Positions 1 to 64,000 of a stretch of 64,000 bases of DNA are shown here, in pieces. The DNA lies in the NCBI RefSeq assembly GCF_000203815.1, contig NW_004457729.1:2294674-2358673 (forward strand), written 5' to 3'. The translations under genes and the position numbers were made by a program. Origin of the DNA: Cavenderia fasciculata. Its lineage: Eukaryota > Evosea > Eumycetozoa > Acytosteliales > Cavenderiaceae. The notes below the pieces were generated by a model, which searched no databases, was not told where the DNA came from, and worked only from the letters and a program-made list of their open reading frames with translations. Position 1 is the first letter of the stretch. Every line of letters begins with the position of its first letter.

Positions 1-351
1 ACTGAAGACGTCAAAGCTAGACGACTCAAAGAGGTAATCGATACCTATTACAAATGTATCAGAGAGAAATCAAAGGACGAACTTGGCAAAAAACATCTTG
101 TCCTCGTCGAACGTCAAAGCCGTCGATCAGGTGACCATTTTGTTGGTAGAACAGATTCAAACAAGAAATGTATTGTTCCAATGATCGATGTAACAGATCC
201 AACCAACAACAATGAATCAACACCCATTAAACTTGGTGATTATGTTATGGTTGAAATTATTGATGGTTCAGATATTACTCTACAATGTAAACCATTAATG
301 AAATCAAGTATTAATCATTTTAATAAATATATTAATCAACAACAAATTTAA
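1..351 (+). CDS. CDK5RAP1-type tRNA methylthiotransferase, C-terminal part
   Basis: The reading frame is open from the first base of the window to a TAA at 349-351, giving the last 116 residues of a protein whose start lies outside. The stretch HLVLVERQSRRSGDHFVGR followed by TDSNKKCIVP is the TRAM-domain region of the MiaB/CDK5RAP1 radical-SAM family, where a conserved R-x-G-R-T/N-D-x-N-K motif lies near the C-terminus. Family members add a methylthio group to N6-isopentenyladenosine at position 37 of tRNAs, mainly mitochondrial ones in animals. The iron-sulfur and SAM-binding domains are upstream and not visible, so the assignment to CDK5RAP1 rather than MiaB/CDKAL1 rests on this tail alone. 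It converges on the PPT1 gene, with 52 bp between the stop codons. Confidence 0.7.
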   Translation, partial: TEDVKARRLKEVIDTYYKCIREKSKDELGKKHLVLVERQSRRSGDHFVGRTDSNKKCIVPMIDVTDPTNNNESTPIKLGDYVMVEIIDGSDITLQCKPLMKSSINHFNKYINQQQI

Positions 352-403
352 TCAAAATTAAAAAGAAATTTTATTATTTAATTAAATGATTTATTTAATT
401 AAC

Positions 404-1620
404 TTAATAAAACTCAGCAGTAATAGTATTATTCATGTATGGAATCATGTATTCATAGAACCATTGATCTAGAAAGAAAGAAAGAAATTAAAAATTAATA
501 TGTATATTTGTTGATTTGATTATTTTTTGTTTGTTCGAAAACATACCAGTAAATTGTAAATGATCACCAACACATGGAATTTGAGTTACACGACCTTCAC
601 CATCAAGATATTTCATACCAATCCAATCTTCAGTATAGAGATCAGTTTGTTCCATTGGAATGACAGTCTTGGCTTGACCAAGTTGGTAGAATCCAAACCA
701 TTCAGATTCACGTGGTACAACCATTGTATCTTCGGTGAATTGAACCAAAACAAACTCGTTGAGTGTGATGAGGTTCTTTTTGTAGGTTTCGTTTTTGGTG
801 GGACCTGCATTGTTAATGTCGGCAAGGAATACTGATTTGTCTAGGTACTCTTGATAGTTGATTGGATCTTGCCAGTATTCAGCTTGAACAAGATGTTCTT
901 GAACAAATTCTTCATAGACACCGAGATTCAATAATTCACGGGCCATGTTACAAAGTGTACCGTTGGTACCTGGACATCTTGGCATACCATAGACACCTTG
1001 GTGTTGACCACCGACCGACAACAAGTTGTAGACTGGTGGATCGTTGCAACGCTCGACATAGGCTCTTAGGAATTGTCCACCTTGTGAGAATCCGATAGCA
1101 TTGAATCCGTTGGTCAGGTTTTCATTCTTTTTAAGCATATCACACACCATATCGACCTGTGTATTAACATTCTTAAAGAATCCATTGAATTCATCGTCGG
1201 TAATAGAATCACCAATTTCAATACTATATACAAAGATACCTGGTATCTTTTCTTCAATCATTTGTTTAATTCTTCCCATTCTTTAAAAAAGAAAGGAAGA
1301 ATCAAAATAATAATAATAATAATAATAATTTAAATTAAAAAGTTAATTAATATTTTAATTGATTTAGAAGATAAATAATGAATGTTTTTGGTAGTATACT
1401 TACGAAAAGGGATAACAACAAGTATCACCCATTCCTAAACATTTATAGAATATAGATAGATAGATAGATCTGATTAGTATCTCAAACAGTAATAGATAAT
1501 ATTTAAACACTACTACTACTACTTACCATGCCACATAACTACAGGTCTGATTGCCTCTTGCTGAGCTACACTACAAACAACAAATAATGTTGCCAATGCT
1601 AAAATGATTAATTTCATCAT
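404..1620 (-). CDS. ppt1: Palmitoyl-protein thioesterase 1
   Basis: Four exons (1527-1620, 1404-1434, 547-1280, 404-468) join in frame to give 307 residues, the usual PPT1 length. The protein begins with a signal peptide (MMKLIILALATLFVV) and then VVMWHGMGDTCCYPFS, the oxyanion region of the family. The catalytic triad is visible: Ser about 107 in GFSQGG, Asp about 226 in FTEDTMVVP and His about 282 in VGDHLQFT. PPT1 removes palmitate from S-acylated proteins in the lysosome; N-x-S/T sites such as NLT, NGT and NET fit a glycoprotein. The small 31-nt exon 2 carries the GMGDTCCYPF motif, so its placement is well supported. Loss of the human orthologue causes infantile neuronal ceroid lipofuscinosis. 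Assignment is secure. Confidence 0.93.
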
Positions 1621-1926
1621 CTTCTTTTTATCTCTTTATCTCTTTGTCTATCTATCTATAATTATTAATAACAAAATGAACATCAATCATTCTAACCCAT
1701 TGGTGTGTTCTTGGTTCATCAAACCACCACTACAAAAAAAGATATCCCCTTACAACAAATATTAATTTTTGATAATTGCGGGAATGGATATAAATATCTT
1801 TACAATCGGTAATTAAAAAGTAATCGACTATTCTTTCATCGGTAAATAAATATAATGATTTATTGTATGATTATTCATATTAGATTTGGTTGGATTAGCT
1901 GTAAGATTTATTGTTCAGTGTTATAG
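1621..1926. other. Intergenic, PPT1 5' side / broken gene 3' side
   Basis: AT-rich spacer of about 300 bp holding the promoter of the minus-strand PPT1 gene and the 3' end of the next minus-strand locus. It has TCTATCTATC-type simple repeats near 1640-1665 and short A/T runs. I see no ORF or RNA gene. Confidence 0.4.
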
Positions 1927-4182
1927 TCATAGTTTGACATAATCGGTGATATCTGTGAGAGATCGACATGAATGGATCGAGTTTGTCAACTCTTTACAAC
2001 TTTTACAAACAGTTATCTGATTGGGTCCGACTTGCCAATAAAGGATCAAAGTACCACATTGATAGCATTCCACACCAATGTTAACAACTGATTTTGGTTG
2101 GGTACAGACGTGTAGATCAATGAACGTATCTAGTTGTTCCCAACCATGATAGGTGAAATTTGGTTTGACTAGCTTTGGTAGGTCTATTTCAGTGAATCCA
2201 TCCAAATCGAACCTTGTATTTGGCTCGATTCGACGCATACATTGAGATGTTCCACATATTCCATCGTACGCAAAGTTGTAATTTCGTCTTGAAAACCCAG
2301 GTATTTGGTCCATTAACTCAATATACTGGAATTTATAATGTCGATATAAATACTTGGCTATTCGAAATCTATCTAGTTCAAACAGATGAGGTGATATATA
2401 GTTGGTCCACGAGGACAATGATCGAATAGCACGTAAATGGGTGTATACATGATCTCCATCATATATAAAACATGTACAATCTATATCGGCTTTGAGCATA
2501 TACTCATAGTAGCTTTGAAGTGTAGCTGTGACGATTTGAATGGGACGGTATGGAAAAGCTGTTGGTAGGATCGTCAATGAATAGGTAGTTTTGACAATAT
2601 GGTAACCGCATGGAAGGCATATGGTGATCTCTTTTACCAATTGTTTGATTCTTTCAACTGCACTCTCTTTTGATCCGTTTGTAATGAGAAATAGATCGAT
2701 ATCAGAGTTGAAATATGGGGATGAGGTGGAGTTGTAATGTAGCAGGGTAGAGGTGTACCAATTAGAGGTAGTAGTGGTGGTAGTGGTGGGTTCTGTTGTT
2801 TGATATGATAGGTATTCTTGTATTTGTTTTCTACATTTTGTTGGTCATGTTGAGATTGCCTGTTCCGTAGCCAGATAGGTGTCGTGGTATTCTACAAAAG
2901 ATTCTGATTGATGAGTAAGAGAACCAAGTACAGCTCCACCTGCACACACAACTCGACATCCATCTATTTCACCCCAAGTTACATTTGAAAGAACCGATGA
3001 TGTGAATGAATTAAAACAATCTTTGAAAAGTGCCAGATTGTTGACCATTTGTATGCCGCACCTTGGGTTGAAATTAATGGGGATTGGTGATTGGTACAAC
3101 TTGATCAAAGGATTACATTCATCCTTTTCCATCATCAGGTCAGTTTCAAACGACGATTCACTGACAAGTGAGTAGTTTCGACTTCTTATTTCAATGGTGT
3201 GCAACAGATCGTTGTTAAAAATACCGTTAAGATTTAAACATGGTGTTTGATTGAGGTCTTTGTTTTCACAATAATGTATATCTTCAATATATTTGGTGTA
3301 TTTGTAAATGGCAGGGATATGGGTGTACTTTACATAGGACATGATGAATTTGAGATTGGAGCGATGTCGATATTTTGTGGCAAGATCAACAATCTCATCT
3401 ATTAGTATGCTCCGTTTGTGGAAATATTCTGTTGGGTCACATACTCCAATCAAATCTTCTACCTTGTTTTGAAGTGACATGGCAATAGCTGCTGCGCACT
3501 GACTATCCATCGGAATCAGTGGCACTGCCCTACTACTATAAGAGCATGGCCATAAATAATCTGTCAAATTCCAGTTGGCTTGATAGTATTGAGTGATCAG
3601 CGTACTTCGACAGATAAAAGGCATCGTCGATGCGGAGGCAGAAGTGGCCGACCATAATTCTATAATAGTACATTGCGATCAAGAGACCAAATTTGAATAA
3701 ATGGATCTATTGTGCCTTTAAATTGGAGGGGTTGAGGTTGAGGTTGAGGTTGTTCTTTGGGGCTGATGATATCAGTTGGAGTGTTTTGTATAACCATTTC
3801 TATTTCTATTTCCTCAACAATAGTAGTGTCTTGAAGTTGTAAATCGAGGTATCTCGTTTTTTCCCATAGTCCACCATTTGATCGATTTTGATTTAAACAT
3901 CTAAGAAAATTATTTATATTATATTTATAAATATTTGTTAAAATTATATGATGATGATGATGATGATGATACTATATAATATTATATAAACTATTTTTTC
4001 TAAAATAAATACATACTTTGTTTTTTGTTTTAATATCTTTTTCTTTTCTTTTTTTAATTTGTTTCTACATAGCTTTTTTGTCGTGGTTGTCTTTACCGAT
4101 GTCCTGTCATGACGGTAGTGATATAGATCGTGATAATCGTCCAATCATCATCATCATCACCAAAGTCTTGATAATGCGTCAT
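1927..4182 (-). pseudogene. Broken nucleotidyltransferase-like dictyostelid family gene
   Basis: The minus strand reads as one gene with lesions. A first exon at 4097-4182 (ATG 4182) splices in frame to an exon beginning at 3900. That frame runs through PFIQIWSLDRNVLL and ends at a TAG near 3662; the homologous continuation (ELWSATSAS then MPFICRST) is in another frame. It then stays open through CRVVCAGGAVLGSL until an in-frame TGA at 2845-2847, and continues in the same frame through NSDIDLFLIT, FPYRPIQIVTA and ADIDCTCFIYDG to TGA 1927. The G-G ... S-D-I-D pair resembles a nucleotidyltransferase fold, and the whole matches a large amoebal family often annotated as ankyrin-associated. One frameshift plus one nonsense codon point to a pseudogene; sequencing errors or unusual splicing are the alternatives. 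Function unknown. Confidence 0.6.
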
Positions 4183-5019
4183 TATATATTAATTTGATCA
4201 ATGATGAGAAATATAACAAATGATGATGATGATGATGATGATGACGATGATTATTGAGCCATCCATCCTCTGTCTGGATTCTTGATCAAGAAAAAAAAGG
4301 TATGACCATGTCTCACACTTTGGAAACTTGGATGACGATGCAATACCCTTTAGCTTTCATCGATAACAGATCTGAGACAACCCAAGGAATTGAACCAAAG
4401 TAACTACCTTTTAGTTATCATCAGTATATTTTGAGGACTATCCTAGCTAGATATAGAATGCGGTTTGTTAGTCTTTTAGATATCTTTAAAGAGATCGGTT
4501 ACACTTTCTCATACTTTTGTTTTGCGATACTTCCGATAACTCTAACAACAAAGTAGTATGGATGTAGATTGAGTCGTTCATAATATTATCTTGTGCATTC
4601 CTCCAACATGCATCCTGTTTCTTTTTGGTTCATCATCCAACAACAATAGTCTATAGTACACGCTAGCGTAGAACTATAGTCAATATTCCCTATTTGTTCT
4701 TTGTTGATCGATCGATGATAGTAGTATGTAAACAAATACAATACTGATTATACAACTGGGAGCAGACGTAAGTTCTAAATCTTGTTGAAAATTCGATGCT
4801 TCAGATTCATACAAATAATGGTTCGGTTTAAAAGTTACGTAGACAAATATACATGTTTTTTTTTTGGTCTATTAAAATGTTATAAATTAAAAATATCTTT
4901 ATTTATTATTTAATATTTATATAATATAATATAATAATTTTTGTTGTTAAAACTATATTATTTACTTTTACTTTTACTTTTTTTTTTTTTTTTTTTGGTT
5001 ATTATTATTATTATTATTA
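4183..5019. other. Intergenic, 0.84 kb, unassigned
   Basis: No protein gene is apparent. The left end is an ATG/CAT trinucleotide tract (4223-4250) and the right end is a poly-T/TTA tract (4975-5025), the 3' end of the ChAPs gene. The middle part, 4260-4850, is less AT-rich than the flanks, lacks long homopolymers and holds one strong hairpin (4649-4681). It could host a non-coding RNA, but I recognise no snRNA, snoRNA or tRNA signature. Confidence 0.35.
4649..4681. repeat. Imperfect 33-nt inverted repeat
   Basis: The arms GTCTATAGT and ACTATAGTC surround ACGCTAGCGT, itself a perfect 10-bp palindrome. The transcript of either strand would fold into a long hairpin with a small internal loop. 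It sits in an ORF-free stretch. Role unknown. Confidence 0.6.
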
Positions 5020-7793
5020 TTATTTATCAAAACCCATTGATCTCCATTTTACACTATCTAAATAAAGACTACCAATGATTGGTGAAAGATCAGAGATACT
5101 TGAATGAATATTTCTAACTTTTTGGAGTCCAAATTGGGCAATCAGATCTAGTACACACTTTTGAACGATTGGATTAATATCTACGGCCTTGACCTTGTCA
5201 GTATAGTACTTTGACAGTGTCGATGATGAGATGAGACAGTTTCTAATGTCCCCAACCCTACAAAATATTCTAGTGAGTCCAGAGAGTGCTTTTGAACTAA
5301 ACTTGTCATGTTGGACGAGTATGAATAGTTTTTCAGATTCTGATAAATCACCAAGTCTAAATGATAGTTGACCTAGACGGACCCAGTCTGCAAAGGTTCT
5401 GGTTGCGTTGACGTGTTTGAGATCTTTGACATTTCCACTGTCAATCATGGTTCTCTTGGTTTGAGACTCGTCTTTCCAAGATTGGTATGCCTTTACATCT
5501 TGAAAGAGGGCGTGGAATCCAAGCTCGACATTTCTACGAATCTCGACAACTGGCAATCTTGCCTTGAAATTTGGTGTTTCAATCTCTACAAACTCTCTAG
5601 TTGCCTCCTCTTTGGTTGATTCCAATCCATAATCTTTGATAAATGGTTCCAATACTAATCTAAGTGATTCAATCTCTGATGTTTGTAATGATTCTTGATC
5701 AAATACTTTTAATTTTCTTGGTTCTTTTGGTAATACTACTTCTACTGTAGTTGTAGCGGTAGCAGTAGATTCAGAAGTTGGTTCAGTGGAAGAGACTGTT
5801 GATTTCTCTTCTCCCTCTCCCTCTTGTTTTGATTGATCTTTGTTTTCTTCTTCTACTTGTTCTGTTTTGTTGAGATTTACATTCTTTAGATCTTCACTTA
5901 AATCAACATCCTCTACCTTTTCACTACCTTCTGATTGTACATCATCTTCATCATTCCACAAACCTTCCTCTACCTTTGGTGATTTTAAATTTTCAGTTGC
6001 TTTTGGTCTATTAATTGGTGAAGAAGTGTTGTGTCCATCCTTGGATGAATCTTTTGATGGAGATGAAGATGATGAAGGAGAAGTAGTAGTTTGAGGTTGG
6101 TGATTTTCATTATTGCTATTTACAGTGTTGGTTGATGTTTGTTGTTGTTGTTGTTGACTATGTGGTGGTGAGGAGGATGAAGATTGAATAATACTATTAT
6201 TTAAAGAAGAATTTGATTTAATAGTTTGTCTTCCTCTAGCTGTTTGTGCAAGTTGATCGAGAGCTTTTGTTTTTCTCTCGGCCAATTCCAACCATCCAAC
6301 ATTTCTGTACATTCCAACCAACATGTTAAATATTTCAAGTGATTCTCCATGCAAGGAAACTGATGTCAATCTCTTTAAAAAGTCGTCACCTGGCTCTTCA
6401 TCAAATTCAATCTCTTCATCCTCCAATACAGTCAACATGTTTGGATGTTCTGGAGGCGGTGTAACACGTGCATATTTACTTTTACCAATTGTATCTGTCA
6501 ATGTATCAGTTTTTAAATATGGTGCATTATTTAAAAATATTAATGACTATATAAATAAAAAGAAATAAAGTTAATTAATTTATCAATTCACAAATATCTA
6601 TCTACTAATATATATATATATAATTTAATTTACCCATTCAATTTGACCCATTTGAGATAATAGATTAGCAGCAATTTTCCAATGTCTGACTATTTGAGGT
6701 TTGAGAGAGATTGATTTCAAAGCATATTTGAGTGCTTTGACGAGGATGTCTGGTTTTGGCGTAGATGATTGTGATTGGTTGTTTGGAGAGGATGAAGTAT
6801 GCTCTTGCTTTTTATGGAGCATCAAGAGACAGTCTGCGTATTCCATGAGGATAGAGGTTGACTCTGGACATTTGTGGAGTGCTTGGTCGAGCAGAGCAAA
6901 TGCCTGTGTTGGTTGATTCAAGTGCATCATGGCACGAGCAACAATCGTAGAGATGGATGATTCAGTGGCTATAAACTCACTGAAAAAGGATACTATCACC
7001 TCGTACCTATTTCTAGAGTTGAAATAATTGACCAATGATTCCACCAATATGTTATTACTATCATCAACCTCGAATCCTTCTGGATCTGGTTGTTGTTTAA
7101 TATCTACATATTCTCCATCATGTGCTCCTAATTTTCTTCCTATAAAATAAACAAAATTAAATTAATAAAAGAAAACAGTTAAAATAATTAATTATTTCTT
7201 TCTTTTTAATTACCTTGCCAAAAATGTTGAGAACAAAGTTGAAGAAAATTAGATTCTTCATCAGCAGATTGAAGACATGGAAGTATTTTCAATGGACGAA
7301 GGAATGCAGGTTGATCAGAGACTGAGCGAAGTACCGACGATATATAAGTTTCCTTCCAAAAAGATTCTTCGACTGGGTTTCGTTCTCCGTTGGCACCGAC
7401 ACTGTAGACGGTTGGTTGCGAGTTGTTTATACCCAGCTCCACGTGTATATCCATCTTTTGAAACGAGTTGTAGATACAAAAATGACATCCTTCTATTTTG
7501 TAGGTACCTCTTCCAAAGCCAGTCGATTTTTCCTGATTCTCGATGAGTGTGCCGAGATAGACTGCTATGCTCGACGTTGACGATGTGTCTAGTCCCGACA
7601 CCCAATGATAGGAGCTGTAGGTGGTAGCCTTTAGTCCGGGGACAAACTTGGGTGGTTCATATGACTTGACCAACACACAAAGGTCGGGTGGTCCCAAACC
7701 TGTAAAGTGAGGAAGTGCCTTTTGTCTATCCTCCAATACCTGTCCATACAATTGTTCTACCTTTTCTTGAATATCATAAATAAATTCTCCCAT
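5020..7793 (-). CDS. ChAPs-family protein (Chs5-Arf1-binding, exomer-like)
   Basis: Three exons (7214-7793, 6634-7139, 5020-6546) join in frame to 870 residues; TAA at 5020-5022. The N-terminal 190 residues carry YHWVSGLDTSS, SIAVYLGTL and the IYNSFQKMDIHVEL stretch, matching the N-terminal domain of the ChAPs family (yeast Bch1, Bud7, Bch2, Chs6). The middle and end contain TPR-like helices (TQAFALLDQALHKCP; FADWVRLGQLSFRLGD). In yeast these proteins form exomer with Chs5 and Arf1 at the trans-Golgi and sort cargo to the plasma membrane. Between the TPR parts lies a 170-residue low-complexity insert rich in Ser, Gln, Asn and acidic residues (about residues 465-640). Family assignment is by motif memory; a generic TPR protein is the alternative. 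It shares a 1.1-kb promoter region with the LRR-phosphatase. Confidence 0.7.
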
Positions 7794-8911
7794 TGTTGAT
7801 ATATAAAAGATAAGAGAGGTGGTAGGTATAATGTATGAATGATATAAACACCGGTTGTTATTGTTGTCTTATAATACTACTCTTATTATTATTATTATGT
7901 TAATGTTGTTGTCTGTTGTTTGCAATGGTAATAATAATAATAATATACGTATTTCTGTCAACTATCTCTTTCTTTTCTTTCTTTGTCTCTTTTACTTTTT
8001 TTTAATTAATTTATTAATTTTTGTTTGTTGTCAACAAGCGAATGCAATATAATATAATTATTTAATTTAATTTTTTCAATGAGAGTGCCATGATCTCATG
8101 AGCGCGAAGAACGAAGTGTGTGGTCACATTTGATGAAATTAATTTATTTATTATTTTCTTTTTTGAAACACAAAGAAGAAGAAGAAGGAGAAGGGGAGGG
8201 AGGGGTCATGATTACGATATTTAAATAAGATTTATAGTTTAGTTGGTTGTCTGATTAACTACACATATATATATATAGAGATACACATATGTTCAAAACA
8301 ATAAACCAAACATCGATGACATCACTCTACATATGTTTGATGGTTTAATATATATACATCCTACTTTTGAAAACCCAAAAACCCATCCTTTCTCTCTTCC
8401 CTCCCTCGAAAATTAGTCAAATCTGATTTTTGATTTATATGTGATGGGTTGTCTCTCTATCCCTTTTGTTTTAAAAAAGGAAGATCAAATTGTGATCAAA
8501 ATTTTAAAACAAATATATATTTTATTTATCATCCTATCTATCTATCTATCTATCTATCTGTATATAATTATATATAATATTTAACAATAACAAAAGGATT
8601 CTAATAATCGATCCCTTGATAAAAGATATCTTTTAAAAAAACTTTTACTTTTTTTTAATTTTCTTTGGCCTACCTTGTTGTAACCTCGACAAAGGAAGGA
8701 AATCTCTTTCTCTCTCTTTTGTTATTATTAGAATAGTCGTAGTAGTAGATTATAGTTATTATAGTAATATTCATTCATTCAAACGAACAAACTTACGACA
8801 GTCTCGTTCTCACACAACAACAACCCTCAGCAACAACATCGCAGACAAGGGAGGGAAACGTTCAAAACAACTTTTATCACTTAAGACGTACTCAATTTGA
8901 TCGCGATTATT
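7794..8911. other. Divergent promoter region, 1.1 kb
   Basis: Lies between two divergently transcribed genes (ChAPs-like, minus; LRR-phosphatase, plus). It has TTATTATTATTA and TCTATC repeats, TATATATA stretches near 8260 and 8340, T-runs, and a less AT-rich 5' leader at 8750-8900 that is probably the phosphatase 5' UTR. The short open frame at 7855-8052 is low-complexity and not supported. Confidence 0.4.
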
Positions 8912-10223
8912 ATGTTAAAAAGGTTATCATCTATTCTGAGGAGTTCAAAAGACGGCGGACAAAAGATGGGAAGTGGGTCATCCAAAGGTGACACTATACA
9001 ACAAAAGATTACAAAGACGCCACACAACAACTCGCATCAATCATATGACGATGGAGAGATCTTGAGTGGACACAGTAAAGAATCTCGTTTCTACAAACCG
9101 ATCGAGTACAAGTCTGGCGAGACTGTCTATGTATCGTTACACGCCAATTTTGACGATCTACCAACCAGTCTCTTTGTAGGAGGCACCGAAAAGATCCAAC
9201 CATTCGATCTCGTCGAGAATCCACATCTCACAGCACTTATATTGGACTTTAACAGAATCGCCGTCATCCCAGACACTATTACGCTCTTTCCCAACCTCAA
9301 AGAATTATCGTTGGGTTCCAATCTCATCCAAGTCGTACCCGAATCTATTTTGCAACTAAAGAACCTCGAAATCTTTCAAATCGGTCTCAACCCACTCAAA
9401 GAATTCCCAATCATCCTATGTCAACTGACATCATTAAAATCACTTCATCTTGAAACAAATCAACTCAAAGTTGATTCAATACCAAAAGATATTGAAAATT
9501 TAATTAATTTAAAGGTAAATCAAAATAATCAATCAAATCAAATCAAATCAAGATATTTATTGACTGTTTCTTTTTGATTTATATATATCTTTTAGAATTT
9601 ATCATTGATGGGTAATTCATTTATAAATGCACCAGAATATTTACCAAATTTATTGGAAACGTTAAATCTATCATCAAATGATATGACGAATTGTATTTTA
9701 TCAACTAGTATTATAAACTCGATTGGTGAGACTTTGACAACTATCAATTTGTCAGAGAACCAATTGACAGAGATTGACCCGTCACTAGGTCACCTGGTCA
9801 ACCTCAAAAACCTTGTACTCGGGTGCAACCACATCAAGGCAATCCCAGGTGACCTACTCAAAAAGTGGAAGTGCCTAGAAACTCTTACCATCCCACACAA
9901 TGACCTCTCTGAACTACCACCCGAGATTTTAGAATGTAAAACACTCTCAGTCATTGATGTTCGTGGTAATCGATTTGCTCATGTTCGTAGTATGCCTAGA
10001 ACAGTGTCATCCTATTCAACATTTAAGCTACAAGATTTCATTGACAAGGTTCAATTACAATTATATCATTTAACAAATATGACTACAAATGAATTATTAG
10101 GTGTTGTTGATAATTCAACAAATACAACAAATTCAACTAATACAACAACAACTACGACAACAACCTCAACAATTATAGATACAGAGAATAGTGATAATAA
10201 TATAATTAATATTAATGATATTG

Positions 10224-10284
<61 letters not shown>

Positions 10285-11030
10285 AAACAACGAGAATAAT
10301 GATAATAATGATAATGATAATGATACCACCGCCACTAATAATAATAATGATAATACCACCGCTACTACTACTCCAACTACTACTACCACCGCCGCCACCG
10401 CCACCCCCACCCCAACAACAACTACAACTACTAGTACAAATAATAATAATAATAATAATAGTGAAAATGAGAAATCACCAATTATTGTTTGGCAATCAAT
10501 TTATCCAGATTTAATCATTGATGGACTTTATCTTGGTTGTAGAGAATGTTCAATCCATAAATCATGGTTAAAAGATAATAATGTAACTCATATTCTATCA
10601 GTTGCTAATTTAAAACCACTTTATCCAAATGTATGTAAAAAAAAGTAAAATTAGTCTAAATCAAAAGTGTTTCTTTTTTTAATTAATCAATCAATGTTTT
10701 TTTCTTTTTCTTTAGATATTCACATATAAAGTAATTGATATTGAAGATGTAGATTATGCAAATTTGGCAGAATATTTTGAAGAATGTATTCAATTTATTG
10801 ATGAAGCAAGAAAGGCTGGTGGAGGTGTAATAGTACATTGTAGAGCTGGTGTATCTAGATCTGCAACGATCATTATCGCCTATTTAATGAAAATACAGAA
10901 ATTAAATTATAAAGATGCATTTGGATTTACTGCAACTCAAAGACCAAGAATTTGTCCAAACAATGGATTCCGTAGACAATTACAACAATTTGAAAAAGAA
11001 TTGGGATTTTCTCCATCTTCTCAAGAATAA
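8912..11030 (+). CDS. MAP kinase phosphatase with leucine-rich repeats (MPL type)
   Basis: Three exons (8912-9514, 9596-10630, 10716-11030) join in phase 0 to 650 residues. Residues about 105-345 are leucine-rich repeats (LTALILDFNRIAVIPDTI; LKELSLGSNLIQVVPESI). A 130-residue Asn/Thr/Asp run follows, then a dual-specificity phosphatase domain from about 505: IIDGLYLGCRE, VTHILSVANL, an acidic DIEDVDY loop and the P-loop VHCRAGVSRSAT with catalytic Cys about 588. This order of domains is that of D. discoideum MPL1, MPL2 and MPL3, which dephosphorylate MAP kinases during chemotaxis and folate signalling. I cannot tell which paralogue it is. Two starts are possible: ATG 8912 and ATG 8966; the second would give MGSGSSKG, a good N-myristoylation sequence. 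Confidence 0.9.
10228..10290 (+). repeat. AAT trinucleotide tract coding poly-Asn
   Basis: A run of AAT/GAT codons inside the LRR-phosphatase linker that encodes Asn with occasional Asp and Thr. Such tracts are common in dictyostelid coding regions. The antisense frame gives a spurious Leu/Val-rich ORF. Confidence 0.85.
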
Positions 11031-11247
11031 TTAAATCAAGTATAATAATTTTAAAATCAATGAATGAATCAATGCACAACAACAACAAATAATTAAATGT
11101 ACAAATACACAAACAACAAAAATCAAATTCAAATTGTACTAACGCGAAATTTAAAATAAAGTTAAATAGATAAAAAGATAGATAGTTATCTTTTTCTATT
11201 TTTAATAATAATACAAATATATTTATTTAATTAAATTATTAATTATT

Positions 11248-13527
11248 TTATTTTAATTGAATCTTATTAAATATAAATTCAAGACTTTTATCATTTGATT
11301 GTGATCGAGCCTGTAGATGATCTTTGTAATGGAATGTAAAATATTTACGGATTACTTTTGAAACTTGGTTGTATCTATTTTTACTCTTTGCCTTTTTAAT
11401 TACTTTACCCCATTCCGGTATAGATAGTATCTTTGTAAATGACAGTGGATTGAGTTTGTCCAAACAGATTGATAGGAAAGAGGTATTGTCAACAACCTCT
11501 TGAAATATATCAATTTTATCTTTAAGTAAGCCAATCTTTTCCAATTCCACCAATATATCGATACGATTCAATTTGATGGCATCGGGAATCAATGATGGTG
11601 AAATTGAATTACCATCACCAACACCACCCCATTTCTTTATAAAGTTGATTGCATCTACTCCATGTGTAAATGGTTCATTTTTCAATATGAATCGACCAAT
11701 AAAACCATGGTTTTGTCCGGTGTCTAGTTGTAGTTGCTCGGCAAGTGCAAAGTTACCCATTATCATGGCTTCTCTACAAATGGCAATACGTTTATTCTCT
11801 TCACTAACCTCTAGAATATTTGATTGTAGATTGACCTTTAGAGACCGTTCCAAATATAGATCAATTAGATCCTTTCGATCTAGACGTGCAGCCATTTTAC
11901 ATATTTTACTCCAAAATAGAAATGAGTAGTCTGGTTGATCTGTAAACGTGAGTCCCAATTCAATGTATTTGTCTAGGTAGGCATGATTGTAGTATCTATC
12001 GTCTGTTGGAAGATCACTCTGTTTTAAATCCAATTTTGATCTATACATGTTGATAATATCTGTTTGACCAAGACTGAGACACGTCCTTACAAATGCTCTA
12101 GAGTATCCATGTGTGTAGAAATCCAAACATTCTAGAATGATATCAACTGTCTTTAATCTTGTCTCTTTATCCTCCCAACTCGTAATCGTTTGGTACGTCT
12201 CTAAAAGCATTTGTGATAGATGTTCTTTTGATTTTTTGTTGTGCAAGACGTGATGTATCTTCATCGCATCATTGTCAACTAGACATAGTAGATGAACTAT
12301 ACCCTTTTGTGGAGCAAATGCCAAACATGAAACATTTACAGTTATCAAATCCTCCAATTCATAATATAAAAAGTAAATGAGTAATAAATCCAATTGCCAC
12401 TTTGTAAATGGATAAGAAGAGGATGTAGAGGTAGTATCTTGATTAAATCCAATTTGTGATAACTTTGAATTTAAGAATTGATCATATATATTTGTTTTTA
12501 ATCGTTGTGTTCCTGATGATGCATGTGTATTTGACCATCTCATCTCTACTGTTTTATAGAGTAGCCTCTTCAGTATTTCAATGTAGTCTGTGCCACTATC
12601 ACTGGCTATTCTTTCCAATATCTGTTGATTTACAACCAGTTGATAGAGATATGTCAATTGAATGGGAAGTGGTTGATCGTCCAATGCTATGGTTTTGTAT
12701 TTGTTGATGACTGGTATGTTTCCACAGAGCAAGACACTGACTCGTTCGGTTGCGTTGGCCAATATAATGTTGGGCATTAAATCCAAGACACGAGAGGTGT
12801 AGTCTGGTGAATGTAGAGACGTTATTTTAATCAATGCCTGGTGGGAGGTGAATGCAGGTCTGATGGTTCGAATGTGTTTGAGAAGGAAGACTGTCATTTC
12901 ACCAAACCCACAACTCTCGATTGCAGCATTAAGTGATCTCGATATATCATCAATGTGGTCAAAGAATGCTGGGAATTGATCGATACACCATTTCATTCTC
13001 TGAGTGCATTGACTTCTTGACACCCAAAATGGTACGTCTGCAGCCAAACTCGATTCAGGCAGACTGACAGTCATACACTTGAAAACAAGTACAAACGATT
13101 CCAAGTCCAACCCAGGTAATTGACACAACAGTCTTAGACATGTATGAAAATGTGATGGATTAAAGAATTGATAGAATTCAATCTCTTTACTAGTTGGTAG
13201 TAGTTGACTATTATTATTATTATCAATGTTGTTGTTGTTGTTGTTGTTGTTGTTGTATTCGAGTAAAGTAATCTTTTCTTTAATGATAGCAAGGTATTTG
13301 TTTCGTAAACAAAACTCGAGTGTCAGTTGATCGTATTTGTATCTGTATTGGCAATCAAAGTCTGATGCCAGACGATACAGATTGATGTGTTTGTGTATGT
13401 TTACAACATGTTGAAATATGAGGAATGATATGTATTTGTTGTGTACTAGTATCTGTCTTAGTGCAACCATTAAAACATTACTACTACTACTATCATCATC
13501 TTTGGTTGTTGTAGTTGTTGAAGCCAT
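11248..13527 (-). CDS. Dictyostelid multigene-family protein, unknown function
   Basis: One uninterrupted exon of 759 residues from ATG 13527 to TAA 11248-11250. After a Thr/Ser-rich start, the protein has ALRQILVHNKYISFLIFQHV, a beginning typical of a large dictyostelid family in which helical repeats, often annotated as ankyrin-like, follow an F-box-like segment. The remainder is helical with no membrane segment, no catalytic motif I can name, and a short poly-Asn run near residue 95. The stretches with alternating hydrophobic helices (for example SLNAAIESCGFGEMTVFLL) fit an ankyrin-like solenoid but without clean consensus repeats. The gene is divergent from the Sel1 gene, with 245 bp between the start codons. 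It is probably a real expressed gene because the frame is long, clean and free of introns. Function cannot be assigned. Confidence 0.75.
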   Translation of the reverse strand: MASTTTTTKDDDSSSSNVLMVALRQILVHNKYISFLIFQHVVNIHKHINLYRLASDFDCQYRYKYDQLTLEFCLRNKYLAIIKEKITLLEYNNNNNNNNNIDNNNNSQLLPTSKEIEFYQFFNPSHFHTCLRLLCQLPGLDLESFVLVFKCMTVSLPESSLAADVPFWVSRSQCTQRMKWCIDQFPAFFDHIDDISRSLNAAIESCGFGEMTVFLLKHIRTIRPAFTSHQALIKITSLHSPDYTSRVLDLMPNIILANATERVSVLLCGNIPVINKYKTIALDDQPLPIQLTYLYQLVVNQQILERIASDSGTDYIEILKRLLYKTVEMRWSNTHASSGTQRLKTNIYDQFLNSKLSQIGFNQDTTSTSSSYPFTKWQLDLLLIYFLYYELEDLITVNVSCLAFAPQKGIVHLLCLVDNDAMKIHHVLHNKKSKEHLSQMLLETYQTITSWEDKETRLKTVDIILECLDFYTHGYSRAFVRTCLSLGQTDIINMYRSKLDLKQSDLPTDDRYYNHAYLDKYIELGLTFTDQPDYSFLFWSKICKMAARLDRKDLIDLYLERSLKVNLQSNILEVSEENKRIAICREAMIMGNFALAEQLQLDTGQNHGFIGRFILKNEPFTHGVDAINFIKKWGGVGDGNSISPSLIPDAIKLNRIDILVELEKIGLLKDKIDIFQEVVDNTSFLSICLDKLNPLSFTKILSIPEWGKVIKKAKSKNRYNQVSKVIRKYFTFHYKDHLQARSQSNDKSLEFIFNKIQLK

Positions 13528-13772
13528 GAATGATTATAACTTTAAAAAATATTGGATGTCTTCAAAAAAATAAAAAGATTAAATTTGTTGTTACACACCA
13601 GTCAGTGCAGAGGTTAGATGATAGATTCTATTCTTTGTTCATTCCGAATTAAATATAGTAATAATAATAATGACATTATTATTGTAAAGAGAATATCTAG
13701 TACTAAATAATAAGCACTTTATTTAATGATGTGATCGTACGACACAATCAACTATACTACTTTAATTTTGAA

Positions 13773-15844
13773 ATGAATGATAAAGTAAAATTAAAAAGTA
13801 AGAGGAAATATTATGAATATTGGAAAGATGATAGATACTAACTACATATATATGTTATATATAATGTACTATTATAGTACAACAATACTTGGATAAAGCA
13901 TGGCAATGCACTAGTCAGAGACATGATGTAGAGGCATTTGATAACTTTCAAAAAGCTGCCAAGTTGGGTGACCCAGAGGCACAGTATCGTGTGGCTAGAT
14001 ACTATTTGAGAAAGTTTGATGGAACAACAAGTATTGCTAAATCAAAAGGACAACTTGACACATTTATCTCTAAAATGGGTGATGGCAAGAGAGCCTATAA
14101 ATGGCTCGACCGCGCAGCTACCCAGAACCATCTTGGTGCCATGGCATTGCTCGGTGGTAGATACCTAAAGGAGAGGTTTGATCACAGAGACGAAAGAAAG
14201 AAACAACGTATCTCTATGTACTACTATTTCTCGCAGTCATCAACATCATCATCATATGATCGCGGATACGAGATGTTGGTTAGTGCCGCAGAACAAGGAA
14301 ACCTGTCGGCCAAGTACTATCTCGCACGATACCATTACCACTGCGTTGAACGTGTAAACATCAATACTATTGGTGAGATTAGAGTTGGATATCCTACTAG
14401 TCCAGTTCCTGTGCTCCTCCAAGACCATGTCAACAACAAGGAACATTGTTTCCGTTTGCTGGGAGAGGCAGCTGCCAAGGGACACCCCAAAGCAACCTAT
14501 TACTACGGTTTGATGTGTCAGGCACGTGGTATGCCACAGCAAGCATACGACAGCTTTGTGACAGCGTCACAGGCGGGTGTAGACCTTGCCACCATGGAAC
14601 TTGCCAATTGCCATTACATTGGTTACAACAACATACCAATGGACGCGGACAAGGCATATGACATACTTTTAAAGTGTACTCTAAAGGCGATGAAAGGTGG
14701 GTTACTACCATACCACATTGTACGTATGTCTGATCGCCTCCCCGTATCTCTCAGAGGTAGTAATATTGACGTGACTGCACTATCCATGTTACAAGCTGCT
14801 TGCGGAGACTATAACGGTGTAAAGAATTTTGGTGGCATCAGTATGAAATCTTTGTATGAGCCAGAACAACATGGGTTTAAAGCAGACATGTATTACTATG
14901 ATCTCTTTAGAGACTATTATGTGCCCGAATACCATTATCTTCACTTTGCACTATTCGGTCTATGTCATTTACACCGATATGCTACAGTGGAGAGGAGAAT
15001 GGATACTCCTGATATGGTAGCAGTCGATCCCGTTAAATTACTCGGCAAGACATCTTTGTTTAATCTCGATCGTACTATTCCCGTTGAATATTTTTGCGAT
15101 CTTGCTGTTGCTCAACTAGCCAATCCACTCGGAGGAGGATCTAAACAAGCAGTCAAGACTCTTAAAAAGGCCATGACAGTATATAATATTCCCGAAGCAT
15201 ACTATCGCTATGGTATCATCAAACTAAACCATAAATCTGAAAAGACTGAAAAGGGAATCAAGGCAATAGAACAAGCTCATCAAATGGGTCATCCTCTTGC
15301 CTACCGAACTATTTATTATAATATTTCGAGTTGTACAACCCGGAAAACAAATGACACCACCGACAGTGTTTTAAAAAGAGAGGAAGCTTTCAGATTTGTT
15401 TTAAAAGTTGCAAATGAGACTGGATCATCATATGCTCAAGTAGATATTGGTACATTGTATAGAGATGGGTTGGGTGTTGTCAAGGATTTGTCACAAGCAG
15501 AGTCATGGTACAGACGATCAGTAGCTCAAGGAAACCCAGAAGCCAAATGTTTATTAGCTGTTTTATTATTGGAAACAAACTCGATTGCATATGCACGCGA
15601 GATACAAAGATTGATACAAGAGAGTATTAGTGGAGGGTATACACCTGCTTCAATCTACTTGCCCTCAAAAACAAAAGAAGAACAGATTGAAAAGGCCAAA
15701 CAGATATACAATGATTTTGCTTTATCTTGTCAATCAGAACATATCGATCAAGAGGTAGCACTCACTTTGAAATATGGATGTTATGATCATGTGACACATA
15801 TTATGAGTGGTTTGTCACTCACAATTGACCGCCTAGGCAAATGA
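13773..15844 (+). CDS. Sel1-repeat protein
   Basis: The long open frame has no in-frame ATG at its beginning; an intron resolves this. Exon 1 (13773-13797, 25 nt) encodes MNDKVKLK, the donor GTAAGAG follows, a TACTAAC branch-point sequence lies near 13840, and the acceptor TTATAG ends at 13877. Joined to exon 2 (13878-15844) it gives 663 residues, ending in TGA. At least seven Sel1-like repeats are visible, each with the A-x-x-G-x-x-x-A-x-x-x-L pattern: AAKLGDPEAQYRVARYYL, AATQNHLGAMALLGGRYL, AAEQGNLSAKYYLARYHY, AAAKGHPKATYYYGL and SVAQGNPEAKCLLAVLLL. Sel1 proteins are scaffold solenoids, for example in ER-associated degradation, but there is no signal peptide or membrane segment here, so a cytosolic adaptor role is likely. 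The specific partner is unknown. Confidence 0.82.
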
Positions 15845-16139
15845 TCATTTACAACATCAACAAGATGAACCGACACAACATTAAATCTAACTGAATAGAT
15901 ATTTTGTTATGTTCTCTAAACAATCCATCCATAATAAATCATAATTGTAATATCCTTTAAAACAAATATCCACAATTGAGTGCCTGTAATTTAAATTTCC
16001 CGCCTTTTTTAAAACTAAATATTTTAATGATTTTCACACACAAAGACGAAGTAAATGTTAAACTGAACCTTAAATCCCTTCAAAATTAATTTAATAGTAT
16101 TTTGAAATAACAACCAATCATGAACCTATAGGGAGATAC

Positions 16140-19100
16140 ATGATGGATACTCTAAACAATAATAATAATAATACACGTCGACATTCGACTAGATCAGGTA
16201 CTAGTACAGCAACAACAACAGCAACAAGCAATAATGTCGGTGACATCAGATTAGCGCAATCTAAACTATCAACTACAAATAATAATAATAATATTAATAC
16301 TACAAAACCAAAGGACAACAAGATTAATGTGTCTATTAGAGTTAGACCAATAAGTAATCATAACATCAATAATAATAATAATAATAATGATAAACAATCG
16401 ATACCATGGGTGATGACTTCAGACTCTATATCTCACATTAAATCAAATGCAATTCTATCTACCTTTTTCTATGGTATGTATTGTATACAAACTAAAGATA
16501 AGAATGAATGAATAAGGTTATTCATAATTTACTAACCAATCTAATCTTTTATATATTTAAATAGATTCTGTTTTTGGTGATACTTCAAATACAATTGATG
16601 TATTTGATGGTATAGCAAAGGAAATTGTTGACTCTTCCCTAAAAGGGATTAATGGAACTATATTTGCATATGGTAAGTAAATAGAGTATTAATATATACG
16701 TGATTGCCATAGAGTAATATTAATATCTATTTATTTATTTATTTATTTAATTATAGGACAAACATCAAGTGGTAAAACACATACAATGAAAGGATGTGAT
16801 GGAAATCCTGGTATTATACCACTTTCCATTAGATATATATTTGATCATATTCAACGAAATAATGACAGACAATTCACATTACGTGTATCCTATTTGGAAA
16901 TATACAATGAAGAGATTAAAGATCTACTCAACAATACAAAACAGAAACAGAAATTAAAGATACAAGAAGATGGCGATAGAATGGTCTATGTGGCCGGTCT
17001 CAAAGAAGAGATGGTCGATAGTCCAGACCAAATCCTAGCACTCCTTGCCCAGGGTGAGGAAAAGCGTCATATTGGTTCAACCAATATGAATGAAACAAGT
17101 AGTAGATCACATACTATTTTTAGAATGTATATAGAAAGTAATGAAGGTAGTACCGAAACGAATGGTAGTGGGAGTGGTAATACTGCTGTCGGTAGAGCAT
17201 CTACCAGTAGTATCAATACAAATAACAAGAGAACTTTAAAATCAAGTAAATCAAATAGTAGTAGTAGTACAACCACCTATATATCCGTGTTGACATTGGT
17301 AGATCTTGCAGGTTCAGAAAGACAAAGTCAAACTGGTGCAGAAGGTGTCAGATTAAAAGAAGGAACACATATTAACAAAAGTTTGATGGCTCTTAGTAAT
17401 GTCATTTCAAAATTAAGTGATTCCTCTCTTAATAACAATAATAATTTAACAACAACTATTAATAATACAACTACTTCAACAACAACAACAACGATAAATA
17501 CTACTACTACTGCTTCAACATTGACAAATAATAATAATAATTCAAATAATAATAATAATAATCAACATATTCCATATCGTGATAGTAAATTAACACGTAT
17601 ATTACAATCAAGTTTGGGTGGTAATAGCAAGACGGCCATTATATGTACGATTACTCCATCTGCCGTTCATTTGGATGAATCATTGAGTACATTGAATTTT
17701 GCCAAACGTGCCAAGAATGTAAAGACCAATTATCGGATCAACACCTTTTCAGATGGAAACAAGTTGGCTGCTATTAACCAAGAAACTTTGAAAAAGTATG
17801 AGAATGAAATCGCTCATCTAAAATTTGCATTGGCTCAACAACAACTTGAAAAAAAGGAAACCAAGGAAAAGTATTTCAAAGAGTTGAGTAAACTATTAAA
17901 TGTTGATGTTCAAGACACTAGTGTTGGTAATCAATACGAAGCTGACCAAAACTCAAAAGACATTGACAATGACAAGGTGATCAAACAACCAAAAAAGAAA
18001 GCCAAAAGAAGAGATACATGGCAACCAACAAATACTAGTAATTCACAACAACAACAAACCGATCATTTAGATACAAAGATTCATTTGGATTGGGAACTTC
18101 CAAAGTTACCAGCGATTATTGTACAAAATAATCAACTAAATAGTAGAGTAGTGGCATTGGAAGAGGAGTTGGATGAAACAAAGAAGATTACTATAGAGTG
18201 TACCGATATCATCACACTGTTGGAAAGAAAGTTGATTGAAAAGGATGACGAGTTGAATTTGACCAATTCAATTACCAAACAAATTATCGAAGAGAATGAA
18301 CAAACTGTGGCTGTACTTGAAAGTCAATTGGGTGAACTCGATCAAGAACTATGTACCACCAAACAAATGTCGACAGAGTATTCAGAGGTTGTCGATCTCT
18401 TGGAGACCAAGTTGACAGAGCGTGATCAAGAATTGACAACACTCAGAAACGATATGAAACTGACTATTGAAACAATCGACGAATGGGAGAAATCACTCAA
18501 CGAAGCAATCGATGAAAACGAACAATTACAACAAATGGTCGACCAAGTCTCTCACGACTATGACGCTAGTTGTGAAAATACAGAAAAGATGATTACAACT
18601 ATCAAAAAGGTGTATTGCATGGCCGGAGAAAAAGAGGATGAATGGAGAGACGAACGACAACGTTTTGAAGTACAATTGGAGACGTTTAGCGAAACCTATC
18701 AAAATTTGGAGCAAGAAAACCACCGATTGGACAATAGACACCGTTCATCACTTGAAACTGTGTCCAAACTCAAAGAACAAATCGATAGTTTCTACGCACT
18801 CTTTTCACCCGTCAAGGAACAGATTGATGGATACATTGAAGATAATCAAAGACTCTCTGAAATGGTCGATCAACTCGACAAGCAAAATCGACAATTTGCC
18901 CAGCTCTACACGGGTGTTTGTCTCGACCACGAGGAAAAAGAAAAATTGACCATTGCACTAGAGGGCACCAAGAAAAAGTTGAGTGACCAGCAGACCCTGT
19001 GTAACCAACATTTGTCAGAGATGACCCATCTCCAGCAACGACTCGACCTCCAACAAAAGCAATTTGATGGACAAATCAACAGTCAACTCGACAAGCAACA

Positions 19101-21650
19101 AAAGACCATCGATCATCTCCACCTCCAACTGGCCGACAGCCACCAACAAATATCAAAACATTTGGAAATGGTCGAATTGTTTGATCAGAGGCTCACAAAG
19201 ATGAATCTCGAAAAGGACAATGAAATCACCAAACACAAACAAGAGTTTGTTCAAATTGCAGAAAACAACCAAAAGCTCAAAGTAGAACTCAATGCAATCG
19301 TCGAAAAGTTTAAAAATGATAATAATCTATTAAAAGAAAAGAACCATCTCTTGGAGATGGAAAGAGATCAAGTCAAAATTGATAATGATCAAGTCAAGAT
19401 GGAGATTGATCAAGTCAAGATGGAGATTGATAAAGTCAAAGTTGAGAATGATCAAGTCATTCAATCCAATCAATCAATCAAATTGGAATGCAACCAATTA
19501 CTTGCCAATAATCAAGAATTGGACAATAATTTAAAACAACTAAACATTAAATTTGTTCTAGTTGAAAAAGAATTGGAGCAACAATCTAAAATGGTTTTGG
19601 ATAATAATGAAACAATTAATAATTTAACAAATAATAATCAACAACTAACCTTGGAAAAACAACAACTTGCAGTGGATAATAATCTGTTAAAGGAGAATAA
19701 TAGTTTATTAAAGGAGAATAATCAACAATTGAGGTTGGAAGCTCAAAAATCAAAAGATGAACAAAATAGTAGCAACCAAAAAAAAGAAGGAGAAAGCCAA
19801 TCAAGGATCTCTCAATTACAATTGATATTGGATTCTACTATTCGTGAATTGGATCATAAACGTACTGATCATCAAGGTTTATTGGATCAAATGCAACAAA
19901 TTAAAAAGGAAAAGGATGATTTGGAAGCATCAAGTCAAGAAGAAATTCAAGAATTGAAAGATCAAATTGCAAAATTAAAAATGAAACAACCAACTCAGGT
20001 TCCAGTATCAAAGATTAGACCATCAACAATGCCAATCTCTTCCTCCTCCTCCTCCTCGAACAACACTTCTTCAGAATTGGTATTATTGAAAAAACATAAT
20101 GAAAAGTTGAAAGAAAAGAATACTAGTTTAGAGACCAAGGTAAAGGTGTTGACACAAGAACGTTTGACAGCACAATCTGAAAAGGCAACACTTGAAAGAG
20201 AAAACAAGGAATCAAAGAAACTCACAGGTGACTTGGAAAAGGAATTGGACAAGCTTAGAAACTCGAGCAAGACATCAACCGATCGTACCAAAGATTTCAA
20301 TACTACCATCTCTGGTTTGAACAAACAAATCGAACAATTCCAACGTCAAATTGAAAGATCAAAGATTACAATCTCTGAACAAGAGCAACAAGCCCAACGC
20401 AATACCGAGGAGTCAAAGGTTGCCAATGAAAAGATAAGTACATTGGACAAGGAGTTGACCAATTTACAATCACAATACAAGGATCGTGAAGTAGAAGTGA
20501 AACAAGCTGAACTCAAGACCAAACAAAAGGAAATGGAATATCAAATGGCCACCGAAGAGATCAATACCAAGTTTGAACAAGAAAAGATCCGTCTTGAAAA
20601 GGAGATACAATTGGCCAAGGAACAGATAGCTCAACATGACTCGCAAAGACAAAGCTCACAAAATAATCTCCAAAAAGAGATTGAGAAATTACAACTCGAA
20701 GTTCAAGAAAAGATTCAGGTCATCAATGTCGTAGATAGTGAACGTGATGCTATTTGTCAACAACTTGCAGAATCCAACTTTTCAATCCAAGAAATGAAAT
20801 TGTCTGTTGAACATGAATCAAGTGAACGTCAAAAGTTGGCACTTTTATTGGTCAAGGAAAAGGAGTACGCATTGATGGCACAAGAGTCGGTGGAAAAGGA
20901 GAGATCCAATGCCAAACTCGAAATAGAATCAATCAAGGTCGATCTAGAACGACTTGCAAAGGAATTGGAAGCAGAGAAACAACGTGTCATAGTGGAACAG
21001 GAAAATGTTACAAGAGAAAGAGACCGATTCCAAAAGGAGAAACTGTCAAGAGAAAGATTAGAGGTTGAGATCAAATCCAACAAGGAAGGAGACAATGGAA
21101 TCATCACCGTGTTGGAGAGACAATTGGTAGAATTGAGAGAGGGCTTGGAAAAAGAAATCGACGAGCTCGATGACACTTGTGCTTCGTTGCGTGAAGACAA
21201 GGTCGAGTTGTCTGCAACGATCGACCAACTCAGATCAGAGTTGGAGCGATCCATTAAAGTTGGAAAGGAGATGGAGCAAGAAAAGAGTAATGCCATCAAA
21301 GACCTCAATGAAAAGATCAACAATGCACAGTCAAACCACGAATCAGTCGTCACTAAAAGGATTAAAGAGTCGCAGCTCGAAAAGGAACACCAAATCCAAC
21401 AGATCCAACAACAATTAAAACAAGCTGCCACCAAATCAGAATCACGTCTTCAAGAATCGATCCAACAATTACAAACTGAATTGGAACAATGCAAGGCGGA
21501 TTTGAGTCAACGTGATGAACAAATATTGACATTGGAAGATGAACACTATGGAAAGATGGAAAAGCTTCAAGCCGAATTAAGAGACGTCGAGAAGAAATAT
21601 AATACATTTAAATTTAAAAATATTGATTTGGAAAAATCATTAAATAATTT

Positions 21651-21682
<32 letters not shown>

Positions 21683-22215
21683 ATAATGGAAATAATAATA
21701 ATAATAGTAATAATAATAGTTTGACAATGTCATTAATTTCATCACAATTATCAAGTAGTACGATGATGGCTCCACCACCTCAACCACCAACTCTTAAATC
21801 AATATTGAAAAAGCAAGCAAATAATAACAATGTCAACCATTCAAATGATATTAATGGAGTGTTGGCTATTCCAACCTCAACATCCTCATCACTTTCAAAT
21901 TCACAACAATTATCATCTTCACTCAATGGAAGTGGTAGTAACCATCCTGCACCCATTTCAACTACTCGTACCACTACAAATCTTTTAAAGGAGAAATTGA
22001 TTCAAAGAAATGTCACTAGTGAAAAGATTGGAACCCTTTTAAATCATTTACCAACTGAAAAGGATACCAAGGTCCAAATTGTCATTAAACAATCGGCAAA
22101 CACTCCTTCACAACCACCTTCACCGCGCAAAAAGGATGGTCCAAGTAAATTATTAAGTTCTCTTTTGGCTCAAAACAAAGAGAATAGATCCCTTTTGTCA
22201 AATTTTAAAAAATAA
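16140..22215 (+). CDS. kif4: CENP-E-like kinesin (kinesin-7), long coiled coil
   Basis: Three exons (16140-16473, 16565-16672, 16757-22215) join to 1966 residues. An Asn/Ser/Thr-rich start is followed by the motor: INVSIRVRPIS, the P-loop GQTSSGKTHTM split by the second intron, switch I NMNETSSRSHTIF, switch II LVDLAGSERQSQTG and HIPYRDSKLTRILQSSLGG. A 60-residue Asn/Thr insertion sits between KLSD and the HIPYRDSKLT helix, and a Ser/Asn insert interrupts the strand before switch II. After the neck, about 1500 residues are almost pure coiled coil. The tail has poly-Gln/Asn and LKSILKK, IQRNVTSEKIG. N-terminal motor, length and layout match D. discoideum Kif4, the CENP-E-like kinesin expected to act in chromosome attachment in mitosis. 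The kif4 name is by length and architecture, not alignment. Confidence 0.88.
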
Positions 22216-22367
22216 CAAAAATACATTCATCTAATAATAAATGTAATTGTAAATAATAATTTCTATATTCTTATCTTATTTTTTTAGATTTTTTGTTGTG
22301 GATTTTGAGCAAAGAAATATATCATCTACTTTTTTTAATGATGATCATTCAAACAAATAATAAGATA

Positions 22368-23852
22368 ATGTCATTTTCAATATTACCACATTATATTCAA
22401 AACGATATCTTTGATAGATACATTAGAGGTTGTGAATTGGTAATAGAAGAGATTGAAAGGTGTTCAATGGTATCATGGAGGTGGTTCAATCGTGTAAAAC
22501 AGTATTATAAACAAATACATATTACATTTGAACCTTTTAATGAACATAAGTTTATTCAAGGAACACTTTCAAAATATTGTATTAAATCACAATCTCCACC
22601 TTCAGATTCAGATAAACTATTATTGTTAAAGGAAGCTATTGAAAGATATCAGTCTGATCAAAAGCTGACAATAACCGATCTGATACCAATCATCAAAAGA
22701 ATAGTCTATTGTCACTCTTTGGAACAGGTGGATCGATTCTATGAACTTATTACAACCGACTATGGTCAACTTATTCATCACATTGAAAAGCTTATCATCC
22801 GTCGTCTCCTACCAGGTAGTAGAGCAATACCATTTACCCATCTTAGGACATTGGTCATTTCGATCAGCATTGACAAGGAGCTGGTTAAATTGGTAGAGTT
22901 GAATACCCCTACTCTAAAAAAATTGGCCTTTTATACGATTGCTGGAAAATATGATGAACAAATAGCAAGCATTCTCTCGATCGAGCCTCTACAAGACAAC
23001 TTGGAACAATTAATTTTGCCTCCATTCTCTCGAGAACTGCTAAAATTAATAGCAAAGTTCAAGTCGTTGAAAAGGTTTGAAGTACTAGGCAGCACTCAAT
23101 GGATTCGCGAAGGCTACAAAGCATACAACGAGTTTCTTCAAACCAACAAAACCATACAGAGGGCATCTGGCTATTTCATGCAAGAGTCTCTTTCAACAAT
23201 GAAAACACATCCATCGATTCGACACTGGAATATTCAATGTCAAACCAACAATCTACCATCATTTTCTCAAATAGAACTGTCCAACATAATAGAGTCGATG
23301 GTATTGACCTATTCAACATCTTTGATTTCTTTTGACTTTTCTCAATCCTTTAACAGTCTAAGATCACTCTCTTTGGTAGTCTCTTGTCCGACACTGATGG
23401 ACAGTATTGGAAAGGTACTTGTTCAAAGCAAATGCCTATCCTTTTTGGACATGTCATTCAACTATAATTCAAACTCTAGTCCCTATACACCAGTTAAAGT
23501 GTCAAAGTATTTCTCAAACTGCTTGTTGGAAAATACTACTCTGTCTACACTTTATATTTCTGCACCCAAAGAAGAAAATTCAATCTTTTCAAAACAATTG
23601 GAAGAACCAAGTGTATTTGACAAATTTCTGAGAGAAACCAAAACACTTTACAAATTCAAACTCAAACAAAGAATTACCCTCAATGGGGATTCTGTCATTC
23701 TCGGTGATGTTGTAAAAGAATTTATGAACCGATTCAGTAAACAATTTGACTGTGCCTCAAGGGTACCCATAAGGGCTTGGAGTTATGAAACAGACCAATA
23801 TTACCAAGATCTACAATTTGTTTTTTATAAAAACTCTAATATTAGAAAATAA
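22368..23852 (+). CDS. F-box-like dictyostelid protein
   Basis: A single exon of 494 residues from ATG 22368 to TAA 23850-23852; ATG 22338 is an alternative start adding ten residues. The start FSILPHYIQNDIFDRYI followed by CSMVSWRWFNRV looks like a degenerate F-box, which would link the protein to an SCF ubiquitin ligase. The rest contains loosely repeated leucine-rich segments (LRTLVISISIDKELVKLVEL; NSLRSLSLVVSCPTLMDSI; CLSFLDMSFNYNSN), consistent with an LRR-type substrate-binding domain. Many such genes exist in dictyostelids and few have known roles. It lies 152 bp downstream of the kinesin and converges on the DNA polymerase with only 21 bp between stop codons, so the two 3' UTRs must overlap. 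Confidence 0.7.
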   Translation: MSFSILPHYIQNDIFDRYIRGCELVIEEIERCSMVSWRWFNRVKQYYKQIHITFEPFNEHKFIQGTLSKYCIKSQSPPSDSDKLLLLKEAIERYQSDQKLTITDLIPIIKRIVYCHSLEQVDRFYELITTDYGQLIHHIEKLIIRRLLPGSRAIPFTHLRTLVISISIDKELVKLVELNTPTLKKLAFYTIAGKYDEQIASILSIEPLQDNLEQLILPPFSRELLKLIAKFKSLKRFEVLGSTQWIREGYKAYNEFLQTNKTIQRASGYFMQESLSTMKTHPSIRHWNIQCQTNNLPSFSQIELSNIIESMVLTYSTSLISFDFSQSFNSLRSLSLVVSCPTLMDSIGKVLVQSKCLSFLDMSFNYNSNSSPYTPVKVSKYFSNCLLENTTLSTLYISAPKEENSIFSKQLEEPSVFDKFLRETKTLYKFKLKQRITLNGDSVILGDVVKEFMNRFSKQFDCASRVPIRAWSYETDQYYQDLQFVFYKNSNIRK

Positions 23853-23873
23853 ATAGTTGTATTTGTATTTAAT

Positions 23874-26800
23874 TTAAATTGTAAAAGGAGTTAAAGATCC
23901 CCATCTAGTACCAATAGCCAATTTAACTGGAATTGAAACTATATCTGAAAATTTGATTCCTTCCATTTGCTTTTTAACAAGGATTGCGACCTCTTTGATA
24001 CAATCCTCTCGAACTTCAAATAAAAGTTCATCGTGGATTTGGAGTACCATCAATGCAGGTGTTTTCTGTTCTTCAAAGATTCGGTCAATTGATATCATTG
24101 CTTGTTTGATGATATCGGCAGCTGTTCCTTGTGGAATAGAATTGACGGCCTTTCTTTTCTCCTTTTCAATCTCTACCTTGTCTCTAGTGTTGTTGTCTAG
24201 AAATCTCTTTCTATGATAAAATGTTTCGACGTATCCTACTTGATGGTACCGTTTCTTGACACTATCAATATACTTGATTAAATCGCGGTAGGTGTTGTAC
24301 AATTTTTCTTTTAATATTCTGGCTTCCTTTTCGTCCCGGTCCAATTTGTTTGCCAAACTCCAAGTTCCCATGCCATAAAGAATACCATAACATAATTCCT
24401 TTGCTATATCTCTTTCCTCTGCAGTTACATCCTCTATCCTCGTACCTTTGTTCATTTGAACAAACATGGTTTTAAAAAAATCAAAATCTGGATTATTTAA
24501 TCCATCCAATAATAATTTATCTTCTGATAAATGTGCCTAAAGTAAAGATAAAAGTATTAATATTAATAAATATTTAATCACGATTAATAATATTTTGTAA
24601 TTACCAAAATTCTTAATTCAATTTGACTATAATCGGCTGATAAAAATAAATAACCTTTTCTTGGTATAAATGAATCTCTAATTCTAACTGTAATTAATCT
24701 ACAATTATCTTCTTTTAATTCTAAAGTCTAAAAAAAAAAATGAAAATGAATATTAAATCTTTTTTAGATCTTTTTAATTTTTTTTTTTTTATATTTACAC
24801 TTAAAGAACCAATACTTTTACTTTCATTTGGGGAAGGGGAATAATCAACTGTAACATTATGATGATCATAGGGAGGTGAACAATGTTGTGAAGCACTTGA
24901 AGATGCTTTGCTAACATTGTTGGTAGATACATCACTAAATGAAATGGGAGATTCACGAAAAGTAAATGCGTTGGCAATGGATTGCAAATTTGGATAAGTC
25001 ATTGCTAGACGACCAGTTGGAACATTTGTTTGCATGATGGTTGTATAAATTCTCATCATTTCGTAATCTGGATTGTAATAACCAAATTTAAATAATACAT
25101 GAACATAGTTGAGCAGGTGATGTGACAACTTTCTCCATTCGATCAACATTTTCGGAAATGCAGCCTTTTCCTCTGGGACTGCTTCGAGTATAGCCGCCTT
25201 GGTAGAATGATGTCTTTTCACAATTTTACCTCTATTTGCCTTTGGAATATCAACCACACGCAAAACATTGTAAAGGATATTTGACATGTCCTCTTTGCTA
25301 GACATTGAAAATTTCAAGTCAGGAACCATCAATCTTGCCTTGACTTCAATATATTGTAGTTTTTGGAGTACTTCATATTTTGTATTTTGACAAGTCGCAT
25401 CATCAAACCCAATTCCATTATACTCCATCTTTGCCAATATAACCAATAATGGCATTTCCATTTCATTAAATATTTTATACAAATCTCTATTAAAATGAAA
25501 TCTTGTAAATAATTGTTTCATTAAAACAAATGATCTATAACACTAAATCAAAAAAAGATATTAATTAGAAATTGTTTTCTTTTTCTTTCTTTTTTTTGTC
25601 TTACATGATGAAATGATCTATCATAATGATTTAATTCATCAACATTTGTAGATAATTTTTTATCTTGACTAAACTCTCTAACAAGAGTATCCAATGTTGT
25701 ATCTTTATATTTATCAGGATCAAGTAACCATGCCCCAACCCTAGGATCCATTATTCCTTTTTTAACTTAAAAAAAAAGGTTAATTCTTTGCTTGATTCTT
25801 TTTTTTTATTATTTTTTTGTTAACATACCATGAATATCCATGCTCATTAACATTTTAATTTGAGCTCTACAATTATATAAATATTTATAAGAGTTTGGAT
25901 TTTCCATTATTATTTTTGTTAATATTCTACATTTCTCTAGAAATTCATTTGTATTATTTTGTTGATCTATTATTATTGGTTTATTATTATGATTATTGGC
26001 AACGACAATAGCAGTAGTTGTATTTGTTGTAATTTGTTGTTGTTGTAGTGGATCATTTATATGATTTAATTTTCCAGTTTTAGTTACTTGATATTTTACA
26101 CTCTTTTCTTGAGGATTATTAAGTGGTAGATAATATACAATGTTTCCTGTTGTTTCAATATATATACAAATACCAACGACATGATTCAATTTTGGAAGAA
26201 ATGATATTTCATCTTCACCTACTAGTTCGAGAAGAGGTGATGATGAAAGTGGAAGATGTGATTGGTAGACTAGACAATACGAGAAATGAACTTGAGTTGC
26301 CCACAACGATTTAAACCAATCATATGATGTCTCTGTGATGACTCGTGGTACAATCTCTTTTGATCGGATGAGTCCATAATGTGGTTGAGGGTCAGATGCA
26401 CCTGGAAATGGAGATATGAACCCTTTGAATGCATAACCACGTAATTCATCTTCTTTGAGTCTGGTGGTTGGAAACTTGACTGCTAGCTCTTGTACCAACT
26501 GATCTTTGAATCGTACCATTTTCTCTTTGAGTTGTCTTTTCTCCTGTTCCAATTGTTCTTTTCTTTTCAACTCCTCTTCTATTATCTTTGCCGATTCTGC
26601 CTCTTCAATCCTTTTCCTCTTTTCCTTTTCCTCCTTATCCTCGATCTCCTCACCATCACCATCGATTGTCATTGTCGTTGCTTGAATGGGAGGAGGTAGA
26701 TGAGGAGTGGAAAAGAAAAGAGGTGGCAAAAGATCAGTTTTTAATTTCTTTCTCTTTTGGGTTATTGGTGATTCATCAATCACTATACTATTGTCACGAC

Positions 26801-27188
26801 TCGTATCATTACTATGATTATTATTATGATTATGATTATGATTATCTCTTTGATGTAGATTAACAATGATTGCCTTTTCAAGATACTTTTTCTCGAATCT
26901 ATCTAACTTCTTTTCTACTCTTGCAATCTTTTTAATAAACTCTTTTGGTGTTGAAAGTATATTATTAAATGATTGATTATTAATAGTAGTAGTAGTAGTA
27001 TTATTATGATTATTATTATTACTTTGGTTACTATTATTATTGTTATTGTTTAAACTCTTATCACTTGAGAAATCAAATTGAAAGCTTTCTTCACCTTCAT
27101 TTACAACTACTACCAATGGTTGTTGTTGTTGCTGTTGAACAGGTAAAAGTAGTTGTAATTGATTGTGATTATCCTTTACATTTTCCAT
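23874..27188 (-). CDS. Family A DNA polymerase, theta/nu type
   Basis: Five exons (25829-27188, 25605-25765, 24799-25542, 24605-24727, 23874-24536) join in frame to 1016 residues. The first 250 residues are Asn/Gln-rich and charged coiled coil. Then VVGICIYIETTGNIVYYLPL is the position of the exonuclease-like fold, which here lacks the catalytic acidic residues, as in POLN and POLQ. IMDPRVGAWLLDPDKY is typical of that branch. The palm and fingers are complete: motif A SADYSQIELRILAH (Asp about 787), motif B ERDIAKELCYGILYGMG (about 837-853) and motif C QIHDEL (Asp about 965). There is no helicase domain, so it resembles DNA polymerase nu more than full theta; a role in translesion synthesis or end joining is inferred. 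An organellar replicase is less likely because no transit peptide is seen. Confidence 0.85.
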
Positions 27189-27441
27189 AATGTCGATATC
27201 TCATAGTACATTATACTATAAATAAATTAAAGGATGTAAATAGACGGAAAGATAGATATGAAAAGTGTGTCAAAAAGAACTCAAAGTTCCCGCTCTTTTT
27301 TGAAAACAATATTGTTAATTAATTCTAGGAAATAATAATACTATACCGTAGAACAGATTAATCTTTTTATATTTATTGATCGTGGATTGATTTACAGAAT
27401 GAATTGCCTATACAAACAAACAAACAAACAAACATCAACAA

Positions 27442-27470
27442 TGTCAATATCGATATCAATATTATTTCTC
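27442..27470 (-). repeat. Inverted-repeat arm 1 (29 nt identical to 28100-28128)
   Basis: The reverse complement of these 29 bases is identical to 28100-28128, and similarity with a few differences extends about 45 bp further on one side through the sequence coding HGCCG. The identity includes the stop region, so it looks like a duplicated gene 3' end rather than chance AT-rich similarity. Confidence 0.75.
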
Positions 27471-28099
27471 AAACTGCCATGCACCACAACATCCATGACG
27501 ACAACCACATTGGATAGAAGAGTGTACAGAATTACTTGATACATCTGAATAACTTTAAACTGTTTCATTTAAATTGGAGATAGTTTGGAAGATTTCTAAA
27601 TTTAAAAAAAAAAAAAAGATAAATTAAGTAATTAATTAGTATTCATAAAACAAATAATAGAGAGAGTTTTGAATATTTTAATAATACTTTTGACAACGAT
27701 CATGAAATAGGGGAGAAACAACTTTTGATAAATTCCAGTCATTGCGGTAAAACACATTGCTACCCCCAGAATGAACGAAAAGAGGAACTTATATTTCTAA
27801 TTTAAGAAATAAATTAATAATTGGTAAGATTTTTTGATTGGATTTTAATGAAAAAATATTGTTCATACCTCTTTATAAAATAAATTTCAAACTAAATATT
27901 ATTATTATTATTACTATTCAAATTTGAATTTACAACTAGGTATTATTATAATTCTTATTATTTTTAAAAACTATCAATCAAACAACAAAAGTCAGACAAG
28001 AAACTATTAACACCATCTCTCCAATTTCGATCTTAAAATAATAATATTCTATGGTGATGGATACAGTGGTCGTGGTCATGGATGTTGTGGTGGTAGTGA

Positions 28100-28128
28100 G
28101 AGAAATAATATTGATATCGATATTGACA
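28100..28128 (+). repeat. Inverted-repeat arm 2 (29 nt)
   Basis: Plus-strand partner of 27442-27470, about 630 bp away. The upstream neighbour CATGGATGTTGTGG is also shared. The local reading frame encodes GYSGRGHGCCGGSERNN and ends at TGA. Confidence 0.75.
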
Positions 28129-28402
28129 TGTGAAGCTTGTTTATTATTATTGTCCGCCCTGACATCATTATTAAATAGTAATCAACCAACCAAACTTTTA
28201 GTTTATTTTATTGATGAGATTGTGTTTCTTTTTTAAAAATTTATCTTATAGTTCAACTCGAGATTGATACATTATTTTTTATATTAAAGATTAATATTTA
28301 TTTTTTAGGCCCTTACTAACAAATAAACATTTCAATCTTCTATCTCTACCCTCTTATAATCTGTAATTATCGGTTAATTTTCGTAGTCCAAGAAATCAAA
28401 GA

Positions 28403-28564
28403 ATGACAAAGCTCTCTGACAAATTAGGTGTATGTGGTACTTGTTTTGAATTACTTTTATTGTTGGCATCACTCTTTATTTCTGGAGTAGTGGTGACCTA
28501 TTTTTTTATGGAAGTCTTTGAGATTCCAAAAGCTCGTTATGAATGGAAATACCGTTCTCTCTAA
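28403..28564 (+). CDS. Small single-pass membrane protein, unknown
   Basis: A 53-residue ORF from ATG 28403 to TAA 28562-28564. It begins MTKLSDKLGVCGTCFE, has one clear hydrophobic segment (LLLLLASLFISGVVVTYFF, residues 17-35) and ends in a charged, aromatic tail (EIPKARYEWKYRSL). Codon usage with CTC, GCC-like and AAG codons is less AT-biased than the flanking DNA, which supports coding. I do not recognise the family. A small subunit of a membrane complex (respiratory chain or secretory pathway) is possible, but nothing in the sequence shows it. Confidence 0.5.
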   Translation: MTKLSDKLGVCGTCFELLLLLASLFISGVVVTYFFMEVFEIPKARYEWKYRSL

Positions 28565-29102
28565 GTACCCACCTACCTACCTACCATTCCACCTCCACAA
28601 CTAAATAATAATATTATTATGTCTATGTCTATACAATCTATATCCTTATTCCCTCTAAAAAAGTAATAAAGATCACTCAATTTAAAGAATAGATGTTGTA
28701 TGTTCCTTATTGTGCTATCCAATCTTTTCATTATTTTAATGCATGTCAAATGTAGATGTTTAAACAATCCTTGTTGCCAAGAACTTGTTGCAATCTTTCA
28801 TTTATCTTCACCTTTACTCCTTATGATATGCCTGATCGGTTATCACTCTCATGTCTGATGTTGTACTGAATGATTAATTAATTAATTCTTGAATTTATTG
28901 CCGTTTGATAAAAATAAAAAATGAAGTACTTTAAAAGAAAACTAAAAATAATTTAATATTTCATTTATTGATGATGGGGAATCTAGTTGATGTTTGTTTT
29001 TGTTATTTATTTTATTTTTTTCGGTAGTTATAATTGTTAGTATTTGTCTTTAAAAGTCACTTAGCAATTAATTACTTTATTTATCATCATTGTTATAGAA
29101 CT
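28565..29102. other. Intergenic, 0.54 kb
   Basis: A CTACCTACCTACC repeat lies just after the small membrane ORF, then AT-rich DNA with T-runs. The open frame at 28573-28767 on the minus strand is not supported by composition. I see no RNA gene. Confidence 0.35.
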
Positions 29103-29697
29103 ATGAGTTCAACAACTTCAAAGCAAACATGGGAAAATACCAGTAAGAGATATATTTTCCTCATATTTGTCTAGACATTTATTTCCTTCCTACCTCATTA
29201 TAGATCCAAAGAACTGGTCCCCAAACTCACAAAAGATTGGCTGGACAACTTTAAGAACCTTTGTGTTGGTTCTAAGAACCAAGATTTTTCGACTATTGTC
29301 CGACCTTGAATCATTCAAAGAGAAATCACCTACATGGAATTGATTTGTACAAAAACCTCTGTCTCATTAAAAGTAAATATGGTATGTAATATTTCAATCC
29401 TTTAAATAAATACCTTCAACTAACCATATTGTTTTTCTTTTAGAACTGGTCAAATACCATTCCAGCCAAATGATGGATGCCCTCAATGAACTCATTACAG
29501 AGTTTGGTAATCCCTGTGATCTCATTGTAGTTAACCAGTACAAGAACAGTTTTCTTTTTCTTGAATTGGAAAATATCAGAGATTATTTTACACACTTTTT
29601 CCCAATCAACTTGTTTGAACAAAAAAAATGGAAACGCATTTATACTTCATTTAGACCACTATTATTTCACAATTCACATTATACCAACAAGTAATAA
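29103..29697 (+). pseudogene. Frame-broken gene remnant, unknown family
   Basis: Three coherent protein pieces lie in order on the plus strand but in different frames. ATG 29103 with donor at 29142 and acceptor at 29203 gives a 59-residue product ending at TGA 29341-29343. Within the second exon another frame reads KELVPKLTKDWLDNFKNLCV and GSKNQDFSTIVRP up to TGA 29307-29309, and looks far more protein-like. After this a third frame reads GIDLYKNLCLIKSKYE, splices (29381 to 29444) to LVKYHSSQMMDALNELITEF, and runs through NPCDLIVVNQYKNSFLF to the TAA at 29695-29697. Joining the better pieces needs a frameshift near 29306. Either a decayed gene or a sequence error; family unknown. Confidence 0.4.
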
Positions 29698-29840
29698 ACA
29701 TATCTCAAATAAACTTTGAAATAAACCATTTATGTATTTCCAAAACTCAATATTTTTTGTATAAATATATATAATTTATAAATGTGTAAATACATAATTA
29801 TTCTATCGATGGTCATAACATATTACTGTTTTGATTATTA

Positions 29841-31795
29841 TTATTCTTCTTCTTCTTGGTGATCAGTATCCATTTGATTATCATTCATTTCTTCGTTGTT
29901 TTGATTATTATTATTATTATTTTGATTTTGATTATTTTGATTTTCATCATCATCTTCATCATCATGTCGCTCCTCTTGAATGATTGTATTTGATGGATCT
30001 TGTTCATTTTCCTCAGTTGGATTTAATAGATAATCAAAATCATCTTCTAGTTTAACCAATCGACCATAAATTTCAAAACAACAAACACACAGTTCGTTTC
30101 CATCTCGTTGATTTGGACCAGTCATTTGAATTCTAAAATGACGGTATGAATGTGTAGAGTCAACCTCCCAGCCAGCGATCGAGTAGCCTTCTTTGAGACT
30201 GATATCTTCTTTGTGATCTTTGAGACAATCCCAGTTCTCTCCATCGAGTGATCCAAGTAACTTCCAATTCTTTGGTGCCGCATATATTGATCCTTGACTA
30301 TCACCAGCATATCGCATGCTGTAGTAGGATGGACAGAGAACATACTTGTTGGACAACTCTACTGTGAGATGTGAATTGTCTAGCTTGTCTGTATACATGT
30401 TGGTTGGTGTTCGACCTGTGAATGGGTGTGGATATCCAATACTCATAGTCGACGACGTGACATTGGCCAATTGTCTAGCAACTGGGTTTTCAAATTCCTG
30501 TGTCCCGTTGAACGTCCCAAAATAATACATAATTCCATTCGTATCTCCCAACGTCACAAAACTAAAATCTTGTACACCGTCACGCAACCTTCCCAAACAC
30601 TCTCGACGTGGTTGTTGTTTCGTCGCCAAACACCGATACGATTCAAATAATATTTCACTATCCACCAAATTAGTTGGTTCAATATGATTACTTAATTGGT
30701 ATGGTGACATACTTGCAAATCTAATACACTAAACAAGTAAATAAATAATAATAATAATTATTAATATATTTTTTTTTTTAAGAGAGTTTTCTATTTTTTT
30801 TTTTTTTTTTTTTTCTTACTTGTAAAGGTTTTTGTAATTTTCTTTTCAAGAAATCCATTTCATCAAATTCTTGAAATGAAATGTCTCTTAGGATTGAATA
30901 TTGTTTCTTTGCCCAACGAACTAAAGAGTCGAATATTTCAACCTCTGGAACACGGAGACTGTCCTGTCTAAGAATACAAATAACATTCTCCTCGGACAGT
31001 AAATGCCAGTTGGGAGACGACAAGAGGATATCCATTGAATGTTGAGTGATATAATCAAAGCATAAACTTTTAATCTTTTCCATTCTAAACTTTTCTGCTG
31101 CATATAATACTTTACATATATCCATCTCTTCATCTCCTTCTAAACATGTTCTTAATGAATACCATCCACAAAACTAAAATTAAATAAAAGAAAGATATTA
31201 ATATTTATATCTTTTTTTTTTGTTTTTGATTTGTTTTTCTTTTTTCTTTTTTTTTTTTCTTTACATCTTTTAAATCTTCTAAACTATAATAATCGGCAGA
31301 AGATAGGATATCTAGGACAGTGGTTGGGGTTAGGTCGGCTTTACCAGTATATAAATATTTCAAGACACTATAGATAGTTTCTTTTGGGAAATGGGTAATG
31401 ATGGTAGATGATTTGGATTCGATGAGTGCTGATGAAAGCATTCTCATAAAGACTGGTGAACGAGCAGACAAGACAAACTTATGGGCATGAAACGATTCGA
31501 CAACGACATTACTTCCATAGTCTTGGATGGGTGAAGGGGTGATGGATACTGGTTTGCACGATTGCATATCCAAAGCTGATGGCGAACTACATGTTGGTAG
31601 TCCTCCCGACAATGGGTCTCCCACCACACTTATAGTGATATCTGACAATTCAGGATTATTAAAATAATATGAAAAATCAGAAACAAACTTCTTTCTCAAT
31701 CGATTGTTTCCTACTCCTGATACCATTTTTCTTTTAATATAATTATTTAAAATTAAATTGTTTTGTTTTTTTTGTTGTTTTCTGTTGTTGTTCAT
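29841..31795 (-). CDS. BTB/POZ-BACK protein with discoidin-like C-terminal domain
   Basis: Three exons (31265-31795, 30820-31173, 29841-30728) join in phase 0 to 590 residues. A BTB/POZ domain spans about 45-175 (SDITISVVGD, SFHAHKFVLSARSPVF, VLKYLYTGKADL). A BACK domain follows (WYSLRTCLEGDEE; HSMDILLSSPNWHLLSEENV; VRWAKKQYS). From about 330 to 515 lies a galactose-binding/F5-8C-like fold (FGTFNGTQEFENPV; YYSMRYAGDSQGSIYAAPKN; SYRHFRIQMTGPNQRDGNEL). The tail is acidic and Asn/Gln-rich. BTB-BACK proteins are usually Cullin-3 substrate adaptors; the C-terminal domain resembles that of HECTD1 and BTBD9-like proteins, so it may bind the substrate. ATG 31726 (MVSGVGNN) is an alternative start that avoids the Lys/Asn-rich leader. 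Confidence 0.85.
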
Positions 31796-34474
31796 CGTGA
31801 TAAAAAAAAAGTTAGAATAAAGAAATAATAATAATAAATAAATATTTTAAAATGTAAATGTAAATACCTTTATATATATGTTTGAACAAACACAAAATTG
31901 AGAGAGAATGAGAGTGAAACTTTAAATTCTAGATTGAACTTGAGTCATTAATTAATTATTATTATTATTATTATTACTACACTACACTCTCTATTATTTT
32001 TTAAATTTAAATTATTAATATTATTATTATTTTTTTAAAAATACAATGGATGAGTAGGAGGAGGAGGTATGGTTGATAAATAATATTAATTTAAATTATC
32101 TCTCTCTTTTTTTTTTTTTTTTTTTTGAAATGGAAAGGAAATTATTATTATTATTTTTTTCTATCTATCTACTATTGATTAAAAGATTAAATTATCATTC
32201 ACCAATATTATTATTATTATTATTGTTGTTGTTGTTATTGTACAAACAAGTTGATTCCTTCTTTTGATTTTTTTAACCAGGATGATTATTCCGTTTATTT
32301 CTATTTAATATTTAAATTTTGATGATGATATTTTTAAATTGGAATATTGTATTCGTATCGTTGTCAATGCGACGATGATGTTCTTCTAGACAATATTATT
32401 CTACTCTATTAATGTGTGGGGGTTCACATTAATAATAATAATATTATTAATTTTTGTAAATATTATGGAAACAATTAGAGAGGTAACCGTGCACGTTTGT
32501 TGGATGATGAGTTATCTTCTTCCTCTCTCTCTCTCTCTCTCTCTCCTGTCACTTTGTCTCTCTCTCTCTGCCGTTGTATTTAGCAATGATATATATGAAG
32601 GAGGGGGTGATACTACTCTGTTTGAAAAACGATAACAAAAATCGTAACCACACGTGTACACACAAACTTACACACAATTAGCTGCGCAGTCGATAATGTA
32701 TTAAATATGGAAATTTGGATTAATATCTAAAAACTATAGGTTGGTGTAGTGTATATAAACACAAAATATTATCTAGTTTTACTTTTTAATTGATGATGAG
32801 GATGAGGATGATGTTGTTGTTGTTGTTGTTGTTAATGATGATGATGATAAAAATAATACATACATTACATATTATAATGGTGACGGATAAAGGAAAAAGA
32901 AAGGAGTAGAACAAGTAAAGTAGTAGGTCAAAGTAGTATCCCAACAATAATAATAATATTATACAGTAGCAGTAGCAGACAGTCAGTCAGTCTACTTAAA
33001 TACAAGACAAAAGGTTTAATCTACTACTACGAATTGTTTTACTCTACTTGTCTTCTCACGTTCATTGGTTGTTTTCTTTCCATCCACATAAACCTCAACC
33101 CAATAAAACCTACCAATGCTAGTATCATCGTGGACAGACACCATTCACACCCTAATCGTGTGGTGTGATTGTTTTATCACTACACCACACAACAATCGAA
33201 TTGAATTGAATCACCACCAACAGGAGGAAATATCATTCTATTCTCTTGTTGTTGTTGTTATTGGATGATCTAAGATATGATGATGATTTAATGAGTAAAT
33301 GAAGAAGATGTGGTGGTGGTGGTGACCAATGTACATCTTTCTTCTTCTTCTTCTTCTTTACATTCCAATTGTAATCGTTGTAATTGTTGTTGTTGTTGTT
33401 TTAACTTTAGTGTAGTGATAAATTAATAAACAATCCAATTGATTCATTCGCTTGATCATTATGAATGAGCAAGCTTGGAAGTTCGAACAACCAAAATATT
33501 TTTGATTCCCAGGGGATGAAGTAAAATACTCTAAATTTCCGGAACGGATAAATTTACTCTGCGTTGTAATGTGGTCGAGAAAATTCATAATGCTATCTTT
33601 AGTATAGATACAATCCTTTCCTCTTAAATAATCAGGTTCAACTTCAGCTGATTGATTCTCGCTCGAGGACTGGACATCACACCCCCTTCAACATTACATG
33701 ATCATCATCACCACACATGAACAAAAACACAGTGCGATCAAACCATTGAACTCCCTAATACCCCCATCACTCATTCATTCATTCTCGCATCATTCTTATT
33801 ATCACCACTCTTAAATTATTATTATTATTATTACTTCTAGCAATACACGAATAGTCTTATAACACTAAAAAAACATATATAATTCGAACCATCATATATA
33901 ACACTATTGATTGAGAGTGTTGCGGCGATCACAACATCAATACAAATATTCTATAAGCATCCAACTCATTTCCATATTCATCATATTCCACCCACCCACC
34001 AACCAACCTCTATCCCCATCCCCAACATCTATCATTATCGCACCTTTAAACAGTTCATCGCTAGTAAAAAGGGTGGCTATACTACTACTGCATGTTGCAT
34101 TATTTGATTGCTCCTACACCTTTTGAACTTATTTATAGTCGCGACGACGTTCTTCCATTTCTCGTTTTTTCGAAAACAGCACCAACCAACAATACCTTTT
34201 ACTCCTAGTTTCCCTGTGTCAACAAGTCAAGTGGAGACAAACAGACAGACCAATCAACCAATTAAAATTAAAATAACCTTCCATCTCTCTCCTCACCATC
34301 CCCATCAAAATTTAAATTTTATATATATATATTTATATTTATGTCTTGCATATTTACGAATCCACATATAATAATAATATTATATTCCATTCTTTTCTTT
34401 AATTTGTTGTTAAACATAAATAATACCAAAATACAAAATTAAAAATAATAATTTATTAAAAGAAAAAGAAAAAA
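31796..34474. other. Large intergenic region, 2.7 kb
   Basis: The longest gene-free stretch. It holds TTATTA and GTTGTT tracts, CT repeats at 32520-32570 and T-runs, probably promoters of the divergent BTB and Rab-like genes. One part, 33380-33660, is coding-like on the minus strand (see findings). The plus-strand open frames at 33907-34371 are Pro/Thr/His low-complexity leader sequence and are not accepted. Unusually long spacing suggests distal regulation or a missed exon set. Confidence 0.4.
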
Positions 34475-35432
34475 ATGGCATTAAATAAATATATTGATCA
34501 TAGTAGAGAAGAATTGGAATCTAATGATCAACAACACCAACAGGGAGCTGGACGATCATTAAAATTATCAACCATTTTCAAAATTGAAGATTTTATTCCA
34601 GAAGCATTTAAAATATTGGTGATTGGACAAGTTGCTGTTGGCAAAACAACCATCGTCAGTAAACTAACTCATGGTTCTTTTCCATTTGATAAGGAAAAAA
34701 CTCATAAACCAACTGTATGTCAATCAATGTATTTGGAAATATTTTAAAATAGATCTAAATATTAATATTAATCATTTATAAATGTCAAAGATTGGAGTAG
34801 ACTTTTTTCTTAAAAAAATGCAATTGGATCATGATGGAACCAAAGAAGTAAAATTACAGATTTGGGATTTGAGTGGACAAGATAGATATATTGTAATGTC
34901 AAGGCCATATTTTCACAATGCCGATGGTGTTGCTTTGGTTGTTGACCTCAGTCAACTTGAACAAACAATGGAACACGCTAAAAAATGGAAAACAGAAGTA
35001 TATTCAAGATTAGATAAAGATATTCCTTGTATTTTATTGGCAAATAAGGTAATTAATAGAAAACTAAAACAAAAACAAAAACAAAAACAAAAAGATTATT
35101 AATTCTAATTTTTTATTATTCTTACATACTAGTATGATAAAATAGAAGAAAATGAAGAAAATTTAAAAGATATTACAGATAAATTAAATCTATATACAAA
35201 AGAAAATAATATTGCTAGTTGGGCATTCACATCGATTAAACATACCAACATCGATGAACCTTTTAATATTTTGACTAAATTGGTGTTTGAAGATTTGGAA
35301 TTAAAGGTTCAATCAAAAAATAAGGAAAAGTTTTCAGAGTTTAAACCTGAAAGAGAAAATTCTTTCAAAGTTCAAAATACTTCTTCATCAACAACAAAAA
35401 ATAGAACTTGTGGTGGATGTACCATTCAATAA
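34475..35432 (+). CDS. Rab-family small GTPase, divergent (Rab32-like)
   Basis: Three exons (34475-34714, 34791-35048, 35133-35432) join in phase 0 to 265 residues. A 48-residue N-terminal extension precedes KILVIGQVAVGKTT (P-loop). Then KPTIGVDFFLKKM with the switch I Thr, WDLSGQDR in place of the usual WDTAGQER, LLANKYD with the N-K-x-D motif split by an intron, and FTSIKH as the G5 loop. The IGVDF...LK pattern with a polar switch II recalls the Rab32/38 subfamily, which acts on contractile-vacuole and lysosome-related membranes in amoebae. The end RTCGGCTIQ is a CaaX-type prenylation site with an extra Cys, rather than the usual double-Cys Rab end. The catalytic Gln is kept. Subfamily placement is tentative. 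Confidence 0.82.
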
Positions 35433-35624
35433 TAATAATAATAATAATAGTAAACAAAAACACCATTTTTTTTTGTAAATAATAATAATAATAATAATTT
35501 ACTAACTACTAATTTTCCAACTTTAAAATAAATAATAACATAAAATTAATTCAGATCGAATTAATTATTTTCTTTTTTTTTGTCTACAAATATAAATAAA
35601 TATATATTGGTTTCGATTTAGTAT

Positions 35625-37495
35625 TTATATCTTCTTTTTCATTTCACTTTTAACAATATCACGACCAACAATATCTAATTGTCTTTCAAACATTTTAACA
35701 GCCTCTTCGTAGAGATAGACATCCATCCAATTCTTTTCTTTAATTAACATTCGAACGTCTTGGCTGACCTTGCTATCCATGGTACGATCTTTTCTCTTAT
35801 TGGCTTGAGTAATGGAAACTGAATTTAATCCACAATAATATTTCATTAAAATTGCTGTTTCTTCATATCTTTCTGTCAATCCAACAAATTTCATTCTAAA
35901 AAAAAAACAAAAAGAAATGAATATTAATTTAATATCTTGTTTCTCCGTGTTTATAAATTTAATAAATTTTGATATATTTACTTTCTTAAATGAGATAAAG
36001 CCATTCTAAAAGATTCCATTGATGGAAAATCTTCAGTGTATGAAGTGATACCAGATAAAACTCTAGTTTGTTCATTTTGACCTCTTGGAGTATCAGTCCA
36101 TTCTTCAATGGTTGAATTGATTGCCAGAGCATGACCCTCATCTTCCTTTCTCTCACGATGATAGTAGTAATGAGAAATGACACGATCAACAGGATCTCTT
36201 AATAAAGTTAAATAGGAATGTTGATTAATACCAGCCTCTTGTAAATAAAAATGAAGACCATAATTAAAATGTCCAACAATTGATTTCTTTCCTATAATCT
36301 TTGTATATGATTCTCCATAATCTAAAAAATAAAAAAAAATAAAAAGTAAATAAATTGAAATATATTATTTATGATTTCTATTCTATTCTAATCTTACCTG
36401 GAGAAGTCCAATGTTGAGTTGCATGGGATTTAAAAGTATGTTGGAATAAAGAATGAATAGAATTACCACCAGTTTTAGGTATATGAAGGAATAAATAGGG
36501 TGCAGGTATCAAAGGTTGAGGATGAGCTACTGGAAGAGGTAATTGAAAGAATGGTGGAATCTCTACTAAATTTAATTTCTCTTGTAATGCTTTTAATTCA
36601 TTTTCTTGTTTTTCTTCTTTTTGAAATTCTTCCATATTTTTTCCTTTAAATTAATAATTATTAAATATAAATAATTATTAATATTCAAGAATGTTGATTG
36701 GTTTTGGTTTTCCTTTTACCTTCAATTTTTTTAATTTCCAAAGTATCTAATTGTCTTTTTGTAGCTTCATCAAAATTGGATGTACGAGTTAATTCAATAG
36801 CAGCCATTTCCATGAGGATATCTGCTGATTTTGAAACTTTTCCAAATGATGGATTTGGTGTTGGAACTAGATATTCAAACTCTGATTGTTGATAACGATG
36901 AGGTGCTCCAATAGATGGATGCACATCAACATCTGAATAATATTTTACATAGTTGTAATAGGTAAGAAAACATTGTATAGAAGAGTCGAGTGAAGGATCT
37001 TTTAATCTTGGACTGACTAGTTGTGTTGATATGGGGTAGCCTTCGGGTTGGGTAAAATTGGATGGGTTTTCAAGAGCAGCTATTCTATCTGAATAGGCTT
37101 TGATCTTGTCAACTGGTTGGTGGGTGGTTTTTTGTTGTTCTGTGGGTTGGTTGATTTTATATCCTGGTTCTTGTACTTGTAGTAATTGAAGTTGTCTCTG
37201 TAAACTATCAATCTCTTGTTGTTTATTCTCCAATTGCCTATTTCTTTCTTCTAATTGATTGGCTAAATATGCTTTGACATTTGTTGAATCTGTAGATGAT
37301 GTATAAAATGTATATCTAGGTATGGGGAAAAGGGAGGGAATTAGAATTATAGTTTTCAAAACTATGTCTATCTTTTTTCGGTTTTTAAAAAAGATCATCA
37401 AATAATAAATACATTAAATTAAATAAAATAAATGAACCTATGATTAAACCTAATACTCTAATCAATTTGGGTTTGGAAGATATTGTTCGAATCAT
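35625..37495 (-). CDS. Golgi type II membrane sulfotransferase (Sulfotransfer_2-like)
   Basis: Five exons (37413-37495, 36720-37315, 36398-36643, 35982-36321, 35625-35895) join in frame to 511 residues. Residues 11-32 (LIRVLGLIIGSFILFNLIYT) form a signal anchor after a basic start, followed by a coiled-coil stem (QLEERNRQLENKQQEIDSLQ), the layout of a Golgi type II enzyme. The 5'-phosphosulfate loop is YLFLHIPKTGGNSI (about 277-290) and the 3'-phosphate site is LLRDPVDRVISHYYYH (about 349-364). Both bind the donor PAPS. Family members sulfate glycans such as heparan, dermatan or N-glycans; dictyostelids lack classical glycosaminoglycans but make sulfated N-glycans, so those are the likely acceptors (inference). 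The gene converges on the Rab-like gene. Confidence 0.82.
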
Positions 37496-38814
37496 TTTTA
37501 ATGATGATGGATTTTAAAAAGTATTTTATATATATACAAATAAATAATATTAATAATAATAATAGTTTAAAAAAGAAAGAAAGAAAAGATTAAATAATTA
37601 TAGAGGCTGGAGGGGTTTGGGGGATTAAAAAGAAAAAGGGTTAGGGTATTGTGACCACATGTACTACGATCTTTTTTGGTGTAGACTTTAAAGTGTGAAA
37701 GGTTAATCTAAATCAAGTGTTTGGTGAAAGCTTAAGATCTTAATTTCTGGACCTGTGTGAGTGTGTGAGTGTGTTGGTTAGTTGTGAAATTACTTTGAGT
37801 ACAACTACTAGTATTTTTGGTGTATCGATGTGAGGGTTGATTTAAAATAATAAATGAGGTAGTACAAATATGAATGGTTGAACAAATACCAATGAAACAC
37901 TGAGACGATTATGATGATAATGATGATGTAGATTGTGTTCGTCCATTCTGCAGGGACAACAATGAAGGAAGGCATAATTGATACAAATAGTCCGCCAATG
38001 GTTGTAAATGTAGATGGCATGTACAAAAATATCATTTTGTGTCTAGCGGGGATACGCAGCGGTAGGGAGGCTGCGGAGGGGGGGCTTCACCGCCATGTCA
38101 AGTCGTCGCCATGGCAACATGAGCACAATGGAAACCAACACGAAATGTCGCGCTGATATCGAATTTATCAAATCCGCCTTCACTGAAAACTGGTTATGAA
38201 ATTTGCCACATTGCAAGGTATCACCTGAGCTACATAGGGGCCAGTCCATTTAGAATTTTTGACCAAAGTCACGAAAAAACGAATCCGACAACGCAAGTCG
38301 TCGAAATCGTAAAATTCGTTTGCTGTTTTGAGCCAAAAAAGCCTTCAAATCACTCCACCCTTACCTGAATGCTTTTGGAAATACACTTGTAGAGATCCCC
38401 TCTCCTCTCACTATCTTTGATAATTTCAAACAATTAACAATTCAATTGGTACAATGATTTTTTACCCCCTACTTTTCTACTTTAAGACATTTTAGTACTT
38501 GTACTAAAGAATTAATATAATTAGTTAGACGGTTAGCTTTGACTTTTTGACTTGAAATAAATCAGAACAACTCTCAATAATAATAAGAATAATAATTTCA
38601 AGTATAGTGATGGGGAGTATTTATAAATATATATATGTCAATGTAAGATCAGTCAGTTTGTTGGGGTTTAAAAGGGTAGCGATGTTTTTTTGTGTGAATG
38701 GTGTCAGCAAAATTTGCTGCTGTGAGGTTCAAATTCAGTGATATTCCCAACAGATTGTTTGTTTAATTTATTTGTTTGTTTGTTTAAAAGTTTCATTTAC
38801 TTTTAATTAAAAAG
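37496..38814. other. Intergenic, 1.3 kb, with a GC-rich island
   Basis: Upstream part is ordinary AT-rich promoter DNA of the sulfotransferase. From about 37930 to 38400 composition changes sharply (see separate entry). The right end, 38450-38814, is the AT-rich promoter of the membrane-protein gene. Confidence 0.45.
37930..38400. other. GC-rich island of unknown origin
   Basis: About 470 bp with much higher GC than any other non-coding part of the window, including GCGGGGATACGCAGCGG and a run of seven G at 38078-38084. No frame on either strand is long or clean; two overlapping antisense frames (37935-38156 plus; 38043-38249 minus) are equally plausible, which argues against both. The minus strand at 37940-38010 has a membrane-like PSTFTTIGGLFVSI segment. 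It could be a transposon remnant, a structured RNA, foreign DNA or an assembly contaminant. Confidence 0.5.
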
Positions 38815-39906
38815 ATGAATCAACAACTACATAATGATCTTGATCAGCAACAACAAAACTTTCATAATGAAATGTGGAGAAGGAGGTTAGCAGCAGGACA
38901 CAACATCAATGGCATTAACAACAACAACGGTGGTGGTTTCATAAACAATATAACAAGACGTGTTGGAGACTTGCTACCATCTAAAGACTCTTCATTTTCA
39001 ATCTTTGCATTCATGGTTGCTCTGTTTTGGTTTATCTTTTATCTAGCAGACGTTCAAACCAATATCAATGTCTATCAACACTATGTCATTGGTACTTGTT
39101 ACTTTCAAAGGTTCCATAATATTGAATGGACACAAAGTGAAGAATCTTATACATTTCATGGTATTGTAGAGGTAAGTAAATATAAAATATAAACATCACT
39201 AGAGATGATTAGATTAACTTACTTTTATTTCTATTTTCTATTCTGTTTATAGGTACTTGTAAATACAAACAAAAATACAAAATTAGAATTAAATGAATTA
39301 TATCCATCTGTAATAATCATGTCAAGTCAACAACAATCTTTAATAGAATCAAATAATCAAAATAATCAACAAAATAATCAACAAAATAATAGGAAATATT
39401 TATATTTACCATTTAGAACCAATTTATCAATTGAACAACCAGTTGAAGAGATTAGTTATTTATCAAAACATCCACCTGTAGAAGTTGCAAATGATGCGGG
39501 GCCGTTTAGTCATCCCCATAAATGCTTCTTTCATCCATTGAGCAAAGAGGTGGCTAGTGAACGATCGGTACTTCCTCTTGTCAGTGTTGGATTGTTGGCC
39601 ATATGTTCAGTGGCAGTGGTGATACTCATGTTCTTACCATCACTTCGATTAAAGTTTGATCAACAGGTGCCGTTAATACTGTTTTTCTATGCTATTGTGC
39701 AATTGGCCACTCTCAACATTGGTGGTTCTATCGATTACACAATCAAAGATCTATTGGGTGCAGTCATCACTCGAGTGGTTGTCATCATTGTAGGTGACGT
39801 CCTTTACGAATATCTAAGTTTTAATACTTCATCAAGGTTTGCTTTTCATTTCCTTACTTTTATTTTATATTTAATTTTATTTAATGATATATTATTTCAT
39901 GTTTAA
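38815..39906 (+). CDS. Multi-pass membrane protein, unknown
   Basis: Two exons (38815-39171, 39253-39906) join in phase 0 to 336 residues. An Asn/Gln-rich cytosolic start is followed by one hydrophobic segment (SIFAFMVALFWFIFYLA, about 62-78), a 110-residue loop (HYVIGTCYFQRFHNIEWTQS, then a poly-Asn/Gln run), and four further hydrophobic segments (VLPLVSVGLLAICSVAVVIL; VPLILFFYAIVQLATLNI; VITRVVVIIVGDVLYEYL; FAFHFLTFILYLILF). The intron has GTAAGT and TTTATAG signals and the junction codons are in frame. No catalytic or transport motif is evident. The final 20 residues are so hydrophobic that the end could instead be read-through of a missed 3' intron. I do not recognise the family. Confidence 0.72.
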
Positions 39907-40360
39907 ATAAATAATAATAAATAATAATAATAATGTAAAAAGTACAAAATAAATCAAAAAATATATTTAAAGATTCCATTATTAATTTAAACTAATTCTA
40001 AAAATATTATAGTTTACATAACTATTACACAGTGTATTGCCTTTTTATTGTTATTATATATATTGATTATAGAAGGAAAAGTAGGGATTTTTGTTTGTTT
40101 TTTTAAAGTTTGCTTTTTCTAAAAAATAAATAAATAAATAAATTAGTAAAACAAATAAAATAATAAATTTAAAGTTATAGTTATAATTATTATTATTATG
40201 ATGATTCGTTTTGTTAATCCTTACCAAAAATAATAATCACTACTTTCTTTTTTTTTTTTTTTTTTTTTAAAAATTATAATATTTTTTTTTGGAATCTCTA
40301 TCTATCATCAACAATAATAATAATAAAATGGATTTATGAACAAGGGGGTGAACGACAACC
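39907..40360. other. Intergenic between convergent 3' ends, 0.45 kb
   Basis: Very AT-rich, with AATAAT repeats, AAATAAATAAATAAATTAG and a 22-nt T-run. Several AATAAA sequences could be polyadenylation signals for both genes. Nothing else seen. Confidence 0.4.
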
Positions 40361-41903
40361 TTACACGTTAAGTTTCTTTTTAAGAATTTCAGCAACCTTT
40401 TCAATGTATTCAGTTGTATTCAAGTAGTCAGTTCTCTTGACCCTATAAAAAAAAAAAAAAGGTAATTAGAAATTTAGATATTCTTTTTTTTTTGGTTTTT
40501 TTTTCACTTCAACTTACTTATCAATGGTACCCTTGATACATAAAGCAAGATCCTTGGTCATGAAACCAGTTTCGACGGCTTCAATACAAGCAGATTCCAA
40601 TTCAGTGCAGAACTTGTCGAGTGGGGCATTGTTGTCCAACTTGGCACGGTGGGCAAGACCACGGGTCCAGGCAAAGATGGAGGCAATTGGGTTGGTGCTG
40701 GTTTCCTTGCCGGCTTGGTGATCACGGTAGTGACGAGTGACGGTACCGTGGGCAGCTTCAGACTCTACAGTCTTTCCGTCTGGACACAAAAGGACAGAGG
40801 TCATGAGACCCAAAGATCCAAAACCTTGGGCAACACTGTCTGATTGGACATCACCATCATAGTTTTTGCAGGCCCAAACGAAACCTCCTTCACTCTTCAT
40901 GGCATATGCGACGAGGTCGTCGATTAGGCGATGATCGTACCATATACCAACGGCAGAAAACTTAGACTTATATTCCTTATCATAAATCTCTTGGAAGATA
41001 TCCTTGAAACGACCATCATACTTTTTCAAAATGGTATTCTTGGTGCTGAGATAAAGTGGCCATTTCTTTTCCAAAGCAAATTCAAAGCATGATTTAGCAA
41101 ATCCAATAATTGACTAGAGAAAGAAAAGGAAGAAAGGAAGGTTAAAGTTTAGTATTATATTTTTTTTTGTTTTTTTTTTTTTCCTATACTTCATCGGTAT
41201 TGTACATTCCCATGGCAACACCACCAGCAGGGAAATCAAAGACTGTATACTTTTGTGGAGCACTGCCATCGGCTGGAGTAAAGGTCATTTCCAACTTGCC
41301 GGCATTCTTGACGACAAAATCGGTGGCCTTGTATTGATCACCGTGAGCATGTCTACCAATGACGATTGGGAGCTTCCAACCAGTGACAAGACGTGGGACG
41401 TTGGTGCAGAGGATTGGTTCACGGAAGACGGTACCACCGAGAATGTTACGGATGGTTCCGTTTGGTGACTTCCACATTTGCTTCAACTTGAATTCCTCAA
41501 CTCTAGCTTCGTCTGGAGTGATGGTAGCACACTTGATACCAACGTTGTGCTTGAGGATAGCCTTGGCACAATCAATAGTGACTTGATCGTCAGTTTGATC
41601 TCTATACTCCATACCCAAATCATAATAGTCAATCTTTAAATCCAAGAATGGGAAAATTAACTTTTCCTTGATCATTTTCCAAATGACTCTATAAATAGAA
41701 ATAGTTGTTGTTGAAAACAAGATTGTTGTCAGAATTAGATATAAACATAATAGAGATTTACAACCAACCAATTGTTCTATCATGTTTTATATATACAACA
41801 TCATGTGACATCTGATTGACTTTTCTTACCTGGTCATTTCATCACCGTCCATTTCGACGACATAGTTATCAACGACAATCTTATTGAATTGAGACGACAT
41901 CAT
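40361..41903 (-). CDS. idhC: NADP-dependent isocitrate dehydrogenase, cytosolic
   Basis: Four exons (41830-41903, 41190-41688, 40518-41113, 40361-40442) join in frame to 416 residues, the usual length. Recognisable family blocks run from end to end: [20 protein letters not shown], the substrate-binding region [33 protein letters not shown], the metal-binding [20 protein letters not shown], and [19 protein letters not shown], which contacts NADP. The enzyme oxidises isocitrate to 2-oxoglutarate and makes NADPH. The N-terminus has no transit peptide, so this is the cytosolic or peroxisomal form (no SKL-type end is present: KKKLNV), hence cytosolic. ATG 41900 is an equally good start. Codons in exons 2 and 3 are GC-rich compared with neighbours, as expected for a highly expressed gene. 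Confidence 0.95.
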
Positions 41904-42428
41904 ATTCCTTGCTAATACACAAACTAGAGAGATAGATAGATATATAGAAAGCTAAAGAGACTAAAATGGTACATCAGCTGATATTGAAAACAGCACACCA
42001 CTGACAACAAAAATCAAAAAAAAACAAAATAAAAACATTGGAACTATCAATGACTAAATAGGGAAGAAGGTTTTGAACGGCGGATTACGTTTAAAGAAGA
42101 ATCATTACATTGGTCAACAAGTCGTCAAAGAAGATCTAGAACTACTTCTTTAGTATTAGTAGAACCCAGTAGGTAGGCAGTCAGTTATTATTACTAACTA
42201 ATAAATGAATGATAAATAAATTAACTAAATAAATATCTTCAAACAAACATCTTTGGTTGTTTCGATAAACGATGCGGAAATTTCAAATTGGAGTCATTTG
42301 GGATTGGATGTATCCCCAGTTGACTCTACTATACGTCCAATAATAATTATAATAATAATGGAATGGTGGTTTGGTATGAATATATCTATATCTACAAAGC
42401 TATTTAATTTAATTATTATTATTATGAT
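41904..42428. other. Intergenic, 0.5 kb
   Basis: Promoter of idhC on the left and 3' side of the POLE3 gene on the right, both minus strand. It contains TAGATAGATAGA repeats, A-runs near 42010 and no ORF or RNA signature. Confidence 0.4.
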
Positions 42429-43040
42429 TTAATCCTCTTTACTACTGTTATCCTTATCTCCTCCTCCACCTCCTTTGGTATCCTTGTCTTTACTATCTTT
42501 TGTGGTGTTGGTAGTAGTAGTAGTACTACTACTATTAGTATCTTTATCTTTAGCAGCAGCGGCAGCAGCAGCATTATCTTTTTCTTTTTTAGATGCTTTT
42601 AAACTTTGTTCTTGTTTTTCTTTTGCTTTGTGTTCTAGAGGTTGGATTGTAACAAGATTATTAGTTTGTTGATCAATCAATCGGTATTATAGTACTATAT
42701 ATACATACCGGCCAAGAATTCTTCAAGTATAGGTATAAATTGTTCGAAATCAGTTTCCTCTAACGATGACAATACATCCTTACCAAGGATAGTCGATCTA
42801 TTTGCATTCTGACAAAAGTCATTTGAACAAGCTGTAAGGTAATGTACCCATACCTTTGCTGCCTTTGCTATTGCTACTTTAGATTCTTGTGCTATTTGTA
42901 CATTATCTGGTAACTAAAGATAAATAGGATAGGTTAGTCATCAACAATCAATATCCATCCATCTTCTACTATACAACACATACAGCAGCTCTAATGATTC
43001 TTTGTACTATAGCATTGGGTAACTCTGAATTCTCTGACAT
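42429..43040 (-). CDS. DNA polymerase epsilon subunit 3 (POLE3/Dpb4), histone fold
   Basis: Three exons (42984-43040, 42709-42913, 42429-42634) join to 155 residues. Residues 5-90 form a histone fold of the NF-YB/POLE3 kind: [60 protein letters not shown]. The pair [11 protein letters not shown] and VLSSLEE..F separate POLE3 from NF-YB and TAF subunits. Family members pair with POLE4 in the leading-strand polymerase and in CHRAC chromatin remodelling. The C-terminal third is low complexity: Lys/Glu helix, poly-Ala, Ser/Thr runs and a Gly5 stretch ending in acidic residues. Acidic tails are typical of POLE3. The assignment over other histone-fold proteins is likely but not certain. Confidence 0.8.
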
Positions 43041-43223
43041 CTTCTTTCTTTCTTTCTCTCTATTCTCTTTTGATCGAACAATCTATAATCTTCTTGTCAA
43101 TAATGACTTGTAAGACGATGTCCATTGCACAACTTTGCTTTTGCCTCCAAATTTTCACCTCTGACAAATTCAAATTTGGATAGCATGGTATTGTAATAAT
43201 TAAATAATAAATGATTTTTTTTT

Positions 43224-43590
43224 TTATTGGTATTCTTCTTCATCGTCTTCATTATCATTATCATTTTCCATGTCTTGGTCATCATCATCATTACTTTCAT
43301 CATCATCTAATGCAGGGTCATGTAAAGATTGTTGTAAAATGATTGGTTCATCGTCGTCGTCGTCGTCTTCTTCATTTCCATCTCCATTATCATCAATTTC
43401 ATCTTGTTCACTAAATTGAGGAGACTCTGGGATATATGGAGCTGTTTCTGTACCAGCCAAACATACAATCATATGATTTCTATCAAATTTACAAGACACT
43501 ATACCAATTCTAAAAAAGTTTGCCAATTCATACATTTCATCTATAGTATCTTCTTTTTCTTCATCATCATCTTCTTCTTTTCCATCTTTT

Positions 43591-43637
<47 letters not shown>

Positions 43638-45326
43638 GGATTCACCTAAATGAATGATACCACCAGATAAATCCTCTTGACAAAGGAATAAATAGTCTCT
43701 TCTACTACTACTACTGGTAGAGTCAAGTTGTCTAATATGTATGGTATTTTTTAGACCTTCAAAATCTATACAAATAGTTGTGATTCTACCACCATTACGA
43801 TTATCATTATCACCGGTGATCCAATCCAATGGTAGTGTATAGAGTCGTTCCTCTGGTTTAACAACCAAATGAAGTGAAGTACATTTAGGTGGGAGAATAT
43901 AGCCAGTGCCAAGTCGATCATTATTAGTTTTCAAATGTTCTGGTGATATGATATACAGATGAGTGATTGATGACAAATCTTCACTCTCCATTTGAAGACA
44001 TGTTGATGAAACACCTACTTGTTCAATTGTAGATACACAATTGGCAAGTGTACGTGCAAGATGTGATTTACCAATCTTCATTCTATAGTTTTTCAATTTG
44101 GTCGGTAGAACCAACGGACCACTTCCATGTGTATATCCATACCGAGTCTTTAACTCACGACTAGTAACCAATGTTTCCAAAGAGTTTGGTAGTGATCCAT
44201 CAAGTGTGACGGCATTTCGAATGGTGAGATGTCTCAACGAGGTGGCTTGTGCCAAATAAGAGACTGGAATTTGTTGTTCAAATGCATACCCAATATAGAG
44301 TTCTTGGAGGTTGGCATTGATTGGTGTATCAAACGTTCCCATATAATTATCACTGTATTTGAGTTGTATGAGGTTAGGTGGTAGTTGATAGGGTATTGGT
44401 GTCGTTGAATCGATTGTTAAACATTTGAGAGACTTTGGGAAGACGTTGTTGGTGACTGGGACGGCCAGTCTAGAGTTACGAGGTGTCAAACGAGGATCCA
44501 ACTCTATGAGAAAGAGTTCTTCTAATCCTTCGGGTAAGAAACCAGGTGCGAGTGGACGACCACTCATATTCATGAGCAAGAGGAACTTGACCGATGGTGG
44601 AATGACTGGCAGTAATCCAGAAGACGATATACAAATCTCCAACGACTCTACAGTGTTGGGGATGACACCCGGACCAACCCGATGTTTGGTTGCGCATTGT
44701 GCAGAGATGCTAAGTTTCTTAAGACCGGTTGGAAAGATACCAGGTGTCAATTCAAACGGATAGGCACAATCCATATTAAGTTTTCTGAGTGATTGTGGGA
44801 ATGTCCCCATCTTGAATGCTTCACCGATATTTGATTGTATCACTACATTCTCTATACCCTCTGGTATCATTGGCATCACCATATCATGAAACTCTTCAAT
44901 TTCAAAATAGATTGATAAACAATTTAAATTATCTTTTAAATCTATGTTTGGTACTATTGTCATCATTGGTGCAGCAGCAGTAGTTGAAGTAATTGAAATA
45001 TCATCATCCACTTCATCTTCTCTCTGTTGTTTTTGTTGTTGTTGTTCTATTTGTTGAAGTTGTTGTTGATTCTTCTTTTGTTCTTGTCTTAGGTTGAATA
45101 TATTGATTGACATGCGAGTAGATAATGTATTACTAATCGATTGTTCAAAGAGGTTGATCTGTAGCTTTGCTTTCGACTGCACCCATTTCTCTTTAAAGTG
45201 GAGTGTGACCATATGACGCAGACCGTACAGTCGCTTGCAACATGTCAACAGACACACTCTATCAATATGATCATTCACATTGTTGACAATATGTAATAAT
45301 ATTATATTTGAAGAAATAGTTTGCAT
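43224..45326 (-). CDS. FNIP/LRR-type repeat protein with F-box-like start
   Basis: A single exon of 700 residues from ATG 45326 to TAA 43224-43226. The start (IVNNVNDHIDRVCLLTCCKR) is the degenerate F-box-like motif that precedes FNIP repeats in many dictyostelid proteins. Residues about 150-450 are repeats with P-x-x-L/V-x-x-L-x-I spacing: GIFPTGLKKLSIS, GVIPNTVESLEIC, GFLPEGLEELFLI, VFPKSLKCLTID, SLPNSLETLVTS. A Gln-rich run near residue 95, a poly-Asn run near 565-580 and a strongly acidic tail (Asp/Glu-rich) after 620 flank the repeats. These proteins are presumed substrate receptors or scaffolds; no specific role is known. The gene has no introns. Confidence 0.82.
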
Positions 45327-45577
45327 CTGATCGATATCGATATATGTTTCATAGTTCTTGCAAACACTCGTCTTTTGAAACCAACCCCAAATTTGTTCAT
45401 AGGGTCACAAAACCAAAATTAAATTAAATATAATAATATAATAACTTTATTTATTATTTACAATTTACATTTAACGCTTTTATTATTATTATTACTACTA
45501 TTATTACCAATATCAATATCAATATCAATATTATTTCTATCAATATTATTATCAATATTATTATTATTATTATTAGT

Positions 45578-46254
45578 TCATTTCTTTGGAGTAAATTTTA
45601 AACTAATTGAATTGACACAATGTCTTTCATCGATGGGGTTCTTGAAACCTTCACCTTTGAATACATGACCCAAATGACCACCACAATTCTTGCATACAAT
45701 TTCTGTTCTGACCATACCATGTGATTTATCTTCAAAGATGGTCAATGCACCTGGCAATGCCTCAAAGAATGCAGGCCAACCACATCCACTATTAAACTTT
45801 GACTTTGAACTATACAATGGTGCTCCACATCCTGCACATCCATATACTCCATCATCAAACTTTTTATCGTATTCACCTATAGGTAGGTAGGTAGAGATAG
45901 TTAGACATCAACACAAAATAAGGTTAGCCCGATATCTATATATCTATTATATAACATACCAGTAAAAGCTCTTTCAGTTCCCTTTTCTCTTAATACTTTA
46001 AATTGTTCTGGTGTTAATTTAACCTTCCATTCAGAGTCTGATAAGTTCATTGTTGTGTTATTATTATTATTATTATTATTACTTGTTGTTGAATAGTAAC
46101 TATATGTTTGTTGTGATAGTAATACTTTGTTATTGTTGTTGTATTTGAATTGTTCTACTGAGAAGAGACTAGTCTGAGAAGTATTACTTTTATAGACCTG
46201 TTTAAAGATGACGATATTCTTCTTTGTTGTTGACGATATTAATCGATTGAACAT
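45578..46254 (-). CDS. msrB: Methionine-R-sulfoxide reductase B
   Basis: Two exons (45960-46254, 45578-45876) join in frame to 197 residues with a TGA stop. From about residue 70 the MsrB domain is complete: [20 protein letters not shown], the zinc ligands GCAGCG and [14 protein letters not shown], and the catalytic Cys about 185 in [11 protein letters not shown]. The enzyme reduces methionine-R-sulfoxide back to methionine. The first 65 residues are basic and Ser/Thr/Asn-rich ([19 protein letters not shown]) and look like a mitochondrial presequence. A second ATG at 46050 ([10 protein letters not shown]) lies exactly at the domain start and could give a cytosolic form. The upstream region shares a 323-bp divergent promoter with clp1. 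Confidence 0.92.
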
Positions 46255-46577
46255 CGTGTTTGTTCGGAAACTGACACAAAACAATCCAACCTCAACCTTC
46301 AAACAAACATAGAATTATTTTCCAAAAAAATAAATAAACCAATAATAGTATTATATAATATAGGATATATAATAAATAGATCAACCATTCAATCAATAAA
46401 TCAATTACTAAATATCAATAATAATAAATAAATAAACATTCAAGAATTTCATTGTTTTAAAATTTTGAACTAAATTTCAAAAATAGCATGAACTATCATT
46501 ACATTAATGTAGTGTAAAGAGAGATATATAAAAAGAGAGATATAAGAGTAGATAGAGAGAGTAGAGAGAAAGAACAT
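46255..46577. other. Divergent promoter between msrB and clp1
   Basis: AT-rich, 323 bp, with ATAATAAATA and AATCAATAAATCAATTA repeats and a GAGAGATATA stretch near the clp1 start. No other feature seen. Confidence 0.45.
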
Positions 46578-48029
46578 ATGGATAGACAAGATATATCATC
46601 ATTTATTGGAGGAACAGATCTAGCAGCTGCACCAATCCCAACCGTTATATTCAATCTACCAAAAGAACATGAACTACGTTTTGAAGTTGAACATGGTGAA
46701 ACTGCTCTCATAAAGGTACCTACTATCAATCAATCAATGAATGTAGTAATAGGTTATTATTGTCAACTATACTAATTAACATTTCCTTTTCTCTTTCTAT
46801 TTAAGTTGATTGAAGGAAATGCAGAATACTTTGGTACAGAGTTATTATTAAATAGAGAATATAAATTGACAGGATGTAAAGGAGCAGTGTTTACATGGAA
46901 TTCATGCAAGTTGGAAGTATCACAATCGACAAAGGCATATATTGCAAATGAGACTCCAATGATGCAATATGCTCGTGTACACAAGATCATGGATGATATT
47001 CGTATTTCATGTCTTTCGAATCGCGAGTCTGGTCCCAAAGTGATCATTGTCGGACCGACCGACGTTGGAAAGAGTTCAATCTCCAAGATTCTATTGGGAT
47101 ACTCTACACGTCTAGGTTATGCACCGACATTTGTCGATCTCGATCCCGGACAAGGATCAATCACCATACCAGGTGCTGTTTGTGCATCACTTGTAGACAA
47201 ACCCGTCGATATTGAAGACGGACTCACAAACTCTCTACCATTTGTTCAATACTATGGACACACCTCACTCGATGCCAACCCAACACTCTTTAAAGCGTTG
47301 GTGTCAAGTCTGGCGACTTCAATCGAAAAGCGTATGGAAACCAACGAACAAGCAAGAGTGTCGGGTGTCATTATCAATACTTGTGGTTGGATTGATGGTC
47401 TAGGTTATGAGATCCTCATCGATTCTATCGATATTTTCAAAGCAAATCTTATCGTTGTCATGGATAATGATAAATTGTACAGTGAATTAAATAAAAAGTA
47501 TACAGGTGCCATTAAAGTTATTAAATTACCAAAATCTGGTGGTGTAAGTAAAATAGAAAAGAAAAGAAAAAGAAATATATATTAATTTATTTGTTTTTTG
47601 GTTTTTTAGGTTTATCTTAGATCACCAATATTTAGAAAGAAAACAAGAATGTCAAAGATTAGAGAATATTTTTATGGTATATCAGGTGATTTATGTCCAC
47701 ATTTTACTATTTTGGATTTCAAAGATATAGTTGTTTTAAAAACAGGTGGTGGTCCAGCAGCTCCATCTTCAGCACTACCAATTGGTGCTCAATCAGTGAT
47801 TGATCCACTTCAATTACAAGAAGTTACACCATCGACCGATATGATCCATTCAATCCTCGCAGTTTCCTATACCAAATCAAAACAAAGTATTTTAAAGAGT
47901 AATATTGCCGGATTTTTATATGTCACTGAGGTCAACCTTGAAACTAAAAAAATGACCGTATTGGCTCCTTGTCCAGGTTTAATCCCTTCAAAATTCTTAT
48001 TAATGGGTACATTAAAATGGTTAGAATAA
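46578..48029 (+). CDS. clp1: Clp1, mRNA 3'-end/tRNA-processing polynucleotide kinase
   Basis: Three exons (46578-46715, 46806-47543, 47610-48029) join in phase 0 to 431 residues, the usual length. Seen are the N-terminal beta domain (ELRFEVEHGETALIK; LIEGNAEYFGTELLLN), the Walker A loop GPTDVGKSS (about 129-137), the FVDLDPGQGSITIPG motif unique to the family, GVIINTCGWIDG, and the C-terminal domain (MTVLAPCPGLIPSKFLLMG). Clp1 phosphorylates RNA 5'-hydroxyl ends and is part of cleavage factor II, acting in pre-mRNA 3' processing and in tRNA splicing. Yeast Clp1 is inactive as a kinase; here the Walker A Lys and Ser and the D-x-D-x-G-Q loop are intact, so binding of ATP and possibly catalysis are expected. 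Confidence 0.95.
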
Positions 48030-48084
48030 AAAATAATAAAAAATAATAATAAAGAATAAGAACATTAAAAATACAAATAATAAT

Positions 48085-49752
48085 TTATTTATTTAAAAAT
48101 CCAATTTGATTATTTTCATTATCAAATAATACATAATTATCTATAAATAATAAAAAAAGAGAGAGAATAAATATTAATATATAAATGGTTCAAGGTAATA
48201 TATTATATTTTAAAATATATACTTTTCATAAATGATAGACCAATTAAATTTTCATGATTTGGTGAACGAATAAAAGAAGTACAATGAATATTACTTTGAA
48301 TCTTTGCAGTATAGATTTCAGGTGGAACCGATAATCTTGCTCCTCCACTAAATAAAATATTCAATACTGGTAATCTTTGAACAAATAATGGATTTTTAAA
48401 TACAAAACACTAATATTAAAAAAAAGAGAGAGAATGAGTTAATAAATGAATTATAATAATATAAATATATATAATATTTTTGTTGTTCTTTTATATATTT
48501 ACATTATTAATTAAACCAGAACATTCAGTTGGAGATTTTGAACAATATAGAGAAACCATTTGAACAATTGAATAATAAATTTCAGTTGTAAAATAAGAGA
48601 TACCAGTACCGCTATCAAGAATGGTTGGATTGATATTAGATTGCAATTGAACAGGTTTGGAAGATGAAAAGGTGTTGATTGGGAATGCATCAAATGATAT
48701 ACTATCGATATTGACTACATATTCTCTATAGATGGTTTCATTGATTGGTGTAAAACTAAAAGTCTCACCTGCATTTACTACAGGTTTACCAACTGTAAAT
48801 ATACCATTATAATTATTCTCTAATTTCAATCCAAATACATTACTAATACCTGTTGATCTTGAAATAGAATCTATTAAATTTGGTGGGCATGTTGGACACT
48901 AAAAAAAATAAATAAATATAAATATAAATGTCTATGATTTCTTTTCTTTCTTGACTTTTCATTTACATACAGATCTACCAATTCCCATTATACCAAATCT
49001 CATATTTTGAATTTTAGCACCATAATCACTAATGATACCACCTACTATTACCTTTATAGCTCTATTTCCAACATTTAAAACATCTTGAGTCACTTCGGCA
49101 ATGTATTTAGTTCCATCGGAATAGGCAAATGGTGAATAACAACGATCGTTGTTTTGACCCATATTACATGGATCATTTATACGAGAAATCGATTTACAAT
49201 CATTACTTGCACAATGAATAGGTGTAGAGTATTGTGATGGTTCATAAAATGGTTTATTCAATGAACATGATTGACATCCTTGTTTTGGTATAATCAACTA
49301 ATAAGAATTTAAATAAATTAGAAACTATTTTATAAAAGTATCAATAGTACACATACATATGATGAACCAGTATCAATTAATACATTAATTTCAGTATTAC
49401 CAATTCTAATTGGAGTAATCATTCCAAAAAAGTTTCCAGATATATTTCTATAGGATGAAACTGGTCCATTTTGACCACCATAAATAGTATCTTTTTTAAA
49501 AAAAATAGTAAAAGTAATTAATATTAATATTTTAAAAATGATTCTTAATAATTTTAATTATTATTATTATTTATTATTATTACCAGTTGTTAATAGTGTT
49601 CCATAACCTTCTTTTGAGACTTTTGATATTGGGAATTGAAATGATTCAATATCGGAGTGTTTGGTATTACTTGTACGTGCATTTACCAATAATAATAATA
49701 ATGTTGATAATATTAATAGTATTGATAGAAAATGTAATTTTATTATACCCAT
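48085..49752 (-). CDS. Secreted pepsin-family aspartic protease
   Basis: Six exons (49584-49752, 49357-49490, 48971-49297, 48503-48898, 48223-48409, 48085-48140) join to 422 residues. A signal peptide (KLHFLSILLILSTLLLLLV) is followed by a short pro-region and the two-lobed fold. The catalytic Asp residues are about 96 (VLIDTGSSY) and about 305 (TILDSGTGISYF). The Cys-rich loop GCQSCSLNKPFYEP and the end NYVLFDNENNQIGFLNK fit the A1 family. The spacing between Asp residues (209) is close to family norms, and the lobes contain FGIMGIGRS and LIGLSFMKN. Likely extracellular or lysosomal protein breakdown. It differs from cathepsin D (CtsD) by its extra Cys pairs (CPTCPPN), resembling a second dictyostelid/ciliate subgroup. 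Confidence 0.85.
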
Positions 49753-50768
49753 CTCTCTTTCCTCTTTTTCTTTTTAAAAAAAAAACTACGTATAATTTTA
49801 AAATGAATGGAAATAGAAATAGAAATCTTTATATTTAATTGTTTACTTTTTTAAAAAAAAATAAAGGATTGTTTGATAGATATATCTAGGATTGTAAGGC
49901 ACACGCGAGTTTGCATGCTTTGTCCAGAGCAGCACCACCACTCTAGTTTTAAGTATTTTTGATACTAAAATAAGAGTTTGAAGAGAAATTATAAAAATCG
50001 TAACACCATTGTGTTTAAAGTTGGTGTGGTGGGTGTGTTTTTTAAAACTAGATTTAGAGATAATACAATGATACAATGCCCGACATTTGTTTTTTTTTTC
50101 AACAGATAATAAGAATTTATCTATCTATCTTTTTATCTGTTTAATATTACTTTCTTTCTCTTGATGAAAGTTTAAACCTTTTTTTTTTTTTTTGATAATG
50201 ATCATCATCATCATAGTTTAGTTTAGTTTGGTGGTTTAAAAACATAACATTAATGTTTTAGTTTTAGATTAGTATTTATTTATTTATACTAATCTTGTTT
50301 GATCAGATATATATCAGATAAAAGTAATGAATTGGTTTTATCCTTGAAATAGCTTCTGGTTGTCATCGCGATGAAAGCTTCAAAAAAAAAACAAAAAACA
50401 TCAAAAAAAAATAATCTTTTGTTGGAGTGAGTTGGCTTCATGTGTTGGAGAGATTGGTGATAGATAATAGTACTATTATTGAATTGTATAATAACTTGTT
50501 TCCCTTTCTTTTTCTTTGTAGCAGCAGTAGTAGTATAACGTCGACAATAGATCAACCCTCTCCTCCTCCTCCTCACCAATAAAACACATCATCTGTAGAG
50601 TATCAACAAACAAACAACAAAACAAAACAAAACATCCCTCTTTTTCTTTCTTTCATTCATTCATTCATCAATATCTATACACATCTTATATATACTTTTT
50701 ATATAAATATACATTTTCACCCATATATAACAACAACAACATAGAATAATACATACAATAATACAGAA
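49753..50768. other. Divergent promoter region, 1.0 kb
   Basis: Lies between the aspartic protease and the Rac gene. A short less AT-rich patch at 49885-49945 and a perfect 12-bp palindrome TCATCGCGATGA at 50362-50373 stand out from simple-repeat DNA. The last 200 bp are CAACAAAC/CATTCATT-rich, typical of a dictyostelid 5' UTR. The short open frames here are not supported. Confidence 0.4.
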
Positions 50769-51741
50769 ATGGTTAAAGATATCAAAGTTATGGTCGTAGG
50801 TGACATGAGTGTCGGCAAGACTTGTCTTCTCATCTCATACACTACAAACAGGTAAGTTGAAACTAGGCTAGTAAAAGATAACCTATTCTCTAATACCCTC
50901 TTTTTGGTCTCTCTAATCTTTTAGCTTTCCAGGTAATTAATTCAATAGTTAACCACATCTATTGTCGCGATAGGATATACATTTTAAAAATCATCTAAAA
51001 CTAACAACAAACTACTTTATTACTCTTTTCTTTCTTTCAAATACTTTTATATATATAGGCGATTATGTTCCAACTGTCTTTGGTATGTAATGAATATGGA
51101 TCAAATATATCAACATAGATTCTAACTTTTTTGCTATTTATTTACTCTCTCTAGATAACTATAATGCCAATGCAATTGTAAATAGTACACCTGTCAATCT
51201 TGGTTTGTGGGATACTGCAGGATCAGAAGAATATAATAGTTTTAGACCACTTAGTTATCCAGGTACCGATGTTTTCCTTATTTGTTTCAGTCTTATATCA
51301 CAACTTAGTTTTGAAAATGTTATCAAAAAAGTATGCAAAAAAAAAAGAAGAAGAAGAAGTTTAACTTTTTTCTCTCTCTCTCTCTCTTTTATTTAATCTA
51401 ATTGTTTATTTGTTTGTTTATTTTTATAGTGGTATGCAGAAATTACACAAAATATGGATGTAGTACCACCAATCATATTGGTAGGAACTAAATTGGATTT
51501 AAGATCAAAGCAAAAGATCAATGGTGAGGACCCAGTTACAGTAGAGATGGGAGAACAAATGAGAGCAGAGATTGGAGCCTTTAAATATTGTGAATGTTCT
51601 GCATTGACTCAGGATGGTTTGACAAATGTTTTTGAAGAAGCTGGTAGAGTTGTCCTCTTTCCACCTTCAAAGGAAGAATTGGCTGCCCAAAATAAGAAAG
51701 GAAAAGATGGAAAAGATCCAAAGAATTGTATTATACAATAA
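50769..51741 (+). CDS. Atypical Rac-family GTPase
   Basis: Five exons (50769-50851, 50925-50932, 51059-51082, 51155-51330, 51430-51741) join to 200 residues; exon 2 is only 8 nt and exon 3 is 24 nt, yet every junction restores the conserved Rho/Rac sequence [20 protein letters not shown]. The rest is clearly Rac: [47 protein letters not shown] and a CaaX end CIIQ for prenylation. Two key residues are changed: the P-loop reads GDMSVGKT, so the Gly12 equivalent is Met, and switch II reads DTAGSEEYN, so the Gln61 equivalent is Ser. Each change abolishes GTP hydrolysis in Ras and Rho proteins, so this is probably a constantly GTP-bound, Rnd/RhoH-like switch. It is expected to act on actin at membranes. 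No paralogue name is assigned. Confidence 0.88.
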
Positions 51742-51756
51742 TTAATTAATTAATTA

Positions 51757-51791
<35 letters not shown>

Positions 51792-51945
51792 TAACGTCGA
51801 CGATTATATGATAATATAATAATTCCAAAGTAATTATTTATTATTAAATTTTTAAAAACAAAAAAAAAAAATATATAAAAAAAAAAAAACAAAAAACAAT
51901 AATAATAATTGATTTTTATATATATTTATTTTTATTTACTCTTTT

Positions 51946-54379
51946 TTAGATTTGAAAATAATCTTCAAATTCTTTTAAAAGTTGATTTTGAGATAATTTA
52001 GTTTGAGTTTCTAGATAGAAAGCAGCCTTGTCTTTAATTTCTAAAAGTTTGGCACGATTGTCACCTGGAAGCTTTTTGTAGAGTTGGAATAGTTCACTGA
52101 GGTCATCGACATAACTAAACATGATGACATTTTCGGGATCTTGGAAAACATTCTTGTATGACTTCCAAAGTGCATCAAAGTATTGTTGCAAGAGTTGTGG
52201 GTCCGTAACGGTATTGATTTTGATTTTACTAGGTTCGTCAAAGTGACGAATACTATTGGATAGAATCTTTTTGTAGAGAACAATATGAATGGGATGGTAA
52301 GGAGCAAACAATAGGTTAAATGTTGGAATAAGTTCTTGTTGACAAGCAGTTTCACCAATTGATTCCAAAGATTCATAGACTGACAGCGGTTTGAAATGAC
52401 CCTTGCTACAAACAATGACACGACCATCAAATTGTTTTTCTGGAATTGGGTCCCAAATTTCAATCTGTTTCTCTGTCAATTCCTCTCCACATTCTGAACA
52501 AAGATAACCAAGTTTTTCATTTAAACATCTTTCACATTGACAAACAAAAGAATATTGTTTCAAATCTTTACGTCTTTGTAATTTTGGTTTTAATATATCC
52601 AAATATGATGTTGTAATTTCTTCTCCTTTTAATATATCTCTACTACTTCTATATAATATCTAAATATAAAGAAAATAGAAAATTAATAATAATCTTTGAT
52701 TGATTGTTTTTTTTTAAATTTCTTACTAGGCCATGATCATCATTATACCAAGTTGTATTTGGTAAACAAGTATGATTAATATAAGAAGCAGTTGGGTAGA
52801 TACCTCTACCAATTTCATAATGAGTAAGTGGATCGATATATTCATGAGCATTGAATAGAATTTTTGGATAAAGGTCAAATATTTCTTGTTTGGTGAATGG
52901 ATCAGACAAGTATTTTGGTCCCTTTACTGCAGCAAAAAAGTTGGTAATAGAATTGGTTGCCACTGTAAACGATTGTAATTGTTTACTTTCAATTTTTGAA
53001 ACATCTGTAGTAAGTGATGCCAAATCTTCATAACTATCATAAATAAATGGTTGTTGATTCCAAAGTTGTGGTGTCTTTTCTTTTGTTATTCTACCCAATT
53101 TATTTGCTCTTCCTGATAATAATACTCTAATCATAAATCTAAAATCTCTATAAAAAAAGAAAATTAAAAAATTAATATAATTTCTTTTTTTCTTTTCTTT
53201 TCATTTTTCTATTTACCTAGTTTGAGCATTTGGATAATGTTTTTGTAAAAATGAAATTAAAGAACATTCTTCTTGATGCATTGAAACAATGGTTGGATCT
53301 TTAATACAAATTTCACAAAGTAAATTTGTTTTACATGAATTACATTTTTCTGATTTATAATCTAATAGAATAGAAAAAATTAAATAAATATAAATATATA
53401 TTTCTTTCTATTTTTTTTTTTCTATTTTTTTTTTACATTTAATTTTTCTAAAACAAGAACCACAATTTAAATCAATTTGATCATCAGAGAGAGCACAACC
53501 AAAAGGAGCAACACGAAGAATTAATTCACCTTGTTTAATATCTCTAGTTGCCATGATACAACGACCCATGTTATCATTCCAAACCAACTCTACTGGGAAT
53601 TGTGAATATTGTTTATCGGTTTCTATTCGCTTGAGTGTATGTTGTTTGTTCTTTTCAAAGAGTTGATCCTTTTCCTTTTGTGCATGTATTTCATACTCTA
53701 GTGATTCTTGAAGGGTGGCATCTTGAATTTCCTTGGTTGCCTGTTCAAATGTTTGCTTTACCTCGCCGATTCTACCAAACAATTGAAGAGCATGAACACG
53801 TCTAAAGTATGCCTTTGCATTACTCTTGTCCAATTGTATAGCCAAATCTGCATACTTTAGTGATTCTTCAATACGATTGGTATTGAAAAATGTCAAAGAC
53901 AGATTACTTGCTGCCAACGATGCCACTTTGTTGAGTTGTGCCAAACGTTCTTGTTTCAACTCTTCCGATATGTCTGCTTGCTTTTCAACTACTTCTTGTC
54001 CATATCGATTACCAAGTTGGATGAGTTGATAATAGTATGCGTGTGCATACGTATAATGACTCTTTTGGAATCGTTCATTACCCAGACGTTTGAGTTGGTC
54101 CATTCGCTTGAGTACCGACTCGTACGTCAACAATGAGATGTCCTCTTGAACGGGTCTTGTAATGCCATCCAATTGTGTCAGGTTCATAAACGCATCCAAG
54201 CTGTTTGAATCGTCTGCTCCACCAAACTTTTGTAACAACTTTTTCGTCAACCCGCTGTCTCGTAGTTGTTGCAAATCCTCTTCAGACAATGATCCATCCT
54301 TCATTGATTGAAACAACTTCTCAATCAACTTGCTTTGTTGTGTATCAAGATTTAAATCTTTTAATTGTTCTTTATTCAT
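51946..54379 (-). CDS. TPR, SET and MYND domain protein (SMYD4-like)
   Basis: Four exons (53437-54379, 53217-53361, 52727-53147, 51946-52659) join to 740 residues. The N-terminal third holds TPR-like helices (FQKSHYTYAHAYYYQLIQLG; IEESLKYADLAIQLDKSNAK; AYFRRVHALQLFGRI). The SET part starts at MGRCIMATRDIKQGELI and resumes at YPTASYINHTCLPNTTWY, the N-H-x-C-x-P-N signature that binds S-adenosylmethionine. Between them is a MYND zinc finger (NCGSCFRKIKYYKSEKCNSC, then CEICIKDP and HQEEC). The post-SET Cys cluster VCQCERC is present, followed by CSECGEEL. This order matches SMYD-type lysine methyltransferases, closest in layout to SMYD4. Substrate unknown. The gene converges on the Rac gene, with 204 bp between stops. 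Confidence 0.87.
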
Positions 54380-54828
54380 GATTCTAAAACTTAAACTTAA
54401 ACTAAACTAATATTAAATAAATAAAAAAGAAGAAGAAGAAGAAGAATGAAAAAGTCGGGATGAAATGAATGATCATCATCAAAACCGATCGTCAGTATTT
54501 GTTTTAAAAAATTAAAATTAAAAAAGCTCAAATTCTCATTAAAAGAACTCTTAAAGATGTGTCACTTTCATTCATTCATTCATTCATTTTTTTTTATCTT
54601 CTTTATTTATAGTTATACTACTATTTAATATATATCTCTTTTTTTCGTGTATAAAAAATAAAATGAAGATTATCATCAATCGAATTCATTGAAATTCACA
54701 TCAAAAAAAAAGAGATATTTCAAAATGGGTATCCGCCCTTTCGATTTTTAAACAACATCGATGTTGCTAAACACAAAATAGAAACCCTTCTCCTCTTCTT
54801 CACCTTCTTTATTATTCTTACTACAAAT
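54380..54828. other. Divergent promoter, 0.45 kb
   Basis: Between the SMYD-like gene and the surface-protein gene. It has an AGAAGAAGAAGAAG run at 54427-54445, CATTCATTCATTCATTC near 54570 and poly-T. No ORF or RNA gene seen. Confidence 0.4.
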
Positions 54829-56568
54829 ATGAAAATAGTAATAATAATAATAATAGTTTTAGTTTTCAATAATTTTTGTTGTTTGGGACAACTAATAAAT
54901 AATTATTGGATTGGATCAACTACTGGTCAATTTAATGATTCAAGTAATTGGTCAGCTAATCGTGTACCTGCAGGTACAACTGATTATACAGTGGCAATCA
55001 ACAAGACAGATTCTCATGTCTATTGTGTCAATTATACACCAGAAACATTGGTACTATTGTTTATTGGTAATCAAGAAAATCAAAACAACATTTCATTGGT
55101 ATTGGATAATTGTTATTGGATGAGTGGTACTTTGACCATTAGTAATGGAGCTTCAATCGTTTTAAAGAGACCTAGAGTGGCTGGATACTCGGTGGATGGT
55201 GGTCTATTGAGACTAATCAATCAAGGAGCCATAATAATCTACTCTGGTCTATTTGCAAGAAACATTGAATCAAATAATGGTTTGGTTACTATTGTTCCTC
55301 CATTGTCTGATGCGTCTACTAAAATTGCTCAAATAGAGTATAGTTATTTTGATTTATTCAACCAATCTCTTTTAACTGTCAATAGTGGTACACATTTAAA
55401 TGTTGTTCGTGGCATTACAATCACTGGTAGTTCATTTGTGGCCCATCCAAATAGTACCATTGAATTTCAATCAGTTGGATTACGACCATACACATTTCGT
55501 GATGCTTCTACTCTTCAACTTGGTTCGTCCAATCTTAAATCCTATCAACTTGTCATTCAAAATCAATCTAAAATGATCATTGACAATACACCCATTAGTA
55601 TTAATAATAATATTTCCATTTCAAATCAATCAATATTGGAATTTAATTCAAATATTCAACTCTCTACAACAAATCAATTCGAATTTATTATTATAAACAA
55701 TTCAACTTTAATATTTAAAAATCATCCATTATTACAATTTAGTATTAACGGTAATAATAATAATATTACATTTATAATAACAAATGAAACTAAAATAATA
55801 TTGGAAAATTCAAAATTATTTTTAAATAATCAAATCAATCATGGTAATCAAAGTTTTCAATTAAATAATCAATTTGATTTAAATTGTAGTGGTAGTTTGA
55901 CGGACTTGATTATTGGTAATCAATCGCAATTGGGAGGTATTGGTTATTTAAATGGTGGATTTTCGAATATTATCATCCAAGATGGAGGTTCAATTGGTAG
56001 TTTAAATCAAATTACCAATCTAACAGTCACTACTAGTTTGTCAATCAATGGTCAAGTTTTACTCTATCTCACAAACTTTAATGATACTTCTATTGTTAAA
56101 GTTTTAGTTGAAGAAAATCAATTATTGGATATATCACCTACATCATCAATCACCATTTATATAAACTCTAGTTTAATTGGTCAGAAATTAATCATCTTTT
56201 CAGTCATCTCTTCTTCATCTTTATCTTCATCTTCTTCTATTGATCAACAATTACAAACATTATCAACAATGACCAATGTTTATATATTTGACCAGGATAT
56301 CTTGGATTCTACCAAATATGATCATTTTACAATCCAACGAAATAGTTTTATTCAAGATGGTCAATCATTCAATCATCTAGAATTTACTCTGTCTGACAGT
56401 GGTGATAAAAAAGATGATGAAAATTGGCCCAAATCTAGAATTCTATCTCTTGTACTCCCATTGGTTTTGGGGTCATTATTGATTACTGCTGGTGCTACTA
56501 TCACCATCCTCTATATTAAAAAACAAAGGGTAAAAACAACAACAAACAAAGATATTCCTTTACATTAA
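54829..56568 (+). CDS. Type I surface glycoprotein with G8-like beta repeats
   Basis: A single exon of 579 residues. It begins with a signal peptide (MKIVIIIIIVLVFNNFCCLG), continues with the motif NYWIGSTTGQFNDSSNWSAN then RVPAGTTDY, and ends with one membrane helix (ILSLVLPLVLGSLLITAGAT) and a short basic tail (YIKKQRVKTTTNK). The W-x-G...NW...VP pattern is common to secreted beta-helical proteins of dictyostelids. The middle is rich in Asn/Ser/Ile with many N-x-S/T sites and short repeated beta strands (LTISNGASIVLKR; ITITGSSFVAH; SISNQSILEFN), consistent with a right-handed beta helix. A role in adhesion or recognition is inferred from this layout only. It is followed closely by tRNA-derived repeats. 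Confidence 0.78.
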   Translation: MKIVIIIIIVLVFNNFCCLGQLINNYWIGSTTGQFNDSSNWSANRVPAGTTDYTVAINKTDSHVYCVNYTPETLVLLFIGNQENQNNISLVLDNCYWMSGTLTISNGASIVLKRPRVAGYSVDGGLLRLINQGAIIIYSGLFARNIESNNGLVTIVPPLSDASTKIAQIEYSYFDLFNQSLLTVNSGTHLNVVRGITITGSSFVAHPNSTIEFQSVGLRPYTFRDASTLQLGSSNLKSYQLVIQNQSKMIIDNTPISINNNISISNQSILEFNSNIQLSTTNQFEFIIINNSTLIFKNHPLLQFSINGNNNNITFIITNETKIILENSKLFLNNQINHGNQSFQLNNQFDLNCSGSLTDLIIGNQSQLGGIGYLNGGFSNIIIQDGGSIGSLNQITNLTVTTSLSINGQVLLYLTNFNDTSIVKVLVEENQLLDISPTSSITIYINSSLIGQKLIIFSVISSSSLSSSSSIDQQLQTLSTMTNVYIFDQDILDSTKYDHFTIQRNSFIQDGQSFNHLEFTLSDSGDKKDDENWPKSRILSLVLPLVLGSLLITAGATITILYIKKQRVKTTTNKDIPLH

Positions 56569-56696
56569 TATTAAATAAAATGTAATAAAATAATATTGTT
56601 TTATCAAAATTGAAACAAAAAACATCAAAGATTGCGTGTGGTATTGTTGGAAACAAACTAAAAAAACTTTGATACGAGGCAGCCACATGCAAAAAA

Positions 56697-56726
56697 ACAG
56701 CAATACAGTTGCCTTGTGCCAGGATC
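56697..56726 (-). repeat. tRNA-Phe 3'-end fragment (degenerate copy)
   Basis: The 30 bases match 56878-56907 at 28 positions (differences at the 10th and 25th). The match covers the acceptor 3' strand of tRNA-Phe, part of the T-stem and its downstream flank, then stops abruptly in unrelated sequence. No full tRNA fold is possible. Confidence 0.8.
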
Positions 56727-56890
56727 TTCTTTTTTTATACCCTGTTTTAGTGGTGTTGTCAGAAATCAATAAAAAATCGATGAAAATGTAGGGAATTGTG
56801 TCTACTACCAGAATATCATGAAAAAACTTGGATCATCGAGCAGTTTGAGAAGAGTGAAAAAAAAAAAAAAAAAAAAAACAGCAATAAAGT

Positions 56891-56964
56891 TGCCTTGTGC
56901 CGGGATCGAACCAGCGACCTTAAGATCTTCAGTCTTACGCTACTACCAACTGAGCTAACAAGGC
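56891..56964 (-). tRNA. tRNA-Phe (GAA)
   Basis: On the minus strand the acceptor arms GCCTTGT and ACAAGGC pair perfectly. The anticodon stem TAAGA/TCTTA encloses CTGAAGA, giving anticodon GAA for Phe. The T-arm GCTGG-TTCGATC-CCGGC contains the B box GGTTCGATCC. The D-arm (GCTCAGTTGGTAGTAGC) has a slightly enlarged loop and one weak pair. The discriminator is A, with no encoded CCA, as in eukaryotes. There is no intron. A long T-run (A-run on plus, 56858-56877) downstream is a Pol III terminator. Confidence 0.93.
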
Positions 56965-57053
56965 TTTTTAGATGTCCCCTTTTCCAAAAAAGGAAATTTG
57001 AGCCGAGATGTATTTTTTGACGACTTTTTGGGTTCTCCTTTTTATTAAGACTT

Positions 57054-57112
57054 TCAAGATCATCAGTTCTAAGCTACTACCAACTGACTAAAAAGGCTTT
57101 ATTTGATGTCCC
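57054..57112 (-). repeat. Degenerate tRNA-Phe 5' half plus upstream flank
   Basis: Aligned to the true gene, this copy keeps CTACTACCAACTGA and AAGGCTTT and the flank GATGTCCC, but has many changes, including a lost base in the D-stem and a mutated acceptor (GCCTTTTTAG). The anticodon and T-arm are absent or unrecognisable. Confidence 0.75.
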
Positions 57113-57234
57113 AAATCGCAAATTTGGAAATTTTAACCCTGATTGCATTTTTTTTCTATTACCGTAAGAATTGTGCTCCACCCTGTACAGGTAGATTTAA
57201 AATGATATGCCTTTCGAATTTGGACATCAAAAAA

Positions 57235-57256
57235 GCCTTGTTAGCTCAGTTGGTGG
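57235..57256 (+). repeat. tRNA-Phe 5' end fragment, opposite strand
   Basis: GCCTTGTTAGCTCAGTTGGT is identical to the first 20 bases of the tRNA-Phe gene but on the plus strand. The sequence just upstream, GGACATCAAA, matches the GATGTCC flank of the other copies. It ends in the D-loop and continues into unrelated AT-rich DNA. Confidence 0.85.
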
Positions 57257-57409
57257 AATTAATTTGGGTAAACACAATTAACAACATTGTAAGAGAAAAC
57301 TTTTTCCACACCAAAAAAATTAAATTGGTTTCCACACTAAAATATAATTTTATAATGGTTTATTTTTATATCCTATACATATCTTTTTTTTTTTTTGGGA
57401 ACATTGAGT

Positions 57410-57429
57410 GCCTTGTTAGGTCAGTTGGA
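57410..57429 (+). repeat. tRNA-Phe 5' end fragment with changes
   Basis: GCCTTGTTAGGTCAGTTGGA matches the tRNA-Phe 5' end in 18 of 20 positions. The following bases do not form an anticodon arm of tRNA-Phe. Confidence 0.7.
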
Positions 57430-57555
57430 TAAGAGTATAACAAGGGGAAGGTTATGTCCCAATAAAAAAAAATATTGGAATTTTGAACCCATTTCCAGTT
57501 TACTATCTATTTATTGAAGTTTTACTGAGACAGATTGTTTTGGTACATCCGTTTC

Positions 57556-57575
57556 GCTTTGTTAGCTCAGTTGGT
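57556..57575 (+). repeat. tRNA-Phe 5' end fragment with one change
   Basis: GCTTTGTTAGCTCAGTTGGT matches the tRNA-Phe start at 19 of 20 positions. The next bases GTTATCTTAAGACTTAAACC keep a stem-like TCTTAAGA piece but no T-arm. Confidence 0.7.
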
Positions 57576-57946
57576 GTTATCTTAAGACTTAAACCAAGAT
57601 TGTATAATTTACACAAAAAAATTGTGAAAATTTTCAATGTTTAAATCTATAGTTATCTATTAAACATGAGTGGTACTGGTATTTTGAACAATACCACTCA
57701 TGATTCGGCGCGTGTGTCAGTACAACCAATAGATGGAACAATTTGAATCGATGAAATGTAGATTTTTCACAATGGGACAAAGATCTTCTGATGAAAAAGA
57801 TGGAAATATCTTGTGAAATTAATTTTTAATTAATTTTAAAAAAAAAAACAATAGTGTGATGGAATGGGTTAATAGTTGTTGTTCAATATTTAAAAGATAA
57901 AGAAGAGGGTTATAATTAATTATAATTATAATTTAAATTTAAATAA

Positions 57947-60305
57947 ATGGCCCATCTTATCGAATCGTTATCAATAGAACAAAGAGTAGTAAGTGAATCA
58001 GATCTCGATGAATTAACATGTTCGATATGTTTATCGTTGATGACTGCACCCATCAAACAATGTACATTTGGTCATCTTGGTTGCGAGAGTTGTTTGGACA
58101 AGGTTGCAGAGACAACAGGTACCTGTCCACAATGTAGAACACCCATTTCAAATGGAAGATTATCAAGATCACTTATTGCTGCCAATATGTTATCATTACT
58201 AAAGGTAAAATAAAATAATCAAATCATGCCCTAAATTTATATACAACAAATTAATTGTATCTTTTCATCATCATCATCATCCTCTTCTTTTTCTTTTTTT
58301 TAGGTACATTGTGAAAATCATTTTAAATATAATAATGAACAAAAGAAATGGGAAAAGGACGCAAAAGGATGTCAAGAGATTATAACCGTAGCAACATCAA
58401 TTGATCACAAATTGTTTTGTAAATATAATCTTTTAAAATGTAAACATCAACGTTGCAATGTAGAAGTGTTAAAAGATGATATGCCCGGTCATCTTGCACA
58501 ATGTATATACCAAGAAAAGATATCATGTCCATTTGGTGATTATATCTGTAGTTTCAAGGGAACAAAGAGACAAGTCGATCAACATATTCAAAATGAATTA
58601 TCGATGCATATTCAAATCAACAATCAAAAAGTAGAAACCCAAATAGGAGCATTAAAACTCCAATTTAACAAATCCATAGAATCAATCAAGGTAAATCTAA
58701 TCTATGAGATTATCCAGTATATATCAATTAAAAAACTAACAACATTTAATTATTTAGGAATTACACAATCAACAAATAGAATCACTAAAACTGCAATTCC
58801 AATCTCTTGAAATCCAATCACTTTCACAAAAAATGGAATCACAATTTGAAATTGCCAACGTATGAATATTATATTAATTCATTCATTGTCTACAATTATG
58901 TCAAATTAGTTATTAATATTTAATATATAGGAATCATACAAACAAAAAATGGAATTACAACTTGCTAGATCAATTGAAATTGCAAATGTAAGATTATCCA
59001 CGCTATCCAAAATTGCACTATATTAATTAATTATATTAATTTTGTTTTTTTTAATAGGAAACCAATAAACAAAAAATGGAATATCAAATGCAGGTACTAA
59101 AACAAAAAATGGAATTACAACTTGAACAATCTATTAAAACTTTTAATGTAAGAAAGAATATCAATCATCATCTAATATCAAAATTGTAAACTATTAATTA
59201 TTAAATTTTTTTTTTTAATAGGAAAGCAATAAACAAAAAATGGAATCTCAATTGCGATCACTAAAACAAAAAATGGAATCACAATTTCAATCAAAATTAG
59301 ATAGATACAAAAACTCTATAATGGTAATTAATGTGCAATAATATTAATTTAACAAAATTAATTTTATTTCTTTTATTTATAGGAATCAAACAAAAATTAT
59401 GTAGATGAAAAGATTTGGGGACTAGTACGTAAAAAGATTTTTAATCAAAGAGATATATATTTATATTAATATTTAACTTTACCCATATTATTATTAGGCC
59501 GATCCAGGTCTTGGCCATTACGAAGTATCTCAAATGGTTCGAAAATACAAGTTAAAAGCAAAGGTATGCAAAATTATTTAAACATGTCAAGGGTTCAAGA
59601 GTATTTAAATTATGATATCATTATTTATTTTAGGAAATGGTTAAACATTTACCTGTACATTTTGAATGGCAAATCCAAAACTTTTTGAGCAAATTCAAAT
59701 CCAAAACCGACGAGCGTTCTGATTATTTTCAAATGGGTGGATTCAAGTGGTACATTTCTTCGTATATGGACAATAATGATGATGGTGATTCTGATCATGG
59801 TTATGATGATGATGATGATGATGATTATGATTATCATTATGATTTTCGACATGGTAATGGAGGTAATTATAATGGTAACAAAGAGTTGGGATTTTATGTT
59901 TTTTTAAAAAATAACCATTCTAAATTGGTCAAGGTCAATTTTTCCTTGGAAATACAATTTCCTTATGAACCAACCTACTCTGAAAAGTTTACCAATAGTT
60001 TTGGCCATGGTAACAATAATGGTTTTGGATCAAGTATTAGTGCAAGTACCTATTTGAATTGTATTACCGACGATGATTCTGTCACCATTACCTTTAAAGG
60101 TAATGTGGTAGAAGTGAAAGAATACCATGGACCAGACCTAGATCCCGATGAAGATGAAGATGATGATGAAGATGATGAAGATGAAGATGAAGATGAAGAT
60201 GAAGATGAAGATGAAGATGAAGATGATGATGATGATGAAGATGATGAAGATGATGATGATGATGAAGATGATGAATATGAAGATTATGATGATTATATGG
60301 ATTAG
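57947..60305 (+). CDS. TRAF-like RING/MATH protein
   Basis: Nine exons (57947-58204, 58304-58690, 58758-58859, 58931-58987, 59058-59147, 59222-59323, 59383-59424, 59498-59563, 59634-60305), all meeting in phase 0, give 591 residues. A RING finger lies at about 24-66 (CSICLSLMTAPIKQC...CESCLDK...CPQCRTP), then TRAF-type zinc fingers (CKHQRCNVEVLKDDMPGHLA; CPFGDYICSF). A coiled coil from exons 3-7 follows, then a MATH/TRAF domain (FEWQIQNFLSKFKS; LGFYVFLKNNHSKLVKVNFS; NCITDDDSVTITFKGNVV). The tail is a long Asp/Glu run. This layout is that of dictyostelid TRAF-family E3 ligases; targets unknown. Exons 4-7 are near copies of one coiled-coil unit. A His/Asp-rich insert interrupts the MATH domain. 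Confidence 0.85.
60149..60300 (+). repeat. GATGAA/GATGAT repeat coding an acidic tail
   Basis: About 150 bp of GATGAAGATGAA and GATGAT units at the end of the TRAF-like gene encode roughly 48 consecutive acidic residues with a few Tyr. The antisense frame is a spurious Ile/Phe ORF. Slippage-prone; length may vary between strains. Confidence 0.9.
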
Positions 60306-60432
60306 AAATAATTTACTATTTAATAAAAAACAAAAATTTTTAGTGATCTTCTTCAAATTTGGTTGTCTTTTTAAAACTGACCCAATGTGTCAAGTTTGAT
60401 CGCCATCACATTATTATTAATTAAAAAGAGAG

Positions 60433-61958
60433 ATGAAACATCAAGAAGATCAATTAGAGATTATAGTAAACAAAGTATTAGATAAAGCATCAAACTATTT
60501 ATCTACATTTACTAGAAAGGATCTCATTGTTTGTGGTTTAATTACTGCTGTCTCTTTGGGTTTTGGTGGTATGTTGAAACATACGATCATTGATCAAATA
60601 ATTCACTACTAAATCAAGATCTATCTATATCTTTCCTCATTTCTAGTCAATCATCTTGAACCATTAGCAATATCAAGACACTTTCTTGCAAATCAAGAAT
60701 CAATCAATACGATCAAAGGATTGGAAAGATGGAGTCGTAGAAACACATTAGAGATTGATCCAGAGTCTAAACAAAAGATATCACTCTTGTTGCATGCTAC
60801 ACGTAACAATCAAGGATTGGCACGTCAACTTGCAACCACCGATATAGTTGAAGACCTCATTGCAATCATGTTAAACACACAAAAAACAATGGATAGAGCT
60901 ATTCAATCTCAAGGTGGTCTCGACACTAAAGAAGTTGTTGTATTTTATATCAATATCATTACTGGTGTTGTTGGTTTTTGTACTGAAATGTTATCTTTTA
61001 TTTTATTAGAATGTAAATATATATATATAAAATAATCTTTATTATTTTGTATTAATATCTTTTTGTCTATTTCTTTATAGTTAAAAATGTAGATGAAATA
61101 CCAATGGATAAATTAATTACAGTTATAACCAATCCAAACATTTATCCATTAAATGCCAATTTGGCACAATCAATGACAGGTTTCATTGAAAAGAATGCAA
61201 AAGCTAGAATGATATTGGCAAGTTATCCACAAGTGCTTAGGGCATTTGAACAATTTAGAACAAACCATATCATTCAAATTGACTTGGCCATTCGATACTT
61301 GGCCAATTCAGCCATACAATTGGAAGACTTTGAAGAAATCTATGGTTCCGACCAAGAGCTAAAGAATTTTGTTTTGAAAAACAAGAGTATTTGGTGTCGA
61401 ATCATACCACGTCCCATTCTATCAAACATCTATCAACAATTTGATATTGGAGGTATACTATTGGATGTTGCCATGTTTACAAGTGGTTACCAATTGAAAT
61501 GGATTCGATCACCCGTTACATTGGCACTCTGTAACCAACACAGCTTTGCATTGCTGTCTGATAAAATTGCACATTCCATTGCATACCGATTTGCAAACTC
61601 TGGCTTTTTTGTCATTTTCCCAGCCCTCCTATTTTCTTCCTATTATCTATCACTTTATCTTTTAAATGGTCGGTCCATTAAACCTATCTGTTTCTTTACC
61701 CTTGCCAATTTTATTACTACTCAATATTATACATTTAAAACTCAATCAAAAGCTACTAAACATTTACAAGTATGATATAAAAAAAAAAAAAAAAAGAAAA
61801 AAGAAATAGAAGAAGATCTTTTATTTTACTTACACTATCTCTATCTCTTTATCTATCTTTAGTCACCAATGTTTAAAAGATTTATAGATTCTGTTGAAAA
61901 AAAGGGAGGTGAAACACAAACACCAACACCAACGTTGACAACAAACGAGATTAACTAA
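60433..61958 (+). CDS. Membrane-associated helical-repeat protein, unknown
   Basis: Four exons (60433-60568, 60647-61012, 61081-61769, 61863-61958) join in frame to 428 residues. A hydrophobic segment near the N-terminus (DLIVCGLITAVSLGFGV, about 31-47) is followed by helical, armadillo-like segments (SLLLHATRNNQGLARQLATT; VEDLIAIMLNTQKTM; NLAQSMTGFIEKNAKARMIL) and then two or three hydrophobic segments near the C-terminus (FFVIFPALLFSSYYLSLYLL; ICFFTLANFITTQYYTF). There is no signal peptide of standard form. The layout, an N-terminal anchor plus helical repeat domain, fits an organelle outer-membrane or ER protein, but no catalytic motif is seen. I do not recognise the family. All splice junctions use GTATGT/GTAAAT/GTATGA donors and TAG or AG acceptors. 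Confidence 0.72.
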
Positions 61959-62319
61959 ATTAATTTACTGTTATAACTATATAGTTTTTTGTTTGTTGAT
62001 TAAACAAAAATAAATTAAAAAAAAAAAAAAAAAAGAAAACTTTTCTTTTCGCAATTTCGATCATTGAAAAAAATCTACACCGCACAGCCACTTGTGTGGC
62101 TTTTTTTTGTTATTGTAAAAAAAAAAATTTTGTTGATTTTTTTTTCAGCACTCTTGCTGATCATCACTTTGATTTTTTGAATGAGGCTCACTTTATTATC
62201 CTCATCTTTTGTTGTTTTATCTACATTTTTAATATTTATTAAATCACTATACCTCCTCCCTCTTCCTCCTTTTTTGTTGTAACATAGATCATTTCACCCC
62301 AATAAACAAATATTAAAAG
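61959..62319. other. Intergenic with terminator-like hairpin, 0.36 kb
   Basis: 3' side of the membrane-protein gene and promoter of arp3. Poly-A run at 62017-62035, then a compact hairpin with a T-tract (62086-62108, listed separately), T-rich DNA and a CCTCCTCCCTC stretch just before the Arp3 5' UTR. Confidence 0.4.
62086..62108 (+). other. GC hairpin followed by a T-run
   Basis: AGCCAC and GTGGCT form a perfect 6-bp stem around TTGT and are followed at once by eight T. It looks like an intrinsic terminator or the end of a Pol III transcript. No RNA gene is recognised immediately upstream, so its role is open. Confidence 0.5.
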
Positions 62320-63919
62320 ATGAGTCTTTCTGGATTACCTGCTGTAGTTATCGATAATGGTACAGGGTAATTATCAATCAATCAATCAAACAGAGAGATA
62401 TATAGAGAGAGAGTTAAAAGTAATAGTAATCACAGTAGTAGTAGTAGAGTAGTAGTTAGTAGTAGATATATAGACAGCACTATATATATATATAAGATAG
62501 ATACATACAGATATGATAAAAAAGAGATATCATACCACTACGATATATGATTACTTTTACCTTGGTTTCTCTCTTTCTCTCTCTTTCCTCCTTATCATTT
62601 TATCTAATCATCTTTTACTTTTCTTTAATTTACATTTTTAGTTATACAAAGATGGGTTATGCTGGTAACGATGATCCAAGCTTTATTATCCCATCAACCA
62701 TTGCCACTCATGAATCAAAGGGAAAGCAAACTGCTGCCTCTATGAAAAAGGGTGTTGAAGATTTGGACTTTTTCATTGGTGATGAAGCCAAGGCCAACGA
62801 AAAGACCTACGACATTAACAACCCAATTCGTCATGGTCAAATCCAAAACTGGACTCATATGGAACAATATTGGGAACACTGTATCTTTAAATATTTACGT
62901 TGTGAACCAGAAGATCATTATTTCCTTTTGGTATGATAGATATATATAATTTATATATATTTCCTATTTCTCTAATTTATTTATTTTCTACTCTTTAGAC
63001 TGAACCACCTCTTAATGCACCAGAAAATCGTGAATTCACAGCTGAGATTATGTTTGAAACTTTCAATGTCCCAGGTTTATATATTGCAGTTCAAGCCGTA
63101 TTGGCCCTTGCCGCTTCATGGACATCAAAGAATGTAACTGAAAGAACCTTGACTGGTACAGTCGTCGATTCTGGTGATGGTGTTACTCACATTATTCCAG
63201 TGTCTGAAGGTTACGTCATTGGTAGCTCAATCAAGCACATCCCAATCGCCGGTAGAGATATCACTGGTTTTGTTCAACAAATCATGAGAGAACGTGAACC
63301 AACCATCCCACCAGCCGAATCACTCGAGATTGCCAAGCGTGTCAAGGAGCAATACTCGTACGTATGCCCAGATCTCGTCAAAGAGTTCACCAAATACGAT
63401 AGTGATCCAAGCAAGTGGTTCAAGACCATCAACACTCAAGATGCCGTCAGCAAGAGACCATACAGCTACGATGTTGGTTACGAACGTTTCCTCGGCCCAG
63501 AAATCTTCTTTAACCCAGAGATTATCTCGTCTGACTTTTTGACCCCACTCCCAAAGGTCGTCGACGACACTGTCCAATCGTGCCCAATCGATTGTCGTAG
63601 AGGTCTCTACAAGAACATCGTCTTGTCTGGTGGTTCCACCATGTTTAAGGACTTTGGCAAGCGTTTGCAACGTGACATTAAGCGTTCTGTCGACTACCGT
63701 ATCAAGCGTTCCGAAGAACTCTCTGGCGGTAAGCTCAAGGCTGTCCCACTCGAAGTCAACGTCATCTCTCACAACATGCAACGTTATGCTGTCTGGTTTG
63801 GTGGTTCTATGCTTGCCTCGACCCCAGAATTCTACAATGTCTGTCACACCAAGGCCAAATACGACGAAATCGGTCCATCCATCTGTCGTTATAATCCAGT
63901 TTTCGGAACCATGGGTTAA
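62320..63919 (+). CDS. arpC: Actin-related protein 3 (Arp2/3 complex)
   Basis: Three exons (62320-62366, 62642-62930, 62999-63919) join in frame to 418 residues, exactly the usual Arp3 length. The nucleotide-binding cleft is intact: [18 protein letters not shown] (phosphate 1) and [20 protein letters not shown] (phosphate 2), with the adenosine loop [19 protein letters not shown]. Arp3-specific parts include [28 protein letters not shown] and the C-terminus [12 protein letters not shown]. Arp3 with Arp2 mimics an actin dimer and nucleates branched filaments downstream of Scar/WASP and Rac. The first intron, 275 bp, is the longest in the gene and follows a 47-nt exon that ends within the Gly codon of NGTG. 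Exon 3 uses many C-ending codons, typical of high expression. Confidence 0.97.
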
Positions 63920-64000
63920 AAATGGTCAATCTTCAAAAAGAAAAAGGAAACACTTGGAAAACAAGAGAACAAAAAAGTTTGTGCTTTGAAAAAAGTAGGA

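Follow-up and report, generated by a model that had tools for sequence, protein, structure and literature searches.

A Rac gene in the window, the whole 64,000-nucleotide stretch of the Cavenderia fasciculata genome analyzed here (contig NW_004457729.1), raises the question of how a Rac protein lacking both Gly12 and Gln61 would work in a dictyostelid cell. Gln61 positions the attacking water, Gly12 gives space to the arginine finger of a GAP, and the arginine finger of RhoGAPs needs both residues. By direct reading with GT-AG splicing, the gene occupies positions 50769-51741 of the forward strand and consists of five exons that join into a single 603-nt frame, 200 codons followed by TAA (Table 1). 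All four introns are GT-AG, the frame is open throughout, and an in-frame TAG lies 5' of the start codon at 50742-50744. Splicing was rerun with a purpose-written spliced aligner guided by the same protein, which returned identical exons minus the stop codon, a check of consistency and not an independent prediction. The protein is assigned by Pfam to the Ras family (154.9 bits), and no damage is seen in the frame, splice sites, nucleotide-binding boxes, switch I, or CaaX box. With Gln as the terminal residue of CIIQ, the attached lipid is presumably farnesyl under the CaaX rule.

Table 1. Exons, replaced codons, and prenylation signal of the window Rac gene
Feature	Position in window	Strand	Content
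Exon 1	50769..50851	+	Start codon, beta-1, P-loop GDMSVGKT
Met12 codon ATG	50805..50807	+	Ras/Rac position 12; Gly in 12/14 Racs of the genome
Exon 2, 8-nt microexon CTTTCCAG	50925..50932	+	With its neighbors codes N-S-F-P-G, the start of switch I; frame requires inclusion
Exon 3, 24 nt	51059..51082	+	Switch I (DYVPTVF)
Exon 4	51155..51330	+	Remainder of switch I to switch II
Ser61 codon TCA	51223..51225	+	Gln in 12/14 Racs; sole Ser among 23 genomic WDTAGx[D/E] sites
Exon 5	51430..51741	+	LVGTKLD, shortened Rho insert, CSAL, lysine-rich tail, CaaX CIIQ, stop TAA
CaaX box CIIQ, prenylation signal	51727..51738	+	Read from the spliced frame

Against human Rac1 (5fi0_B), the window protein aligns without gaps from residue 3 to the end of switch II. 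Its P-loop is GDMSVGKT where Rac1 has GDGAVGKT, and its switch II contains DTAGSEEYN where that of Rac1 reads WDTAGQEDYDRL. The preliminary description of this locus had reported both catalytic residues as replaced, Gly12 by Met and Gln61 by Ser; splicing, the Rac1 alignment, and a comparison of 14 Racs of the genome all confirm it, and Met12 and Ser61 are real features of the assembly. The accompanying statement that the protein is otherwise normal needs qualification. It shares with the Rac1 subfamily the Rac switch I (PTVFDNY), Trp56, the G4 and G5 boxes, and a CaaX box, and Phe28, Ala59, and Glu62 are likewise kept. However, it departs from Rac1 not only at residues 12 and 61 but also by D65N, R66S, and L67F, by the CaaX-terminal Gln, and by a Rho insert that is present but carries a 6-column gap in the family alignment. 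V7M is a further departure, at a family-conserved position. Shorter Rho inserts in some amoebozoan members are noted in passages of the Filic review (PMC8305917).

The genome containing the window (30,995,898 bases in 21 contigs) was searched whole with a protein query, yielding 37 matches at E values up to 1e-6, and 13 Rac-like loci besides the window gene were spliced. Weaker matches, at about 28 to 37% identity, were excluded by eye as other GTPases, with only L050 among them being spliced; L026 was also spliced, having been taken from a family search that scored 150 of 199 candidates and from which the matches used are those listed, and L025 and C19_502 are one locus. Gene models of the paralogues were computed without RNA, and some of their tails are uncertain. 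Fifteen Rac-Rho GTPases are tabulated for C. fasciculata (as Dfas), and 15 for D. lacteum (Dlac), in PMC8923023; a fifteenth Rac was not found with two further divergent-Rac queries, and all counts refer to the 14 found Racs, which together with human Rac1 make up a family alignment of 15 rows.

Gly12 and Gln61 are both kept in 12 of these 14 Racs and in human Rac1. None of the 14 has lost just one catalytic residue, and two have lost both, namely, the window gene and a RacJ-like gene. If genes are assumed to be independent, the chance that two losses per position strike the same two of 14 genes is 1/91. The losses may be coupled: once residue 12 blocks the GAP, the constraint on Gln61 would ease. 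Gln61 changes have an attenuated effect in Ras G12V, in an assay run without GAP or GEF, according to an excerpt of PMC5538825. Genome-wide, the DNA pattern for WDTAGx[D/E] has 23 exact matches, of which 22 carry Gln (always as CAA) and the window gene alone carries Ser; the pattern skips intron-split motifs and variants such as the WDSAGHQ of the RacJ-like gene, and it controls position 61 only, the control for position 12 being the 14 Racs. A CaaX ending is present in 11 of the 14, counting the window gene, and terminates in Gln in 2 of the 11; two of the remaining three have no CaaX, and the RacA-like gene was read short of its end. Three Rac genes stand in tandem at C18:1275825-1279798 of this genome (G000; L034, L035, and L036), with a common intron position and CSIL tails.

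The RacJ-like gene lies at C1:2130090-2130739 (L041, L071) and has Ser12, His61, switch I PTVIDVTS, and CaaX CILF. As a divergent switch I is noted for D. discoideum RacJ in the amoebozoan review (PMC8305917), this gene is, on its predicted protein, likely the RacJ orthologue. The preliminary description saw no reason to expect a doubly altered Rac in a dictyostelid, a view that does not stand, because here is another Rac, from one and the same genome, that lacks both residues too. The two genes also have in common an intron at codon 27, phase 2, found in no other rebuilt Rac. In contrast to the Rac-like switch I of the window protein, that of the RacJ-like protein is divergent, and the two proteins are 44% identical (83/190 columns).

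Identity of the window protein is highest to human Rac1 (64%, 112/175 columns), the top of the 15-row alignment, with the Rac1 row comprising the G domain while paralogue rows add tails; the closest paralogue reaches 59% (111/188). Closeness to Rac1, as first described, applies only roughly, given this value and an end branch of 0.81. With 2 of its 12 inner branches starred, the tree is for the most part unresolved, and it places the window gene without a well-supported partner. In AU tests, neither forcing the window gene together with C18_1358 (p = 0.157) nor with C19_259 and human Rac1 (p = 0.071) was rejected. A sister relation between the window gene and the RacJ-like gene, hinted at by the common intron, was tried and not adopted, its AU value being on the borderline of rejection (p = 0.049). 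The catalytic residues may thus have been lost once or twice. Beyond this genome, no relative appeared among 29 pattern matches in a collection of genome contigs, and a viral-contig collection gave no pattern matches; neither collection was built for dictyostelids, and these negative results carry little weight.

Rho proteins with such replacements are familiar from animals. GTPase deficiency has been attributed to changes at these positions in RHOE, Rnd, and RHOH (PMC9029563, PMC8072805, and PMC13236570, each seen in part), and GTPase-deficient Rho proteins are characterized in the first of these as resistant to GAPs and GEFs and as not binding RhoGDI (PMC9029563). Motifs of RhoE and Rnd1 in PDB sequences are GDSQCGKT or GDVQCGKT, followed by DTSGSPYYDNV. 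The window protein is similar to Rnd proteins (RhoE/Rnd3 and Rnd1/Rho6) in having a non-Gly residue at position 12 (Ser or Val in Rnd), Ser61, and residues 66 and 67 changed from R-L, and differs from them in having Ala59, Glu62, and S-F at 66-67, where Rnd has Ser59, Pro62, and N-V. The farnesylation of RhoE has reportedly been the subject of a paper, and the CIIQ end of the window Rac suggests the same lipid. Of 827 PDB sequences compared with the window protein, the best 60 comprise Rac, plant Rac-like, and Cdc42 proteins, and none of these 60 is an Rnd. By kinship, the predicted protein is a Rac and not an Rnd, an atypical Rac without Gly12 and Gln61; Rnd membership was rejected on this kinship and on Ala59, as Rnd changes at 12, 59, and 61. 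Separately, residue 61 of RHOE is given as aspartic acid in the portion of PMC9029563 consulted but is Ser in PDB RhoE sequences (1m7b, 2v55, and 1gwn).

With RhoH, the window protein has in common the loss of conserved residues by which RhoH is GTPase deficient, a short Rho insert, and a retained CaaX, whereas an ITAM-like motif belongs to RhoH; this likeness is drawn from descriptions of RhoH in PMC8072805. The early comparison with Rnd or RhoH was therefore apt for Ser61, as in Rnd, and for the short insert, as in RhoH, but not for kinship with the Rnd family. The fast-cycling class (RhoU, RhoV, RhoD, and RhoF) was likewise considered and rejected: positions 12, 59, and 61 are classical in its members (PMC9029563), and the window protein differs at 12 and 61. 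The amoebozoan Rho review describes members with G1 to G5 boxes and both switches and makes no mention of GTPase-deficient ones in its section 5 (PMC8305917). In the literature listings, passages, and sections consulted, there was no mention of Gly12 or Gln61 loss in a dictyostelid Rac. Atypical GTPase-deficient Rho proteins are already known, and the window Rac is probably convergent with Rnd and RhoH.

The reading we favor, and hold to be rather probable from the predicted protein, is that of a GTPase-deficient, GAP-resistant Rac whose activity would be set by amount and membrane attachment, much as for Rnd and RhoH. Met12 would bar the arginine finger of RhoGAPs, and Ser61 would be unable to position the attacking water, so that GTP loaded after synthesis would stay bound, leaving the protein insensitive to classical RhoGAPs and locked with GTP. 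In Ras, changes at 12 and 61 stop GAP action without serious harm to the fold, as stated in sections of PMC5538825 and PMC8916776. The altered switch II residues 65 to 67 would probably also weaken binding of GEFs and RhoGDI. Since switch I and Trp56 are intact, binding of Rac effectors is expected, and output would be governed by the level of synthesis, degradation, and attachment to the membrane through CIIQ. Several observations count against a GTP-locked protein. Dictyostelid GTPase genes turn over fast, with 68% being unique to one species (PMC8923023, in part), and several D. discoideum rac genes are without a D. purpureum orthologue, according to an excerpt of PMC3188802. In addition, Ala59, which is changed in RHOE, is unchanged in the window protein. 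On the same side count the long end branch of the window gene, the silence of section 5 of the amoebozoan review on GTPase-deficient members, and the replaced residues of Rab29 and Rap1B, given which a GAP bringing in the missing group might still act.

RapGAPs and TBC RabGAPs supply a catalytic group in trans, and a Rac that still cycles by an altered mechanism, either through such a GAP or through high intrinsic exchange, is the alternative that survives best, albeit an unlikely one. The preliminary description held that loss of Gly12 or Gln61 blocks hydrolysis in all Ras and Rho proteins studied, which is too strong. Gly12 or Gln61 is replaced in many Ras-superfamily proteins, with Rab29 (Ala12) and Rap1B (Thr61) named in PMC8916776, and loss of these residues consequently predicts resistance to arginine-finger RhoGAPs but does not prove that there is no hydrolysis. 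Also consistent with continued cycling are the 47 Rac-Rho GAP genes tabulated for Dfas against 15 Rac-Rho GTPases (PMC8923023, Table 1). On the other hand, the dependence of the RhoGAP arginine finger on both residues argues against ordinary GAP action here, Phe28 is kept in the window protein, and the classical residues that fast-cycling Rho proteins retain are absent from it at positions 12 and 61.

Less probable still is a Rac copy under relaxed constraint or in decay, its catalytic residues drifting because the protein now matters little. The long end branch, the lack of a well-supported tree partner, and the rapid turnover of GTPase genes in dictyostelids cited above would all fit such a copy. 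However, a 200-codon frame is intact across four introns. If a column is called family conserved when 13 or more of the other 14 rows carry the same residue, there are 56 such columns, and the window protein has the most frequent residue in 51 of them, compared with 62 of the 130 remaining columns. We therefore rejected pure decay as the main reading, in agreement with the earlier judgment that this is not simple decay. The five departures (V7M, G12M, Q61S, D65N, and L67F) are concentrated in the active site and switch II. Five departures drawn at random would cover both catalytic columns with a probability of 0.0065, a descriptive value because these columns had been named as odd beforehand. 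Departures at conserved columns are more numerous in the RacJ-like protein (10/57), C18_266 (13/59), the RacA-like protein (8/56), and C5_2120 (7/55). C18_266, the RacA-like gene, and C5_2120 are more divergent than the window protein, yet keep both catalytic residues, and divergence alone thus fails to explain the loss. From these patterns, the window protein looks like one under selection with a changed active site.

Intron positions also argue against a decaying copy. Besides the codon 27 intron, the window gene has an intron at codon 30, phase 1, which also interrupts the RacA-like gene and each gene of the C18 trio, and one at codon 97, phase 0, in common with C19_502, C3_2178, and C7_1110. 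Positions common to three other sets of Racs suggest that the window gene is old, unless these introns arose in parallel. The remaining intron, at codon 38, phase 1, is unique to the window gene among the 14 Racs. Three introns thus fall within 12 codons (27 to 38), leaving exons of 8 and 24 nt, versus at most one intron in the same region of each of the 13 other rebuilt Racs. As skipping of the 8-nt exon breaks the frame, splicing could serve as a switch; on/off control of the window Rac through the microexon is offered as an idea only.

Improbable, in our estimation, is a natural antagonist that holds GTP and ties up effectors or exchange factors without signaling, damping other Racs in the manner of RhoH: the short Rho insert is a feature that RhoH also has (PMC8072805, in part), but a fully Rac-like switch I favors productive effector binding. 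An assembly or sequencing error at both codons can practically be dismissed, since no fewer than two bases must change for either replacement (GGN to ATG and CAA to TCA), neither the frame nor the splice sites show irregularities, and a second Rac carries a different double replacement.

Other genes in the window include a second small-GTPase-like gene at about 34600-35430 (+), whose P-loop is GQVAVGKT, whose switch II motif reads DLSGQ, and whose product carries CTIQ at the C terminus. Two Pfam domains of the CLP1 polyadenylation factor, CLP1_P and CLP1_N, are encoded at 46776-47582 (+). An actin-family gene that resembles Arp3 lies at 62520-63916 (+), with a Pfam Actin match of 187.8 bits (62999-63916); about 11 kb separate it from the Rac gene, a proximity probably due to chance.

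Always-on Rho proteins have been described in animals, for example, Rnd, RhoH, and RhoBTB, in the portions of reviews consulted. Returning to the preferred reading of a GTP-locked Rac, a broader and more tentative possibility is that dictyostelids evolved a constitutively GTP-bound Rac class of their own outside animals, possibly twice, with an effector-competent Met12/Ser61 protein and a RacJ-like Ser12/His61 protein that has a changed effector loop; in the first of these, splicing could replace hydrolysis as the on/off control. If this is true, the amoeban case would be independent, having converged with Rnd at Ser61 and in altering the same segment of switch II, and would suggest that loss of the off-switch is a repeatable evolutionary route. 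Should the microexon idea hold, splicing would be linked to GTPase control, and if a special GAP acts on the window Rac instead, it would be an unusual one among GAPs for Rho proteins. A constitutively GTP-bound class in dictyostelids would also offer organisms amenable to genetics for studying how cells control a Rac that lacks an off-switch.
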